From positions 706,739-770,738 of the forward strand of contig CAUYUJ010019882.1 in the NCBI GenBank assembly GCA_963575745.1: 64,000 bases of DNA. The letters run 5' to 3'. The stretch is from Prorocentrum cordatum (taxonomy: Eukaryota > Sar > Dinophyceae > Prorocentrales > Prorocentraceae). Below are positions 1-64,000 of this stretch, piece after piece; position 1 is the stretch's first letter; each line of letters opens with the position of its first letter. The notes beneath the pieces were generated by a model, which did not search any database, was not told the origin of the DNA, and saw only the letters and a list, made by a program, of their open reading frames with translations. The translations under genes were made by a program, and so were the position numbers.

Positions 1-31
1 AGGCCCACCAGCAGGTCAGAATCGGTTTGAC

Positions 32-279
32 CGTCGATAGGGGGGGGAGCGAGGGGCCCCCCCCGATGGACGGTGGCGAGCGTTCAGGACCGTCCGTAGC
101 CAAGTTGGGCGAGGTCGCCAGCCTCGCGTTGGGGTCACCGATTCGCGCGAGCAATCGCTGCACTATGTTCGGGGCCCCGTCGCGAGGCTGGCGACGTGGC
201 GCAACATAGCTACGGACGGTCCCGAGCGCCGGGGAGCGTCGATAGGGGGGGGAGCGAGGGGCCCCCCCCGATGGACGGT
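32..279. repeat. Duplicated GC-rich 43-bp block
   Basis: Two nearly identical 43-bp copies lie at 32-74 and 237-279. Each starts CGTCGATAGG, runs through G-rich and C-rich tracts around a GGGGCCCC palindrome and ends GATGGACGGT. The segment between them contains motifs of the minisatellite that follows (GAGCGTTCAGGACCGT). Confidence 0.75.
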
Positions 280-319
280 CGGAGTGCCCTCAAGGTCGTC
301 GTCTGAGCACCTCCCACGC

Positions 320-817
320 CCGAGCGCTCAGGACTGTCGATGGCTCGCGCGCGCCTGCCACCTCCCATCCGAGCGATCAGGACTGCTGGTGGGCTGCCCA
401 CTTCCCACCCGAGCGCTCAGGACCGTCGATGGCTTCCCGAGCGCTCAGGACCGTCGATGGGCCACTTCCCGCCCGAGCGCTCAGGACCGTCGATGGCCCA
501 CCGCCTGCCACCCGAGCGCTCAGGACCGTCGATGGCCTCCCGAGCGCTCAGGACCGTCGATGGCCTATCGCCTGCCACCCGGCCGAGCGTTTAGGACAGT
601 CGATGGCCCCCGACTTGCCATCCGAGCGATCAGGGCCGTCGATGCCCCCCCCCGCTTGCCACCCGAGCGCACAGGATTGTCGACGATGCCCCCCCGCCAG
701 TGAAACTTGCAACCCGAGCGCTCAGGACTGTCGATGCCCCCCTCCCCCCTACCGAGCGCTCAGGACTGCCGATGGCCATCGCCGCCTGCCATGCGACCGA
801 GCGTTCAGGATTGATGG
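320..817. repeat. Minisatellite, GAGCGCTCAGGACCGTCGATGG core
   Basis: About 15 degenerate copies of a ~22-bp core are joined by variable spacers such as CCCGCCTGCCACC, giving an irregular period of about 27-45 bp. Open frames across it are by-products of the repeat and are not called as genes. Confidence 0.85.
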
Positions 818-1284
818 ATCGTCGCTCGCCCCCTTAAATCATCGTTGTGGCCGTCGTGTCGTCGCCATCGCGTCGTCGCGCGTCGTCGTTGTCGCCCGAT
901 CGCCCCCGACGCGACGGCGATGACCGAGCCGATCGATCGATGGCACAGGAAAATGTGTTTGCAATGCCAAGTCTTTCTATGCAATTCAAGAAAACACCAC
1001 CGATGTTTCGCCAGGCGTCGCGGCGACGTGTCTGATACTCGCCACCCAGCGCTGAGCCGTCGAGCCTTGACCCCACCAAGGCAGGCTCTTACCACTTGCG
1101 CCGTCGTTTCCAGCATCGGCTACAGGGTGCCCCATTTGTGAGCAGAATCCAGCGTGGCGACGAGATAACTAGATCATCGTTAGCTGTCAGTTCGCGCTTA
1201 CCCCGATCAAAACATCCATCAGCAGATGATGGATACGACGCGTGGGAAAAAAAAATACATCTTACACATCAGCGGGGGGAAAAC
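818..1284. other. Downstream flank of the 1.3-9.8 kb gene, nothing recognised
   Basis: A short GTC/CGT-rich stretch (840-920) is followed by ordinary sequence. No ORF with family resemblance was seen. It would hold the 3' UTR of the minus-strand gene ending at 1285. No poly(A) signal is claimed, since dinoflagellates lack a clear AATAAA. Confidence 0.4.
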
Positions 1285-9798
<8,514 letters not shown>

Positions 9799-9800
<2 letters not shown>

Positions 9801-9815
9801 TGAGCCAAAATGGCT
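9799..9815 (-). promoter_or_regulatory. Dinoflagellate spliced-leader relic at the start codon
   Basis: On the minus strand the sequence reads AGCCATTTTGGCTCAA followed by TGAAGG, so the final A is the A of the ATG at 9800. The known dinoflagellate leader is CCGTAGCCATTTTGGCTCAAG; 16 consecutive bases match its 3' part, while the bases before (CGGAC) do not. A leader fused in genomic DNA is the known signature of a mature, trans-spliced mRNA that was reverse-transcribed back into the genome. The match is seen directly; retroposition is inference, and the presence of cis-introns in the gene needs explaining. Confidence 0.8.
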
Positions 9816-9844
9816 GTCCGGGTGGATGGTGACGACAAGGAAGC

Positions 9845-9990
9845 TGCCTCATGCCATTGGATGGGAAAAGAAGGAGGGAGGAGGAGGAGATAGAGGAGCA
9901 GAATGATGAGGAGGACGAGGGAGGAGGAGGGATAGAGGAGGGGGTGGGGAGGGGAGGAGGGAAGTGAAATTTGAATTGGCAACTGGGACA
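9845..9990 (-). promoter_or_regulatory. Possible trans-splice acceptor region
   Basis: On the minus strand a TCC/CTCC-rich polypyrimidine tract (about 9990-9860) is followed by GGCATGAGGCAG, giving candidate AG acceptors about 45 nt upstream of the ATG at 9800. It would supply a new leader to a message that already carries the relic. This rests on composition and position only. Confidence 0.3.
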
Positions 9991-10794
9991 CGTAGGCATT
10001 TCCTCAAGTATCGACGGTGCGAGTTCGTCGCCTCCTTTGTATCACTTCGGCCCCGCGCTGGAACCAGTGGAATTTTCAAGGAAGCGGGGGGTCAGGAGGG
10101 GCGAATCCAGGATCGGGGATCAGGGGGCCAGCCAGGGGGCCCAGGAGGTGCACTGCGCGCGAGCACGGGCCTGAGAGAGCAACCTCGGGCAGAGCGGGCA
10201 GGGTCGGACCAACAACCTCGTTCTTTTCTCATCTCTCCTTCCTCTCCTACCTCCTCCTCCTCCTCCCCCTGCTTCCTCGTCTGTCTCCCCCCTTCCATCC
10301 CTCCTCCCCTCCTCTGGTCCCCCCTCCTACCTTTCGTGTTTTTTTTCCCCATGCCCGTCGTCGGATTTCTTCTCCCCCCAGCCTCTTCGACTCCTACTCC
10401 AACTCCTAATTGCTTTGTCGTGCCCTGAAGTCGAACCTGCCGCTCGCGGCCAGAGAAATGCGCCGATACATTTCCAGTCAGGCCGTGCCAGCTGACACTG
10501 GATGGGGGCGCAAGCCAGCGCGGACAGCCTCACTCCCTTCACCTTCCCACCTCCACTTCCACCCCTTTTCCTCCTCCTCCTCCTCCTACTCCTACTCCCC
10601 CTCCTCCTCCTCCTCCTCCTCCTCCTCCCTCCTTCTCGCCAAAGAGGGCTCAAATCGTTGCCCACGTGGAACGAGGCAAGACGATTGTCAATCTCGCCGC
10701 GGTCGAGATTCGACGCAGCTAGGCCAACAGTATTGATTGAGCAGGCGAATTAGGATAGATTCCCAGCTGCGTGAAACAACAACGGGCAATGGTC
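9991..10794 (-). other. Microsatellite-rich stretch with possible small exons
   Basis: TCC-rich blocks (10220-10330, 10560-10635) alternate with islands that read well on the minus strand: one around 10080-9965 (RRYLRKCLRVPVANSNF) and one around 10740-10650 (DNRLASFHVGNDLSPLW). They may be further exons of the ORF at 10.8-11.6 kb, but no set of splice sites with matching phase was found. Confidence 0.25.
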
Positions 10795-11613
10795 CTACGG
10801 CTGCGAGGTCGGCATGGCGACCTCTATCTCGTACTTCATAGTGAAGGTAGCATGGTCTGGAACCTTGCCGTCCTTGAAAGAGTCGGCAATCATCATCTGG
10901 AAACCGGCTCTGAAATGGTCTGGGATAGAATTAACGTCGTCGTAGATGTTGGTGCGGCTGAAGTTTTTCTTCCGTGCGACTGCGAGTGGCTGGTTGGCTG
11001 GAGCTGCCCGTTTTTTCCCCTGAGCGTCGACGATATCCCTTGGAAGACTTCCATCTGCCAGCAGCGAGTCAGCATAGGGCCCCTCCATCTCAATCTGCCT
11101 CGGCCGCGGCGGAATAGCTTTTTTCGGGACCACCTTCGGCAACCACCCTGACGGCCCTGGCATCTCCGGAGACGACATTGACGTTGCCGCTGGTGCCGCG
11201 GCCTGTTGATTTGATGATGATGCCGATGGTGGTGGGAGAGCCGCCGCTGGCACAGGTTCTGGTACTTGCGATTCAATCACGATTACATCATCTGTAGGAG
11301 CAACAGCTGTAGGAAACATAGGCCCAGGACTGTCGTCTGGCTGCGTGCCCCCACCATCGCCGAACTCTGGCTCCCATTCCTGCAGCGCGGCGTCCCAGCA
11401 TTGCGTTGTCATTGCAGGCCAGTGCCTTGGAACAAGCTGCGGTACCGGAATGAGAACGCACAACCATTCGAGCATGAAGATGACAATGATGCTAACGACA
11501 ATGCAGCGAGACTCACAAACTACGCCATATCCACATGCGCAATGTGCTTTTGATGTGCGTACGTGCTCTGACTGGCTGTGTATGCGGGTACTTCGAGTAC
11601 ATGGTTTGCGCAA
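10795..11613 (-). CDS. Unassigned open segment, proline/alanine-rich, probable exon
   Basis: A 272-codon open segment on the minus strand. The first ~50 residues hold a hydrophobic stretch (SIIVIFMLEWLCVLIPV) that could be a membrane segment or untranslated sequence. The middle is low-complexity (Pro/Ala/Ser/Gln). The last ~90 residues look like ordinary protein, including SRTNIYDDVNSIPDHFRAGF and KDGKVPDHATFTMKYEIE. A donor-like GAG|GTCGCC at 10822/10821 may end the coding part before the stop. Strand and spacing agree with the gene downstream, as expected for unidirectional dinoflagellate clusters. No family is recognised and start and end are uncertain. Confidence 0.4.
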   Translation of the reverse strand: MRKPCTRSTRIHSQSEHVRTSKAHCACGYGVVCESRCIVVSIIVIFMLEWLCVLIPVPQLVPRHWPAMTTQCWDAALQEWEPEFGDGGGTQPDDSPGPMFPTAVAPTDDVIVIESQVPEPVPAAALPPPSASSSNQQAAAPAATSMSSPEMPGPSGWLPKVVPKKAIPPRPRQIEMEGPYADSLLADGSLPRDIVDAQGKKRAAPANQPLAVARKKNFSRTNIYDDVNSIPDHFRAGFQMMIADSFKDGKVPDHATFTMKYEIEVAMPTSQP

Positions 11614-11885
11614 GTGTGTTGGTGGCGCGTTGTGCTCCTTACTCCTCCTTCTCCTTCTCCTCCTCCGCCTTCTCCTCCTCCTCCTCGTTTTTCCCCAGGT
11701 ATTCGTTGCTCCCCCTTGTCCTCCTCCCTGATTATCTGACCCTGTTCCGAAGTATCTTTATCCCCTACCTAGGCTCTACCTGGAAGGGTTCTTACTCTGT
11801 TTGCTTAAAGGGGCCGGGCAGTGTAAATCGCCCCGGGCGGTTCCCCCGGTCCTCTGGAGCGGTTCCTCCAGTTGCGCCCCCTAGC

Positions 11886-12265
11886 TTTAGCTTCAATTTT
11901 AGCTTTAGCTTTAGCTTAGCTTTAGCTTGGCTTTAGCTTAGCTGTAGCTTAGCTTTAGCTTAGCTTTAGCATGGCTTTAGCTTAGCTTTAGCTTGGCTTT
12001 AGTTTAGCTTTAGCTTGACTTTATCTTAGCTTTAGCTTAGCTTTAGCTTAACTTTAGCTTAGCGTTATTTTAGATTTAGCTTAGCGTTAGCTTCGTTTTA
12101 ACTTATAGTTAGCTTAGCTTTAGCTTAGCTTTAGCTTAGCTTTTGCTTAGCTTTAACTTAGCTTTAGCTTCGCTTTAGCTTAACTTTAGCTTCGCTGTAG
12201 CTTAGCTGTACAGCTTAACTTTAGCTTAGCTGTAGCTTAGCTGTAACTTAGCTTTAGCTTAGCTG
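11886..12265. repeat. TTTAGCTTAGC satellite
   Basis: About 380 bp of degenerate tandem AGCTTTAGCTT/TTTAGCTTAGC with a period of about 11-12 bp. AGCT makes it locally palindromic. It is AT-richer than its surroundings and ends just before the 101-bp minisatellite region. Confidence 0.9.
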
Positions 12266-12494
12266 TACCGTTAATACTAATGTTGCTTTCCTAGGGGCTC
12301 CAACTCCTAGGTAGGGTCGCACTGGGATAATGTCATATCCTCTTATATATAGAATGTGTATATACACGCGTGCATAAACGCGAATGGGCATAAATGCATG
12401 GCACGGCAGTCGGAGGAAAAGAGAGGCGCAGTGGGGAGGGGTGGAAGGAGGACGCCAAGCACCCAAGCACCCTGCTACGTCTAGGTAAGCAGAC

Positions 12495-14377
12495 CGGAAA
12501 AGCCCGAAATCGTGGTTCCCAGCTCTGGCTGGCGCCCCTGGGACCCACGGCGGCCCCGAAGATGGCGGGAACCACGATTTTGGAGAGATCCAGGCCGGAA
12601 AAACTCCGAAATCGTGGTTCCCAGCTCTGGCTGGCGCACCTGGGACCCACGGCGGCCCCGAGGATGGCGGGAACCACGATTTTGGAGAGATCCAGGCCGG
12701 AAAAGCCCGAAATCGTGGTTCCCAGCTCTGGCTGGCGCCCCTGGGACCCACGGCGGCCCCGAGGATGGCGGGAACCACGATTTTGGAGAGATCCAGGCCG
12801 GAAAAGCCCGAAATCGTGGTTCCCAGCTCTGGCTGGCGCCCCTGGGACCCACGGCGGCCCCGAGGATGGCGGGAACCACGATTTTGGAGAGATCCAGGCC
12901 GGAAAAGCCCGAAATCGTGGTTCCCAGCTCTGGCTGGCGCCCCTGGGACCCACGGCGGCCCCGAGGATGGCGGGAACCACGATTTTGGAGAGATCCAGGC
13001 CGGAAAAGCCCGAAATCGTGGTTCCCAGCTCTGGCTGGCGCCCCTGGGGCCCACGGCGGCCCCGAGGATGGCGGGAACCACGATTTTGGAGAGATCCAGG
13101 CCGGAAAAGCCCGAAATCGTGGTTCCCAGCTCTGGCTGGCGCCCCTGGGACCCACGGCGGCCCCGAGGATGGCGGGAACCACGATTTTGGAGAGATCCAG
13201 GCCGGAAAAGCCCGAAATCGTGGTTCCCAGCTCTGGCTGGCGCCCCTGGGGCCCACGGCGGCCCCGAGGATGGCGGGAACCACGATTTTGGAGAGATCCA
13301 GGCCGGAAAAGCCCGAAATCGTGGTTCCCAGCTCTGGCTGGCGCCCCTGGGGCCCACGGCGGCCCCGAGGATGGCGGGAACCACGATTTTGGAGAGATCC
13401 AGGCCGGAAAAGCCCGAAATCGTGGTTCCCAGCTCTGGCTGGCGCCCCTGGGGCCCACGGCGGCCCCGAGGATGGCGGGAACCACGATTTTGGAGAGATC
13501 CAGGCCGGAAAAGCCCGAAATCGTGGTTCCCAGCTCTGGCTGGCGCCCCTGGGGCCCACGGCGGCCCCGAGGATGGCGGGAGAGATCCAGGCCGGAAAAG
13601 CCCGAAATCGTGGTTCCCAGCTCTGGCTGGCGCCCCTGGGACCCACGGCGGCCCCGAGGATGGCGGGAACCACGATTTTGGAGAGATCCAGGCCGGAAAA
13701 GCCCGAAATCGTGGTTCCCAGCTCTGGCTGGCGCCCCTGGGGCCCACGGCGGCCCCGAGGATGGCGGGAACCACGATTTTGGAGAGATCCAGGCCGGAAA
13801 AGCCCGAAATCGTGGTTCCCAGCTCTGGCTGGCGCCCCTGGGGCCCACGGCGGCCCCGAGGATGGCGGGAACCACGATTTTGGAGAGATCCAGGCCGGAA
13901 AAGCCCGAAATCGTGGTTCCCAGCTCTGGCTGGCGCCCCTGGGACCCACGGCGGCCCCGAGGATGGCGGGAACCACGATTTTGGAGAGATCCAGGCCGGA
14001 AAAGCCCGAAATCGTGGTTCCCAGCTCTGGCTGGCGCCCCTGGGACCCACGGCGGCCCCGAGGATGGCGGGAACCACGATTTTGGAGAGATCCAGGCCGG
14101 AAAAGCCCGAAATCGTGGTTCCCAGCTCTGGCTGGCGCCCCTGGGACCCACGGCGGCCCTGAGGATGGCGGGAACCACGATTTTGGAGAGATCCAGGCCT
14201 GAAAAACCCGAAATCGTGGTTCCCAGCTCTTGCTGGCGCCCCTGGGCCCGAGGATGGCGGGAACCACGATTTTGGAGAGATCCAGGCCGGAAAAGCCCGA
14301 AATCGTGGTTCCCAGCTCTGGCTGGCGCCCCTGGGGCCCACGGCGGCCCCGAGGATGGCGGGAACCACGATTTTGGA
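12495..14377. repeat. 101-bp minisatellite, 19 copies, each with a hairpin
   Basis: CGAAATCGTGGTTCC recurs at 12505, 12607, 12708 and then every 101 bp to 14298. Copy 11 (13516) is 14 bp short and the copy at 14209 is 12 bp short. Two subtypes alternate (GGGACCCACG and GGGGCCCACG). Within each unit AAATCGTGGTTCCC pairs with GGGAACCACGATTT across about 50 bp. Because 101 leaves remainder 2 on division by 3 and the unit has no stop in any frame, long ORFs (up to about 1,000 codons) run through on both strands; they are by-products. Confidence 0.95.
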
Positions 14378-15553
14378 GTTCTCTGCTGTTCTGCTGCTGC
14401 TCTCTGCTCTGCTGCTGCTCTGCTGTTCTGCTGCTGCTCTCTGCTGTTCTGCTGCTGCTCTCTGCTGTTCTGCTGCTGCTCTCTGCTGTTCTGCTGCTGC
14501 TCTCTGCTGTTCTGCTGCTGCTCTCTGCTGTTCTGCTGCTGCTCTCTGCTGTTCTGCTGCTGCTCTGCTGCTGCTGCTCTGCTGCTGCTGCTGCTCTCTG
14601 CTGTTCTGCTGCTGCTCTCTGCTGTTCTGCTGCTGCTCTCTGCTGTTCTGCTGCTGCTCTCTGCTGCTCTCTGCTGCTGTTCTGCTGCTGCTTCTCTGCT
14701 GCTGCTCTGCTGTTCTCTGCTGCTCTGCTGCTCTGCTGTTCTCTGCTGCTCTCTGCTGCTTCTCTGCTGCTCTCTGCTGCTCTCTGCTGCTCTGCTGTTC
14801 TCTGCTGCTTCTCTGCTGCTGCTCTCTGCTGCTTCTCTGCTGCTCTCTCTGTTCTCTGCTGCTCTCTGCTGCTCTCTGCTGTTCTCTGCTGTTCTCTGCT
14901 GCTCTCTGCTGCTCTCTGCTGTTCTCTGCTGTTCTCTGCTGCTCTCTGCTGTTCTCTGCTGCTCTCTGCTGTTCTCTGCTGTTCTGCTGCTCTGCTCTCT
15001 GCTGCTCTCTGCTGTTCTCTGCTCTCTGCTCTCTGCTGTTCTCTGCTGCTGCTCTCTGCTGTCTCTGCTGTGCTGCTGCTCTCTGCTGCTTCTGCTGCTG
15101 CTCTCTGCTGCTCTCTGCTGCTCTCTGCTGCTCTCTGCTGCTCTCTGCTGCTCTCTGCTGCTCTCTGCTCTCTGCTGTCTCTGCTGCTCTCTGCTGCTCT
15201 GCTGCTGTTCTCTGCTGCTCTGCTGCTGTTCTCTGCTGCTCTGCTGTTCTCTGCTCTCTGGTGCTCTCTGCTGCTCTCTGCTCTCTGCTGCTCTCTGCTG
15301 CTCTCTGCTGCTCTCTGCTGCTCTCTGCTGCTCTCTGCTGCTCTCTGCTGCTCTCTGCTGTTCTCTGCTGCTTCTCTGCTGTTCTCTGCTGTTCTCTGCT
15401 GTTCTCTGCTGTTCTCTGCTGTTCTCTGCTGCTCTCTGCTGTTCTCTGGTGCTCTCTGGTGCTCTCTGGTGCTCTCTGGTGCTCTCTGGTGCTCTCTGCT
15501 GCTCTCTGCTGCTCTCTGCTGCTCTCTGCTGCTCTCTGCTGCTCTCTGCTGCT
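14378..15553. repeat. CTG-rich microsatellite, 1.2 kb
   Basis: CTGCTGCTCTCTGCTGTT-type repeats grade into CTCTCTGCTG, with a short CTCTCTGGTG patch near 15450-15500. It begins exactly where the 101-bp array stops (TTTTGGAG|TTCTCTGCTG). Leu/Cys/Ser/Ala-only translations in three plus-strand frames are repeat artefacts. Confidence 0.95.
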
Positions 15554-15740
15554 CTGGATTAGCTTTCGCTCGGTTGGTTTTCGCTTGAACGGATTACCTT
15601 TTCGCTCGAACGAGCGTCTTTTCGCTTGAACGATCCACCCTCGGGCAACAACAGCAGCAGCAAAGGTAAGGATCCCGCGTCGACGGCCGAGCAGAGGGCC
15701 GTCCCGCGGCCGAAGGGCGGCGGCGGCGGTCCCTCAACAC

Positions 15741-15839
15741 CTCCAGCGCCTCGCCCACGCGCCTGTAGAGCTCGTCCTGGGTATCGCCGCGGTCGGCCAG
15801 CAGCCGGGCGTGGGCGAGGGGTGGGAACGGAGGCAACTC
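15741..15839 (-). CDS. Exon-like island, possibly MLLE-related
   Basis: On the minus strand a CCTCCCAG acceptor (15841-15840) opens 33 codons, including LAHARLLADRGDTQDELYRRV, ending in a donor-like GAG|GTGTTG at 15741/15740. Purine-rich microsatellite DNA lies immediately upstream. The pattern LxxAxLLA...ELYRRV...LE loosely recalls the start of a poly(A)-binding-protein C-terminal (MLLE) domain, but the conserved KITGMLLE segment is absent. It could be a decayed exon or chance. Confidence 0.25.
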
Positions 15840-15842
15840 CTG

Positions 15843-16432
15843 GGAGGTCCTCCTCCTCCTCCTCCTCCTCCTACTCCTCCTCCTCCTCCTCCTCCTCCTC
15901 CTTCTCCGCCTCCTCCTCACCACCACCACCACAATCACCACCACCACTATCATCACCGTCACCACCACCACCACTACCCGCCTCCTCCTCCTCCTCCTAC
16001 TCCTCATCATCATCACCACCATCATCATCACCACCACCATCCTCATCCTCATCCTCATCCTCATCCTCATAATCATCATCATCATCATCACCATCACCAT
16101 CACCATCACCATCACCATCATCCTCATCCTCATCCTCCTCATCATCATCATCATCAGCCTTATCACCACCATCACCACCATCATCATCATCACCGCCATT
16201 ACCATCATCATCATCATCATAATCGTCGTCATCGTCATCGTCGTCATCGTCATCATCATCGTCATCGCCATCGCCATCAGCAGCATCATCGTCATCATCA
16301 TCATCATCGTCATCATCATCATCATCATAAACATCATCATCATCATCATCATCATCCTCGTCCTCGTCCTCATGATAATCCTCCTCCTCATCCACATTAT
16401 CTAACACCTCCTCCTCCTCATCATCATCATCG

Positions 16433-16472
<40 letters not shown>

Positions 16473-17312
16473 CGTCATCACCATCATCGTCATCCTTATC
16501 GTCCTCGACATGATCATCAACAACATCACCAGCATCATCATCACCACCAACGCCACATACACCATGATTACTATCGCCATCTAAGCATCATCATCACCAC
16601 CACCACAAACATCATCATCACCACCACCATCATCATAATCATTACTAATATTATTACCATCATCATTATCGCCATCATCACCATCATCATCATCGTCGTC
16701 ATCATCATTATCATTGCCATCGCCATCCATCGCGCATCATAAACATCAACCATCATCCATCATCACTTATCCAGCATCCATCATCAACCGTCCACCGGAA
16801 TCCACCACCCAACATTCACCATCCATCATCATCCACCATCCATGATCATCATCACCACCGTCATCATTGTCATCATCATCGTCATCGTCGTCATCATCAT
16901 AACCACCATCGCCATCACTATCATCATCAGCATCATCATCATCGTCGTCGTCGTCATCATCATCCTCATCCTCATTATCTTTCTCCTCCTACTCCTCATC
17001 ATCATCATCCTCATCCTCTTCCTCATCACCACCATCATCAGCCGCGTCATCATCGTCATCATCATCATCGTCGTCGTCATCGTCGTCGAAATCATCACCA
17101 TTAACACCATCCGCATCGTCATCGTCATCGATATCCTCATCCTCATCCACATCCTTACCTTCATCACCACCACCATCATCATCACCATCACCATCACCAT
17201 CACCATCACCATCACCATCACCATCACCATCATCATCATCATCATCATCATCATCGTCGTCATCATCATCATCATCATCATCATCGTCATCATCATAATC
17301 ATCATCAACATA

Positions 17313-17367
<55 letters not shown>

Positions 17368-17391
17368 GTCGTCGTCATCATCATCATCGAG
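15843..17391. repeat. TCC then CAT/ATC microsatellite, 1.5 kb
   Basis: TCCTCC (15850-15910) passes into CACCAC and then long CATCAT/ATCATC with CATCGT, CATCCT and CACCAT variants. Poly-His, poly-Asp, poly-Met and poly-Ile ORFs here are not genes. A weaker zone at 16730-16850 (CATCCATCATCCACC) joins two purer blocks. Confidence 0.95.
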
Positions 17392-17548
17392 TGAGAGACG
17401 GAAGGCTAGGAAGCAACTTCTGGAAAGTCTTCGCCTGGTAGGCCCGACTGTGGGGCCACTGGGCCGAATGAAGCCAGACTACGCCCAGGAGCAAGCCATA
17501 TTGAACTCGACTCAGCGGGATTAGGCGGAATTCATGGCGTATGCTGGG

Positions 17549-17622
17549 CTAGGCTGGTCTTCGACCGCGGATGCACCAGCGCCGATGCTGCATCTACCCT
17601 CCCAGGAGCTGCATCCTAAAGA
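17549..17622. repeat. Dispersed repeat shared with 46.7 kb
   Basis: TTCGACC[GA]CGGAT, ACCAGCGC, GATGCTG and then AGGAG[CT]TGCATCC occur in the same order and spacing here and at 46724-46797, with about 20% divergence. No terminal structure is seen. Confidence 0.6.
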
Positions 17623-18495
17623 CGCGGACCACGGGAGGCTCTCTCTCCCCCTACCCCAGGTAAGGAAGGCTCTCTGGAGCCACCGGACACGAGTCCTGAA
17701 GATCGGAGCCCGACAGAAGGTGAATTCCTGCGGGGTCTCGCGGGTTCGGGCGCGAGCGCACAAAGACAGGCACGTCAGTCTGGGAGGAAACCTGGTGGCA
17801 AATCAATGCCTCGGTGCTACCACGCTTCCCCCTGCAAAACGCAACTCGAGCGTCCGGACAAGCTGCGTCGGGGGCGGCATGAACACCCCACCGTGGCGGG
17901 AGGCACGGCGCCTGCGCCAATTGATGCGACCCCAAGGGAAGGAAAGAGCCTACGGCAGGTTCGTGTCGAGTCGACCCTGGCGATGGTTCCTGACACCGCG
18001 GGAATCGTTCAAACTTGAACGATGGGCTGTTTCCGAAACGTCATATCGTTCAACATCGACCGATTCTGGGTCGCTGGCGGCATTCAACCTTGAAGGCCGG
18101 CGGCAGAGTCGCTACCGGTCGACACGACGCGAACCCACCGTACCCTCGAGTACCCCTGGAAGCTACCGCGGACGTAAACGATCAACGAGAAACCAACTGA
18201 TAACGTTGGAATCCCGCCGCTCAAAAAGTTTGAGCGCAGCCAAGGCCACGACGACCCCAGGCTGAAGAGAACTGCACATGTGATTCGCGTTTGTTCTACG
18301 TACATTTTCAGCGGCAGCCGCCGATCGTGCCCAGCTTTGAACTCGCGGCCTTTGAGTGACGAACTCCCCCCAGCCCTTTGGACTACGGTGGTCTAGCGAG
18401 TTGTTGCTTTCCTCCTCTCCAAAAGCATACTCCTTTCCAGGAGGTTTACCTCCCCCCTCCCTGAATTTTTGTTGGGGGGGCGAGGGGGGGCGCGA
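17623..18495. other. Unassigned DNA
   Basis: A 243-codon ORF on plus (17534-18265) and overlapping minus ORFs exist, but composition is uneven, no family is recognised and the longest frame begins inside the dispersed repeat. Not called as a gene. Confidence 0.3.
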
Positions 18496-19040
18496 TCGGT
18501 CAGATCGCCCCAAGATGGCTCCAAGAGGGCCTCCGATGCTCCAAGATGGACTCCAAGATGTCTCAAGCTAGCCCACGATGGTCAATATAGCTTTCTCAGA
18601 GAGGCCCGACGAGGACCACAAGACAGTTCCAAGTGCTCTCATAACCCCCCTGAGGACCTCCCCCCGAGGGGCAAAACTTCTTTCAACACCAAAGGAGAAT
18701 CAATGATGTTTACCTTCTCGCCGTTTCGCTTCCGATGCGCTTCTGAGGCTTCACGATGACCCCAGGATGGCCCAAGAGAGGCCCAAGAGTGGCCCAAGAG
18801 GCCCCCCAGACAGCGCCAAGATTGCCAAAGACCGGCCCCAGAGGGCCCCTAGAGGCGATTCTGATGGCCCAGGGGGGGGCCTAACATCGAGGACTCCCCC
18901 TTCTTTGATCGATAGCCTCCAAAATAGGGTGTCCAAGAGGGCCCCAAGAGAGCTCCAAGAGGGCCCCAAGACCCCCCGAAAGAGCCCCAAGAGGACCCCA
19001 AGATCCCCCCAAAGAGTCCCGAGAAAGCGCCACGAGGCGA
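18496..19040. repeat. Degenerate CCCAAGAGGCCCC / CCAAGATGGCTCC repeat
   Basis: Short motifs of about 10-14 bp (CCAAGATGG, CCAAGAGGGCC, GCCCAAGAGGCCCC) recur without strict period. The same vocabulary appears at 32990-33185 and 51818-51940. Confidence 0.6.
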
Positions 19041-19182
19041 TTTTGAGGGCTCTGTCCTCGTCGAATCTTGCCGAGAGCAGCCGCTTGCCTGAATGCCGCT
19101 ATGGCGGGGGCGTTCGCTTCCGCTGCCGCTGAGACCTTGCCCCGCTTGCCGGAGCGGAGGCAACAACCGTGGATTAGCGTTA

Positions 19183-19367
19183 AGTCGGGCCTGTCCCCCG
19201 ACAGGGGGATTTTCGACGACAGATAAAAGATACCCCCAAAATAATAAAAAATAATCCAAAAAATGGTCTGGGGACTATTTTTTGAATATTGTTTGACCTT
19301 CTTGGGGTATTTGGGGGGTATTTTTTATTTTTCGTCGAAAATCCACCTGTAAGGGGCACGCCCGACA
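19183..19367. mobile_element. MITE, TA-flanked, AGTCGGGC termini (copy 1)
   Basis: A 185-bp element with termini AGTCGGGCCTGTCCC and GGGGCACGCCCGACA, flanked by TA at 19181-19182 and 19368-19369. Subterminal inverted sequence also matches (GATTTTCGACGA near the left, TCGTCGAAAATC near the right). It carries no ORF. A diverged copy with the same ends lies at 38015-38165. The TA duplication suggests Tc1/mariner-type mobilisation. Confidence 0.8.
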
Positions 19368-19399
19368 TAATATTAGCGACGCACTTCGGGGGGTAATTA

Positions 19400-21282
19400 G
19401 CCGCCGGAGCGAGCCCAGGAGGCAAGCAAATGCTGAGTTGGAGAAGCGGCTCCACGGACAAGTCAGGGCTTCCATAAAGAAAGACAGGGCGGATTGGCTC
19501 GACCAAGAGTTGGAGAATAGAGACTGGGAGCCTGTGCGCAAACTTCGGAAGCCTCGCGGCGCGACCCTGGGGCGCCTCTGGGACGTGCGCGGCAAGACAG
19601 TTGACAGCGACGAGCGGGCGCAGACGCTCGCAGAATACTTCGCTGCAGTGCAATGGGTCGTGCGACCTAAGACAGCATTGTACGGCGCAGACTTGCTGGT
19701 GCCGCTACTGCCAGTGTCGGATGGCCCAATCACGGCAGAGGAAGTCTGCGCAGCAGCGCACTCGCTGAAACGACACCGCGCTGCTGGCAAGGATGGTGTG
19801 CCAGCCGAGTTTTGGAAGGCCATTTGTTTCAAGGACACGCCTGCGTGCAAATGGGCAGCACTGCTGTGCAACAAGTGCTGGGCGGAGTCGTCGGTCCCAC
19901 AGGAGTGGCACGAATTGGTGGTCACAGCCATCTTCAAAAAGGGGGACACCTCAGATTGCTCCAACTACAGACCCATATCGCTTGTACCCATCCAGTACAA
20001 GCTCTACGCTACGATACTGCTTGCGCGCCTCAAGGCCGCTGGCGCGGAGGACCGTATTTGGGGCACGCAGTTCGGCTTCCGCTCGGGGCGGGGCACCACT
20101 TATCGCCAGGCACTTAATCGAAGATGCCATGGACGCTGGCTCAAGACGCCTTCTTCTGCCTGCGCTAGACTGGGCCAAAACTTCGACAGTGTATCGCCAA
20201 ACACGCTTCTGCAAGCTTTGACGCGCTTCGGAATCCCGGAGAGGTTCGCATCTGCAGTGCGAGGGATCTACACGAACAAGAGTTTTCGCGTCATGGACAC
20301 CGGTGCGACTTCCGATTCTTGACCACAGGCTTTTGGCATTTCGAAAGGGTGTCCGTTGTCTCCTTTCTTGTTTTCGATGTTGATGAGCGTGCTGATGCAT
20401 GCTGCGACACGTAACTTCGAATATTTTGGGCTACAAAAGCACAGCGTTCTTCCGATCAGCGAACTTGTTTATGCGGATGACACACTTCTCGTTGGTGCTG
20501 ACCAAGTGTACGTACACCAATTGATGGACTGCGTGCGGGAGGCTGGGGAACACTACGGCCTATCCTTCAACTAGGGCAAGCTTGAAATACTGTCGGTACG
20601 ATGTCAATCGCAGCTACTACGACCAGATGGCGGAGTCATACCGCAAAGGGACAGTATGGTATACTTGGGTGGACTTCTCTGTGCCGACGGGAGCAGCGGC
20701 CCTGAGCTCTGCAGGAGGATAGGAATGGCGCGCAGAGACTTTGAATCATGTGTAGAGTGTGGAAGTACATCAGATTGCCGTTGAAGAGAAATGTTGCAAT
20801 TTTTTTAATGCGTGCGTGTCTTAAATAAAATGTACTGCTTGCACACCGTATGGCTGAAGAAAACAGAGCACAATACATTAGACGCATTGCAAGCGAAAAG
20901 CTTACGCAAACTCGCCGGCATATCGCACTCGTACAGTAGCCGAGTCACGAAAAGTGCAGTTTTGCGAACGTGCAAATGCCAACGGTTGAGTGCTCAATTG
21001 GCGCTGCGCCAGATGCTTCTAATGGGCAGGGTGGCCCAACTTCTTCCAGAGAGCAGTGCTGTTCGACGATGTGTGTGTGTGTGTGTGTTCGGGCCGGGGA
21101 CGTTTGGCTTACGCTGGCCAGGCGGTCGCCGCAAGCGTGGCAGGCCGAGGAGCTCCTGGAAGAGAAAGGTCTTCGAGATGTCACGCGTGGCAGCTGGTGG
21201 TAAGGAAGCCTTAATCCGATTATGGCGTGGGAGAGCCGGCGCGTGGCAAGCCATGCCCAAACAGTTTAGCTCGCAGTTGTGA
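19400..21282 (+). pseudogene. Decayed LINE (non-LTR retrotransposon) reverse transcriptase
   Basis: Reads in order: N-terminal linker (DWLDQELENRDWEPVRKL), finger motifs (HRAAGKDGVPAEFWK, YRPISLVPIQYKLYA), TQFGFRSGRGTT, catalytic motif A (LDWAKT...FDSVSPNTLL, split between two frames near 20120-20190), then GISKGCPLSPFLFSMLM, catalytic motif C (ELVYADDTLLVG), the thumb, and a C-terminal RRKRGRPRSSWKRK segment. It is broken by at least two frameshifts (about 20110 and 20180), stops at about 20320 and 20572 and others near 20785-20825, and carries a (GT)n run at 21068-21090. Its left end abuts a MITE. No target duplication or poly(A) tail was identified. It is non-functional. Confidence 0.85.
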
Positions 21283-21289
21283 TCTCCTC

Positions 21290-22000
21290 TCCCTCCCCCT
21301 CTCCCTTCGTCGTCGTCGTCGTCGTCCTCCTCCTCCTCCTCCTCCCTCTTCCTGCCAGCGAGGCAGCTTTAGTAGTTCTCGCCGTTGCAGAGGTCGGTGC
21401 CGCAGTTTTCAGGCTTGCCCGGCACGACGCGTTTCACCGAATTCGTTGCCAAGGCACCTGTGATGTGCACGGCTTTCTCTCTCTCTCTCTCTGTCCTCGT
21501 CAGTGTTGTCCTCCTCTTTCTCCTCCTCGTCCTTGTACTCGTCCTCATCGTCTTCCTTGCATTTTGCTCCCTCCTCGCCGTAGTCGTCCTCCTCCTCCTC
21601 ATCCTCCTCCTCCTCATCCTTCTTCCCTCGCCCCCACGCGGGCCCCAAGGATGGCCCGAAGAAGCCCTCCAATGCCATCCCCTTGATCCCAAAGATCTCT
21701 CCGTTCACCCGTGTTGCCCGCTTTGTTTCACTATATGTAGCTGTCTCTTCGTCCTTTTTTCTCGTCAGCTCTCATTTGCAATGCAAAATTTCTGAATGGG
21801 CTGGTGGGGATATGTGGGGATCCGCAAAGCGTGAAGAATTCCAACGCTATTAATCATTTTCGCGGGGAGGAGGAGGCGGAAGAGGAGGACGCTGAGCACG
21901 AGGAGGCTGAGGAGGAGAAGGAGGAGAAGGAGGAGGAGGAGGGGGGAGAGGAGGGGGGAGGAGGGGGAAGAAGAGGATGGGCGGGGAGGTCATCCCCACT
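21290..22000. repeat. TCC/GTC/CT then GGA microsatellites
   Basis: GTCGTC/TCCTCC (21305-21350), (CT)n (21475-21500), TCCTCC (21505-21620) and GGAGGA (21865-21975), separated by short unique spacers. Nothing coding is supported. Confidence 0.8.
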
Positions 22001-23350
22001 CCTCCACTTCTTCCCCCTTTACACCCTTTCCGGTTCGCACTCTCACCCCGCCCAGCCCTGTCCGCCTGGCCTCCACTCTCTTCCTTCCCTTTCCTCTCCC
22101 GGTCCTTCGTCCCCAGGAGGGGCGAGAGAAGGGAGTGCAAGCGAGGGAGAGATGGGAGAAAACTAGCAACAAAAACAAAAAACACAGGAAGTAGGATATG
22201 ACAGTGAAGCCTGGGATGGAAGCAGCGGCTCGTTCCCCCTTTTTCGGGCTCTCCCCCTCCCCCACCGTTCCCTCTTTGTACATCTCCGCTCCTCTCCCCG
22301 CCCTCTCTGCCTCTCCCACTCCCCCTCTTCGAGAGGGTGCGCGAACTGCTGCGTGACCCCTAACGGTCACAAGCTGCGCATTTGTGATGAACCCGCTGCC
22401 GAACCTAGATTTGTCATGACATGACGGACACGCGGCTGTTCACGAATGAAGGTCGCGTGGTGGGACTGAATGTCCCCTACGGAGCTCGAAGCTGGCGGAT
22501 TTAAGTCCTACGGAGCTCGAGCTGCACGGAACCGTGCGTGCTCGCTCCAGCACCCCTCTCAGGAGCTCGGACCGGCGAAGATCCTGGAGCAGGCTTTTTC
22601 CTTGGCCTTGTCCATGCGGAGGACCGAAAACTGACCAACCATGCAGCGGACCGACAAGCGGCAAGGCTTGCCTCGTCACTTTTCGGTCTGCCGCTTGGCT
22701 TGTCACTTCTCGATCTGCGGCATGGCTTGCCGCGCGTGAGCTGGCACAGGCTGGCGGGGGGGGGGACGTGGATGTTGGCCCCTCCCTTCTGGGCTTCGGG
22801 TACCATTATGTCTCTCCTTGCTGGTTTGTGCTGTCTCTGTTTTTGGGAGGTGGTCCTTACTCGGAAACAAGCGTTATCGCAAAGACTGTCGAAGCTGGTC
22901 GCAACGGCGCCCGACGAAGACCCATTGAGGGGAAGAGAACGGGGACAATGACCAAGACTGAACGCGGAAGCGTCGTGGCAATCTTGGTCACCGTCCATCT
23001 TGGCCAGCGTCAAGTCCGCTTCTTCCCTCGAAGCCAGGGCGGTAGGGCCAAGGGAACGCATTGGAGTAAGAAGAGGGCGCCATGCATTCTGGGGCGCCTC
23101 TCGACGAGGCGCACACGCTGGAAGGCATCCCGAGGCTGGAAAAAACTGCCGAGAACAGACGAAAACGTCCGAGAACTTCTAACCTCCAGCCCCTTTCGCT
23201 GGCCGCCCACGCGTCCTGGTTGGTGAGGTTCAGCATAAGCTCGTTGATGGTCGGGCGGGTGTTAAAGGGGGGGTGACCTAAAGGTGGGGTGAAGAAAGGG
23301 CCCTTTAGGGCCCCTTTCGGACCCCCATTGGCCCTCCCCGTTAGGTCAGC
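22001..23350. other. Unassigned DNA
   Basis: A C-rich tract (22000-22330) precedes ordinary sequence. CCTACGGAGCTCGA is repeated near 22475 and 22507. TTGTCACTT/TCGTCACTT repeats with CGGTCTGCCG occur at 22670-22720. Open frames exist on both strands but none resembles a known family. Confidence 0.3.
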
Positions 23351-23353
23351 CCC

Positions 23354-23458
23354 TTAGCACCCGCCCGAGATGGGCAGCTCCAGGAGCATCCCGGTGATCT
23401 TCTGTGCCTCCGCTCCCACAGGCGCCCGCCCGTCCAGCACCCTCCGGTAGGGCTCGAG
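23354..23458 (-). CDS. Terminal exon-like island with MLLE (PABC) motif
   Basis: After a CTGTCTAG acceptor (23460-23459) 34 codons run to a TAA at 23356-23354. They include EPYRRVLDG and then AQKITGMLLELP, an excellent match to the core KITGMLLE of the poly(A)-binding-protein C-terminal (MLLE) domain, which binds PAM2 peptides. Only the second half of the domain is present. (GTC)n microsatellite, (GAC)n on this strand, lies directly upstream, so the rest of the gene, if any, would be beyond an intron at higher coordinates. No RRM exon was found, so a full PABP gene is not claimed. The short length leaves chance or a retained fragment possible. Confidence 0.4.
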   Translation of the reverse strand, partial: LEPYRRVLDGRAPVGAEAQKITGMLLELPISGGC

Positions 23459-23465
23459 CTAGACA

Positions 23466-23555
23466 GTGATTCTCGTTGTCGTGTTGCTTCTGTTTTTCGT
23501 CGTCGTCGTCGTCGCTGTCCTCGTCGTCGTCCTCGTCGTCGTCGTCGTCCTCGTC

Positions 23556-23588
<33 letters not shown>

Positions 23589-23929
23589 TGTCGTCATCGT
23601 CGTCGAGGTCGTCGTCGTCGTCGAGGTCGCGGTCGTCGTCGAGGTTGTCGTCATCGGTGAGGCTCGAGGTCGTTGTCGTAGTCGTCGTTATCGTCGTCCT
23701 CGTCGTCGTCGTCGTTGTTGTCGTCGTCGTTGTCCTCGTCTTCGTCGTCGTCCTCATCGTCGTCCTAGTCCTCGTCGTCGTCGTCTTCGTCGTCCTCGTC
23801 GTCGGTCGTCGTCGTCGTCGTCGTCGTCGGTCGTCTGTCGTCGGCGTCGTCGTCGTCCTCGTCGAGGTCGTCGTCGTCGTCGTCGAGGTCGTCGTCGTCG
23901 TCGTCGAGGGTCGAGGTCGTCGTCGTAGC

Positions 23930-23960
<31 letters not shown>

Positions 23961-24125
23961 GTCGTCGTTGTCCTCGTCGTCGTCGTCGAGGTTGTCGTCG
24001 TCGTCGTCGAAGTCGTCGTCATCATCGTCGTCGAGGTCGTCGTCGTCGTCGTCGTCGAGGTCGTCGAGGGTCGGGGTCGTCGTCGTAGTCGTCGTCGTTG
24101 TCGTCGTCGTCGTCGTCGCCGCCGC
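23466..24125. repeat. (GTC)n microsatellite, 0.65 kb
   Basis: GTCGTCGTC with GTCGAGGTC and GTCCTC variants. Arg-, Val- or Ser-rich ORFs on plus and Asp/Thr-rich ORFs on minus are artefacts. Confidence 0.95.
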
Positions 24126-25015
24126 CGCCGCTTCCCGCCACGCCCGTGGCGGCCGCCAGTCGTGCTGGGCCAAGGGCTCCCTGGGCCATGGGCTTCTTGG
24201 GCTGGAAACCAAGGATTCAGGTCATCGGCGTTGGGTACGGTCGGACTTGGGACAGAATGACATCCTTCAACAACGTGAGACCCTCCGCCGGCCCAGAGGG
24301 AAGAACCCTCGAGGGTGCCCTCCCCCAGGATGCACGAGAACATGCAACAAACACGAAGAACATTAGGGCATCCTCCCCGAACCGACCTCGATCTTATACC
24401 TCGGTCCGACTGTAAGGCTTCGGGCAATCGGCTTTGGGTAAGACTGTCTCGTTCTGCCTAAATTCCGCATGTGCTGCAAAACTAAGTCGAAACGAAAACT
24501 GTCCACGAAAATACCAAAACACCGCTTAGCTCGAGCTCTCCCCTCCAGGGCGTGCTCCAGCACCGTCCGCCGCTCCACAACATCCCCCGCCCCTCCCTCC
24601 TCTGCAGCCGAGATTTTGTCAACATGAGCCTCGGACGGAAACGAAAGATAAGCCCTTCATATTTTCCCCCAGTGTGGTAAGGATTTGTGTTCTGCGCCAA
24701 GCCCCAGAAGCCAAAGAGCACATGCTCCCTTCCGTTCGTTCCCGGGCCGTGTCTAGTTCGATGCCCTGGCAGCGGGCCAACGGACCAACGCGCCCAGGAG
24801 CCGAGGGAAGAAAACTGGAGAGGATAACCCCGCGGTGCCAGGCGTGGGAAAACGGCTGTAAGTGGCGGGACAAGCAACCCAAACAAAACCAACTGCAGGG
24901 CACAGGGCTGGGCAATGTGGTACGAGCGGACAGCGCCGAAGGATCCATATCAACTGCCAGCAGGAAAATTAACACCAACTGCCCCAGAAGGGAGGAAGGG
25001 GGGGTGCGGGGATGA
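24126..25015. other. Unassigned DNA with one foldback-element arm
   Basis: No gene is recognised. At about 24484-24530 the sequence AAGTCGAAACGAAAACTGTCC, then CACGAAAATACC and AAAACACCG, matches the right arm of the foldback element at 37722-37857 (AAGTCGAAACGAAAACGGCCC). No left arm is seen, so it is a truncated copy. Confidence 0.45.
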
Positions 25016-25017
25016 GG

Positions 25018-25049
25018 CGTAAGAGGACGAAGAGGAGGAGGAAGAGGAG

Positions 25050-25090
<41 letters not shown>

Positions 25091-25262
25091 GGAAAAGGAG
25101 GAGGTAGAGGAGGAGGAGGAGGAGGAGGAGGTAGAGGAGGAGAAGGAGGAGGAGGAGGAGGAGGTGGAAGGAGGAGGGAGGAGGTAGGAGGAGAAAATGG
25201 GGGGGGAAGGACGAGGAAGGGAGGTGGAGGAAGAAGAAGAAAAGTAGGATGAGGAGGAAGAG
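25018..25262. repeat. GGA/GAAGAG microsatellite
   Basis: About 245 bp of GAGGAGGAA and related purine repeats. The adjacent minus-strand Leu-rich ORF is a by-product. Confidence 0.9.
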
Positions 25263-25399
25263 GAGGGGGAGGAGAACGACAACGACGACGAGAAGCAGGA
25301 GGGCGCAGGAGGCAAGACGAGCGAGGAGGAGCAGTGGGATAGGAGAAGTGGCAGGGGGAACGGGCGGAGAAGGGAGGGCGATCCCGATGAGGTCAGAGC

Positions 25400-25640
25400 G
25401 TGAACCCGGGAATTGTTTGAAGCGAAACCCAGGGCCCAGAACGAGGCGAAGCCTGGAATCGGCCCAGCCGCAACCCGGAACCAGGAACCGAACCCCAGAA
25501 TCTCCCAGGAGCAAGCACAGAACCGACGGCAGGCGAAACCCGAAACAAGCAGAGAAGTGAAGATCAGGAACCCTGAAAGCTAAACCCCCTCGAATCCGAA
25601 CCCTTCGACAAACCCGCGCACCACCCAAAAACGCAACGGA
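25400..25640. repeat. Degenerate GAACCC/GAAACCC repeat
   Basis: GAACCCGGGAA, GCGAAACCC, GGAACCAGGAACCGAACCCC, GGAACCCTGAA and CGAACCC recur at 10-25 bp spacing. It may be an old expanded hexamer/heptamer array. Confidence 0.5.
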
Positions 25641-25979
25641 ACTGCGCCCCGCCCTGGCGAGAATTTCCCCAGCGCCACTGGGATCCGTCGACTGAAGAAC
25701 CACGCCGTCAGATCTCTACGCGCACGCGTCGTCCTCCCAAAACATCCCTGGTTTATAGCAAAGAATCCTGCAACGGCAAACATCACGAATGAACGGATAC
25801 CCAACGACGAGACAAATCCGCACTAAGATCCGGAATAGCAGCACATCCCGAGATGACCGGCGCAAGACGAATAATAAGCAAACGTCGCCAACACCTTGCG
25901 ATTGTGACCGCCGGTCGCGACTCCCACCGGTTCCCCGCGAAAGCAAAATTTGCTCATTGTTTCCCCACCCACCTCTATC

Positions 25980-27018
25980 CCAGCGCCGCTCCCACTTTCG
26001 CGTCCTCCTCGCATCCACCCACGTGACCACGCGCCGAAACACTTTCAAAACCACGCGCGCAAACCATCCATGCGCCTCGGGTTGAAAACCGAAGCCACGC
26101 TGAGATTTCAACTTTTGAAGCAGACGCGCCCGTCCGCGAATGCATCTGACGACGCGACGACGGCGACGGTGACGTCGACGACGACGACGAGGACAAAGCG
26201 AACAAACGACAACGACAACAACGAAGGCGCCGACGGCAACCGACGGCTCGCGACCTCCGAATAACAAACAGCGCCCCCGACGACGACGACAACGACGCAG
26301 GCCGCCCCAATTAGTTCCAACCCTCGCGAGACGAGTTCATTACCAAAGCCAATCCATGATTTCATATCCACGGTGAACGCGCCCGTCCGCGAGTAGAACG
26401 CTGACAACAACAGCGACGACGACGACAAGGGCAGAAACTACAGCAACAACAACAACGACGACGACAACGAGGACAACAAGAACAACCGACGACTGGCGAC
26501 CGAGAGAAGGCAAACGAACATCGACGACAATCCCGACGCAATCCGACCTAATTTTGCCACCACCGCGCCTCGGGCGGACAACCAAAACCGCTCCGATGTT
26601 TCAGTTTTAGGGCAGGCGTGCCCGTCCGCGAATACAGCTGATGACGCAACGACGGCGGTAGCGACGTCGACGACGAATAAGACAACGCGAGCAATCGACA
26701 ACCACAACAGCAACAAACGTAACATCGACAACCGACGGGTCGCGCCCCGCGGAAACCAAACGACCGTCGACGACGACTACGACGTCAACGACGCTAGCCG
26801 CCCGGATTCGTTCACACCGTCGCGCTTCGGGTCCACTACCAAAAACAGTCCATCATATCAAATCCACAGTGAACGCGCCCGCCCGCGAGTAGGGCGCCGA
26901 CAACGACAGAGACGACGACGACGACGACGACGACGACGACAAGAACGACGGCTACAACAACAAAAAACAACAACAAAACAATAACCAGCAACAGTAACAA
27001 CAGCACAAACAACGACAC

Positions 27019-27117
<99 letters not shown>

Positions 27118-28960
27118 CCAACGACTCAATACCAAATGAGGGCAAACGACCATCGACGACAACCCCGACGCTATCCGACCTAATTTTGACATCTCCATGT
27201 CTCTAGCTGGAAACCGAAACCGCTCGATATTTCAATTTTAGGGCAGGCGCGCCCGCCCGCCAATCGAAACCCCGACGGAAACGCCAACTTGAAACCGCCG
27301 ATCTTTCGCATTGGAGGCCGTTTATAGATTCGCCGTGGTATTGTTTCCCACTCGACCCCGTCCTCGTCGTCCTCTCCTCCGCGATCCTGCTCCAAGAGCT
27401 CGTCGTCCTCCTCCTCCTCCTCCTCCTCCTCCTCCTCCTCCTCCTCCTCCTCCTCCTCTCCCTCCTCCTTCTCCGACGCCGACGTCGCCGCCTCCCCCTC
27501 CAATTCCTCGTCGCCACCTCGCAATCCTTCTCTTCTTACGCCGCTCCCACTTTCGCGTCGTCCCCGCATCCATTCGCGCGACCACGCGCCAAAACACTTT
27601 CAAAACCACTCCTGGACTTCGCAAGCCGACGCACTTTTGCCGCGACGACGACCATGCGAGGCGCCCTAATTTGAACATCCCCCATAGCTCACCTTGACTG
27701 CCAAAACCGCGCCAAAACTTCATTTTCAAACAGACACGCCCGTCAGCAAGCACGGGTGCCGAAAGCGGCGACAACGACGACAGCGGCGAGGGCGGAAGCG
27801 ACGACGACGCGGACATCGAGGAACAACGAAAACAACGACAGCGACGCCCGACAACCGCAGCCAACAAAAAGACGAACGACATTTGACGAGGTACGACGAC
27901 GACGCAAGCCCCCCTATCTGAACGTCGCCACGCCACCGGACGCAAAACAAAACCACTCCGAGACTTCATTTTAAAAGCAAACGAGCCCGCCCCCCCGCGC
28001 GGACGCTGACGCCCGCAGCGACGACCACGTCAGCGACGACGACGACGACGGCGACAAAGACAACGACGACAACGACAACGATGGCGACAACAACAACCGA
28101 CGACTGGCGACCGACGAAAACCGAGCGACCGTGCACATCAACGACAAGAAACGCCGCCCTCATTTTGCCATCCCCATGCCTCGGGTTGAAAACCAAAGCC
28201 GCGCTGAGATTTCAATTTTAGGGCAGACGCGCCCGACCGAAAAAATAGCTGATGACGCGACGACGGCGACGGCGACGGCGACGTCGACGAGGACAACGCG
28301 AACAACCGATAACGACGCGACAACAACGAAGGTACCGACGGCAACCGACGGCCCGCGACACCCGAATAACAAACAGCATCCCCGACGACGACGACAACGA
28401 CGCAAGCCGCCCCGATTAGTTCCAACCCTCGCGCCTCGAGTTGATTACCAGAGCCAATCCATGATTTCATATCCAAGGTGAACGCACCCGTCCGCGAGTA
28501 GAGCGCTGACAGCGACAGCGACGACGACAACGACAAGGACGGAAACTACAACAACATCAACGACGACAACGCAGACAACAAGACCAACGGACGACTGGCG
28601 ACCAAGAGAAGGCAAACGAACGTCGACCACAAACCCGACGCGATCCGACCTAATTTTGCCATCACCGTGCCTCGGGCTGACAACCAAAACCACTCCGATG
28701 TTTCAATTTTAGGGCAGACGCGCCCGTCCGCGAATACAACTGAAGACGCGGCGACGGCGGTGGCGACGTCGACGACGAATAAGACAACGCGAACAACCGA
28801 CAACCACAACGAGAAACGCAACGTCGACAACCGACGGGTCGCGGCCCATGGAAGACAAACGACCATCGACGACGACGACGACGACGACGACGACAACGAC
28901 ACAAGCCGCCCCAATTTGTTCACACCATCGTGCTTCGGGTCCAATACAAATCTCTCTCTC
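25980..28960. repeat. Tandem ~250-bp family with CGA/CAA microsatellite spacers
   Basis: Eleven or so units each carry a conserved core (CCTCGGGNTGANAACCAAANCC, then TTTCAATTTTAGGGCAGACG, then CGCCCGTCCGCGAATA) followed by variable ACGACGACAACGACG. Cores lie near 26075, 26330, 26570, 26830, 27200, 27690, 27930, 28180, 28435 and 28675. Successive unit variants at 26.08-26.83 kb recur in the same order at 28.18-28.93 kb, so a ~2.1-kb higher-order duplication is present. A pure (CAA)n run lies at about 27005-27120 and a TCC run at 27405-27460. Confidence 0.75.
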
Positions 28961-28994
28961 TCTCTCTCATCCCACCTTCCATTCCAGAGAATTC

Positions 28995-29165
28995 CATGAT
29001 TCCGCGCCTGCAGAAATTCCGGGTTTCGCTCCGAACCAAATTTCCGGGTTTGGTAAAAAAAAAATCCGGGTTCCGATAATAATCCCGGATTTCGCAAATC
29101 CGCTCCGTGCCGGGTTTCGGCTCAGAAAACTCCGGGTTTGGAGCGAACTCCCGGGTTGAATTCTC
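28995..29165. repeat. CCGGGTTT degenerate repeat
   Basis: TTCCGGGTTTCG, TTCCGGGTTTGG, ATCCGGGTTCCG, GCCGGGTTTCGG, CTCCGGGTTTGG and TCCCGGGTTGAA are spaced 20-35 bp apart. Confidence 0.6.
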
Positions 29166-29337
29166 GACCATCCTGAGGAGCCCGAGGAGGGGCGACCCTG
29201 CGGTCCCAGTGGAAGCTGATCGGACCCCCTCTCGAGCCCGACTGGGTCACTCGACGGTCACCTGAAGCCTAAAGAGTCGAGCCCTGTGGCGGAATGCGCT
29301 CGGAGACTGGCCAACCCCTAATCCCCTCCAGGTCAAG

Positions 29338-29745
29338 GCCCCTCCTCCTCCTCCTCCTCCTCCTCCTTCTCCTCCTCCTCTTCCGCCTTCACTCCCTCTT
29401 TCCCTCCTTCCCTCCCTCCCGCCCTCCCCCTTCCCTTCTCTCTCTCCCAGCCCCCCTCCCGCCTCCCCAATCCCCATTTCCATATCCTCCCCGTCCCCGT
29501 CCCCGTCCCATCCCCCCACTCCCCTTCCCTCTCCCACCTCCTGATCCTGCCCTCGTCCGCCCTTCCCTCCACCTCATCTGTCCCCCACCCTCTTCTCCCT
29601 GCATTGGCATGCGGGCTCTGTCATCCGCAGCTTTGCCTTTTCCTCCTCCCGTCTCCACCCACAAAATACTATTATCATCCCTCCTCCCTCCTCTGCCCTC
29701 CTCCCGTCTCCCACCCTCTTCTCTACAATTACTGAATCTGAATAC
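29338..29745. repeat. TCC/CCCTCC pyrimidine tract
   Basis: TCCTCC followed by CCCTCCC, CCCCGTCCCCGTCC and similar. No coding support on either strand. Confidence 0.8.
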
Positions 29746-29860
29746 TACTCTCCCTCTTCCCCTGATGACGGCCTGGGAGTGTCCGACCCCCCCCGTACTG
29801 TTTTTTTACACACAGGTTTCCCCGGAGTTGGTTTTCGCCTGCATTGTTTTCCAAAATGCT

Positions 29861-30046
29861 GCTCTCGCTGAGGCGCCGGCCTCGTTTTCGGGCCCCGCTC
29901 GTTCCGAATCGTGTTCCCGCTGCAGCGCTGGCCTCATTTCCGTGCTTCCGCTCGTTCCGAATCGTGCTCCCGCTGCAGCGCTGGCCTCATTTCCGCGCTT
30001 CCGCTCGTTTCGACTCGTGCTCCCGCTGCAGCGCTGGCGTCATTTC
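29861..30046. repeat. 53-bp tandem repeat, 4 copies
   Basis: TGCAGCGCTGGCCTCATTT recurs at 29921, 29974 and 30027, with a diverged first copy at 29869 (TGAGGCGCCGGCCTCG). Each unit continues CGCTCGTTCCGAATCGTGC. The first copy is preceded by TTTTCCAAAATGCTGCTCTCGC, the opening of the dispersed GCGCCGCGC family at 30.5 kb, so the array probably grew from one of its units. Confidence 0.8.
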
Positions 30047-30489
30047 CCGTGCCATGCCACGGCATGCAATGCAATGCTAGGTTGATACTACGCTTTGCGG
30101 TGCTCTTCTACGCCATGCCATGCCGTGCTCTACAATGCATCGCGTACCCTTTCGGGATCATTGCCCTGCTCGACATCCGACTGTGCGAGTCGAGAGGGGA
30201 TCTGCGCCATGGTAAGGAATGGGAGGGAGGGGTAGGATGTCAGATATGACGCGAGCGCACCTAGCTTGCCCTCCCCCCCTCCCCCTGACCCCATTCCCCC
30301 ATCCCCCATGCCCCCCTCCCTCCTCTTTCCCTCCCGCCTCCTCCTCCTCATCCTCCATACCTTTCCTCATACAAAATTCATCCTGCCGCACCCACAGCGG
30401 TGACAGTACATGGGGATGGGCCGGGCGCTTCGCGAGAGACTTCGTCAACATGTGCGATTCTGTGGCTTGAAGCTTGTAGCAGATACACG

Positions 30490-31440
30490 GATGTACGGGT
30501 CCTTTTAATGAGGCGCTCGCCTTAGCACCGCGTGCATTCTCTATATATTGCAACAATTAAACTGCTTCTCGCCTCAACGCAGCGAGCATTCATTCGAGAC
30601 ATGTCAAAAACTGCCTGCGACAAGGCTTGCTGGCGCAAAAACCAGAAAACCATTGCCGGTTCTCTGATGATTTAACCAGCACATGGGGTGGTTTACAGCC
30701 ATGCCGCGCCCACGCGGCAAGAAAAATCCGGTGGGCAGCGCAAAGGCCGTGTCGTGTGCGAAAGGCGAGATCGTCTGGATGGAGGGCGGCTCCTGAGCGA
30801 AATTGGTCTCTCCCCCTAGCGCCGCGCACATCTGTCACAACCATGCGCCAGTTACACGGATGCAGGGGGGGGGTCAAGACGTGGCTCTCGCCTTCGCGTC
30901 GCGCACATTCGCCTTACAAGATTGCAGAAGCTGCGCGAATAGGCGCAATTCGTTACACGAAGTTACACGAGAAGGCCCCATTCGAAGAACCGCCCTCATT
31001 CAATGGGGGCGGTCCCTTTTCGAAATGGGACTCTCGCCTCAGCGCCGCGCATATTCGTCTGAACAGACTGCCGCAGCTACGCGATGGGAGTGCGGCTTGG
31101 GGCCCTCGTCGTAGCGCCGCGCACATGCGAATCAAATGTAACCAGTGCAAACATAAAGGACGGTTACTTTTCATAATGGGACTCTCGCATTATGGCTGCG
31201 CGCACTCGTCATCACAGCCCCGACCAGTTACAAGGACGGAGAGCGTTTCGTTTTCAATCTGGATCTCTCGCTAAAGCGCCACAGCAACTAAAACGATGGA
31301 GAGCGGCTCCTTTCCAAATGCTACTCTCGCTAGAGACCCCCCAAAACTCAACGACGGATGGGAAGGGGGGGCGGTTCCTTTAAAAAAGGGGCTCTCGCCT
31401 CAACGTGACACCTCCTTTTCAAAACGGAGCTCGTGTCTGC
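30490..31440. repeat. Cluster of dispersed repeat units (CTCTCGCCTCAGCGCCGCGCAC family)
   Basis: About ten diverged units follow the pattern TTTTCAAAATGGGACTCTCGC, then CTCAGCGCCGCGCACATTCG, then an A-rich segment, then GCTACACGGATGGAGGGCGG. Spacing is 75-130 bp. The family recurs in the same orientation at 47830-48330 and in the opposite orientation at 49755-50110 and 52000-52100. No ORF or terminal repeats were seen, so it behaves like a satellite or SINE-sized dispersed repeat. Confidence 0.65.
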
Positions 31441-31519
31441 ATGGCAGGCACACATGACATTCGTCTTCAAAGGGGCACGTCTTGTGATGAAAGGAAGGAC
31501 TTGGGACTGGTCCTTATCC

Positions 31520-32228
31520 TCTTCCTCCGCCTCCTCCTCCCCCTCCTCCTCCAACACCTCCTCCCTTCCTCCCTCCCTCCCTCCCTCCCTTCTGCCTAAA
31601 AAACATCCTCCTCAGCTCGTTCGGCTTCCCCAGCGCTTCGGTCCCGGGTTCCTGGGAAGGTTCTGAGTGGACAGGGGATGCCGCTAATTTTTCGCTATCG
31701 TAGCGCATCGCGATGGGGCCAACTCCGATTCCAACTCCGACTCCCTCCGTCTCTTCTGCCTCCTCCCTCGTGCCTCCCTCCCTCTCTCCTGCCTCGTCGC
31801 TCCTCCCTTCCTCCCTTCCTCCCTCCCCCGCTCCCTTCTGCCTCCTTCTCTGAGGAAGCAAAAACATGCAGACATCGCAACTCCCCTGACCCATCCCAGG
31901 GATGCTGACTAGAATTTCCAGGGCAATCCAGCCGTGGCGACAAGAGCCGTCCAGGACGAGCTGCACCGTAGGTCCCTCCTCGTCCTCCTTCTCCTCCTCC
32001 TCCTCCTCCTCCTCCTCCTCCGCCTCCTCCGCCTCCTATGCCTCCTATGCCTCCTCCTCCTCCTCCTCCTCCTCCTCCTCCTCCTCCTCCTCCTCCCCGC
32101 CGTCCCCTTCCTACCTCCCTCCCTCCCTCCCTCGCCGCCCCCTGGCGCCCCTCCCTCCCTCCCTCCCACCCTCATCCTGCCATCCCTCCCCCCCTCCCTC
32201 CTCCCTCCCTCGCCGCCCACCCCGCGCC
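31520..32228. repeat. TCC/CCTCCCT microsatellites
   Basis: TCCTCC and CCTCCCTCCCT blocks (31520-31600, 31740-31850, 31975-32100, 32110-32220) with short unique spacers. Confidence 0.85.
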
Positions 32229-32355
32229 CCGCCAGGTACGGGCTCGGGGCGAGGGGCTGGATTATCATGTACAACTGCTCGCCTGCGGCCAGGGCCGCCC
32301 CCGGGTCCACCCGCCGGCGAGCTCCGCCCCTCGCCGCGTTCTCGTCTTCTCCCCA
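32229..32355 (-). CDS. Exon-like island, possible MLLE first half
   Basis: On the minus strand, between pyrimidine microsatellite and C-rich DNA, the frame reads ...DPGAALAAGEQLYMIIQ then PLAPSPYLAG. The pattern GEQLYxxIxPL...LAG resembles the helix preceding KITGMLLE in MLLE domains, and would be followed by an intron. It is the counterpart in strand and setting of the islands at 23.4 and 15.8 kb. No confirming motif is present here, so this is only suggestive. Confidence 0.25.
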
Positions 32356-32454
32356 CGGAGGGGAGGACCGCACCCTAGCCACAACTGGCCATTGGCGCCC
32401 AAACCCGAGCGCCACAGCCCTAGCACCCGATCCACAACCATCACGCCCTGACCC

Positions 32455-32770
32455 GCATCCCCCGAGCCCTAACCCTGGCTTGAAACCCCCATCCACTAAG
32501 ACTCTAAGCCTCGCAACCTCAACCGAACCCTGACACGCGAACACCCTAACCCCAGCACCCCAAACCCTGATCATAGCCTCCTAACCCTAACACCCCAACG
32601 CGCTAATGTCAACACCTTAACCCTAAACCGCTCACACCCTAACCCTAACACCCTACGTACCCCTAACACCATAAACCTAACATCCGAATACACTAGCACT
32701 CCTAAACCCCAGCACTCTAACCGTAGCACCCTAACCCTAACACCCTAACGTCTTAGCACTGACACCATGA
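32455..32770. repeat. Interstitial telomere-like CCCTAACAC repeats
   Basis: CCCTAACCCTAA, ACACCCTAACCCTAACACCC and variants (CCCTAAACC, ACCCCAGCACCC) fill about 300 bp on the plus strand. It resembles a degenerate telomere-type array (CCCTAA/CCCTAAA) mixed with a CCCTAACAC nonamer. It could be an interstitial telomeric relic or an independent microsatellite. Confidence 0.6.
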
Positions 32771-32984
32771 CCCTACCCACGCGCTGGAGTGCGCGCCGTT
32801 CCACCTCGTCCGCCGCCAAACAAGCGAGGAAAGGGAGGTTTACCAACTCGTCTCTGGCGCAAATGGGGCGAGGTGGAATAGATGGGGAGGCAAAAACGGA
32901 CACACCCTTGAAAGGGGTGTAGAGGGGGGGTTCGTTTGCCCCAGGGGTTCGTTTGCCCCCCCCATCCCCTTCTCTCACTGCAGG

Positions 32985-33200
32985 GGAACCACTGGCGCTC
33001 TTTCCCAAGACGGCCCAACGGAGGCCCAGAAGAGCCCAAGAGGCCCCCGAGAGGCCGCCAATGCAATCACAAGAGAACCCCCAAATAGCCGAAGAGTCCC
33101 AGCGCGGCTCCGAGATGGCCCCGCAGCCCCGCAGGAGCCCACGACAGCCCCCAGCCAGCCCAGGCATCCCGACTGAGAGCCTCACCCAAAGCCCTCACCC
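32985..33200. repeat. CCCAAGAGGCCCC-type degenerate repeat
   Basis: CCCAAGACGGCCCAACGGAGG, CCAAGAGGCCCCCGAGAGG, CCGAGATGGCCCCGCAGCCCC. It uses the same motifs as 18.5-19.0 and 51.8 kb. A minus-strand ORF through it (32745-33185) is not supported as a gene. Confidence 0.5.
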
Positions 33201-33234
33201 AAGCCTCTGTGTCCCTCAATAGTTCTGGGTCCCT

Positions 33235-33535
33235 GGACTACAAGTACCCTCTTCCCGAACTGCAAGTGCCCCTCCCCCGGACCACAAGTACATCCCCTGG
33301 ACTACAGCTACCCCTCCCAGACTACAGGTCACCCCCCTGGACTACAGGTACCCCCCTGAGACTACATCCACGCGTGCGTTGACGCGTCAACACGCGTTTC
33401 CCCCCAGACTGCAGGTACCCCCCCGGACTCCACCTCGAACTACTGGTAGCCCCCTCCCCAACTATAGGTACCCCTTACACCCCTCCCTGGACTACAAGTA
33501 CCCTCCCTGGACTGCAGATGCCCCCAGAACTAGTG
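33235..33535. repeat. GGACTACAGGTACCCC repeat
   Basis: About twelve copies of GACTACAAGTACCC / GACTACAGGTACCCCCC, often preceded by CCCTGG or CCCAGA, at 20-30 bp spacing. Interrupted near 33365-33400 by CACGCGTGCGTTGACGCG. Confidence 0.7.
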
Positions 33536-33539
33536 AGGG

Positions 33540-34030
33540 ACACAAAGTAATCTGCGCTCTCGGGCTCATTGGGCACGTAGAAGTACAAGTGGCTTGCGCT
33601 TCGAAGCCACTGGGAGAAAGAAAAATCCGAGTGAGTGGGCTTTCCGTGCCCATCGGAGCCCCCATACCGCACACCCCTGACGCATTCGTTGCATCGCGTA
33701 GCTGGTCCCCGAGACGGTTCCGTGGAGCCTCTTTCGGCGCACCTCTCACACATTTCGGGCCCCGCGGGGCCTTCAGCTGACCCCTAAGACGGCTCAGAGG
33801 AACCTTTCATTCGGCACACCACTACGTACCCACGGGCCCGAGATTCGCTCAGTCGGCCCCCAAAGCCGCCACCTCCCCCCACAGTAGACTCCAAGATGAC
33901 TCGACGAAAATCAGCAACGATTGGTACCGACCCTCGTGGGAGCCGCCCCCACCGAACACCAACTGTTTCCCGCAGCAGCGTGTGAATTTCCCCGTGGGGG
34001 GCCCGCCGTACCTCCCGCTCTGCGAGCTCA
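33540..34030. other. Unassigned DNA
   Basis: No repeat or family is recognised. ORFs on both strands are under 140 codons and overlap each other. Confidence 0.3.
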
Positions 34031-34036
34031 ATTATA

Positions 34037-34262
34037 GGCCTCCTAGATGGGGTCGGAGTAGATGGGGTCGGAGGATCGCGCCGCATCGCCGATGCATCGG
34101 CGATGCATCGGCGATGCACCGGCGATGCATCGTCGAAGTGGGCGATGCATCGACGACGTCGACGTGAAGCAAAGATGGCTCCACATCGAGCCGCGTCGTC
34201 GATACATCGGCGATGCGGCTCGATCCTCCGACCCCATCTACTCGAACCCCATCTGGGAGGCC
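34037..34262. mobile_element. Foldback element (MITE-like), TA-flanked, ~60-bp arms
   Basis: The left arm GGCCTCCTAGATGGGGTCGG continuing AGTAGATGGGGTCGGAGGATCG pairs with the right arm ending CCCCATCTGGGAGGCC. Arms are about 60 bp with only a few mismatches and TA flanks both ends (34035-34036, 34263-34264). The centre is an array of GATGCATCGGC palindromes. No ORF is present. Confidence 0.8.
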
Positions 34263-34264
34263 TA

Positions 34265-34785
34265 GATCAATGAATCAAAGAAACTGGTCATGCGGGTCAG
34301 CGCAGACGGAAAAATAAAAAAGGAGCCCCTGGCCAGCGAGGGCACGAGCCTCCTTGAACTGGCGAAGCACAAACCACTGAGCACGAAGCACGAAGAGCGC
34401 GCCCCCGCGCGGGCACCGTCCAGGGCACCGCGGGCGCAGCGCTGGAGCGCCGGTGCGCAAGGAAAAGAATACGCCCGATCAGAAATCCAGCCCGATATCG
34501 TTCCAAAACTTCGTCGTGGCAATGTTCGCATGTGGCGCGACGTAAACTGTGAGCCAGAATTTCGCCGAGAATCCGTCAACGCTGCGTTGGGGATGTCCTC
34601 TCCCTCCAACGCGAGGTGGAACTGAATATGGGACGTCGGATGCTCCATGCTAGGTGTCGGAGTGCTGACTTGTCGGAGGCTGGAGGCGAATAAGTGGCCC
34701 TGGTAACGGGCATGGATAAATGATCCTGGCGAAGGACCCAAACATATGCAATTATGAATAACGCGTTGCGGGTGCCGCTTTCGGT
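34265..34785 (+). other. Unassigned DNA with one small ORF
   Basis: The 111-codon plus-strand frame 34290-34625 (starting MRVSADGKIKKEPLASEG) is evenly composed and could be an exon, but the minus strand is also open across it and no family is recognised. It starts right beside the foldback element. Confidence 0.2.
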
Positions 34786-34789
34786 GGAG

Positions 34790-35417
34790 CTCCCTATGGG
34801 GCCACGAAACGCGTGAGGGACGTGCCGCAATGGGTGGGGGGACGCATGCGGGCGGTGCCACTGGGGCCTTCGGTGGGGTCCCTATGGGGCCAGAAAACGC
34901 TGTCCTGGGTGTGGCTGACGCATGTGGCCAATGGGGCCGCAGGTAGAGCTCCCTATTGTGCCACGAAGCGCTGTACTGGGTGTGGCGGACGCATGTGGTC
35001 AACCCCGCTGGGGCAGCAGATGGAGCTCCCTATGGGGCCACGAAACGCTGTACTGGGTGTGGCGGACGCATGTGGCCACCCCCACTGGGGCCTTGCGAGG
35101 AGCTCCCTATGGGGCCGCGAAGCGGTGTACTGGGTGTGGCGGACGCACGTGGCCACCTCCACTGGGGCCTTGGGTGGAGTTTTCCATGGGGCCACGAAGC
35201 GCTGTACTGGGTGTGGCTGACGCATGTGGCCACCCCCAATGGGGCCGCAGGTGGAGCTCCCCATGAGGCCACGAAACGCTGTACTGGGTGTGGCGGACGC
35301 ATGTGGCCGCCCCCACTGGGGCCGCAGATGGAGCTCCCTATGGGGCCACGAAGCGCTGTATTGGGTGTGGCGGACGCACGTGGCCACCCCCACTGGGGCC
35401 TTAGGTGGAACTCCCTG
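34790..35417. repeat. 77-bp minisatellite, left block
   Basis: The unit reads GGAGCTCCCTATGGGGCCAC, then GAAACGCTGTACTGGGTGTG, then GCGGACGCATGTGGCCACCC, then CCACTGGGGCC. CTGTACTGGG recurs at 34971, 35048, 35125, 35202 and so on. The leftmost copies are diverged. 77 leaves remainder 2 on division by 3, so frames cycle and long ORFs occur in all frames; they are by-products. Confidence 0.95.
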
Positions 35418-35422
35418 CGGTA

Positions 35423-35705
35423 CATCGACAAAATGTTGCACCACCTGGTGCCCAAGACAGCGGACATCGTTTTTAAATAGACGCTTACGTATGAGCCTCC
35501 CCCCCACCCCCATCTAATATTGGCTGCGGTCCGGGGTCGCCGGAACAGGTCGGTGGTGCAACATTCTGTCGATCGCCTGGGGAATTTCAGAACAGCTCCT
35601 TCTCGCATGCCCCCAATATTAGATGGGGGTGGGGCGGGGAGGCGGAGTGTTGAAGTACACATTTCAATGCTCGCCTAAAAAGTGCTGCAACATTTTGTCG
35701 ACGTA
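35423..35705. mobile_element. Foldback element inserted in the 77-bp minisatellite
   Basis: Left end CATCGACAAAATGTTGCACC and right end GTGCTGCAACATTTTGTCGACGTA are inverted copies. Arms of about 100 bp include a GCCTCC...CACCCCCATCTAATATTGG segment repeated in inverse at ~35610. The element interrupts a repeat unit and CGGTA occurs on both sides (35418-35422, 35706-35710), consistent with a 5-bp target duplication. An extra internal copy of the end (GTGCAACATTCTGTCGATCG) lies near 35553. No ORF is present. Confidence 0.75.
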
Positions 35706-35710
35706 CGGTA

Positions 35711-36432
35711 TGGGGCCACGAAACGCTGTACTGGGTGTGGCGGACGCATGTGGCCACCCCCACTGGGGCCTTATGTGGAGCTCCCTATGGGGCCACGAAG
35801 CGCTGTACTGGGTGTGGCGGACGCATGTGGCCACCTCCACTGGGGCCTTATGTGGAGCTCCCTATGGGGCCACGAAACGCTGTACTCGGTGTGGCGGACG
35901 CATGCGGCCACCCCCAATGGGGCCGCAGATGGAGCTCCCCATGAGGCCACGAAAAGCTGTACTGGGTGTGGCTGACGCATGTGGCCACCCCCACTGGGGC
36001 CGCAGATGGAGCTCCCTATGCGGCCACGAAGCGCTGTACTGGGTGTGGCGGACGCACGTGGCAACCCCCACTGGGGCCTTGCGAGGAGCTCCCTATGGGG
36101 CCACGAAGCGCTGTACTGGGTGTGGCGGACGCATGTGGCCACCCCCACTGGGGCCTCAGGTGGAGCTCCCTATGGGACCACGAAACGCCGTACTGGGTGT
36201 GGCGGACGCATGTTGCCACCCCCGCTGGGGCCTCAGGTGGAGCTCCCTATGGGGCCACGAAACGCTGTAGTGGGTGCGGCGGACGCATGTGGCCACCCCC
36301 ACTGGGGCCTTAGGTGGAGCTTCCTATGGGGTCAAGAAGCGCGGTACTGGGTGTGGCGGACGCATGTGGCCACCCCACTGGGGCCCTAGGTGGAGCTCCC
36401 TATGAGGCCACGAAACGCTGTACTGGGTGTGA
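35711..36432. repeat. 77-bp minisatellite, right block
   Basis: The same unit as the left block, nine or so further copies. It ends within a unit at CTGTACTGGGTGTGATGG, passing directly into GAT repeats. Confidence 0.95.
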
Positions 36433-36572
36433 TGGTGGTGAGGATGATACTGCTGCTGATGAGGATGATGCTGACGATGACGATGAGGATGAGGATGAGG
36501 ATGATGAGGAGGAGGATGATGATGATGATGATGAGGCTGACGATGCTGACGATGCTGACGATGCTGACGATA

Positions 36573-36671
<99 letters not shown>

Positions 36672-36678
36672 CTGATGC

Positions 36679-36710
<32 letters not shown>

Positions 36711-36777
36711 GTGATGATGACGATGCTGACGATGCTGACGATGATGATGATGATGATGATGATGGTGATGATGATTA
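36433..36777. repeat. (GAT)n / GATGAC microsatellite
   Basis: GATGAT with GCTGAC interspersed. Poly-Asp, poly-Met and poly-Ile ORFs are artefacts. It seems to have grown from the TGTGATGG end of the minisatellite. Confidence 0.95.
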
Positions 36778-36859
36778 CGGGAGGAGGGAGGCGGAGGAGG
36801 AGGGGAGGACTGACGCGGGGCGCTGTCTGTTCAAAACGAAGACCCAACACCACAGGATG

Positions 36860-37290
36860 GTTGGAAATTAACGCCGGAAGCTGGAAGTCGGAAGCTGGAA
36901 GTAGGAGCGGCGCGCTAGTGGAGGCTTGAGGTCGATTGTCGGAGGTGGAAATGGGAAGTCGAATGCTGGATGCTGGGGGTCAGATTGCTGAGCTGGTGGA
37001 GGCTGGAGGTCGAGAGGTGGGCGTGGATGTGGAAGTGGAAAGCTGGGTGCTGAAAGCTGGAAGTCGGAGGTGTGCGCCGGCGGGGTCGGCCTGTCGATTC
37101 TTGGAGGTGGTCTGAACAGACGGGAGAAGATGTTCCAAGGGCTCCTAACTTCACGCTTCGCGCTGCGCGAAGCGCGAACAACTTCGCGCTCTCGCGCCGC
37201 CCCCAAAGGGGAGAAGAGGAGGACGAGGAGGAAGGGGAGGGAGAATGAGGCCCGCGAAGCGCGAATAATTTCGCGCCCTCGTGGGAGCCC
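36860..37290. repeat. GCTGGAAGTCGGA-type repeats and GCGCGAA palindromes
   Basis: GCTGGAAGTCGGAAGCTGGAA and related units recur through 37070. At 37149-37195 TTCGCGCTGCGCGAAGCGCG forms a perfect-looking hairpin, with a partial second copy (GCGAAGCGCGAATAATTTCG) at 37253-37276. Confidence 0.55.
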
Positions 37291-37715
37291 TTGATGATCG
37301 GGCAGAGGTGAACCTCCAGGCGCCGTGCTCTCCAGGCGTCCGTGGCGCCGTGCTCTCCAAGCGTCCGACCGCGGCGATTCGATGTCGCAGTCGAATCGCC
37401 CGCAGTTGCGAGACTGTCTTGAGCGATGCTGGCTTGACCACAATGAAGGGGCCCTGGGACACACAAAAATAAAAGGATTCCCACTACTTTCCCATATTTT
37501 CTGGGTTTTTGTCTTCCCCCCCACTTCCCATACTTTCCCATATTTTCCTGGGAATCGACGATTCATTGTGTCTGTGTGTTTTTCCCCTCCTGACACAAGT
37601 CAGGGCGCCGCGGGCCTGGTAGCCGCTGTATGAAGCGAAATAGATGCCATCCCCCCTTGCTTGGAGCGATCCCACGCACGCGTGCTTCTCCCTTTCTTCC
37701 AATGGTTGCCGCCAG
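37291..37715. other. Unassigned DNA
   Basis: Contains repeated CCCATATTTTC/CCCATACTTTCC (37487-37550), a motif also seen near 52135-52165. No gene recognised. Confidence 0.3.
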
Positions 37716-37721
37716 GGCTGG

Positions 37722-37857
37722 ACCTAAACGGTGTCTTTCGTTTTCGTTTTGTTTTCGTTGACCCTCGCTTTTGTCTCGGATCCGCCTCTACCGCAAAGCG
37801 AAGTCGAAACGAAAACGGCCCACGAAATAGCCCAAAACACCGTTTTAGGCCAAGCCC
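37722..37857. mobile_element. Foldback element, CTAAACGGTGT termini
   Basis: Left CTAAACGGTGTCTTTCGTTTTCG is the inverse of the right arm (CGAAACGAAAACGGCCCACG, then AAATAGCCCAAAACACCGTTTTAG), with about 45-bp arms around a GACCCTCGCTTTTGTCTCGG loop. A right-arm copy lies at 24484-24530. No ORF. Confidence 0.6.
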
Positions 37858-38014
37858 TGGTTGCCGCGGGCACCCTCGACCGGTTCCGACTCCACCCTCT
37901 GCTTCGCAGCGAGGTCCCGAACAGGGCAGCCCGGCGCCCGGAGGCAGGGCCGCCAAGCGAACGGGGCCCCAACGCTGCTCCACGGTCGGCGCGCCCCCTC
38001 TTCCCCCTACACTA

Positions 38015-38165
38015 AGTCGGGCGTGTCCCACTACAGGGAGATTTTCGACGAGAAATAAAAATAACCCAAAAATATTTCAAAATGGTAAGAAATACTCCAA
38101 AAATAGTCCCCAGACTATGTTTGACTATTTTTAAATAGCTTCCCTGTAGAGGGATAGGCCCGACT
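38015..38165. mobile_element. MITE, TA-flanked, AGTCGGGC termini (copy 2)
   Basis: A 151-bp relative of 19183-19367. Ends are AGTCGGGCGTGTCCC and GGGATAGGCCCGACT, with TA at 38013-38014 and 38166-38167. Shared internal motifs include GATTTTCGACGA and CCAAAAATAGTCCCCAGAC. It is shorter and has no ORF. Confidence 0.8.
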
Positions 38166-38289
38166 TAACCCTACACAAGCTCACCCAAAAGAACTACGCA
38201 TCTGGTTGACAAGTCGATATAGCTCCATATTCTTCCTTCCCCTGGCGATGGACCCGCGGTGTGCATCACGACGCTCGTGATGTCTTCCA

Positions 38290-38669
38290 ACGCGGACAAT
38301 GTGTTCCTCGTCCTGCTGTTGTTGTCGCTGTTGCTGCTGCCGCTGCTGCTGCTGGTGCTCCTTCTGCTCGTTCGCATCGCCCTCCTACTCATCATTCTCG
38401 TCAGCCTGCTCGTTCATGCTCGTTCGCCGCAGAGGGCCAATACCTACTACTTCACAGACAGTGGTAGCAACCGAAATCACAAAAACCATCACCATCACCA
38501 CCATCCTCATCCTTATCCTTATCCTCATCCTCCTCCTCCTCCTCCTCCTCCTCCTCCTCTTCCTCCTCCTCCTCCTCCTCCTCCTCCTCCTCCTCCTCCT
38601 CCCCCTCCTCCTCCTCCTCCTCCTCATCATCATTATTATCATTATTATCATTATTATCATTATTATTGG

Positions 38670-38701
<32 letters not shown>

Positions 38702-38892
38702 GCACCATCATCATCAGCAGCATCAGCATCATCACGTTCACAAACACTATCCCATGTCCCTATCACCATCATCAGCATAATCATCATCAGCATCACCATC
38801 ACCACCATCATCATCACCACCAGCATCAGCATCATCATCAGCATCATCATCATCAGCAGCATCAGCATCAGCATCAACAACATCAACATCAA

Positions 38893-38952
<60 letters not shown>

Positions 38953-39016
38953 TATCACCATCCTCATCCTCGTTGTCATCCTCATCCTCATCACCATCAC
39001 CACCATCATCATCATC

Positions 39017-39094
<78 letters not shown>

Positions 39095-39278
39095 TTCATC
39101 TTCATCTTCATCATCATCATCATCATCACCATCACCATCACCATCACCATCACCATCACCATTACCAACACCATCACCTTCACCATCACCATCACCATCA
39201 CCATCATCATCATCATCATCATCACCATCATCATCATCACCATCATCACCGTCGTCATCATCATCATCATCATCATCA

Positions 39279-39309
<31 letters not shown>

Positions 39310-39451
39310 TCATCATCATCATCATCATCAACATCATCATTATCTTCATCTTCATCATCATCATCACATCATCACCATACCATCACCATCACCATCACCC
39401 ATTACCAACACCATCACCTTCACCATCACCATCACCACCACCATCATCATC

Positions 39452-39483
<32 letters not shown>

Positions 39484-39550
39484 CATCACCGTCGTCATCA
39501 TCATCATCATCATCATCATCGTCATCGTCATCGTCATCGTCATCTCATCG

Positions 39551-39608
<58 letters not shown>
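38290..39608. repeat. CTG, TCC and long CAT/ATC microsatellite
   Basis: CTGCTG (38315-38370), TCCTCC (38530-38625), TTATCA (38630-38665) and then about 900 bp of CATCAT with CACCAT, CATCGT and CATCTT variants. A complex variant stretch (ATTACCAACACCATCACCTTC and what follows) occurs at ~39160 and again at ~39400, showing a ~240-bp internal duplication. Confidence 0.95.
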
Positions 39609-39639
39609 TCCATGGCTAGATCAGTGGATTGCCAACGCT

Positions 39640-39905
39640 GGTGCGGGCGCTGGTACCACTGCGGGTGCTGGTGGCCGGTGCTGGTGGCGGGTGCCGCCAG
39701 TGCCAGATGCTGGTAGCGGCAGCCAATGCGGGTGCTGGTGTCAGTGCCAATGCGGGTGCCAGCGCGGGCGCAAGTGCCAATACTGGTGCCAGTGCTGCAG
39801 CACTGGCAGCCGGTGCTGGTGATGGTGCTAGCGCTGCAGCCGGCGCCGGCGCCGGTGCCTGTGCTGGTGCGCTGGTGCGCTGGTGCCGGTGCCAGTACTG
39901 GTGCC
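39640..39905. repeat. GGTGCTGGTGCCAGTGC minisatellite
   Basis: Irregular 6-18 bp units of GGTGCTGGTGCC, GTGCCAGTGC and GGCGCCGGTGCC. ORFs through it (Gly/Ala/Val-rich on plus, Ala/Pro-rich on minus) are by-products. Confidence 0.85.
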
Positions 39906-39989
39906 GGTCGGCGAGAATCGCTCTATAACGCCCCACCCCCCATGCCGGAATCCGCTCAGAACTGGAGCGCGCACCCCCACCGGGTTTCA

Positions 39990-40600
39990 TGTTGGGCAGT
40001 TGGTCGAGCCGCGTCCAGCCGTGGTTGAGAAGAACGCCCTCGAGCTTCGATGCTCGATCATCGAGCTCGATCCTCGACCCTCGATCTCCGCCCCACGACC
40101 ACATGCACGTTGTCTACGTACACGCCCGAGACGCACCTCCCGTGTTTGAGCTCCAGCGCAGGCAGCCTCTCGCGCATCGTCTGCAAAGGCCGCCCTCGAG
40201 CAGGGCCTCCTGCGGGCCTCGCCAGCGCCCTGGAGAGCGCCCAGGGCCAGTCCATACAGACAGGCCGCCATGCATGGGAAGAACACTTCGCCGTCCTCGA
40301 CCTGGGTCTTGGCGCTGGGCTCGTCACCATCCTGGACGGCAGGCGGCTGGCGGCGCGCGCTATCCAGCTCCGCGGTGCCGAAGCGGTCCTCGAAGCCGAA
40401 CCAGCAAGGAAGCTCTGGGGTCGTGTAGTCGCAGAAGCAGCCACCTACGTCGCCCTCTAGCCACGCTGAACAAGCGGGGCCCAACCCAAGCTGGTCGAAG
40501 CCCGAGGCGGCCGAACGAGATTCGGAGAGGTCCAACTTGGCCATGCACCTCGAGGAGCCCAGCCCGGTGGTTGGAAAGGTCGGTGCGCCCGATTTGCTAC
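39990..40600 (-). pseudogene. Frameshifted reverse-transcriptase remnant
   Basis: On the minus strand one frame reads MAKLDLS, LEGDVGGCFCDYTTPELPCW and GEVFFPCMA. A second frame continues PVCMDWPWALS and then LPALELKHGRCVSGVYVDNVHVVVG. A third continues SKLEGVLLNHGWTRLDQLPN. The order D-V-x-x-C-F, VFFPC, P-V/M-x-W-x-WALS and VYVDN (in place of YxDD) matches the palm of a retroelement reverse transcriptase family I recall from dinoflagellates. At least two frameshifts (near 40280 and 40090) break it, so it is inactive. No LTRs, integrase or RNase H were found nearby. Confidence 0.5.
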
Positions 40601-40644
40601 GCGGGCATCGAGCGCCAGCGCCGATCCAAGAAATCCGCGCGGAC

Positions 40645-41061
40645 CTCTGACAATTTATGTTTATGCCGTTCTTTCTTCTTCTTCTTCTCAAAAAGAAGAA
40701 GGAGAAGAAATAGAAGAAGACAAATAATAAGAATAATCGGAAACACGATGAAAACAATGAACCTGGCCCGCGCGGCCTCCGAACCCGGAGGCAGTCTGCG
40801 CCACCAGGCCTCCGCCCTGGCGCGCCTATGGGCCGACAGCTGTGCTGTGCCGGCACGGACGAGGAGCTGGCCAGGATGGATCGTATCGCTCGTGGCGCCT
40901 GCGGCGGCTCTGGGGTTGTTCCCATCGTACTTCAGGACCACATCCCAGATATGATTTCGAGCACCCAGAAAAGTGTCGGGTGTCGAAACAGTGTCGAAAG
41001 AGTGTCTCCCAGGGCCCGACACGTGGAAACCCTCCAATTTCGGTACTTTCCCGGTGCTCAA
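40645..41061 (-). other. Minus-strand open segment upstream of the RT remnant
   Basis: The frame reads FDTVSTPDTFLGARNHIWDV and LKYDGNNPRAAAGATSDTIH, then a very hydrophobic run (FIVFIVFPIILIICLLLFLL) and a Lys-rich run. The last two come from a TTC/GAA repeat hairpin at 40666-40735, which more likely belongs to an intron than to a membrane protein. It could be an N-terminal exon of the retroelement. Confidence 0.25.
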
Positions 41062-41404
41062 AATTCTCTCTGGTGGTCAAGGCTAGAGTAGGTTGGAACA
41101 TCACAACTCTAGGGCAAGGACGGGCGGGCGCGGTGACAGCGGGCGCCATGCCAGCCCCCTGTGGCGCCAGCGCCGGGTCTGGGGCAGGGACCGTGTTCGA
41201 GCTCGGATGATATCGTCGACGTCATCCGAACGGCCGAAAAGTCTGCGTCCTGCAGGCGGGGCGCAAAACCCCAGCGGTGCAGGGTCGGCCAAACGCCCGC
41301 CTCCAGATCGCGCGAGCCCGCTCTCCCCTCCTTCCCCTCCCCTCCCCCTTCCCTTCCCCCCTCCCTTTCCCTCTCCCTTCCCCCCCCCCCGTCCCCCACC
41401 CCAG

Positions 41405-41793
41405 AGGCTGATGAGAAGACTCCGCCTGGACCTGTCGCCCGCGCTCGAGATGCCAGGGGCTTCGCTTGGGCTATGTTCCAAGTACCAAAAGCTTCGATCG
41501 TGCAGATGGTGGTGCCGAAACGCGTCTTCTCTTTCGACAAGTCGCCCTCGCCTCCTGATGTACGCGAAATAGAAATTGTTGTCAAAATCCTTCTCATGAT
41601 GTGCCACTGCTACCTCATGGCGAGCAACGGCCTGCCGTGCCTGGCGCATGCTGTGCCGGTTCGGATATCGTCGCCGAGTGCAAACAGCGGATCTCCGACA
41701 TGGCTATGCAACACGACCCCGGCCGGCTTCCTGGGGAATATTGGCACGCTGCTTGAGAAATGCCAGACCCAGGACGGCGCTCTTTACATCAAG
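41405..41793 (+). CDS. Candidate internal exon, unknown product
   Basis: A C-rich polypyrimidine tract ending CCACCCCAG (41403-41404) opens 389 nt without a stop, ending in a consensus donor CATCAAG|GTACGC at 41793/41794. The peptide is evenly composed, for example ARGFAWAMFQVPKASIVQMV and EIEIVVKILLMMCHCYLMAS, then NTTPAGFLGNIGTLLEKCQT. No family is recognised. It is the best-supported plus-strand coding stretch outside the LINE; neighbouring exons were not found. Downstream is a (CA)n run. Confidence 0.4.
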
Positions 41794-42063
41794 GTACGCA
41801 AAACGTTCGAGCGCACCCAATGCCATCAATCAGGGCGTCGATTTGAACGGCTCACATGTGCATCGTCCTCCTGGTTAGGTGTGCTTTTCTTGGGTCAGAC
41901 GAACACACTGCCCAATTCTGTTTATCCAATTGCGGGCATGGTTTTCCCCGCTCTTTTGATGGGTCGCCCCCTTTCGTTTCCCGAGCCCTCTTCTTTACGC
42001 CGTTGCTGTAGACGTTCTGGCGCGAGCATCGGCACGGGAACACGCTTCATTGCAAAACCCCGC

Positions 42064-42147
42064 GTCACACACACACACACACACTACACACAGACATGCA
42101 CACACACACACACACACTCTCACACACACACACACACTCTCACACAC
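42064..42147. repeat. (CA)n microsatellite
   Basis: CACACA with ACT interruptions. A smaller CACACA run lies at 42738-42762. Confidence 0.95.
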
Positions 42148-42954
42148 GAGCGCTTTCAACTCGGCGGCGCATAGGAGCCTCAGTCGCGGTCGGCAAGTGG
42201 AAGGGCCAATTGCGAACGAACTTAGCCGAACGCGCCATGGTGAAAACGTCCTGTCAGGGCCGTGCAGATGGGTGGTGAAAAACATGAGGCGCTGCAAAGC
42301 CAAAGTGCAATGGCCAACACAACGGGGAACAAACAACTCGACTCGAATTAATTGAAGTACCAGCAGTAGTCTGGTGCTATCTGGGGCCACCGAGTTACCG
42401 GAGCCATGTTAAACAACGAAGACAAACAAAACAACACAAACCTGCAAAACTGCCAGACCGGCCGGAAAAAAAGTAGCACTGAAAAACCTACGGCCTGGCG
42501 AAACTGATGGGCAGGGTGCAAACCCACGAACTGGCGACGCGCGCGGTCTTGTTTCTCGTCGACGTTGCTCAATACGCGGCAGGAATAGGACGCAACTCAT
42601 GTCGCGCGCTGAACGTCTAGCCACCCGCGATATAAGATGAGCGACAGGCGTCGGCCACAACACACTTGCTTCTTATGTTGTGGGAGGGCGGGTGGGGGTG
42701 GATGGAGCCCTCTGGCTCGCTCGAGCTGGCTAACTTGACACACACACACACAAACACACACCTTCCCCCCCAAAGCCCTACCCCCCACCCCAACGCCCAC
42801 GCCTCCTCCTTCCCCGCCGTCCCCGCTGGGCTGGGAGGCGCGGCGTGCCGTACGTCTGCCTCTGCGCCTCCTCGTTGGCGGGATCGCCTGCGCCCCGCCA
42901 GCTCGCGCCCGGCCGGCCTCTTCCCTGCTCCTCCCTCTCCCCTTTGTCTCATTA

Positions 42955-43067
42955 TTCCTCCTCCTCCTCCTCCTCCTCCTCCTCTTCCCTTTCCTCTTCC
43001 TCCTACTCCTCCTCCTCCTCTTCCTCTTCCTCCTCTTCCTCCTCCTCCTCGCTCTCCTTTTTGAACA
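42955..43067. repeat. (TCC)n microsatellite
   Basis: TCCTCC with CTTCC variants. Adjacent minus-strand Arg/Gly/Glu-rich frames are artefacts. Confidence 0.9.
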
Positions 43068-45455
43068 CTGGCCATACTCCATGCATGATGCTCACAGCGC
43101 TCGTGTGGCACGTGGTGCAAAACAGAATATACCGATCTAACGCAGTGCTGGATAAATTAAAACGAATTCGGCGGCTGGCCCGTGCGGCACAGGAGATGTA
43201 AAGACTAGGGGTAAAAGCTGAGAGCCCTGAATGGTGCAGAGTGGCGGTGCCTGCCGCCGATGTGGGGGGGGAGAGGATGTGGGGGGGAGAAAGGCTCGAA
43301 ATCACGTACCAGAATAACGTACGAAGAAGGACACCGAACGACGAAAAGGTCGCAATACACGTGCAAGCTGGCCTGCTAAATGCTGGGCTTTCCTTGAAAC
43401 GCAGGAGTAGCTCGGCGCCAGCTGAAGGTGACTGGGGTTGGTACGGTGTCGGAGATCCCCACTACTCTCGAAGCCCCCAAGAAACCCAACCACCCGACTC
43501 TGCCCGCAGGACAGCGCCTTCTGGCAGGCTGGCGCAGCTACCTTGGCTGGCCTACTGGCCGAAAGCAGGCTTGAACTAAGGCGTTGCGCGAATGCAAGGT
43601 GGGAGGTGACAGAGGACGGCGGCCCACAATTGGGCAGAACCCCCACCGCCGAAGGCCAAAACGGCTAGATGTCGTTTCCCCCATCCCCACAACCTCCCTC
43701 TCATCTGACTCCGCGCCATCACTACCATAGTTGGCCAAGGAATGCAGCAGAACAGCAAACGCATGCTACGGGGTGCAAATAAGATGGCGAGAAAAAACAG
43801 AGCAAGCGACGACCTTGACAATACATGAGGTAACGCTACTCAAAGGTGTTGTGGTAATCCGCAGCAGGGCAGGCCTAAAAGCTCACCACCTACTTACATA
43901 CCGATCTGGCTATAGCCAGCAAGTATTAATAGAACGGTTGCGCGCTGAAAATATTAAGGAATGTGAGGTACAGAGCTCGAGTGTGATGGCAGAGCGGCTG
44001 AGTTAAACCTGTTGATAAGATGGCCAGGTCGGTACTGGCTGGGCTTTGCTCGGCTGTGACTGTGCCTGAAACGTGCGAGCCCTCGTATGAGCTTCAAGGT
44101 CAGCTATGGTTGAGAAGCTGATATAAGCGACAGCAGGCCTAGAAGTAACTTGCAACGGTGAGGCTGGCACAGATGGTACTGGCTGACCTGGAGCTTGAAA
44201 GCGAAATGTCTCGCATAGTACAGGATAGTGTCGGCATCAATGTCTGGCAGCTAAAATGCGGTGGGCCACTCCCTGTAGCCCAAGAGGGTCCGATACAATG
44301 CTGCGTGCTCCCCATCCCTCCTAATATGCAACCAACACCCGTCCTACCCATTAGTGGTAATTGAAAACCTAGATGCTGGCGACATGTGAAAAGTGCCAAA
44401 GGTTAGGATGAACGCTGAGAGGCGTGCCAAATTAAAGCTGGCTGGCCTGTGTCGGGCCCATCTGTTCTGATCCTCACCCGCCCCCCTCTTCAAGTACCTC
44501 CCCCACTGCCCGATCGTTTGTGTAGAGAGGTTGGCGCATGCGTAAGGGCTGGGTTTAGCCCTTAGCTGCGGCAGTGCTGAGCTGTGTTGAGCCGAACTGA
44601 GGACGAATACTGAGACTGGCGTTTGCAAAATGGCTGGCCTAACCTGGTGGCAGTGTTGTGTTAGAGTTTGAACTACCATATTATGCATCAGGCCTTTGAC
44701 TCGTGTCGGCTAATGTCAGAGACGTGGCAAGAACAGTAGCACAACGACGTGCTATGCACATGCTGCAAATCTTGGGCCGCTGCCCGAAGTTCTGTCTGTT
44801 CGCAGGCCTCCTCGGTACCAAATCTCTCGTCGTTTTTTGTAGACTTCTTACGGGTTTCGCACGACCCCCGTTGCTCAGTAGAAAGGTGATAAGCATCATA
44901 CATAACGCATATGAGTACAACGAGAGAGCGTACGCTCTGCTAGAGATAGCTGGGGTGGCAAGATCCGTTCTGCTTTTCCAGAGCAGTCTCCATGTACTCA
45001 TATGCGCGCCAGTTCCCAACATTTGCTCCCGTCCCCTGAAAGTGACTTGTTAGAAATCTCTGAATGTCAGAGCGTGCTGTTTGGCTTGTGAGTGTGATGG
45101 CATGGACACACGATGGTAGAGATACGGAATGCAAAATACATCCCCAGGCCGAAAGTGCTTTCCTCTTGGACTAAAACTGTGAGAACATCAACGGATCCAA
45201 TTGGATCCCTTGTTCCGGTGTGGGAGAGTTTCGTGGATCCTATGTCTGTGTTGCGCGGATCAAATTTCCTGTGTGTAAAAAAGCGATGGATCCATGAATT
45301 TTCCGGGAATGAATCTATAATCATAATAATAACAATAATAATAAACATCCAGGACACACGGGAAGTCGGATCCGCGGAGCACCGCAAGTGAAGCATCATG
45401 CTACATCCCCAGTGTCCGCGGAGCTGTGGTTCTGCAGACCAATGCTATGGTTCTA
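43068..45455. other. Unassigned, less GC-rich DNA
   Basis: About 2.4 kb with no tandem repeat and no ORF that looks like a known protein; frames are short and broken on both strands. GGATCC recurs five times at 45190-45375 around an (AATAAT) patch. It may be an old, decayed transposon or intergenic DNA. Confidence 0.3.
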
Positions 45456-45457
45456 AG

Positions 45458-45740
45458 GGGGAGGGGGGTCTTCCCAGAATGAAGAGGGGAAGGATGAGGA
45501 AAAAGGCAAGAGGAGGTGGGAGGAGAACAGAGGGGACGCAGGGGGGGAGAGAGGAGGAACAATCAGGGAAGAGAGGGGGGGAGGAGGAAGGAAGAGGAGG
45601 AAGGAAGAGGAGAAGGAGGAGAAGGAGGATGAGGGAGGAGGGAGGAGGGAGGCGGACGGACGAAGGGGGAAGGAGGAGGGAGGAGGGAGGCGGGAGGAGG
45701 AGGGGGGAAGTGGGAGGAGGAGGAGAGGAAGGGATGAGGG
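45458..45740. repeat. GGA/GGAGGGA microsatellite
   Basis: GAGGAGGAAGGAAGAGG and related purine repeats. Confidence 0.9.
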
Positions 45741-45777
45741 AGGGCGAAGACACACAAGCAAAGTGTCCAAGTCCGAA

Positions 45778-45951
45778 GCTCGAGCGCCACAGCGGGCCCG
45801 GCCACCTCCCTTCACTTCTCCCATGACATGTGGTTGCTCGAGCGCCGCCGCGGGCCTGGCCATCTCCCGAAAGCCCTCCTATAACATAAATTTGCTCGAA
45901 CGCCACAGCGGGCCCGGCCAACTCCCGCATCTTCACCCATAACTTATCTAC
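45778..45951. repeat. 58-bp tandem repeat, 3 copies
   Basis: GCTCGAGCGCCACAGCGGGC, then CCGGCCACCTCCC, recurs at 45778, 45836 and 45894. Confidence 0.85.
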
Positions 45952-46152
45952 CCCACCTCGGAGTGAACGCTACATGTATCCGCTCACCTGAACGGCGCGC
46001 CGCTTCCGACATGTGGGGCTCAAAAAGAAAATCTTTCGGCCTGCGGAAGTATGTGAACCGGGGGAGCGGAGGCAGGTCAGTAATTGACGTTCGTGTAGAA
46101 ACTTACGTTCAAGCGGTGGTTTATCCCCAGTATGGCCCATCTTGTGCTTGGG

Positions 46153-46529
46153 TTAGAAGCCTTGGCTTCGGCGTTGGTGGTGCATTGTAAAACTGCTGTG
46201 GGAAAATGGAGTTTTGGCATTGGTGGTGCTTTTAGCGCCATGGTGATCTCGTCTCGTTGATTGTTTTCCTGTTTCATAGGTTACGCGAGGCTGCCTCTGC
46301 CAGGGATTGTTGGTAGTGCTGCTGGTGGTCGTGGGGTGTGTCCATGTACTCGAATCGTTTTCGCCGTCCACGTACTGTATGTCGTACCATCCCGGTCGCT
46401 CTGGCACTGGTGTGGATCCAGTTTGACCGTCGAGCATGGCCGGTGAAGCTTTTGGGCGGAAGTATGCGTAAAAGGTCGCCTGCGTCGGTGGTGTGCGTCT
46501 CTCTGGAGGGATTTCCACAAGCCACCTGT
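46153..46529 (-). CDS. Candidate terminal exon, unknown product
   Basis: On the minus strand a GGA tract followed by AACACAG gives an acceptor; the frame opens WLVEIPPERRTPPTQATFYA, continues YFRPKASPAMLDGQTGSTPV, PERPGWYDIQYVDGEND and a Thr/Ser/Gln-rich tail, and stops about 125 codons later. The first half reads like folded protein and the tail is low-complexity. No family is recognised. Upstream exons would lie beyond the TCC/GGA tract at 46530-46590. Confidence 0.4.
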
Positions 46530-46723
46530 GTTCCTCCTCCTCCTCCTCTTCCTCATCCTCCTCCTCCTCCTCCGCCTCCTCCTCCCTTGCCTTCCTACTC
46601 GTATGAACGATGGGAAACCATTAAGCCCGATCAAGGTGCCACTTAGCCGCTTTTAAAACGGATTGAAACGGAGTCACCATGGGACGAAGCAAGATTCAGC
46701 GGAACCCAACAGGATCCGTGCCA

Positions 46724-46797
46724 CTTTAGGCCCGTTTTCGACCACGGATATACCAGCGCAGATGCTGAATCTTGAAACCTCCTAGGAGTTGCATCCC
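46724..46797. repeat. Dispersed repeat shared with 17.55 kb
   Basis: TTTCGACCACGGAT, ACCAGCGCAGATGCTG and CTAGGAGTTGCATCCC match 17549-17622 in order and spacing. Confidence 0.6.
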
Positions 46798-46879
46798 AAT
46801 TCCTCTCCCATCCCTTTCCCCTATACATGCCACTCCTCGGTGCCCCACCAGGCGCGCCGTCGGGACGGGGCACGCGCGT

Positions 46880-47815
46880 CGCCCGAGACTTCCTCGCCGC
46901 CTGAGCTCTCCCCTCTCACGTCCTAAGCTGTCGCGACCAGGGGCTTGAGATTGCAAGTCAGTCGCTCGGATGCAGGGCGGCTCATCCCTCCTCCTCCACC
47001 TCCTCCTCCTCCTCCTCTCGGTTGAGATCTTGCTGTGAGCCCCACGGCAGAACGTGCAACAAACAAAGTGCAGACGCTGCACGGATGAAGGGCTGTCCTT
47101 CTTCAAAACGGGACTGGGGCCGCTGATCTACCATTGGGAACCCCCAAACCGGGTGGTGAGACCTGGAATCCCCCAAAAAGGTCACCGCTGGGTTTGGGGG
47201 CACGGGGTCACCACCGGGTTCTGTGACTCCTGGACCCACCAGTGTTCGGGACATCCTCGGAAAACCGCAAATCGCCCGAGACTCACCGCCAGGTGTTGTC
47301 ACCACCACGTTTGGGGACTACCAATACCACTTCGCATGATAAGCACAACTGGCAACGGGATGTATGCGGGCGGCTTATCAGAAGAATGGGCCTGCAGCCT
47401 CACTGGCAGGCCCACAGGACGCTCGTCCTTCAATACGGCGCTTGGTGCGGAGAAAAAACGTGCACGGAGTTATGAGCAAGGGACTTAGGATGGGAGGGTG
47501 TATTGCAACATTATTGGCGCATTGTGGGTCTGCTCTGGTCCTCCTCCTTCTCCTCCTCCTCTTCCTCTGGTCGATGCGTAGTCCCTCCGCCTCCCCCCTT
47601 CTCCAGTCACCTTTCCTTATGGCACAACAACTCCCCCTCGTCGTGCCATAAGCCGTAGCGGCAAGGCGGGCCAATCATGTCGTCTGATATTTTCGCATCG
47701 CTGGGGACCTTAATGAAGGAATTCAAAGCAGGTGCACAAGCGGAGCTCGGGTCGTCTTGCACATGCGCCTCTGGTCTCCTTTGAACTGGCCGGGTTTGTG
47801 TTTGAACCCTACAGC
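46880..47815. other. Unassigned DNA
   Basis: A TCC run (46985-47020) and TCC/CTCC near 47540 are present. CCCCCAAACCGGGTGG / ACCACCGGG-type repeats occur at 47147-47225. CTTATGGCAC...GTGCCATAAG at 47617-47652 forms a small hairpin. No gene recognised. Confidence 0.3.
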
Positions 47816-47829
47816 GGAAACAATTGAGG

Positions 47830-48330
47830 GCGGCACGTGTTTAAGCTGTGGCTCTCGCCTGAGCGGCGCACACATTCGTCTTAAACCTGCCCAGAAGCTA
47901 TATGAAAGGCTCGACCGCGAATCGTTTTCAAAATGGTGCTCTCGCTTGAGACTTCCTGAACATGTTAGAAGTAGTGCAGTCTGCGCCAAGAGTTACACTG
48001 AGTGGGCGCGGCTCCTTTCCAACACGGTGCTCACGCTTGAGACATATTAAACATACATGGCCGTAGGTGTAGAATTGCCCGGCAACTGCGCAGGTGGAAG
48101 ACGACTCATTTTGAAAATGGGGCTCTCGCTAAACACACCTTTGAGCTGCATAATCCTGCCGATTCGCATGCCTAATCCACCAACGTGCCCCGAGGCACGA
48201 ATTGGAGTGTCCTCAAGTGGAGGGTGAAAAAAAGTGGGCGTGCTGGGCGGAGCTGTTAAGTATACGGATGGAGGGCGGGGCGTTTCCAACATGAGCCTCT
48301 CGCCTTGGCTCCGCGCGCACTCGGAAGGGC
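47830..48330. repeat. Dispersed GCGCCGCGC-family units
   Basis: GGCTCTCGCCTGAGCGGCGCAC, GGTGCTCTCGCTTGAGACTTCC, GGTGCTCACGCTTGAGACATA, GGGGCTCTCGCTAAACAC and CCTCTCGCCTTGGCTCCGCGCGC are spaced about 70-100 bp, in the same orientation as 30.5-31.4 kb. Confidence 0.6.
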
Positions 48331-48339
48331 GCATTGCAG

Positions 48340-48790
48340 CATGTCGTCGGCGTCGTCGTCGCCGCCGCCATCGTCGTCGTCGTCGTCGTCGTGTTTCGTC
48401 GTCGTCGTCGTTGTTGTCGTCAACGTCGTCGTCGTCATCGTCGTCGTCGTTGTCCAGCTTTCTACTCAGAACTCTGGCCTCAGGCGGCCGTTCGGGGCGA
48501 CCCAGTCACCCCCGTAACGATCTCGGCGAGGCGCAGCCAGCGCAAAGCACCCAGAGGCTGGACGGCGAGAAGCGACGGGATTAGGACTGGGACCCCAGAT
48601 GCTGCTCCCTCCTGCTCCTCATGCCCTTCCTCATGCTCCTCATGCTCCTCCTCCTCCTTTCTCGTTCTCCTCCTCCTCTTCCTCCTCCTTCTCATTATCC
48701 TTTCTCCTCCTTCCTCCTTTTCCTCCTCCTCTTGTTCCACCTCCCTCCCTCCCTCCCTCCCTCCCTCCCTCATCGCAAGAGGGGCCTGTA
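48340..48790. repeat. GTC then TCC microsatellites
   Basis: GTCGTC (48345-48455) and TCCTCC/CCCTCC (48600-48770), with a short unique spacer between them. Confidence 0.85.
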
Positions 48791-48891
48791 TCTTGCTCCG
48801 CTGGGCACGCCCTGCCAAGCAAGGAGCCTCCTCCACATTGCCAAGTGGGCGACGAGCAGAAACGAGCCTTACGCGAGATGGCACACCGACC

Positions 48892-49160
48892 TTACGCGGT
48901 GGCTTCCCCGGGCCGCGGCCGCCCGCGCGGCACGTGACATTCGAAGTTAAGGCGCTTACGCGTGACCGTACGCGGGCCAATTGCGCGCGAATGTCGGTGA
49001 AGACGATCCCATGTTTTGGCGTCGCTGCTTTCGGAGGCTTCATCACGCTTTCGGCGGCCGTCCCCCGAGAGCCACGACAAAACACTGAGGCCTGCTGTCG
49101 TGGGGCCTGCAGGCGGCCTGTCTTCGGCACGGGCCTTCTCGAGCCCCTCGTAGGAGAGGG
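48892..49160 (-). CDS. Exon-like island between microsatellites
   Basis: On the minus strand a pyrimidine tract ending CTCCTACGAG is followed by an 88-codon frame including LEKARAEDRPPAGPTTAG and SWLSGDGRRKRDEASESSDA, ending in TAA at 48894-48892. Composition is charged but not repetitive. No family is recognised; an overlapping frame is also open, so the choice of frame is weak. Confidence 0.25.
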
Positions 49161-49162
49161 AG

Positions 49163-49460
49163 GGAGGAGGAAGGAGGAGGGGGGGAGGAGGGAGGAAGGA
49201 GGAAGGAGGAGAGAGGAAGAAGGAGAAGAGGGAAGAGGAAAAGAAGGAGAGAGGAGGCGGATGGAGGAGGAGGACGAGGACGAGGAGGCGGAGGAGGAGG
49301 AGGAGGAGGAGGAGGAGGGAGGAGGGAGGATGAGGCGGATGGAGGAGGAGGAGGAGGAGGAGGAGGAAGAGGAGGAGGAGCAGGAGGAGGAGGAGGGAGG
49401 AGGAACAGGAACAGGAGGAGGACGAGGAGGAGGAGGAGGCGGAGGAGGAGGACCAGTGTA
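49163..49460. repeat. (GGA)n microsatellite
   Basis: GGAGGAGGA and GGAGGAAGGAGG, about 300 bp. Confidence 0.95.
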
Positions 49461-49754
49461 AACCCGAGAGTCATCAACGATGTTGGAACCAACCCTCCCT
49501 CCAAGCTCCCTCTTCATAAGCCCCATACAACGGTTCATTCCGACTGAGAGAACTGCCTCGTTGAAAGACAACCGCTTGAAAACCCTGAAGCATGCCAAAA
49601 CATTGTTCTACGCCATGAATCAACCTGAATCGTGCCAGAACGCCCTCGTGGGATTCAACACCGCGAGCCAACGTAACTGTTGCACACTCAAAATCCGGAA
49701 TTCGCCCAAAACACAATTTCTGGTACGCTGATCATGGGAAGCCGTGAGAATCTT

Positions 49755-50110
49755 GCAACATTTGAAAACGAATGTGCGCGGCGCTGAAGCAAAAAACACA
49801 TGTTGAAAAAGAACCACCCTCAATCCGTGAAGCTGTTTGAAACGAATGTGCGCGGTGCTGAAGCAAAAAACACATGTTGAAAGAGAACCACCCTCAATCC
49901 GTGAAGCTGTTTGAAACGAATGTGCGCGGTGCTAAAACGAGAGCCACAGTTTGAAAACCAGCCGCCCTCAACTTGTGAGGTTCTTGCAAATGTTTAAAAC
50001 GACTGTGCGCGGCGTTATGGCGGGAACCACATTTTGAAGACGACCCGCCCTCCATCTGTGAAACGGTTGCCAATGTTTAAGCTTCACGGCCGTAAATGGT
50101 GTGGAAGTCT
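49755..50110. repeat. 74-bp tandem copies of the dispersed GCGCGGCGC family
   Basis: AATGTGCGCGG recurs at 49771, 49845 and 49919, then ACTGTGCGCGG at 50002. Each unit continues CGCTGAAGCAAAAAACACATG, TTGAAA, GAACCACCCTCAATCCGTGA. Orientation is opposite to 30.5-31.4 kb. Confidence 0.8.
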
Positions 50111-50159
50111 CAGGCGAAACGTCCGGCCCGCCCTAAAAACTGGCCTCGGGGTGCGACAG

Positions 50160-50925
50160 GGGAAAATTATAGATAGAAGGAAAAGGAATGGAGGAGGAGG
50201 TGGAGGGGGAGGAAAAAGAAGGAGGAGGGAGGAGGGAGGGGGGAGGAGGAAGGAGGCGTAGGGATGGACAGTGTTAGGGGGAGGGACGGAGGGAGGAAAT
50301 CTTGAGGGGGGATGCGGGGGGGGGTGGGAGGGAGGGGGGAAGAGTGGGAAGGAGAGAGATGAGGGGGGAGGAAGGGGAGCGAGGAGGGGGGAGGAGGAGG
50401 CTCCCCACGCCCAACCTCCCCCTGGAGCGCGGCGGCGCGCCGTTCGTCTGGGGCGGCGGCCCGGACTGCTGCGGCTGCTCGGGCACGAACTGCGCGCGCG
50501 GGGGGTCTCCTCCTCCTCCTCCTCCGCCTCCTCCTCATCCTCTCCTCTCTCCTCCTCCTCCTCCTACCTCCCTCTCCTCCTCCTCCCCCTCCTCCCCCCC
50601 TCTCCCCCTCCTTCCATCCTCCCCTCCTTCCTCCTCCTGTTCCTTTTTCCTCCTCTCTCCTCCTCCTCCTCGCTTCCTCCTCTCCTCCTCTTTCCTCCTC
50701 CTCCTTACCCCCTCCCCTTCCTCCTCCTCCCTCCTCTCCCCCGTACCTTCTCTCCTACCTCCCCCCTTTGCCCCTCCCCATCACTTCCCCTCCGTCTCCT
50801 CCTCCTCCTTATCTTCCTTCCTCCTCCTGCTCTCCTCCTTCTCTCCTGTTGTTGGCTCAATCTATTCTCCTCCTCCTCCTCCTCCTCCTCCTCCTCCTCC
50901 ATATCCTCCTCCCCCATTGTCGTCA
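50160..50925 (-). repeat. GGA and TCC microsatellites with an exon-like island
   Basis: GGAGGAGG (50190-50400) and TCCTCC (50505-50915) flank a 100-bp island. On the minus strand the island reads GDPPRAQFVPEQPQQSGPPP, QTNGAPPRSRG. It could be a Gln/Pro-rich linker exon, but nothing confirms it. Confidence 0.5.
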
Positions 50926-50977
50926 GATCCTGTATACATCCTTTACGAACCGCCCCGAAGAACGTCAGATCTTCAAA

Positions 50978-51822
50978 CTAGTCAACCATTCCCGTCGTAT
51001 CATCGTCATCGATGAACTCGGCTCGCCTTTCTGAAACGCCTGGCGGCACCTCCGATCTCTTCGCTCCCCTCTTATCTTGAGGCGGTGCTTCTGTTGGGTC
51101 CTGCTGCCCGTCACTTTTCAACCCTCCAGAGTCCAATGATTTTCCTGCGTCTTCAAGGTTAACATCGCCGCGAGGTCTTGCGCCCGCCTTCGGTTGGGTT
51201 TGGCCCGAGGCCCTCACCCATTCGCCCTCTGGCCCCGCGCCTCTCTTCTTATCACCTGGTGCTCCTCGAGCTGATGCGCGCTTCCTTAAAAAGGCCCTCC
51301 TGACGTCGGACGCCTCGTCGTCGTCGGGGAGTTCAGGATCACTGATCACCTCCGTGCGATTATCTCCCGTTGTTACTCTTGACGGGTACCCGTCTGTCCT
51401 CACTTCTGTCACTGCTTTACAATTTCGTTGGTCACGTAAGTCCTTGAATCAGATGAATGCGCTTCTGAAGAAGCGTTATAGTGCAGTCCCAAAGAGAACG
51501 AACACCTGCGTTCTACGCAGGCCTGGCGGCTCTGCGGGGTAACGGGAAGCATCCTGGTCTCACTGTCGACAAGATCCAACGAGAGAAAGATCAATGACAA
51601 CGAGAATAAGATATTTTCCTTCCGGCAATCGGGCAGGCTGCCGTGCATCGAACAGTTCAATGTCCAAGGGGTCACTCAAGGTCCTCCGACCTTGAACCAA
51701 ACATGCAGGGGCCGTCGTCCTTCGTACGACTACGACCTCACAAATCATCACACTTCCCCAGTTGGATGCTGGGGTACGGAGCGGTTCAGCACTGTTCCTG
51801 ACAGCAATCTCACCTAAGAGGC
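50978..51822 (-). CDS. Putative two-exon gene fragment, unknown product
   Basis: A first open segment (about 51822-51565, minus) reads CLVQGRRTLSDPLDIELFDA and RLPEGKYLILVVIDLSLV. A second (51409-50978) starts after an AAAGCAG acceptor, reads TEVRTDGYPSRVTTGDNRTE, then an acidic/basic hydrophilic region, and ends EFIDDDDTTGMVD before a stop. They can be joined in phase (for example TCTT|GTCGAC to CAG|TG), but the donor is not a strong match. No family is recognised. It lies downstream of the helicase element on the same strand and may belong to a different element. Confidence 0.35.
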
Positions 51823-51940
51823 CCCGAAGAGGCCCCAAGGGGCCCCCAAGAGGCCTCCTGAAGTCCTCAAGAGGCCCCGAAGAGGCCCCAAAACTGCCCC
51901 CAAGAGGCCTCCGAGAGCGCTCCGAAGAGACCCCAACAAA
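51818..51940. repeat. CCCCGAAGAGGCCCC repeat
   Basis: CCCGAAGAGGCCCCAAGGGGCC, CCCAAGAGGCCTCC and CCGAAGAGACCCC at 12-20 bp spacing, as at 18.5 and 33.0 kb. Confidence 0.65.
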
Positions 51941-51979
51941 TATCCCTCATGGCTCTGACCCACAATACAGGCACGGTGG

Positions 51980-52478
51980 CGGGACAGCATGTTGAAAACG
52001 TGCCGACCTCCATCCGTGCAGCTGCTCGAACATCCTCGAACGAGTGTGCGCGGCGCTCCAGCAAGAAACGCACTCTGAAAACAATCAGCATTCCATCCGT
52101 GTAAGAGCTTGAGACTCTGAGCATAAAAGGGATTCCCCATATTTCCCATATTTCCCACATTTGCAATCCGCTGACCACCAACAAAAATTATCCCGGCAAA
52201 GCAACCTAACAGCGATATGTAGTAGCATAGCTGGAGGCATGCAGCAGCGGCAACACTCGCAGTTTGATTTTTTCCCGTGCAAAGCGTGCAGGCTGAAAAG
52301 CATTGCAGACACGCGCAGGCTGAAAAGCATTCCGCGACACGTGCAGGCTCACCGCGCACAGCTGCACACGAGCGCAGGCTGAGAAGCACCACGCGCATGC
52401 AGGCTGAGAAGCACCACGCGAATGCAGACGGACAGACTGAACAGCACCGCCACAACGCAACCTGCATCTCATGGCTCC
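51980..52478. other. Downstream flank of the helicase element
   Basis: Contains one or two dispersed-family units (AGTGTGCGCGGCGCTCCAGC at ~52043), repeated CCCATATTTCCCATATTTCCC (52135-52160), and a run of four 19-bp-motif copies (52286, 52316, 52373, 52402). A Helitron 3' end (hairpin plus CTRR) would be expected on the minus strand here, but I could not fix one. Confidence 0.4.
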
Positions 52479-53243
52479 TCAAGCTCGCGCAGGCCATCCC
52501 AGTTGCTGTCGGGCCTTCGCGCAAGCGATCTTCGTCGCGGCAATCTTGTCCGTGAAGAGCTCGGCAAAGGCCTTGGCGATCTGTTCCGGGGGGCCGGATT
52601 CGATGATGCTCCGGTCAGGCAAGCCGTGGCTCAAGAGTTGGTTGAAGCTTCTGGGGCGCGACAGGCTGACGTAGTAGGCAAGCCAAATGGACTCCTTCTT
52701 GAGTCCTGGCGGAAACGTCCAGTGCACGATGAAGCCTGGGTCCGTCGTCTTGCCCTGGACGCCATGCAGAGTCCCCTGCTTTTTGGGCAGCACGGTCAAC
52801 TGCGTCCTGGACACCGCGATGGCCGGGCCACCTGTCTTCGCTTTGAACTTCCAGGGGCGCGCCTGCGGGGTGATCGCGAGCACTCCGCGCAGGTCGGGGC
52901 CGGCAGGCTGAGAAGCACTGCCAGCTGTCACCGGCGCGGCCTTCAAGAAAAGTTCATCGCTGTCATCGATCTTGACATAGACGGCCTTTGGCATGTAGTA
53001 GAGTACGACCACGCCGTCCGAGACAATGGACGGGCGGCCCTCCACCGGAGGCTCCAGAGCGTGCAGCTCTATGCCTACCACTTTGCCTGGCGCGCCACGG
53101 ACATACTTCGGCGGCAAGACGGATTCTGTCAGGATGACCTCCATGCCAACGAAGAGCGGCAGCAGCCCCGGCATTTTTGCGGTAGCGCCGATGTTGGGCT
53201 CCGCGCGCATCTCGTCGTAATCAGGCTTCGCGAGGCGCGCAGC
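52479..53243 (-). pseudogene. PIF1-like helicase, C-terminal part
   Basis: Reads LAKPDYDEMRAEPNIGATAK, PLFVGMEVILTESVLPPKYV, RGAPGKVVGIELHALEPP, VYVKIDDSDELFLKAAPV, then TLHGVQGKTTDPGFIVHWTF (corresponding to the HxxQG motif V of PIF1 helicases) and IWLAYYVSLSRPRSFNQLLS (motif VI region, normally V-A-x-S-R). The protein ends KARQQLGWPARA at the stop beginning at 52481. The copy of the 19-bp motif at 52906 encodes SASQPAGPDLRG. Downstream flank is repeats. Confidence 0.75.
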
Positions 53244-55060
53244 TGGTCTGTCGATTGCTGGGACGTAAAGAGCAGCTGGCCAGCATCGTGCGCATCAAGC
53301 TTGGCCTGTGCATGCATGGCGTAAGAGACGATGCGCCACTCATAGGCCGACTCGTACCAGCCTCGTGCTGCACGCAACCGAGGGTCCCACTGAGGTGGCT
53401 GAGCGGCTTGGCTGCTGCTGGCAGCTGGCTGAGCAGCACCGCTAGAGCTAACGACCTCTGTTTTGACGATCGCCTGCCAGCTCTCGTCAGAGATCTTTTT
53501 TCCGCCTGGAGTTCTCATGGCGTGGAGAACCTCGAGTTGCAACGGGTCTGTAAAGCGCTGCATCTGCACGAAATCGATGACGTACTCGATGTCGGCGAGC
53601 AACTTCCTACCCTGTTGGTGTTCGTAGGATTGGCCCGCGTGAGGCGCCAGCAGGGAAGCGGTGGCGGGGACTGGCGGCAACTGGTAGAAGTCTCCGCACA
53701 AGATCTTCACAGGCATGCGTCCCCACGTCTCCTGCGGGCGCATGTACTTCGTGGGGTCCAGGTTGTAGCGCAACGCCCTGCCGTAGGTCGTGCGCAGTGC
53801 ATCTGCATGCAGCAAAGGCCCCGGCACAGCACCCAGCTCATCGATCACGTCGACGCCGAGTGTGCCTGTGAGGCGATCCAGCTTTTTCTGCGTCTGTGGC
53901 GTCAGGCGCAGCCTGGCTGTCTGCATGGAATCCGACATGAGCAGGCCATTGGAGGAATGCATGGTCCTGCCGCGCGGGCCGAGGTTGTGTGCGGCGTGGT
54001 TGGACTGCGCTTTGCCGAGGTACCCCTGCTCGCCGAAGTAAGTGATGGCCATCGGCTCCACCACTTTGGAGAGGGTGCGCGTCTTGCCGACACCGCCACC
54101 ACCGAGCCAGATCGCTCTGTGGTTGCCTGTCGCGGACGCCACGGGGAGGAGATGCGTTGTCTTGTCTGGTCTGCCGTCAAAACGTTTCTGCAGAGACAAC
54201 GCAAACAACGCCACCGCGTCAATCTGCTCCTCCGTGCAGTGGGCATCAGTGACGAGCTTCCACGCAACAGCCGCCGGGCCCTGCATGGCCAAGAGCTGCG
54301 GAACGAGTTCTGGTTGGGCGTCCTCGGCAGCAGGCTGAGGAGCACCGCTGGGGAGCCAGTCGTCCGCAGCATCGGGCAAGATCTCTCCATCCGGGCTCGC
54401 TTGCTTCTTTTGGAGCGCAATGCTTTGCCGCTGTAGGGCGAGCATGTCAGAAAAGGTCTCGCCCAGCCGCGTGCCCTGATGTTCCCGCGCGCCGCTGCTG
54501 GCTGGCAGTGCAAAGCTGGGCTGCAGCATGCCGCTGTACGCTCGGTCGAGGTTCTTCAACTGCTTATCGGCGTAGCTGAGGCGGCCCTTCTGGTCCAAGC
54601 GCTGCAGTTGGTCTTGCTGTAGGGCCAGCTCGGTTGCTCTGACGTGGTCCCGCAGCGGAAACCGGGAGATCTCGGTAATCTCGGCGTCCTCCACGTCCTC
54701 CTCTACGTCGCTGCCGCCGCCTCCACCCACGTCAACGAGCTCCAGCGGGACTCGCCCCTTGACCCCTTCGGCATCGCTCGCGGAGTCTTCATCCGCCTCG
54801 AGGTGTGCAGTTGTTGCTGGCCGAGGCTTAACCCGCGCCTCCGCCGCGAGGTCCACGTGCGCCAGCACGTCTCGCGCCACGGTCGCGCAGAACTCCGCCA
54901 GGGTGCACTGTTCCTCGTGCCACCGGCAATGGTGGTCACTGAAGGCAAGGATGCGCCGTGCCGCCTCCGCTGGCATGCGCCGCGCCAGCTGGGACCTTGC
55001 GAAGTGCGCTAGGCTGAGGAGCACCAGCTCGCCCTCCTCGAGGTTCGCCCGGGGCTCTTT
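53244..55060 (-). pseudogene. PIF1-like helicase domain, main part
   Basis: Starts KEPRANLEEGELVLLSLAHF and HEEQCTLAEFC, then a linker, then an SF1 helicase core of the PIF1/RRM3 family: AIWLGGGGVGKTRTLSKV (Walker A, ~54105-54080), QSNHAAHNLGPRGRTMHSS (motif Ia), VDVIDELGAVPG (Walker B, ~53850-53826) and VKILCGDFYQLPPVPA (motif III, ~53700-53671), then DFVQMQRFTDPLQLEVLHAM. ATP-dependent unwinding is the family role. At ~53243 the frame shifts by one base between QQSTDQ and LAKPDYDEMRAEP. Three or four 19-bp copies add SGAPQPAAEDA and SGAAQPAASSSQAAQP. Confidence 0.8.
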
Positions 55061-57643
55061 CAGCTTCGGAGAAGAGGGTCGTGTCCGCGAGCACGAGCCT
55101 CTTGCGGGCCAGGCGACTCCTGGAGTCTGCGCGCGCTGCCAACACGTGGATCTCCGCGCACCGAAGCCGCCACGCCCGCTCGAACGAGTATGGGCGCACG
55201 GCGGGGCAGTCGCAGTTCCTCAGCATATGGCTGTACTGAGTAACGCAGCCACAAGAGAGGGGACACTCGCACGCCCAAGGCGTGAAGAGGAGGGCCTTGA
55301 AGAGCGAGTTCTGCTCGGGGTCCTGTGCCCATGTCGGGCACTGGAAGCCATCGATGGTGGGCGCGGAACTCCGCGTCAACCGGACCTCCTGCATGTACCG
55401 CGGAGCCAAGACGTAGTGGCTCTCGAAGGCGAAGAATCGCGGTCCAGAAGCTTTGACCCGGCTCGGCTTCAGGACTCGCCGGACGTACATCCTGTAGACG
55501 TAGTACGGCATGGTCTGCAGGCGAGGGCCTCTGTGGGCGTAGTCGTCGGCCGTGTTCGTGCTGGTGGTGCACACGTGCATGTCCTCGCACTCCGCACCGC
55601 CACCTTGCTCATCACCAGCAGGAGTGTCTCCAGGAGGCTGAGGAGCACCGCTGGTGTCACCTGCTGCGTCCTCCTCCTCGTTGTCGGCGTCAGGGATCTG
55701 GATGCGGACTGCTTGTATTGGCACCTGATCATTATGCGTCTCCCCGCCCGAACCTTCATGGTTTAGCAAGCGTTTGCACTGCTGGCAGGCCCACTGTAGT
55801 TGTCTCGTGAAGAGCCGCACATTGTGGTGCGACTGGAGGCAGTCGCCGCCTGTGAGGATATGCACGGCCACCTCCGTCGTGGAGAGCCAGAAGCACCGGT
55901 TCGCCATCGACGCCAGGCGGATACAGACCCGCCGAGCGCGGCGAGCGAGATCCTCGCGCGTCCGGCCCCGTTGGGCCAGCGTCTGGTCCTCGCCATCAGC
56001 GCCGCCCTCACTGAGCACCTTCCGGGCTTCCTCCTCCTTCTCGTCCCTCTCCTGCTGCTCCAGACGCTGCATGCCGGTGAGCATAGACTGGAAGAGCGGC
56101 GTCATGGACTCCATCATCTTGCCCTGGTACTTCGTGATGTAGAAGTCCATGGAGAAAGCCTTCTGGAAAGCAGCTTGGAAGCTCTCCACGACAGATGCAT
56201 CTGTCGGATGCAAGGAGCCACAACCGTAGAGCCACTTTTTGCGGCCGCCGAGTTGTTTGGATGAGCGCAATGCGATTGCCGACTCTGGGTTCTTCATGCT
56301 GGCCGTTTTCCTGGTAAGCCTTCTGCGCTTGGCCAGCTGAGCTGGGGCGGCCGCAGGCAGTCCGTCCTGGGCAGGCTGAGGAGCACCACCAGGCTGAAGC
56401 ACTTTTGCTGCCTCGGCAGACTCGTCAGGCGCGCACATCAAGAACTGGAAATCCACGTTGCACCGGCTGGTCACTTGAGAGACGTCGTTGCTGGAGCTCC
56501 TGAACGGCTGGTCGCGTTTGACCTGGCAGCGGCACCGCTGGTTGCGGTCATCAGAGAAGTCGATGAACGGAGTCCGGACCAAAGGCTTGCCGCGCCGACG
56601 CACTCGCTTGGTGCGGCCTGCTAGACATAGCTGCTGGATGCGAAAGAACCAGAAGCGGCACGACGGGGTTCTGTTCGAGCGCAGACTCTCTTTGGCCTCG
56701 AGCTTCTTCTTGACGTACTTGACGCGCGTCTCGGTGCAGTCGTGCTCGTGGTTGGAGCAGATGTTGCAAAAGAAGTCATGGCTAAACGCTACCGCCCAAG
56801 CCTCCGCATCTGCGGTAATCTCCTCGACCGAAGCCGGCGAGCCATCGGGCTTGAGGACTTCCTGAATCGCTCCATCCTCGTTCGTCTGGAAGAGGCTAGC
56901 ATGGCTGGCTGCCATGGCAGGCTGAGGAGCGCCACCTAGCTGCCCGAAGCTAGTTCGTTGGCGGTAGCTTGGAAACGTAGACTGAAAGGCTCCTGTGAGC
57001 GGGAGGCCCCGGTACGCTGCAGCGCCGATTGCAGGCATCCGGTTCTCTGCGGCTGCCCGCGCTCGCTCCTCCACCAGGTGCGGCTGCTCCACTGGCGGGC
57101 CGAGAGGCACCTCGTCGCGCAGGGTGCCGTCCTCCTCTTCCCCTCCGTCCATGCGGCTCTGTCGTTGCTGCCTGGCTGTGAAAGGCTCTGGCGCGACGTC
57201 AGGAAGCCCCAGCTGCCGTGCGGGCTCGTTGGCAGCTTCGTACTGCACGGTCTCCGCGGTGGAAAGAAGGGCAGTTCGCAGCTCCCGAGCGGCGGTGCGC
57301 AGGCCTCCGACCACTGCCGACCGCAGCCACGCCATCGTAGGCCCGATGACGCTGTGGCCTTTGCCGTGGCCGTGCGTGAAGCCCCGACCCTGTGCTTCGA
57401 AAGGCGCTTGCACATCAGTGGTGCCTGGGGCCACGCACGGCTGCAGAGTCGCTGCCACGTCGTCCTCCGTTGTCACCGCCTGTCGGGCTAGCGTTGTGCG
57501 GCCAACAAACAGGCGCTCTAAGCCGATGATGTAGCGGTAGTGAAGCTCCGTCATCAACAGGAAGAACTTGGCCTGCGCCCGCGGGTCTGCTGCCACTATC
57601 TGGTGCATCCGCTCCAGAGAGGCTACATGGTCGGAAAACGAGA
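55061..57643 (-). pseudogene. Rep/helicase polyprotein, Rep (HUH) and Cys-rich region
   Basis: Uninterrupted for about 860 codons. It starts RMHQIVAADPRAQAKFFLLM and TELHYRYIIGLERLFVGR. The HUH-type motif FEAQGRGFTHGHGKGHS lies at about 57345-57395; HUH histidines hold the metal in rolling-circle endonucleases. Then come TARQQRQSRMDGGEEEDGT, ALTGAFQSTFPSYRQR-like sequence, [14 protein letters not shown] with KYVKKK (a candidate Tyr/Lys nicking motif), [10 protein letters not shown], a bipartite basic region, MDFYITKYQGKMMESMTPLF, RLASMANRCFWLSTTEVAVH and TNTADDYAHRGPRLQTMPYY. Four 19-bp-motif copies add GGAPQPA-type peptides in frame. At ~55060 one base is gained or lost (GAAGCTGAAAGAG), shifting to the helicase frame. 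Confidence 0.75.
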
Positions 57644-57821
57644 CTGGAGGAAATAAAAAAAGAAAAGAGAAAGGAAGAGATGATAAGGACAAAAACCGGA
57701 AAGGGAGAGAAGAGAGAAAAAAAAAAGATATACGAGCTCACAAAAAAAAAAAAAGGAAATAAAGAAAAAAAAACACGAAAAACGGAAAACAGGAAGAAAA
57801 TCGGAAAAAAAAAAGCTGGAC
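57644..57821 (-). other. Intron-like T-rich segment in the Rep/helicase gene
   Basis: On the minus strand GTCCAGC opens a 178-nt stretch of poly-T/pyrimidine sequence ending TTTCCTCCAG. Removing it joins DLR and SFSDHVASLERM through an ATC codon with frame preserved (A|gtcc...ccag|TC). It is strikingly T-rich against its GC-rich neighbours and lies about 10 nt after a copy of the 19-bp motif. It could be a real GT-AG intron or a low-complexity insertion. Confidence 0.5.
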
Positions 57822-58435
57822 TCCGCAGGTCAGGGCCAGCAGGCTGAGAAGCGCCGCCGGCTCTGGCCACCGCGCCAAACGCGCCCCCGCGAATGTCTAA
57901 GTGGCTCCGCTTTCCGGGCCCTTCGTGGAGTTGGAGGACCAACGGGCTGTACGCGTCTGCGAAGTTCGGTGTGACGAAGAAGCTGGCCGCGCCGAACTTG
58001 AGGTTGTTGCCGCGCCCGTCGAAGCGGAGTGCGGTTTTCCGCCCCTCCGTGCCAGGGACATCGGAAGTGCTAAGTAGCAACGTCCTGAGGGCAGTCTTGA
58101 CCTTGGCAGGCATGCCCGGGCGTGAAATGGCGGAGCCGATGCAGTCGGCCGGCTTAGCGATGTTTAGCGCCTCCATGAAATCCTCCGCCGACGCCTCCGA
58201 CAGGATCTGGAGGTCAGTGCCGAAGCCTTTCCTGCCAATCGCCGCCCGAGTGCCTTTCAAGAGCCGCAGCCGGCGGATCACGTCGCCGAAGACAGCAATG
58301 ATTTCTGGCGAGCTGAAGCGGCTCTGGCAGGCTGCCTCGTAGGGCTCCTCGTCGGTCGCGAGAGAGTACTCGAGCTCCTCCAGGTTGATGAGGCGCCGTG
58401 CGACCTCGAAGGACGAAGAAACGAGACACTGCTAT
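57822..58435 (-). pseudogene. Rep/helicase polyprotein, segment before the intron
   Basis: The frame reads FEVARRLINLEELEYS, EEPYEAACQSRFSSPEIIAV, FGDVIRRLRLLKGTRAAIGR, VKTALRTLLLSTSDVPGTEG, RFDGRGNNLKFGAASFFVTP and NFADAYSPLVLQLHEGPG. This resembles the Helitron helicase-like N-terminal region in which the conserved T-P-N-x-A-D-x-Y-S-P-L stretch precedes the HUH motif. Its start is lost into the 33-bp repeat; its end carries GASQPAG from the 19-bp motif. Confidence 0.7.
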
Positions 58436-58439
58436 GAAG

Positions 58440-58890
58440 ACATGTAAGTCCAAACGCAACCTTGCGTTCAACGGATGAATGTCCAAACGAGACACTGCTA
58501 TCAACACATGTAGGTCCAAACGAGACACTGCGATCAACGCATGTAGGTCCAAACGGGACACTGCTATCAACACATGTAGGTCCAAACGGAACAGTGCTAT
58601 CAATAGATATAGGTCCAAACGAGACACTGCTATCAACATGTGTAGGTCCAAACGAGACACTGCTATCGACACATGTAAGTCCAAACGAGACAGTGGTATC
58701 AGTGGGTGTAGATCCAAACGAGACCCTGTTATCAACACATGTAGGTCCAAACGAGACACTGCTATCAACGCACGTAGGTACAAACAAGACACTGCGATCA
58801 ATGGATGTAGGCCTCCACGAGACACTGCTATCAACACATGTAGGTCCAAACGACACACTGCTATCAATGGATCGACTCCACTATCAACAC
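58440..58890. repeat. 33-bp minisatellite inserted in the Rep/helicase gene
   Basis: About 13 copies of AGGTCCAAACGAGACACTGC, TATCAACACATGT, period 33 bp (TAGGTCC at 58511, 58544 and so on). Since 33 is a multiple of three, the minus strand stays open as 11-residue repeats (DLHVLIAVSRL). It separates ERPMLFEQV from FEVARRLINLEELEYS; the gene resumes in another frame, and TTCGA...GTC occurs on both sides. The core AACGAGACACTGCTATCAAC is also found at 62.4-62.7 kb. Confidence 0.9.
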
Positions 58891-60587
58891 TGGTAGCATA
58901 AGTAGTATTCCTGGGGAAGACCTGTTCGAACAACATGGGCCGCTCCCGCTCGAGGTTCGGCGCGCCGTCCCCGAACCAGAACTCTGTGTAGCACGCCGGC
59001 CAAGACCTGCTGTCGAAAGAACTCAAGGGTTTCTGCGTAGGCACCGATAATGAGTGCGGGCCCACAGCTCTGCACGCGTCTGCTCCTGCTTGCGCTTTCT
59101 CCAGCACCACCTGCGCTCGCTCGTCGAACGAACGAGCAGCGCTCTGTACATCGAGAACCATGCTGCGCATCGTATGCCTGCCGCCCTCGTCGGCAACAGG
59201 CTGAAGAGCACCGCTGCTGTCTGCCGCTGTCGGTGTCACCTCGCTCTTGGCGACGCGTGCTGCCTGCTCCTGCAGCGCCGCCAGCGTGCCTTGCAGCGCT
59301 TGCATCATTCGGACTGGAGCGATGTCATGCACTGGATCCACTGCAACTGTGACCTCTGCCACATTTTCATGCAGGTAGGCCATGTCAGGCTGTTCTGCTG
59401 CTTCTCCGTCTTTGTCTGTCTCTGTCTCCTCGTCAGACTCGTCTCCCGCCTCGTCGTCTCTGCCCACTTCCGGCGCCCTGGATGCTGGCCCCAACAGACG
59501 TACCGGTGCTTTGTCCACACCGTCCACTGGTTGCAGACAGGCTTGGATGTGGTCTGGCACGCCGTCCTCCGGCAGCCGTGTCGGGGCAACATCCTCCCGG
59601 ACGGATACCTCGGAAAAGGTTGCGCACTGCTGCTTGCGCTCCCTCACGATCTGCATATACTCGCCGCGCTTGACTGTTGCCCAGTACGCCTTGTGGAGTT
59701 TGTGCGCGGCGCCCGAGACAACGATGTTCAGAGAGTCCACAAGCGCGCCCTGCTCCGGGGGCAGCTCCATGGTCGGGATTTGCGCCGTGGGCTGGGCGAA
59801 GAGGATAGTGTTGCCCGAGATGCCTTTCTGCTGGACATCCGGAGCGCCCTTGCCGAGGCGGACTTGCTTCCAACAGCGTCGGCCAAGGGGCGCCAGCATC
59901 TTAGTAGCTTTCGAAGCGTTGCGGACGAGCATGAGCTCCCGGCCGATCCAGTCGTCGTTGACCAGGGCGTTTAACGGCATCTTCGGTTTCTTGGCGCACA
60001 GGTCATTGAGGCAATCCCAACAGACCCACACCAACGCGCTGGCATCTCCCACCCCTGCGCACGGAGGCCTCTCGTCCGCAGGCTGAGAAGCTCCGCCGGA
60101 CCTGTCGGCAGCAGGCTGAGAAGCACCGCAGGTTCCCGCCGTTGCTTCTGGTGGTGCAACCACAAGGACTCGGCGGGAGTGTAGCAGCCACCGCCACTCT
60201 GGGTGCTCCGGATGCTGAACGCTGGACGCATGCAGCTGTTCGCACGGGATCAGTGGCCACCGCTGCCTGTACCTGTCCACGTCCAGGAGCTTCTGCACGA
60301 GCTCCGGGGACTGCAAGTAGCGCACCCCGCGGTGCTTCACCAGAGCACGCTTGGGTGGAGCATCTGCCTCGCCATCGGATAGGTCATCATGATCGCTCGC
60401 TGAGTCGGCGCAGTGCTCAAAGACACGCTCCTCCGGCACTGCTCCAAACAGGCTGAGTTTGTGGCGATGCTCCAGGTAGTCTTTCTGCGCACAGACTACG
60501 CAGGCTGCCTCGCTTCGGGGCACCGCCTCGCCGCCCGAGAAGCGGTTGGCCTTGCTGCCAGGGTGACAGAACTGTTGGAAGTAAGCA
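58891..60587 (-). pseudogene. Rep/helicase polyprotein, central region
   Basis: Reads FAYFQQFCHPGSKANRFSGG, EEAACVVCAQKDYLEHRHKL-like finger (C-x2-C; here SEAACVVCAQKD), RQRWPLIPCEQLHASSVQHP, WRWLLHSRRV, CWDCLNDLCAKK, NDWIGRELMLVRNASKATKM and PTMELPPEQGALVDSLNIVV, ending YTEFWFGDGAPNLERERPML. The Cys pairs suggest zinc binding. This is the usual spacer ahead of the Helitron-type Rep region; no catalytic motif is assigned. Three copies of the 19-bp motif (59200, 60080, 60109) add TAADSSGALQPV and GASQPA peptides in frame. The frame runs into the 33-bp repeat at its end. Confidence 0.65.
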
Positions 60588-62057
60588 AATTCTGCACCAT
60601 GATCCTCTTCTCTTGAGCGGTTATCGGCCTGCAGCCAGCGTGCGCCATCAGGTACAGCACCCGTTTGCGGTATTCTGCCTCGCCGGCGTGGTTGCACTGC
60701 TTATGCCGCGCAAAGTCCTCTTCTATTAAGAAATCGCAGTCGCAGAGCTGGCAAACGAGCGGTCCCGTCATGACTGCACGGTTAGAGAAAACGCGCAACT
60801 GGTTCCCCTCTACTTCGCCGCCGGGGACGTAGCAGCTCTTCCCCGCGGGAGCAGCCAACGCTCTCCGCACTCGCTCCGCGTACCTCTGCGCAAATTCCCT
60901 GTGCTGCGCAGGCTGAGGAACACCGCGGCTGGACGCAAGCTCTTTGTAGGTGGCCAGGCGCCGCAGGATTGCCGTGTTACGAATGCCACTCTCCAGCATC
61001 AGCAGATCCTGGTCGATCCTGTTCTGCGCCTCCTCAGCGAACCCTTCCATGGGGTTTGGCCTTTCCTCCGCCTCCGCGATGCGAAGCATTGTTTTGCCAT
61101 CGCTTTCCGCCTGCTGGAGTGCCTGGAGCTCGGCCTCCTGCTCGGGAGAGAACTGCTTGGCCTTCAATCCTTCCCGAACTAGCCAGCCTAGTTGCCGCTC
61201 TGCAACACTACGCCCGGCGGACTCCTTCGGAAAGCGGCCGAGGTCTCGCACCTGCTGCATGACCTCCTCGATCTTCGTCTGCTGCATGAGCCCGTCGGAC
61301 TTCGTATCCGCCTGCTGCAAAGTTTGAAGCTCGGCCTCCTGCTCCGGTGAGAAATGCTTGGCCTTCCGTGTTTTTCGGATGTGCCAAGCCAACTGCCGCT
61401 CTGCAAGCGGGCGTTGAGCGCTCTCCTTCGGCCAGCTGCCGAATTCGCGCACCTGCTGCAGGATCTCATCGGTCTTCTGCTTCCGCTTGAACTCCTCGAT
61501 TGCAGCACGCTGAGCAGCAGCGCTGACGGCGCGTGACTCCTCGAGGTCTTGCAATTCCAACATCACGTCACTAGGAATGCTCTTGCGGTGTTCAAAGAAA
61601 CGTTTGGCCAACTTGTTTTCGGCTCGTGCTTCCTCAGACGTTCCTTTATTTCGGATCGGTATACGACCGAACTGCTTCACGTCCTCGACGAGCGTTTGCA
61701 GAGATCCGCTTAATGCAGAACGCTGAAGGGCAGCGCTGACAGCGGCTGACTCTGAAGGCGTGGCGCATTCGAGGGCTTGCAACTCTACATAACGTCATTA
61801 GGAATGCTGTCGCGGTGGTCGGAGAAACGTTTGGCCAACTTGTTTTCAGCTCGTACTTCCTCGGACGTTCCTTTCTGTTGCTTCGGTATGCGACCGAACT
61901 GCTTCACCAGGTCAACAATCCTTTGCACAGTACCGCTCAACACAGCACGCTGAGGAGGGGCACTGCTCACTGCAGCAGGCTGAGGAGCACCGCTGTTGGG
62001 TGCAGAAACGTCAGGAGCATGGCGCCCAGACCGAGAGCTACCAGCATGCCGCGGCAT
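60588..62057 (-). pseudogene. Rep/helicase polyprotein, N-terminal part (repeats and C2H2 finger)
   Basis: Opens MPRHAGSSRSGRHAPDVS. Four diverged helical repeats follow, each with the pattern V-K/R-Q/E/D-F/L-G-R-I/F-P...E-x-x-L-A-x-x...(S/P)E-x-x-E-L: QFGRIPKQQKGTSEE; QFGRIPIRNKGTSEE; EFGSWPKESAQRPLAE; DLGRFPKESAGRSVAE. The likely role is DNA binding or assembly. Then comes LVCQLCDCDFLIEEDFARHK and a C-terminal H. Between repeats 1 and 2 the frame breaks at ATGTAGAGTTGCAA where repeat 2 reads ATGTTGGAATTGCAA; one lost T explains it. At 60584-60593 AATTTGC (expected AATTTTGC) again loses one T, moving VQN to FAYFQQF. Confidence 0.7.
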
Positions 62058-63045
62058 TACTGTGAACAGTGGGTGCTGGAAAGTTCCTTTGTAAGGATAG
62101 CTCTAGGCAACATGGCTAGGGAGACATTGATCATGATGATGGTGATGAGGGAAATTCGTTGTGGAGGATGTTGGTGATGATGATGATGTGAATCAGTGAT
62201 GTTGATGGTGATGATGATCAATGGCGATGATGATGTCGCAAAAGATCTGCAGGCTGAGAAGCACCGCAGGCCAACGTGAACCAGTCGTGGTGATAGTGAA
62301 GATGGAGGCGGTTCCAGTTAGTAAGATAAACTGCCATGCATTGACGTATGCTGAAAGGAAATCCGGTATCAATGAGTTGATATACAATGAGGTGTCCGAA
62401 AACGAGACACTGCTATCAACGCTTTTATAACTGGAGGAACCTCTGATACCGACACTGCTACGCACGTGGAAGGTGTCTTGAAATGAGGCACAGCCAGAGT
62501 TGATATACAATGAGGCGTCCGAAAACGAGACACTGCTATCAACGCTTTTATAACTGAACGACGTCTGATTTCGACACTGCTACGAACATGGGGGTTGTCT
62601 TGCAATGAAGCACGGCCATGACCTGATTTAGATTCCACAGAAACACATGCAGTAATGTTTTGTTTTTCAAACACCGAAATTCTCTGTAAACGAGACACTG
62701 TGAACGACTGCAGAACAGGCGCTTGTAGCAAAGGAAGTGCAGGCTGAGAAGCACCGCAGGCGAACGTGAATGAATCCGTTGGGCAACGTGAGCACATACC
62801 GAAACTCTGTGCAGGCACTCTCAAGGTAGCCAGGGCAGGCTGAGGAGGAATGCAGGCCGCAAACACTATTCGTGCACCAGACGCCACAACAGTAAATAGT
62901 GCAGGCTGAGAAGCACCGCATAAACAACGAAACTACCAAACGATATGTTTGAGGCAAACCTAGTTGGCATCCCGCAAGGCGCAGGACAAAGATGCTTGCC
63001 ATGTCCAGCAAGCTGAGAAGCATCGCTGACAAGACAGGAGAAAGC
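62058..63045. other. Region between the two minus-strand ORFs, with repeats
   Basis: No ORF of note. It holds ATGATG repeats (62130-62235), four or five 19-bp-motif copies and the ~124-bp repeat described separately. No spliced-leader sequence is visible before the ATG at 62057. Confidence 0.5.
62370..62710. repeat. ~124-bp tandem repeat with AACGAGACACTGCTATCAACGC core
   Basis: GATATACAATGAGGNGTCCG, AAAACGAGACACTGCTATCAACGC, TTTTATAACTG and then GACACTGCTACG...CATGG occur twice (about 62380-62500 and 62503-62625). A third partial core (GTAAACGAGACACTGTGAACG) is at 62686. The core is the same as the unit of the 33-bp minisatellite at 58.4-58.9 kb. Confidence 0.8.
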
Positions 63046-64000
63046 TCACCTCAAGCTTTCTCCTGAGGGGTGACTTTCAAGAATGCGGCACTTCTTGGCG
63101 GATTCCGGCGTCGTGCTCCACTCATTCATCCGCTTATGCTCGCCTGATTGCTGAAGCTCTGTGCGCATCCCCAGTGTTCTCAATTTTTTAATGAAGTACT
63201 GCGCCTCAGACACGACGGAGTCGTCACTGTGGGTCACGCTGTGCACCGTCATGCCATCTTTTGAACAGCCAGTAATGAGCAACAAGCAGACTCTGTGCTT
63301 CGCTCGGTTGGGCGGATCCATTTTGAACGAGAGCAAGTTGTCAACTGAGCAGTGTCCGTGTATCGTCACTGAGTGGGAAGACTCACCGTCAGAAGCGTCC
63401 GTGACACCTGGTGTGGACACGACGAAGCCAGCCGCAGTGGATACGCACCGAGACTTCTGCGTGGTCCGAACGAGAACGACTGCCAAGTGGCAGTTCCGGG
63501 TAAGCTGAGAAGCGTCACCCCCTCCACCCGCTGGTGAGTACTGCACGCGCATGCCGTAGAAGGGACAAGACCGTATCTCAGAGAGCTGCGCCGCGAGCAT
63601 TGCATCCTGGCTCTCGCGGCACTGCTTCAGGATCTCCAAAACGACATTGTAAGACGTATTCGGGGCGTGCGATATCTGAAGCGGTGAAACGGCCACACAG
63701 TCGTGTTGACGAAAGTCCGTTGAGGTGTGTCATCCTGTGCATTCGCAGCCACATTGCGCACGCGTCGTATGATGCGACAATTGCTCAGTGGAGGGAAGGA
63801 GATAGCTTTCTCGTCGTGAACTTTTTTGAATTCTTGCATGCTATCAATGCCAGTCAAGGCGAAGGCTGCCGCTTGGGATACGCCGACTTTGCACGAGCCA
63901 CTGAAATCACGAGCAGTAGTCGTAAAGAAGACGCGCTCGCCTGTGTTCTCCACCACAGAGTCGGCTGGCTCCGGTTCCTCCAGCCTCATCCCATTGACCT
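63046..64000 (-). CDS. Unassigned dinoflagellate-type ORF, 5' end outside the window, one frameshift
   Basis: The frame is open from the window edge: EEPEPADSVVENTGERVFFT, ARDFSGSCKVGVSQAAAFAL, DEKAISFPPLSNCRIIRRVR and QDDTPQRTFVNTTV. At about 63690 coherent sequence continues in the next frame as VAVSPLQISHAPNTSYNVVL, CRESQDAMLAAQLSEIRSCP, FYGMRVQYSPAG, STPGVTDASDGESSHSVTIH and SFKMDPPNRAKHRVCLLLIT, and stops at 63046 after EWSTTPESAKKCRILESHPS. A single missing base explains the break. I recall similar proteins as common in dinoflagellates but know no function. A 19-bp-motif copy (63503) encodes GDASQLT in frame. It may be a companion ORF of the helicase element or a neighbouring copy's end. 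Confidence 0.5.

What the first reader, a model, noticed from the sequence alone, without database searches (positions are those of the whole stretch)
52286..63520. A short (~19-bp) motif inserted over 20 times, often in frame inside a protein-coding gene
GCAGGCTGAGRAGCACCGC and close variants are scattered through 11 kb in one orientation, in both coding and non-coding DNA. In coding DNA they mostly fall in one phase, adding GAPQPA/GASQPAG-type peptides between domains of the Rep/helicase protein. Nothing similar was noticed in the first 52 kb. This resembles protein-inserted palindromic elements of some bacteria but is shorter and not palindromic. Possible meanings: a mobile micro-element spread by an unknown mechanism, an RNA processing or trans-splice signal, or a recombination/gene-conversion site. 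The restriction to the transposon neighbourhood may mean that the element carries and spreads it.
Basis: partly seen in the sequence, partly recalled or inferred. Interest (0 to 1): 0.88.

Follow-up and report, generated by a model that had tools for sequence, protein, structure and literature searches.

The report
Repeated hairpin tags in Helentron genes
A short sequence scattered about 25 times through one end of this DNA is a small hairpin that certain jumping genes of a dinoflagellate-like genome carry many times over, always on one strand, inside and around very different genes, and its base pairing appears to be preserved, so it probably acts as a signal rather than as protein code.

Summary
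In detail: about 25 copies of one motif, all minus strand, at 52,286-63,520, none of that quality in the first 52 kb. It is neither chance nor a simple insertion.

The host region is a Helentron-type rolling-circle transposon (DUF6570 + PIF1-type gene, shared 3' end at 52,187, subterminal inverted repeats, T/T insertion) in a 4.13-Gb assembly that fits Prorocentrum cordatum. 18 of 20 fetched loci of about 10 kb contain the same transposon end on the motif's strand; within 45 stretches 339 strong copies share the majority strand and 0 oppose it.

The new finding is structure. It is an imperfect 23-nt hairpin: 9-bp stem, one bulge (mostly T), 4-nt loop. Across 34 flank-independent sites the first base pair outside the search motif is Watson-Crick in 25 (9.0 expected), in all four types. 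Compensatory cells are 33 against 9.8 expected. In genes a synonymous third base tracks its pairing partner.

So it is probably a cis-acting hairpin selected as nucleic acid, somewhat more likely in the element's mRNAs than in its DNA. Function and binding partner are unproven.

The parts
52187..52213 (-). 3' terminus of the Helentron-type element (GCTGTTAGGTTGCTTTGCCGGGATAAT, then unrelated flank)
   Evidence: 27/27 match; other copies diverge right after it; 14,374 copies genome-wide with up to 2 mismatches in a 20-base piece, control 2
52286..52452 (-). cluster of five hairpin copies past the helicase frame (52286-52308, 52313-52337, 52372-52394, 52397-52419, 52430-52452)
   Evidence: covariance-model matches E=0.0035, 0.084, 1.4e-6, 1e-4, 0.052
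52901..52923 (-). hairpin copy, in frame (S-A-S-Q-P-A)
   Evidence: E=2e-6
53422..53444 (-). hairpin copy, in frame (G-A-A-Q-P-A)
   Evidence: E=2.1e-5
54328..54350 (-). hairpin copy, in frame (G-A-P-Q-P-A); joint best score
   Evidence: E=1.7e-7
55007..55029 (-). hairpin copy, in frame (G-A-P-Q-P-S)
   Evidence: E=1.1e-4
55631..55653 (-). hairpin copy, in frame (G-A-P-Q-P-P)
   Evidence: E=1.2e-6
56369..56391 (-). hairpin copy, in frame (G-A-P-Q-P-A)
   Evidence: E=6.3e-6
56915..56937 (-). hairpin copy, in frame (G-A-P-Q-P-A)
   Evidence: E=1.6e-5
57093..57115 (-). degenerate hairpin copy
   Evidence: E=6e-4
57837..57859 (-). hairpin copy, in frame (G-A-S-Q-P-A)
   Evidence: E=3e-6
59194..59216 (-). 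hairpin copy, in frame (G-A-L-Q-P-V)
   Evidence: E=2.4e-4
60076..60131 (-). tandem pair of hairpin copies (60076-60098 and 60109-60131), 33-bp unit
   Evidence: E=1.9e-5 and 1.8e-6
60906..60928 (-). hairpin copy present here and in L046, absent at the same site in L021 and L038 (net 12 bp)
   Evidence: E=7e-5; alignment A2; L046
61503..61995 (-). four copies (61503-61525, 61716-61738, 61943-61965, 61973-61995) in the linkers of the repeated N-terminal module; 61503-61525 has the compensatory C-G pair at 4/16
   Evidence: E=6.5e-6, 0.1, 9.7e-4, 1.7e-7
62247..62921 (-). four copies outside long frames (62247-62269, 62737-62759, 62833-62855, 62899-62921)
   Evidence: E=2e-7, 7.1e-7, 0.0028, 2.3e-6
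63006..63028 (-). hairpin copy with compensatory A-T pair at 4/16
   Evidence: E=1.2e-6
63498..63520 (-). degenerate hairpin copy with pairs 2/18 and 4/16 changed to T-A and A-T
   Evidence: E=3.3e-4
58214..60697 (-). open frame with DUF6570 of the Rep/helicase-type gene
   Evidence: PF20209 E=1e-6, above the curated cut-off
54936..57692 (-). open frame, middle part of the same gene (no Pfam match)
53129..55024 (-). open frame with PIF1-type helicase
   Evidence: PF05970 E=6.9e-5, 23 bits, under the curated cut-off of 25.9; PDB PIF1 5o6b E=3.2e-5
60496..61782 (-). open frame with repeated N-terminal module that carries the motif in its linkers
   Evidence: no Pfam family above cut-off

Best explanation
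The motif is an imperfect hairpin of about 23 nt (stem of 9 pairs, one bulged nucleotide that is usually T, loop YCTC) that Helentron-type rolling-circle transposons of this genome carry many times on the sense strand of their genes, in coding linkers and in the stretches next to the genes. SHOWN: one strand per element, restriction of the sampled clusters to these elements, and covariation of the stem at flank-independent sites. INFERRED: selection acts on the folded single strand, more likely RNA, so that each element mRNA carries a row of binding sites for one protein (of the element or the host) that handles that RNA, for example for stability, export, translation, or bringing the transcript and the element's proteins together. 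In long frames it nearly always stands in the frame that reads G-A-S/P-Q-P-A, presumably a harmless flexible linker. New copies arise at least partly by small tandem duplications and by duplication or exchange of modules.
For: Strand: in 45 stretches, each turned to the motif's majority strand, 339 strong copies (>=16/19) lie on that strand and 0 on the other; 36 of the 45 hold the transposon 3' end on the motif strand, 0 on the other. Covariation: 134 distinct 19-mers, 35 compensatory cells against 9.9 expected, 0 of 2,000 permutations; at pair 4/16, 15 double changes keep the pair and 1 breaks it. At 34 flank-independent sites, pair 0/20, outside the search motif, is Watson-Crick in 25 against 9.0 expected (0 of 5,000) as A-T 8, G-C 8, C-G 5, T-A 4; pair -1/21 in 19 against 11.9 (p=0.002); nothing consistent further out. 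The count of structure pairs on 33 distinct rows: 33 compensatory cells against 9.8, covariation 0.372 against 0.159, 0 of 500 shuffles, slid structures at most 0.103. RNAalifold alone recovers 6 of the 9 pairs. Negative controls for 0/20 (look-alikes >=13/19): antisense 27 of 109 (25.7 expected), window 1-52,000 8 of 47 (8.3 expected). Coding: in 14 independent sites ending in an Ala codon its third base pairs with position 0 in 10 (4.1 expected, p=0.0005); first Ala codon GCT in 18 of 19 against 19% elsewhere in the same frames. Bulge-less variants at >=16/18: 0, at >=15/18: 6, against 339 bulged at >=16/19. RNA rather than DNA, weaker: G.T cells outnumber A.C cells 56 to 30 at six Watson-Crick pairs, and four gene-less or nearly complete short elements lack it (L026 453-2229 and L032 1329-3272 in oriented coordinates; L073 and L079, which begin within the 5' end sequence).
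Against: No transcript or protein data. The hairpin is not more stable than shuffled sequence (z -0.49 and -0.40 with DNA parameters). Sites were found by similarity to a consensus, which inflates conservation of the inner stem (not of 0/20 and -1/21). Independence of the 34 sites rests on ungapped flank comparison, so some may share ancestry; cells are not independent events. Derivatives with frames about as short as those of the motif-free elements keep it (L024 3245-3998, 148 aa; L028, 127 aa), which weakens the link to genes and hence to mRNA. No binding protein is identified.
Confidence: 0.47

Rival explanations
1. The hairpin acts in single-stranded DNA during rolling-circle transposition: a HUH enzyme of the element (Rep) or another single-strand protein recognises bulged hairpins on the transferred strand, as IS200/IS605 and REP-associated transposases do.
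For: Same strand as the element; a bulged T inside a short stem resembles sites of HUH transposases, whose IS608 member holds an unpaired T17 in a pocket (PMC8266576, passages read). The element encodes a Helitron-type DUF6570/PIF1 gene. Short derivatives keep the motif without a long frame.
Against: 0 of 13 sampled 3' ends have a sense copy (>=14/19) in the last 800 bp, and four gene-less or nearly complete short elements lack it, so it is not needed in cis for transposition. G.T is tolerated more than A.C. The Rep domain itself was not detected by Pfam.
Confidence: 0.25
2. Neutral or selfish dispersal: a short hairpin spreads by tandem duplication, template switching and module exchange among related transposons, and in genes only harmless in-frame sense copies survive. 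Palindrome-correcting mutation would make the arms match.
For: Tandem duplications of 27 and 30 bp between relatives, 17-bp tandem triplet in L026, repeated module in the N-terminal region, a derivative (L034) whose internal deletion joins two motif copies.
Against: Copies outside long frames are also all on the element's sense strand. Correction would remove the bulge and the G.T pair, yet bulge-less variants at >=16/18 are 0 and G.T stays in 25 of 33. Pairing of the variable outer bases at unrelated sites is not expected of a copied insert.
Confidence: 0.18
3. Protein-level linker: G-A-S/P-Q-P-A is a selected flexible or cleavable peptide between domains.
For: Fixed frame in 70 of 77 copies in long frames.
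Against: 100 of 177 distinct copies are not in a frame of 300 aa; synonymous sites are constrained; the synonymous base 20 pairs with base 0.
Confidence: 0.05
4. Motif as recombination or gene-conversion hot spot.
For: Single junctions inside motif copies: L034/L023, L022/L031, L067, L064.
Against: No overall enrichment of alignment ends: 33 of 4,001 (0.8%) against 1.6% of random aligned positions.
Confidence: 0.05

Closest known systems
Helentrons / HINE elements (endonuclease-encoding rolling-circle transposons)
   Same: Rep/helicase-type gene, separate EEP-like nuclease gene in sister elements, 12-bp subterminal inverted repeats, insertion between T and T, many non-autonomous copies with tandem repeats (PMC4067079, passages)
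   Different: A dispersed sense-strand hairpin family inside the genes is not mentioned in the passages seen; no clear 3' palindrome was found
REP sequences and RAYT/IS200-IS605 hairpins
   Same: Short imperfect palindromes with an irregularity in the stem, strand-specific recognition, high copy number (PMC8266576, passages)
   Different: Bacterial, with an adjacent GTAG in REPs; here inside transposon genes, partly coding, one strand only
Rickettsia palindromic elements
   Same: Short palindromic repeats inside protein-coding genes, in frame (recalled; only listing and abstract starts seen)
   Different: Larger and spread over host genes (recalled); here about 23 nt and confined to one transposon superfamily in the sample
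Mitochondrial repetitive hairpin elements (sponges, fungi)
   Same: Dispersed short hairpins, sometimes in genes (PMC2800124, passages)
   Different: Organellar, mostly intergenic; no sense-strand restriction was claimed in the passages read
DNA uptake sequences
   Same: Hundreds to thousands of short motifs with an orientation preference in reading frames (PMC2346458, abstract and passages)
   Different: Both orientations occur; not a covarying hairpin as far as the passages tell
Dispersed RNA packaging signals of ssRNA viruses (MS2-type bulged hairpins; recalled)
   Same: Many degenerate bulged hairpins along one RNA, coding and non-coding
   Different: No capsid or packaging known for Helentrons; analogy only

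Membership tests
Helentron | Helitron-type Rep/helicase gene | tested here: met
   DUF6570 above cut-off; PIF1 E=6.9e-5 by Pfam (below cut-off) and PDB PIF1 E=3.2e-5. The HUH Rep domain itself gave no Pfam match, so only the helicase half and DUF6570 are shown
Helentron | AP-type endonuclease encoded | tested here: inconclusive
   Separate gene in sister elements; low-confidence model (mean pLDDT 49) matches TDP2, CCR4 and DNase I, best E=3.6e-5; no sequence match; not specifically sought in the window
Helentron | subterminal inverted repeats | tested here: met
   5' ACCTAACAGCGA against 3' TCGCTGTTAGGT in sister elements; the window element's own 5' end is not in the window, whose contig ends there
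Helentron | insertion between T and T, no duplication | tested here: met
   5' flank ends in T in 17 of 20 and 3' flank starts with T in 18 of 20 complete elements; absence of duplication was not tested with empty sites
Helentron | 3' palindrome | tested here: not met
   No hairpin better than shuffles in the last 39 nt, z -0.12; longer stretches not folded
Rickettsia palindromic element | freely mobile insert in host genes | tested here: not met
   18 of 18 sampled motif clusters lie in one transposon superfamily
REP/RAYT | hairpin preceded by GTAG and bound by a RAYT | tested here: not met
   No invariant base at -1, 0, 20 or 21 and no common flank in 34 sites; binding not testable
Introner element | intron with splice sites and terminal repeats | tested here: not met
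   The unit is about 23 nt and stands in open frame in genes; removal from transcripts was not testable
Any Rfam family | covariance-model match | tested here: not met
   0 matches up to E=1 in 52,000-64,000

The most novel reading that the evidence does not exclude
Helentrons of this genome tag their transcripts, whatever gene they carry, with a row of near-identical bulged RNA hairpins that a single protein reads, a self-recognition or packaging code for a DNA transposon comparable to packaging signals of RNA viruses, written through protein-coding sequence.
Probability: 0.24. Interest if true: 0.92.

Novelty: new variant of a known kind. Interest (0 to 1): 0.72.

Why it matters
If right, a DNA transposon uses a repeated, strand-specific structured signal that overlaps its protein code and is shared by otherwise unrelated cargo genes. 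That would give a testable answer to how Helentron proteins or transcripts recognise 'self', a ready-made tag for finding domesticated or captured genes in giant dinoflagellate genomes, and a natural case of dual coding (peptide linker plus nucleic-acid fold).

Tried and rejected
Chance and codon usage: rejected. Viral origin: 12 viral stretches hold the 17-mer once each, which I take as chance (no shuffled control was given), and no relative of the helicase was found there. Motif derived from the element terminus: similarity not significant, 12% and 94% of shuffles as good. Recombination hot spot: no overall enrichment. Obligatory cis element for transposition: 0 of 13 3' ends taken from the listing carry a sense copy within 800 bp (two antisense 14/19 matches are at chance level); for nuclease-type elements this reach is just too short (last copy about 800 bp from the end), so the count is weak. 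Greater conservation than flanks in paralogue pairs: 0.91 against 0.80 (69 coding pairs) and 0.94 against 0.85 (71 others), but 0.83 against 0.82 (13) and 0.78 against 0.76 (21) where only one side scores as motif; ascertainment inflates the first two. Structure model of the nuclease is of low confidence. Pfam finds no nuclease family in that frame.

What was left out of counts: draw on 45 oriented stretches (window 52,001-64,000 plus 44 loci; one search used 16 of them); L001-L012 and the overlapping loci L013-L020, L041-L043 and L049 were dropped, and L069-L081 were fetched later and used only. In one search, sites near stretch ends or with N were dropped and 392 sites were reduced to 34 clusters, each shown by its best-scoring copy. 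In one search the pooled figure uses the six pairs among L031, L032, L046, L068 (47 of 51 motif codons identical against 805 of 1,295 elsewhere; pairs are not independent); four pairs with L040, a near copy of L031 with a shifted frame, are not pooled.
Full report
Check of the observation. A scan with up to 3 mismatches finds 21 copies, all in one orientation and all between 52,288 and 63,026; 0.05 would be expected and none of 100 shuffles reaches 21. A wider scan adds degenerate copies up to 63,518; the best in the first 52 kb are two matches of 15/19. Among the 14 most dispersed 11-base words of the window element, all are motif words except those of one tandem array, and none occurs on the other strand.

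Where it sits. The window is G000:C19033:706739-770738 of an assembly of 4.128 Gb in 21,875 contigs, and the contig ends at the window's last base. Size, contig number and the length of contig C1 (3,562,531 bp) fit the published Prorocentrum cordatum CCMP1329 assembly (4.15 Gb, 22,724 scaffolds, longest 3.56 Mb; PMC10666404, passages read); this identification is an inference. The minus-strand gene carries DUF6570 and a PIF1-type helicase, and close copies are numerous (2,609 first-look candidates, the best 70 scored, 94-100% identical).

The motif belongs to one transposon superfamily. Aligning 16 copies of the gene's 3' region shows that copies share a terminus GCTGTTAGGTTGCTTTGCCGGGATAAT followed by unrelated sequence. 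The same terminus lies on the motif's strand in 36 of 45 stretches and on the other strand in 0; among the 20 loci of about 10 kb it is present in 18. With 14,374 such ends in 4.13 Gb, about 3.5% of random 10-kb stretches would hold one. The two loci without it, L021 and L038, carry the same Rep/helicase-type gene. The first 100 listed places of the exact 17-mer form 19 clusters on contigs up to C409; 18 of the 19 were fetched (all but C325; part of the C98 cluster lies beyond its stretch) and all 18 are such elements: 16 with the 3' end, two with the gene body. The 5' ends of sister elements start TACCTAACAGCGA, inverted against TCGCTGTTAGGT near the 3' end, and in 20 complete elements the 5' flank ends in T 17 times and the 3' flank starts with T 18 times. 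These are Helentron features (PMC4067079, passages read); a 3' palindrome, another such feature, was not found. The cargo differs: the Rep/helicase-type gene, a nuclease-like gene whose low-confidence model resembles TDP2, CCR4 and DNase I, repeated N-terminal modules, and a gene with leucine-rich repeats (L029). The motif occurs with each of these.

It is a hairpin. Numbering the sense motif G1 C2 G3 G4 T5 G6 C7 T8 Y9 C10 T11 C12 A13 G14 C15 C16 T17 G18 C19, positions 1-4 pair with 19-16, T5 is bulged, 6-8 pair with 15-13, and 9-12 form the loop; by itself the fold is not more stable than shuffled sequence (z -0.49, same call). Among 134 distinct 19-mers, double changes at pair 4/16 keep pairing 15 times and break it once, and the total of compensatory cells is 35 against 9.9 expected. 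The strongest test uses bases that played no part in finding the sites: at 34 sites whose flanks are unrelated, the bases just outside the motif (0/20) form Watson-Crick pairs in 25 against 9.0 expected, in all four kinds, and the next ones (-1/21) in 19 against 11.9; further out there is no consistent signal. A separate count on the same 34 sites agrees (89.6% of cells paired against 78.1%; 33 compensatory cells against 9.8; 0 of 500 shuffles; slid structures far lower), RNAalifold recovers 6 of the 9 pairs, and the negative controls show no excess at 0/20: 27 of 109 (25.7 expected) and 8 of 47 (8.3 expected).

It is constrained as nucleic acid also inside genes. In 19 independent coding sites the first Ala codon is GCT in 18 (19% of Ala codons elsewhere in the same frames) and the Pro codon after CAG is CCT in 16 of 17 (22% elsewhere); these inner codons are partly biased by the search. 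Base 20 is not: where it is the third base of an Ala codon it pairs with base 0 in 10 of 14 sites, 4.1 expected, p=0.0005. In four nuclease-like paralogues of 56-63% identity to the first, motif codons are identical in 47 of 51 cases and other codons that encode the same residue in 805 of 1,295.

How it spreads. Between related elements, extra copies are often tandem duplications (27 bp, L040 against L036; 30-bp arrays in L029 and L030). One site, window 60,908, differs by a net 12 bp from L021 and L038 and is present, doubled, in L046. Of 519 distinct indel contexts of 9 bp or more between relatives, 28 had the motif on one side only. Most sites are shared by close copies. The data therefore show mostly inherited sites plus local multiplication, not free transposition of a 19-bp unit.

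What it most likely does. The strand, the covariation and the synonymous tracking say that a folded single strand matters. Two single strands exist in the life of such an element: its mRNA and the DNA strand moved by rolling-circle transfer. RNA is moderately favoured because four gene-less or nearly complete short elements lack the motif, because 0 of 13 sampled ends carry it nearby (with the limit noted in Tried and rejected), and because wobble G.T cells outnumber A.C cells 56 to 30. Against that, two derivatives with about equally short frames keep it (L024, L028). DNA remains possible because enzymes of the HUH group recognise bulged hairpins in one DNA strand (PMC8266576). No partner protein is known, so the function is an inference at about even odds.

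Novelty. Short hairpin repeats inside genes, strand-biased gene motifs and multi-copy RNA signals are each known; a one-strand, covarying hairpin spread through the genes of a DNA transposon superfamily was not seen in the listings of the ten searches made. It is filed as a new variant of a known kind, with the bolder reading kept as the novel case.

Noticed in passing
window 58407-58918 (array 58419-58868): A stretch holding an array of 33-bp units (TTGATAGCAGTGTCTCGTTTGGACCTACATG type) interrupts the gene in this copy and, expanded, in L038, but is absent from L021 and L035. Similar units recur in other elements' 3' regions; a possible repeat-born intron.
   Followed up: partly
window 57636-57813: A pyrimidine-rich insertion of about 178 bp, a few dozen bases past a motif copy, is present in this copy and absent from the three copies compared, L021, L035 and L038.
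   Followed up: partly
L069-L081, L031, L029: Several gene-poor sister elements end in long arrays of GGCTGA-type hexamers whose word GCAGGCTGAG is the exact complement of the motif's 3' arm CTCAGCCTGC (12 sense copies in L031, 11 in L029, 0 in the window element). Chance or pairing is open.
   Followed up: no
L025, L036: The nuclease-like gene stands in tandem with a period of about 4 kb, the middle unit being a complete element.
   Followed up: no
L024 3998/3999, L032 3272/3273, L053, L054: Elements sit head to tail: the 3' end of one is followed at once or within a base by the 5' end of the next (GGGATAAT then TACCTAAC), in oriented coordinates.
   Followed up: no
L034 against L023: An internally deleted element whose junction lies inside two motif copies; similar single junctions occur in L064 and L067.
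   Followed up: partly
window 405-774: Another irregularly spaced unit, CCCGAGCGCTCAGGACCGTCGATGG, repeated with varying spacers.
   Followed up: no
window 12490-14378: A 101-bp satellite, 19 copies at 95% match, with an internal word present on both strands.
   Followed up: no
window 32620-32749: An internal stretch of ACCCTAAAC-type, telomere-like repeats.
   Followed up: no
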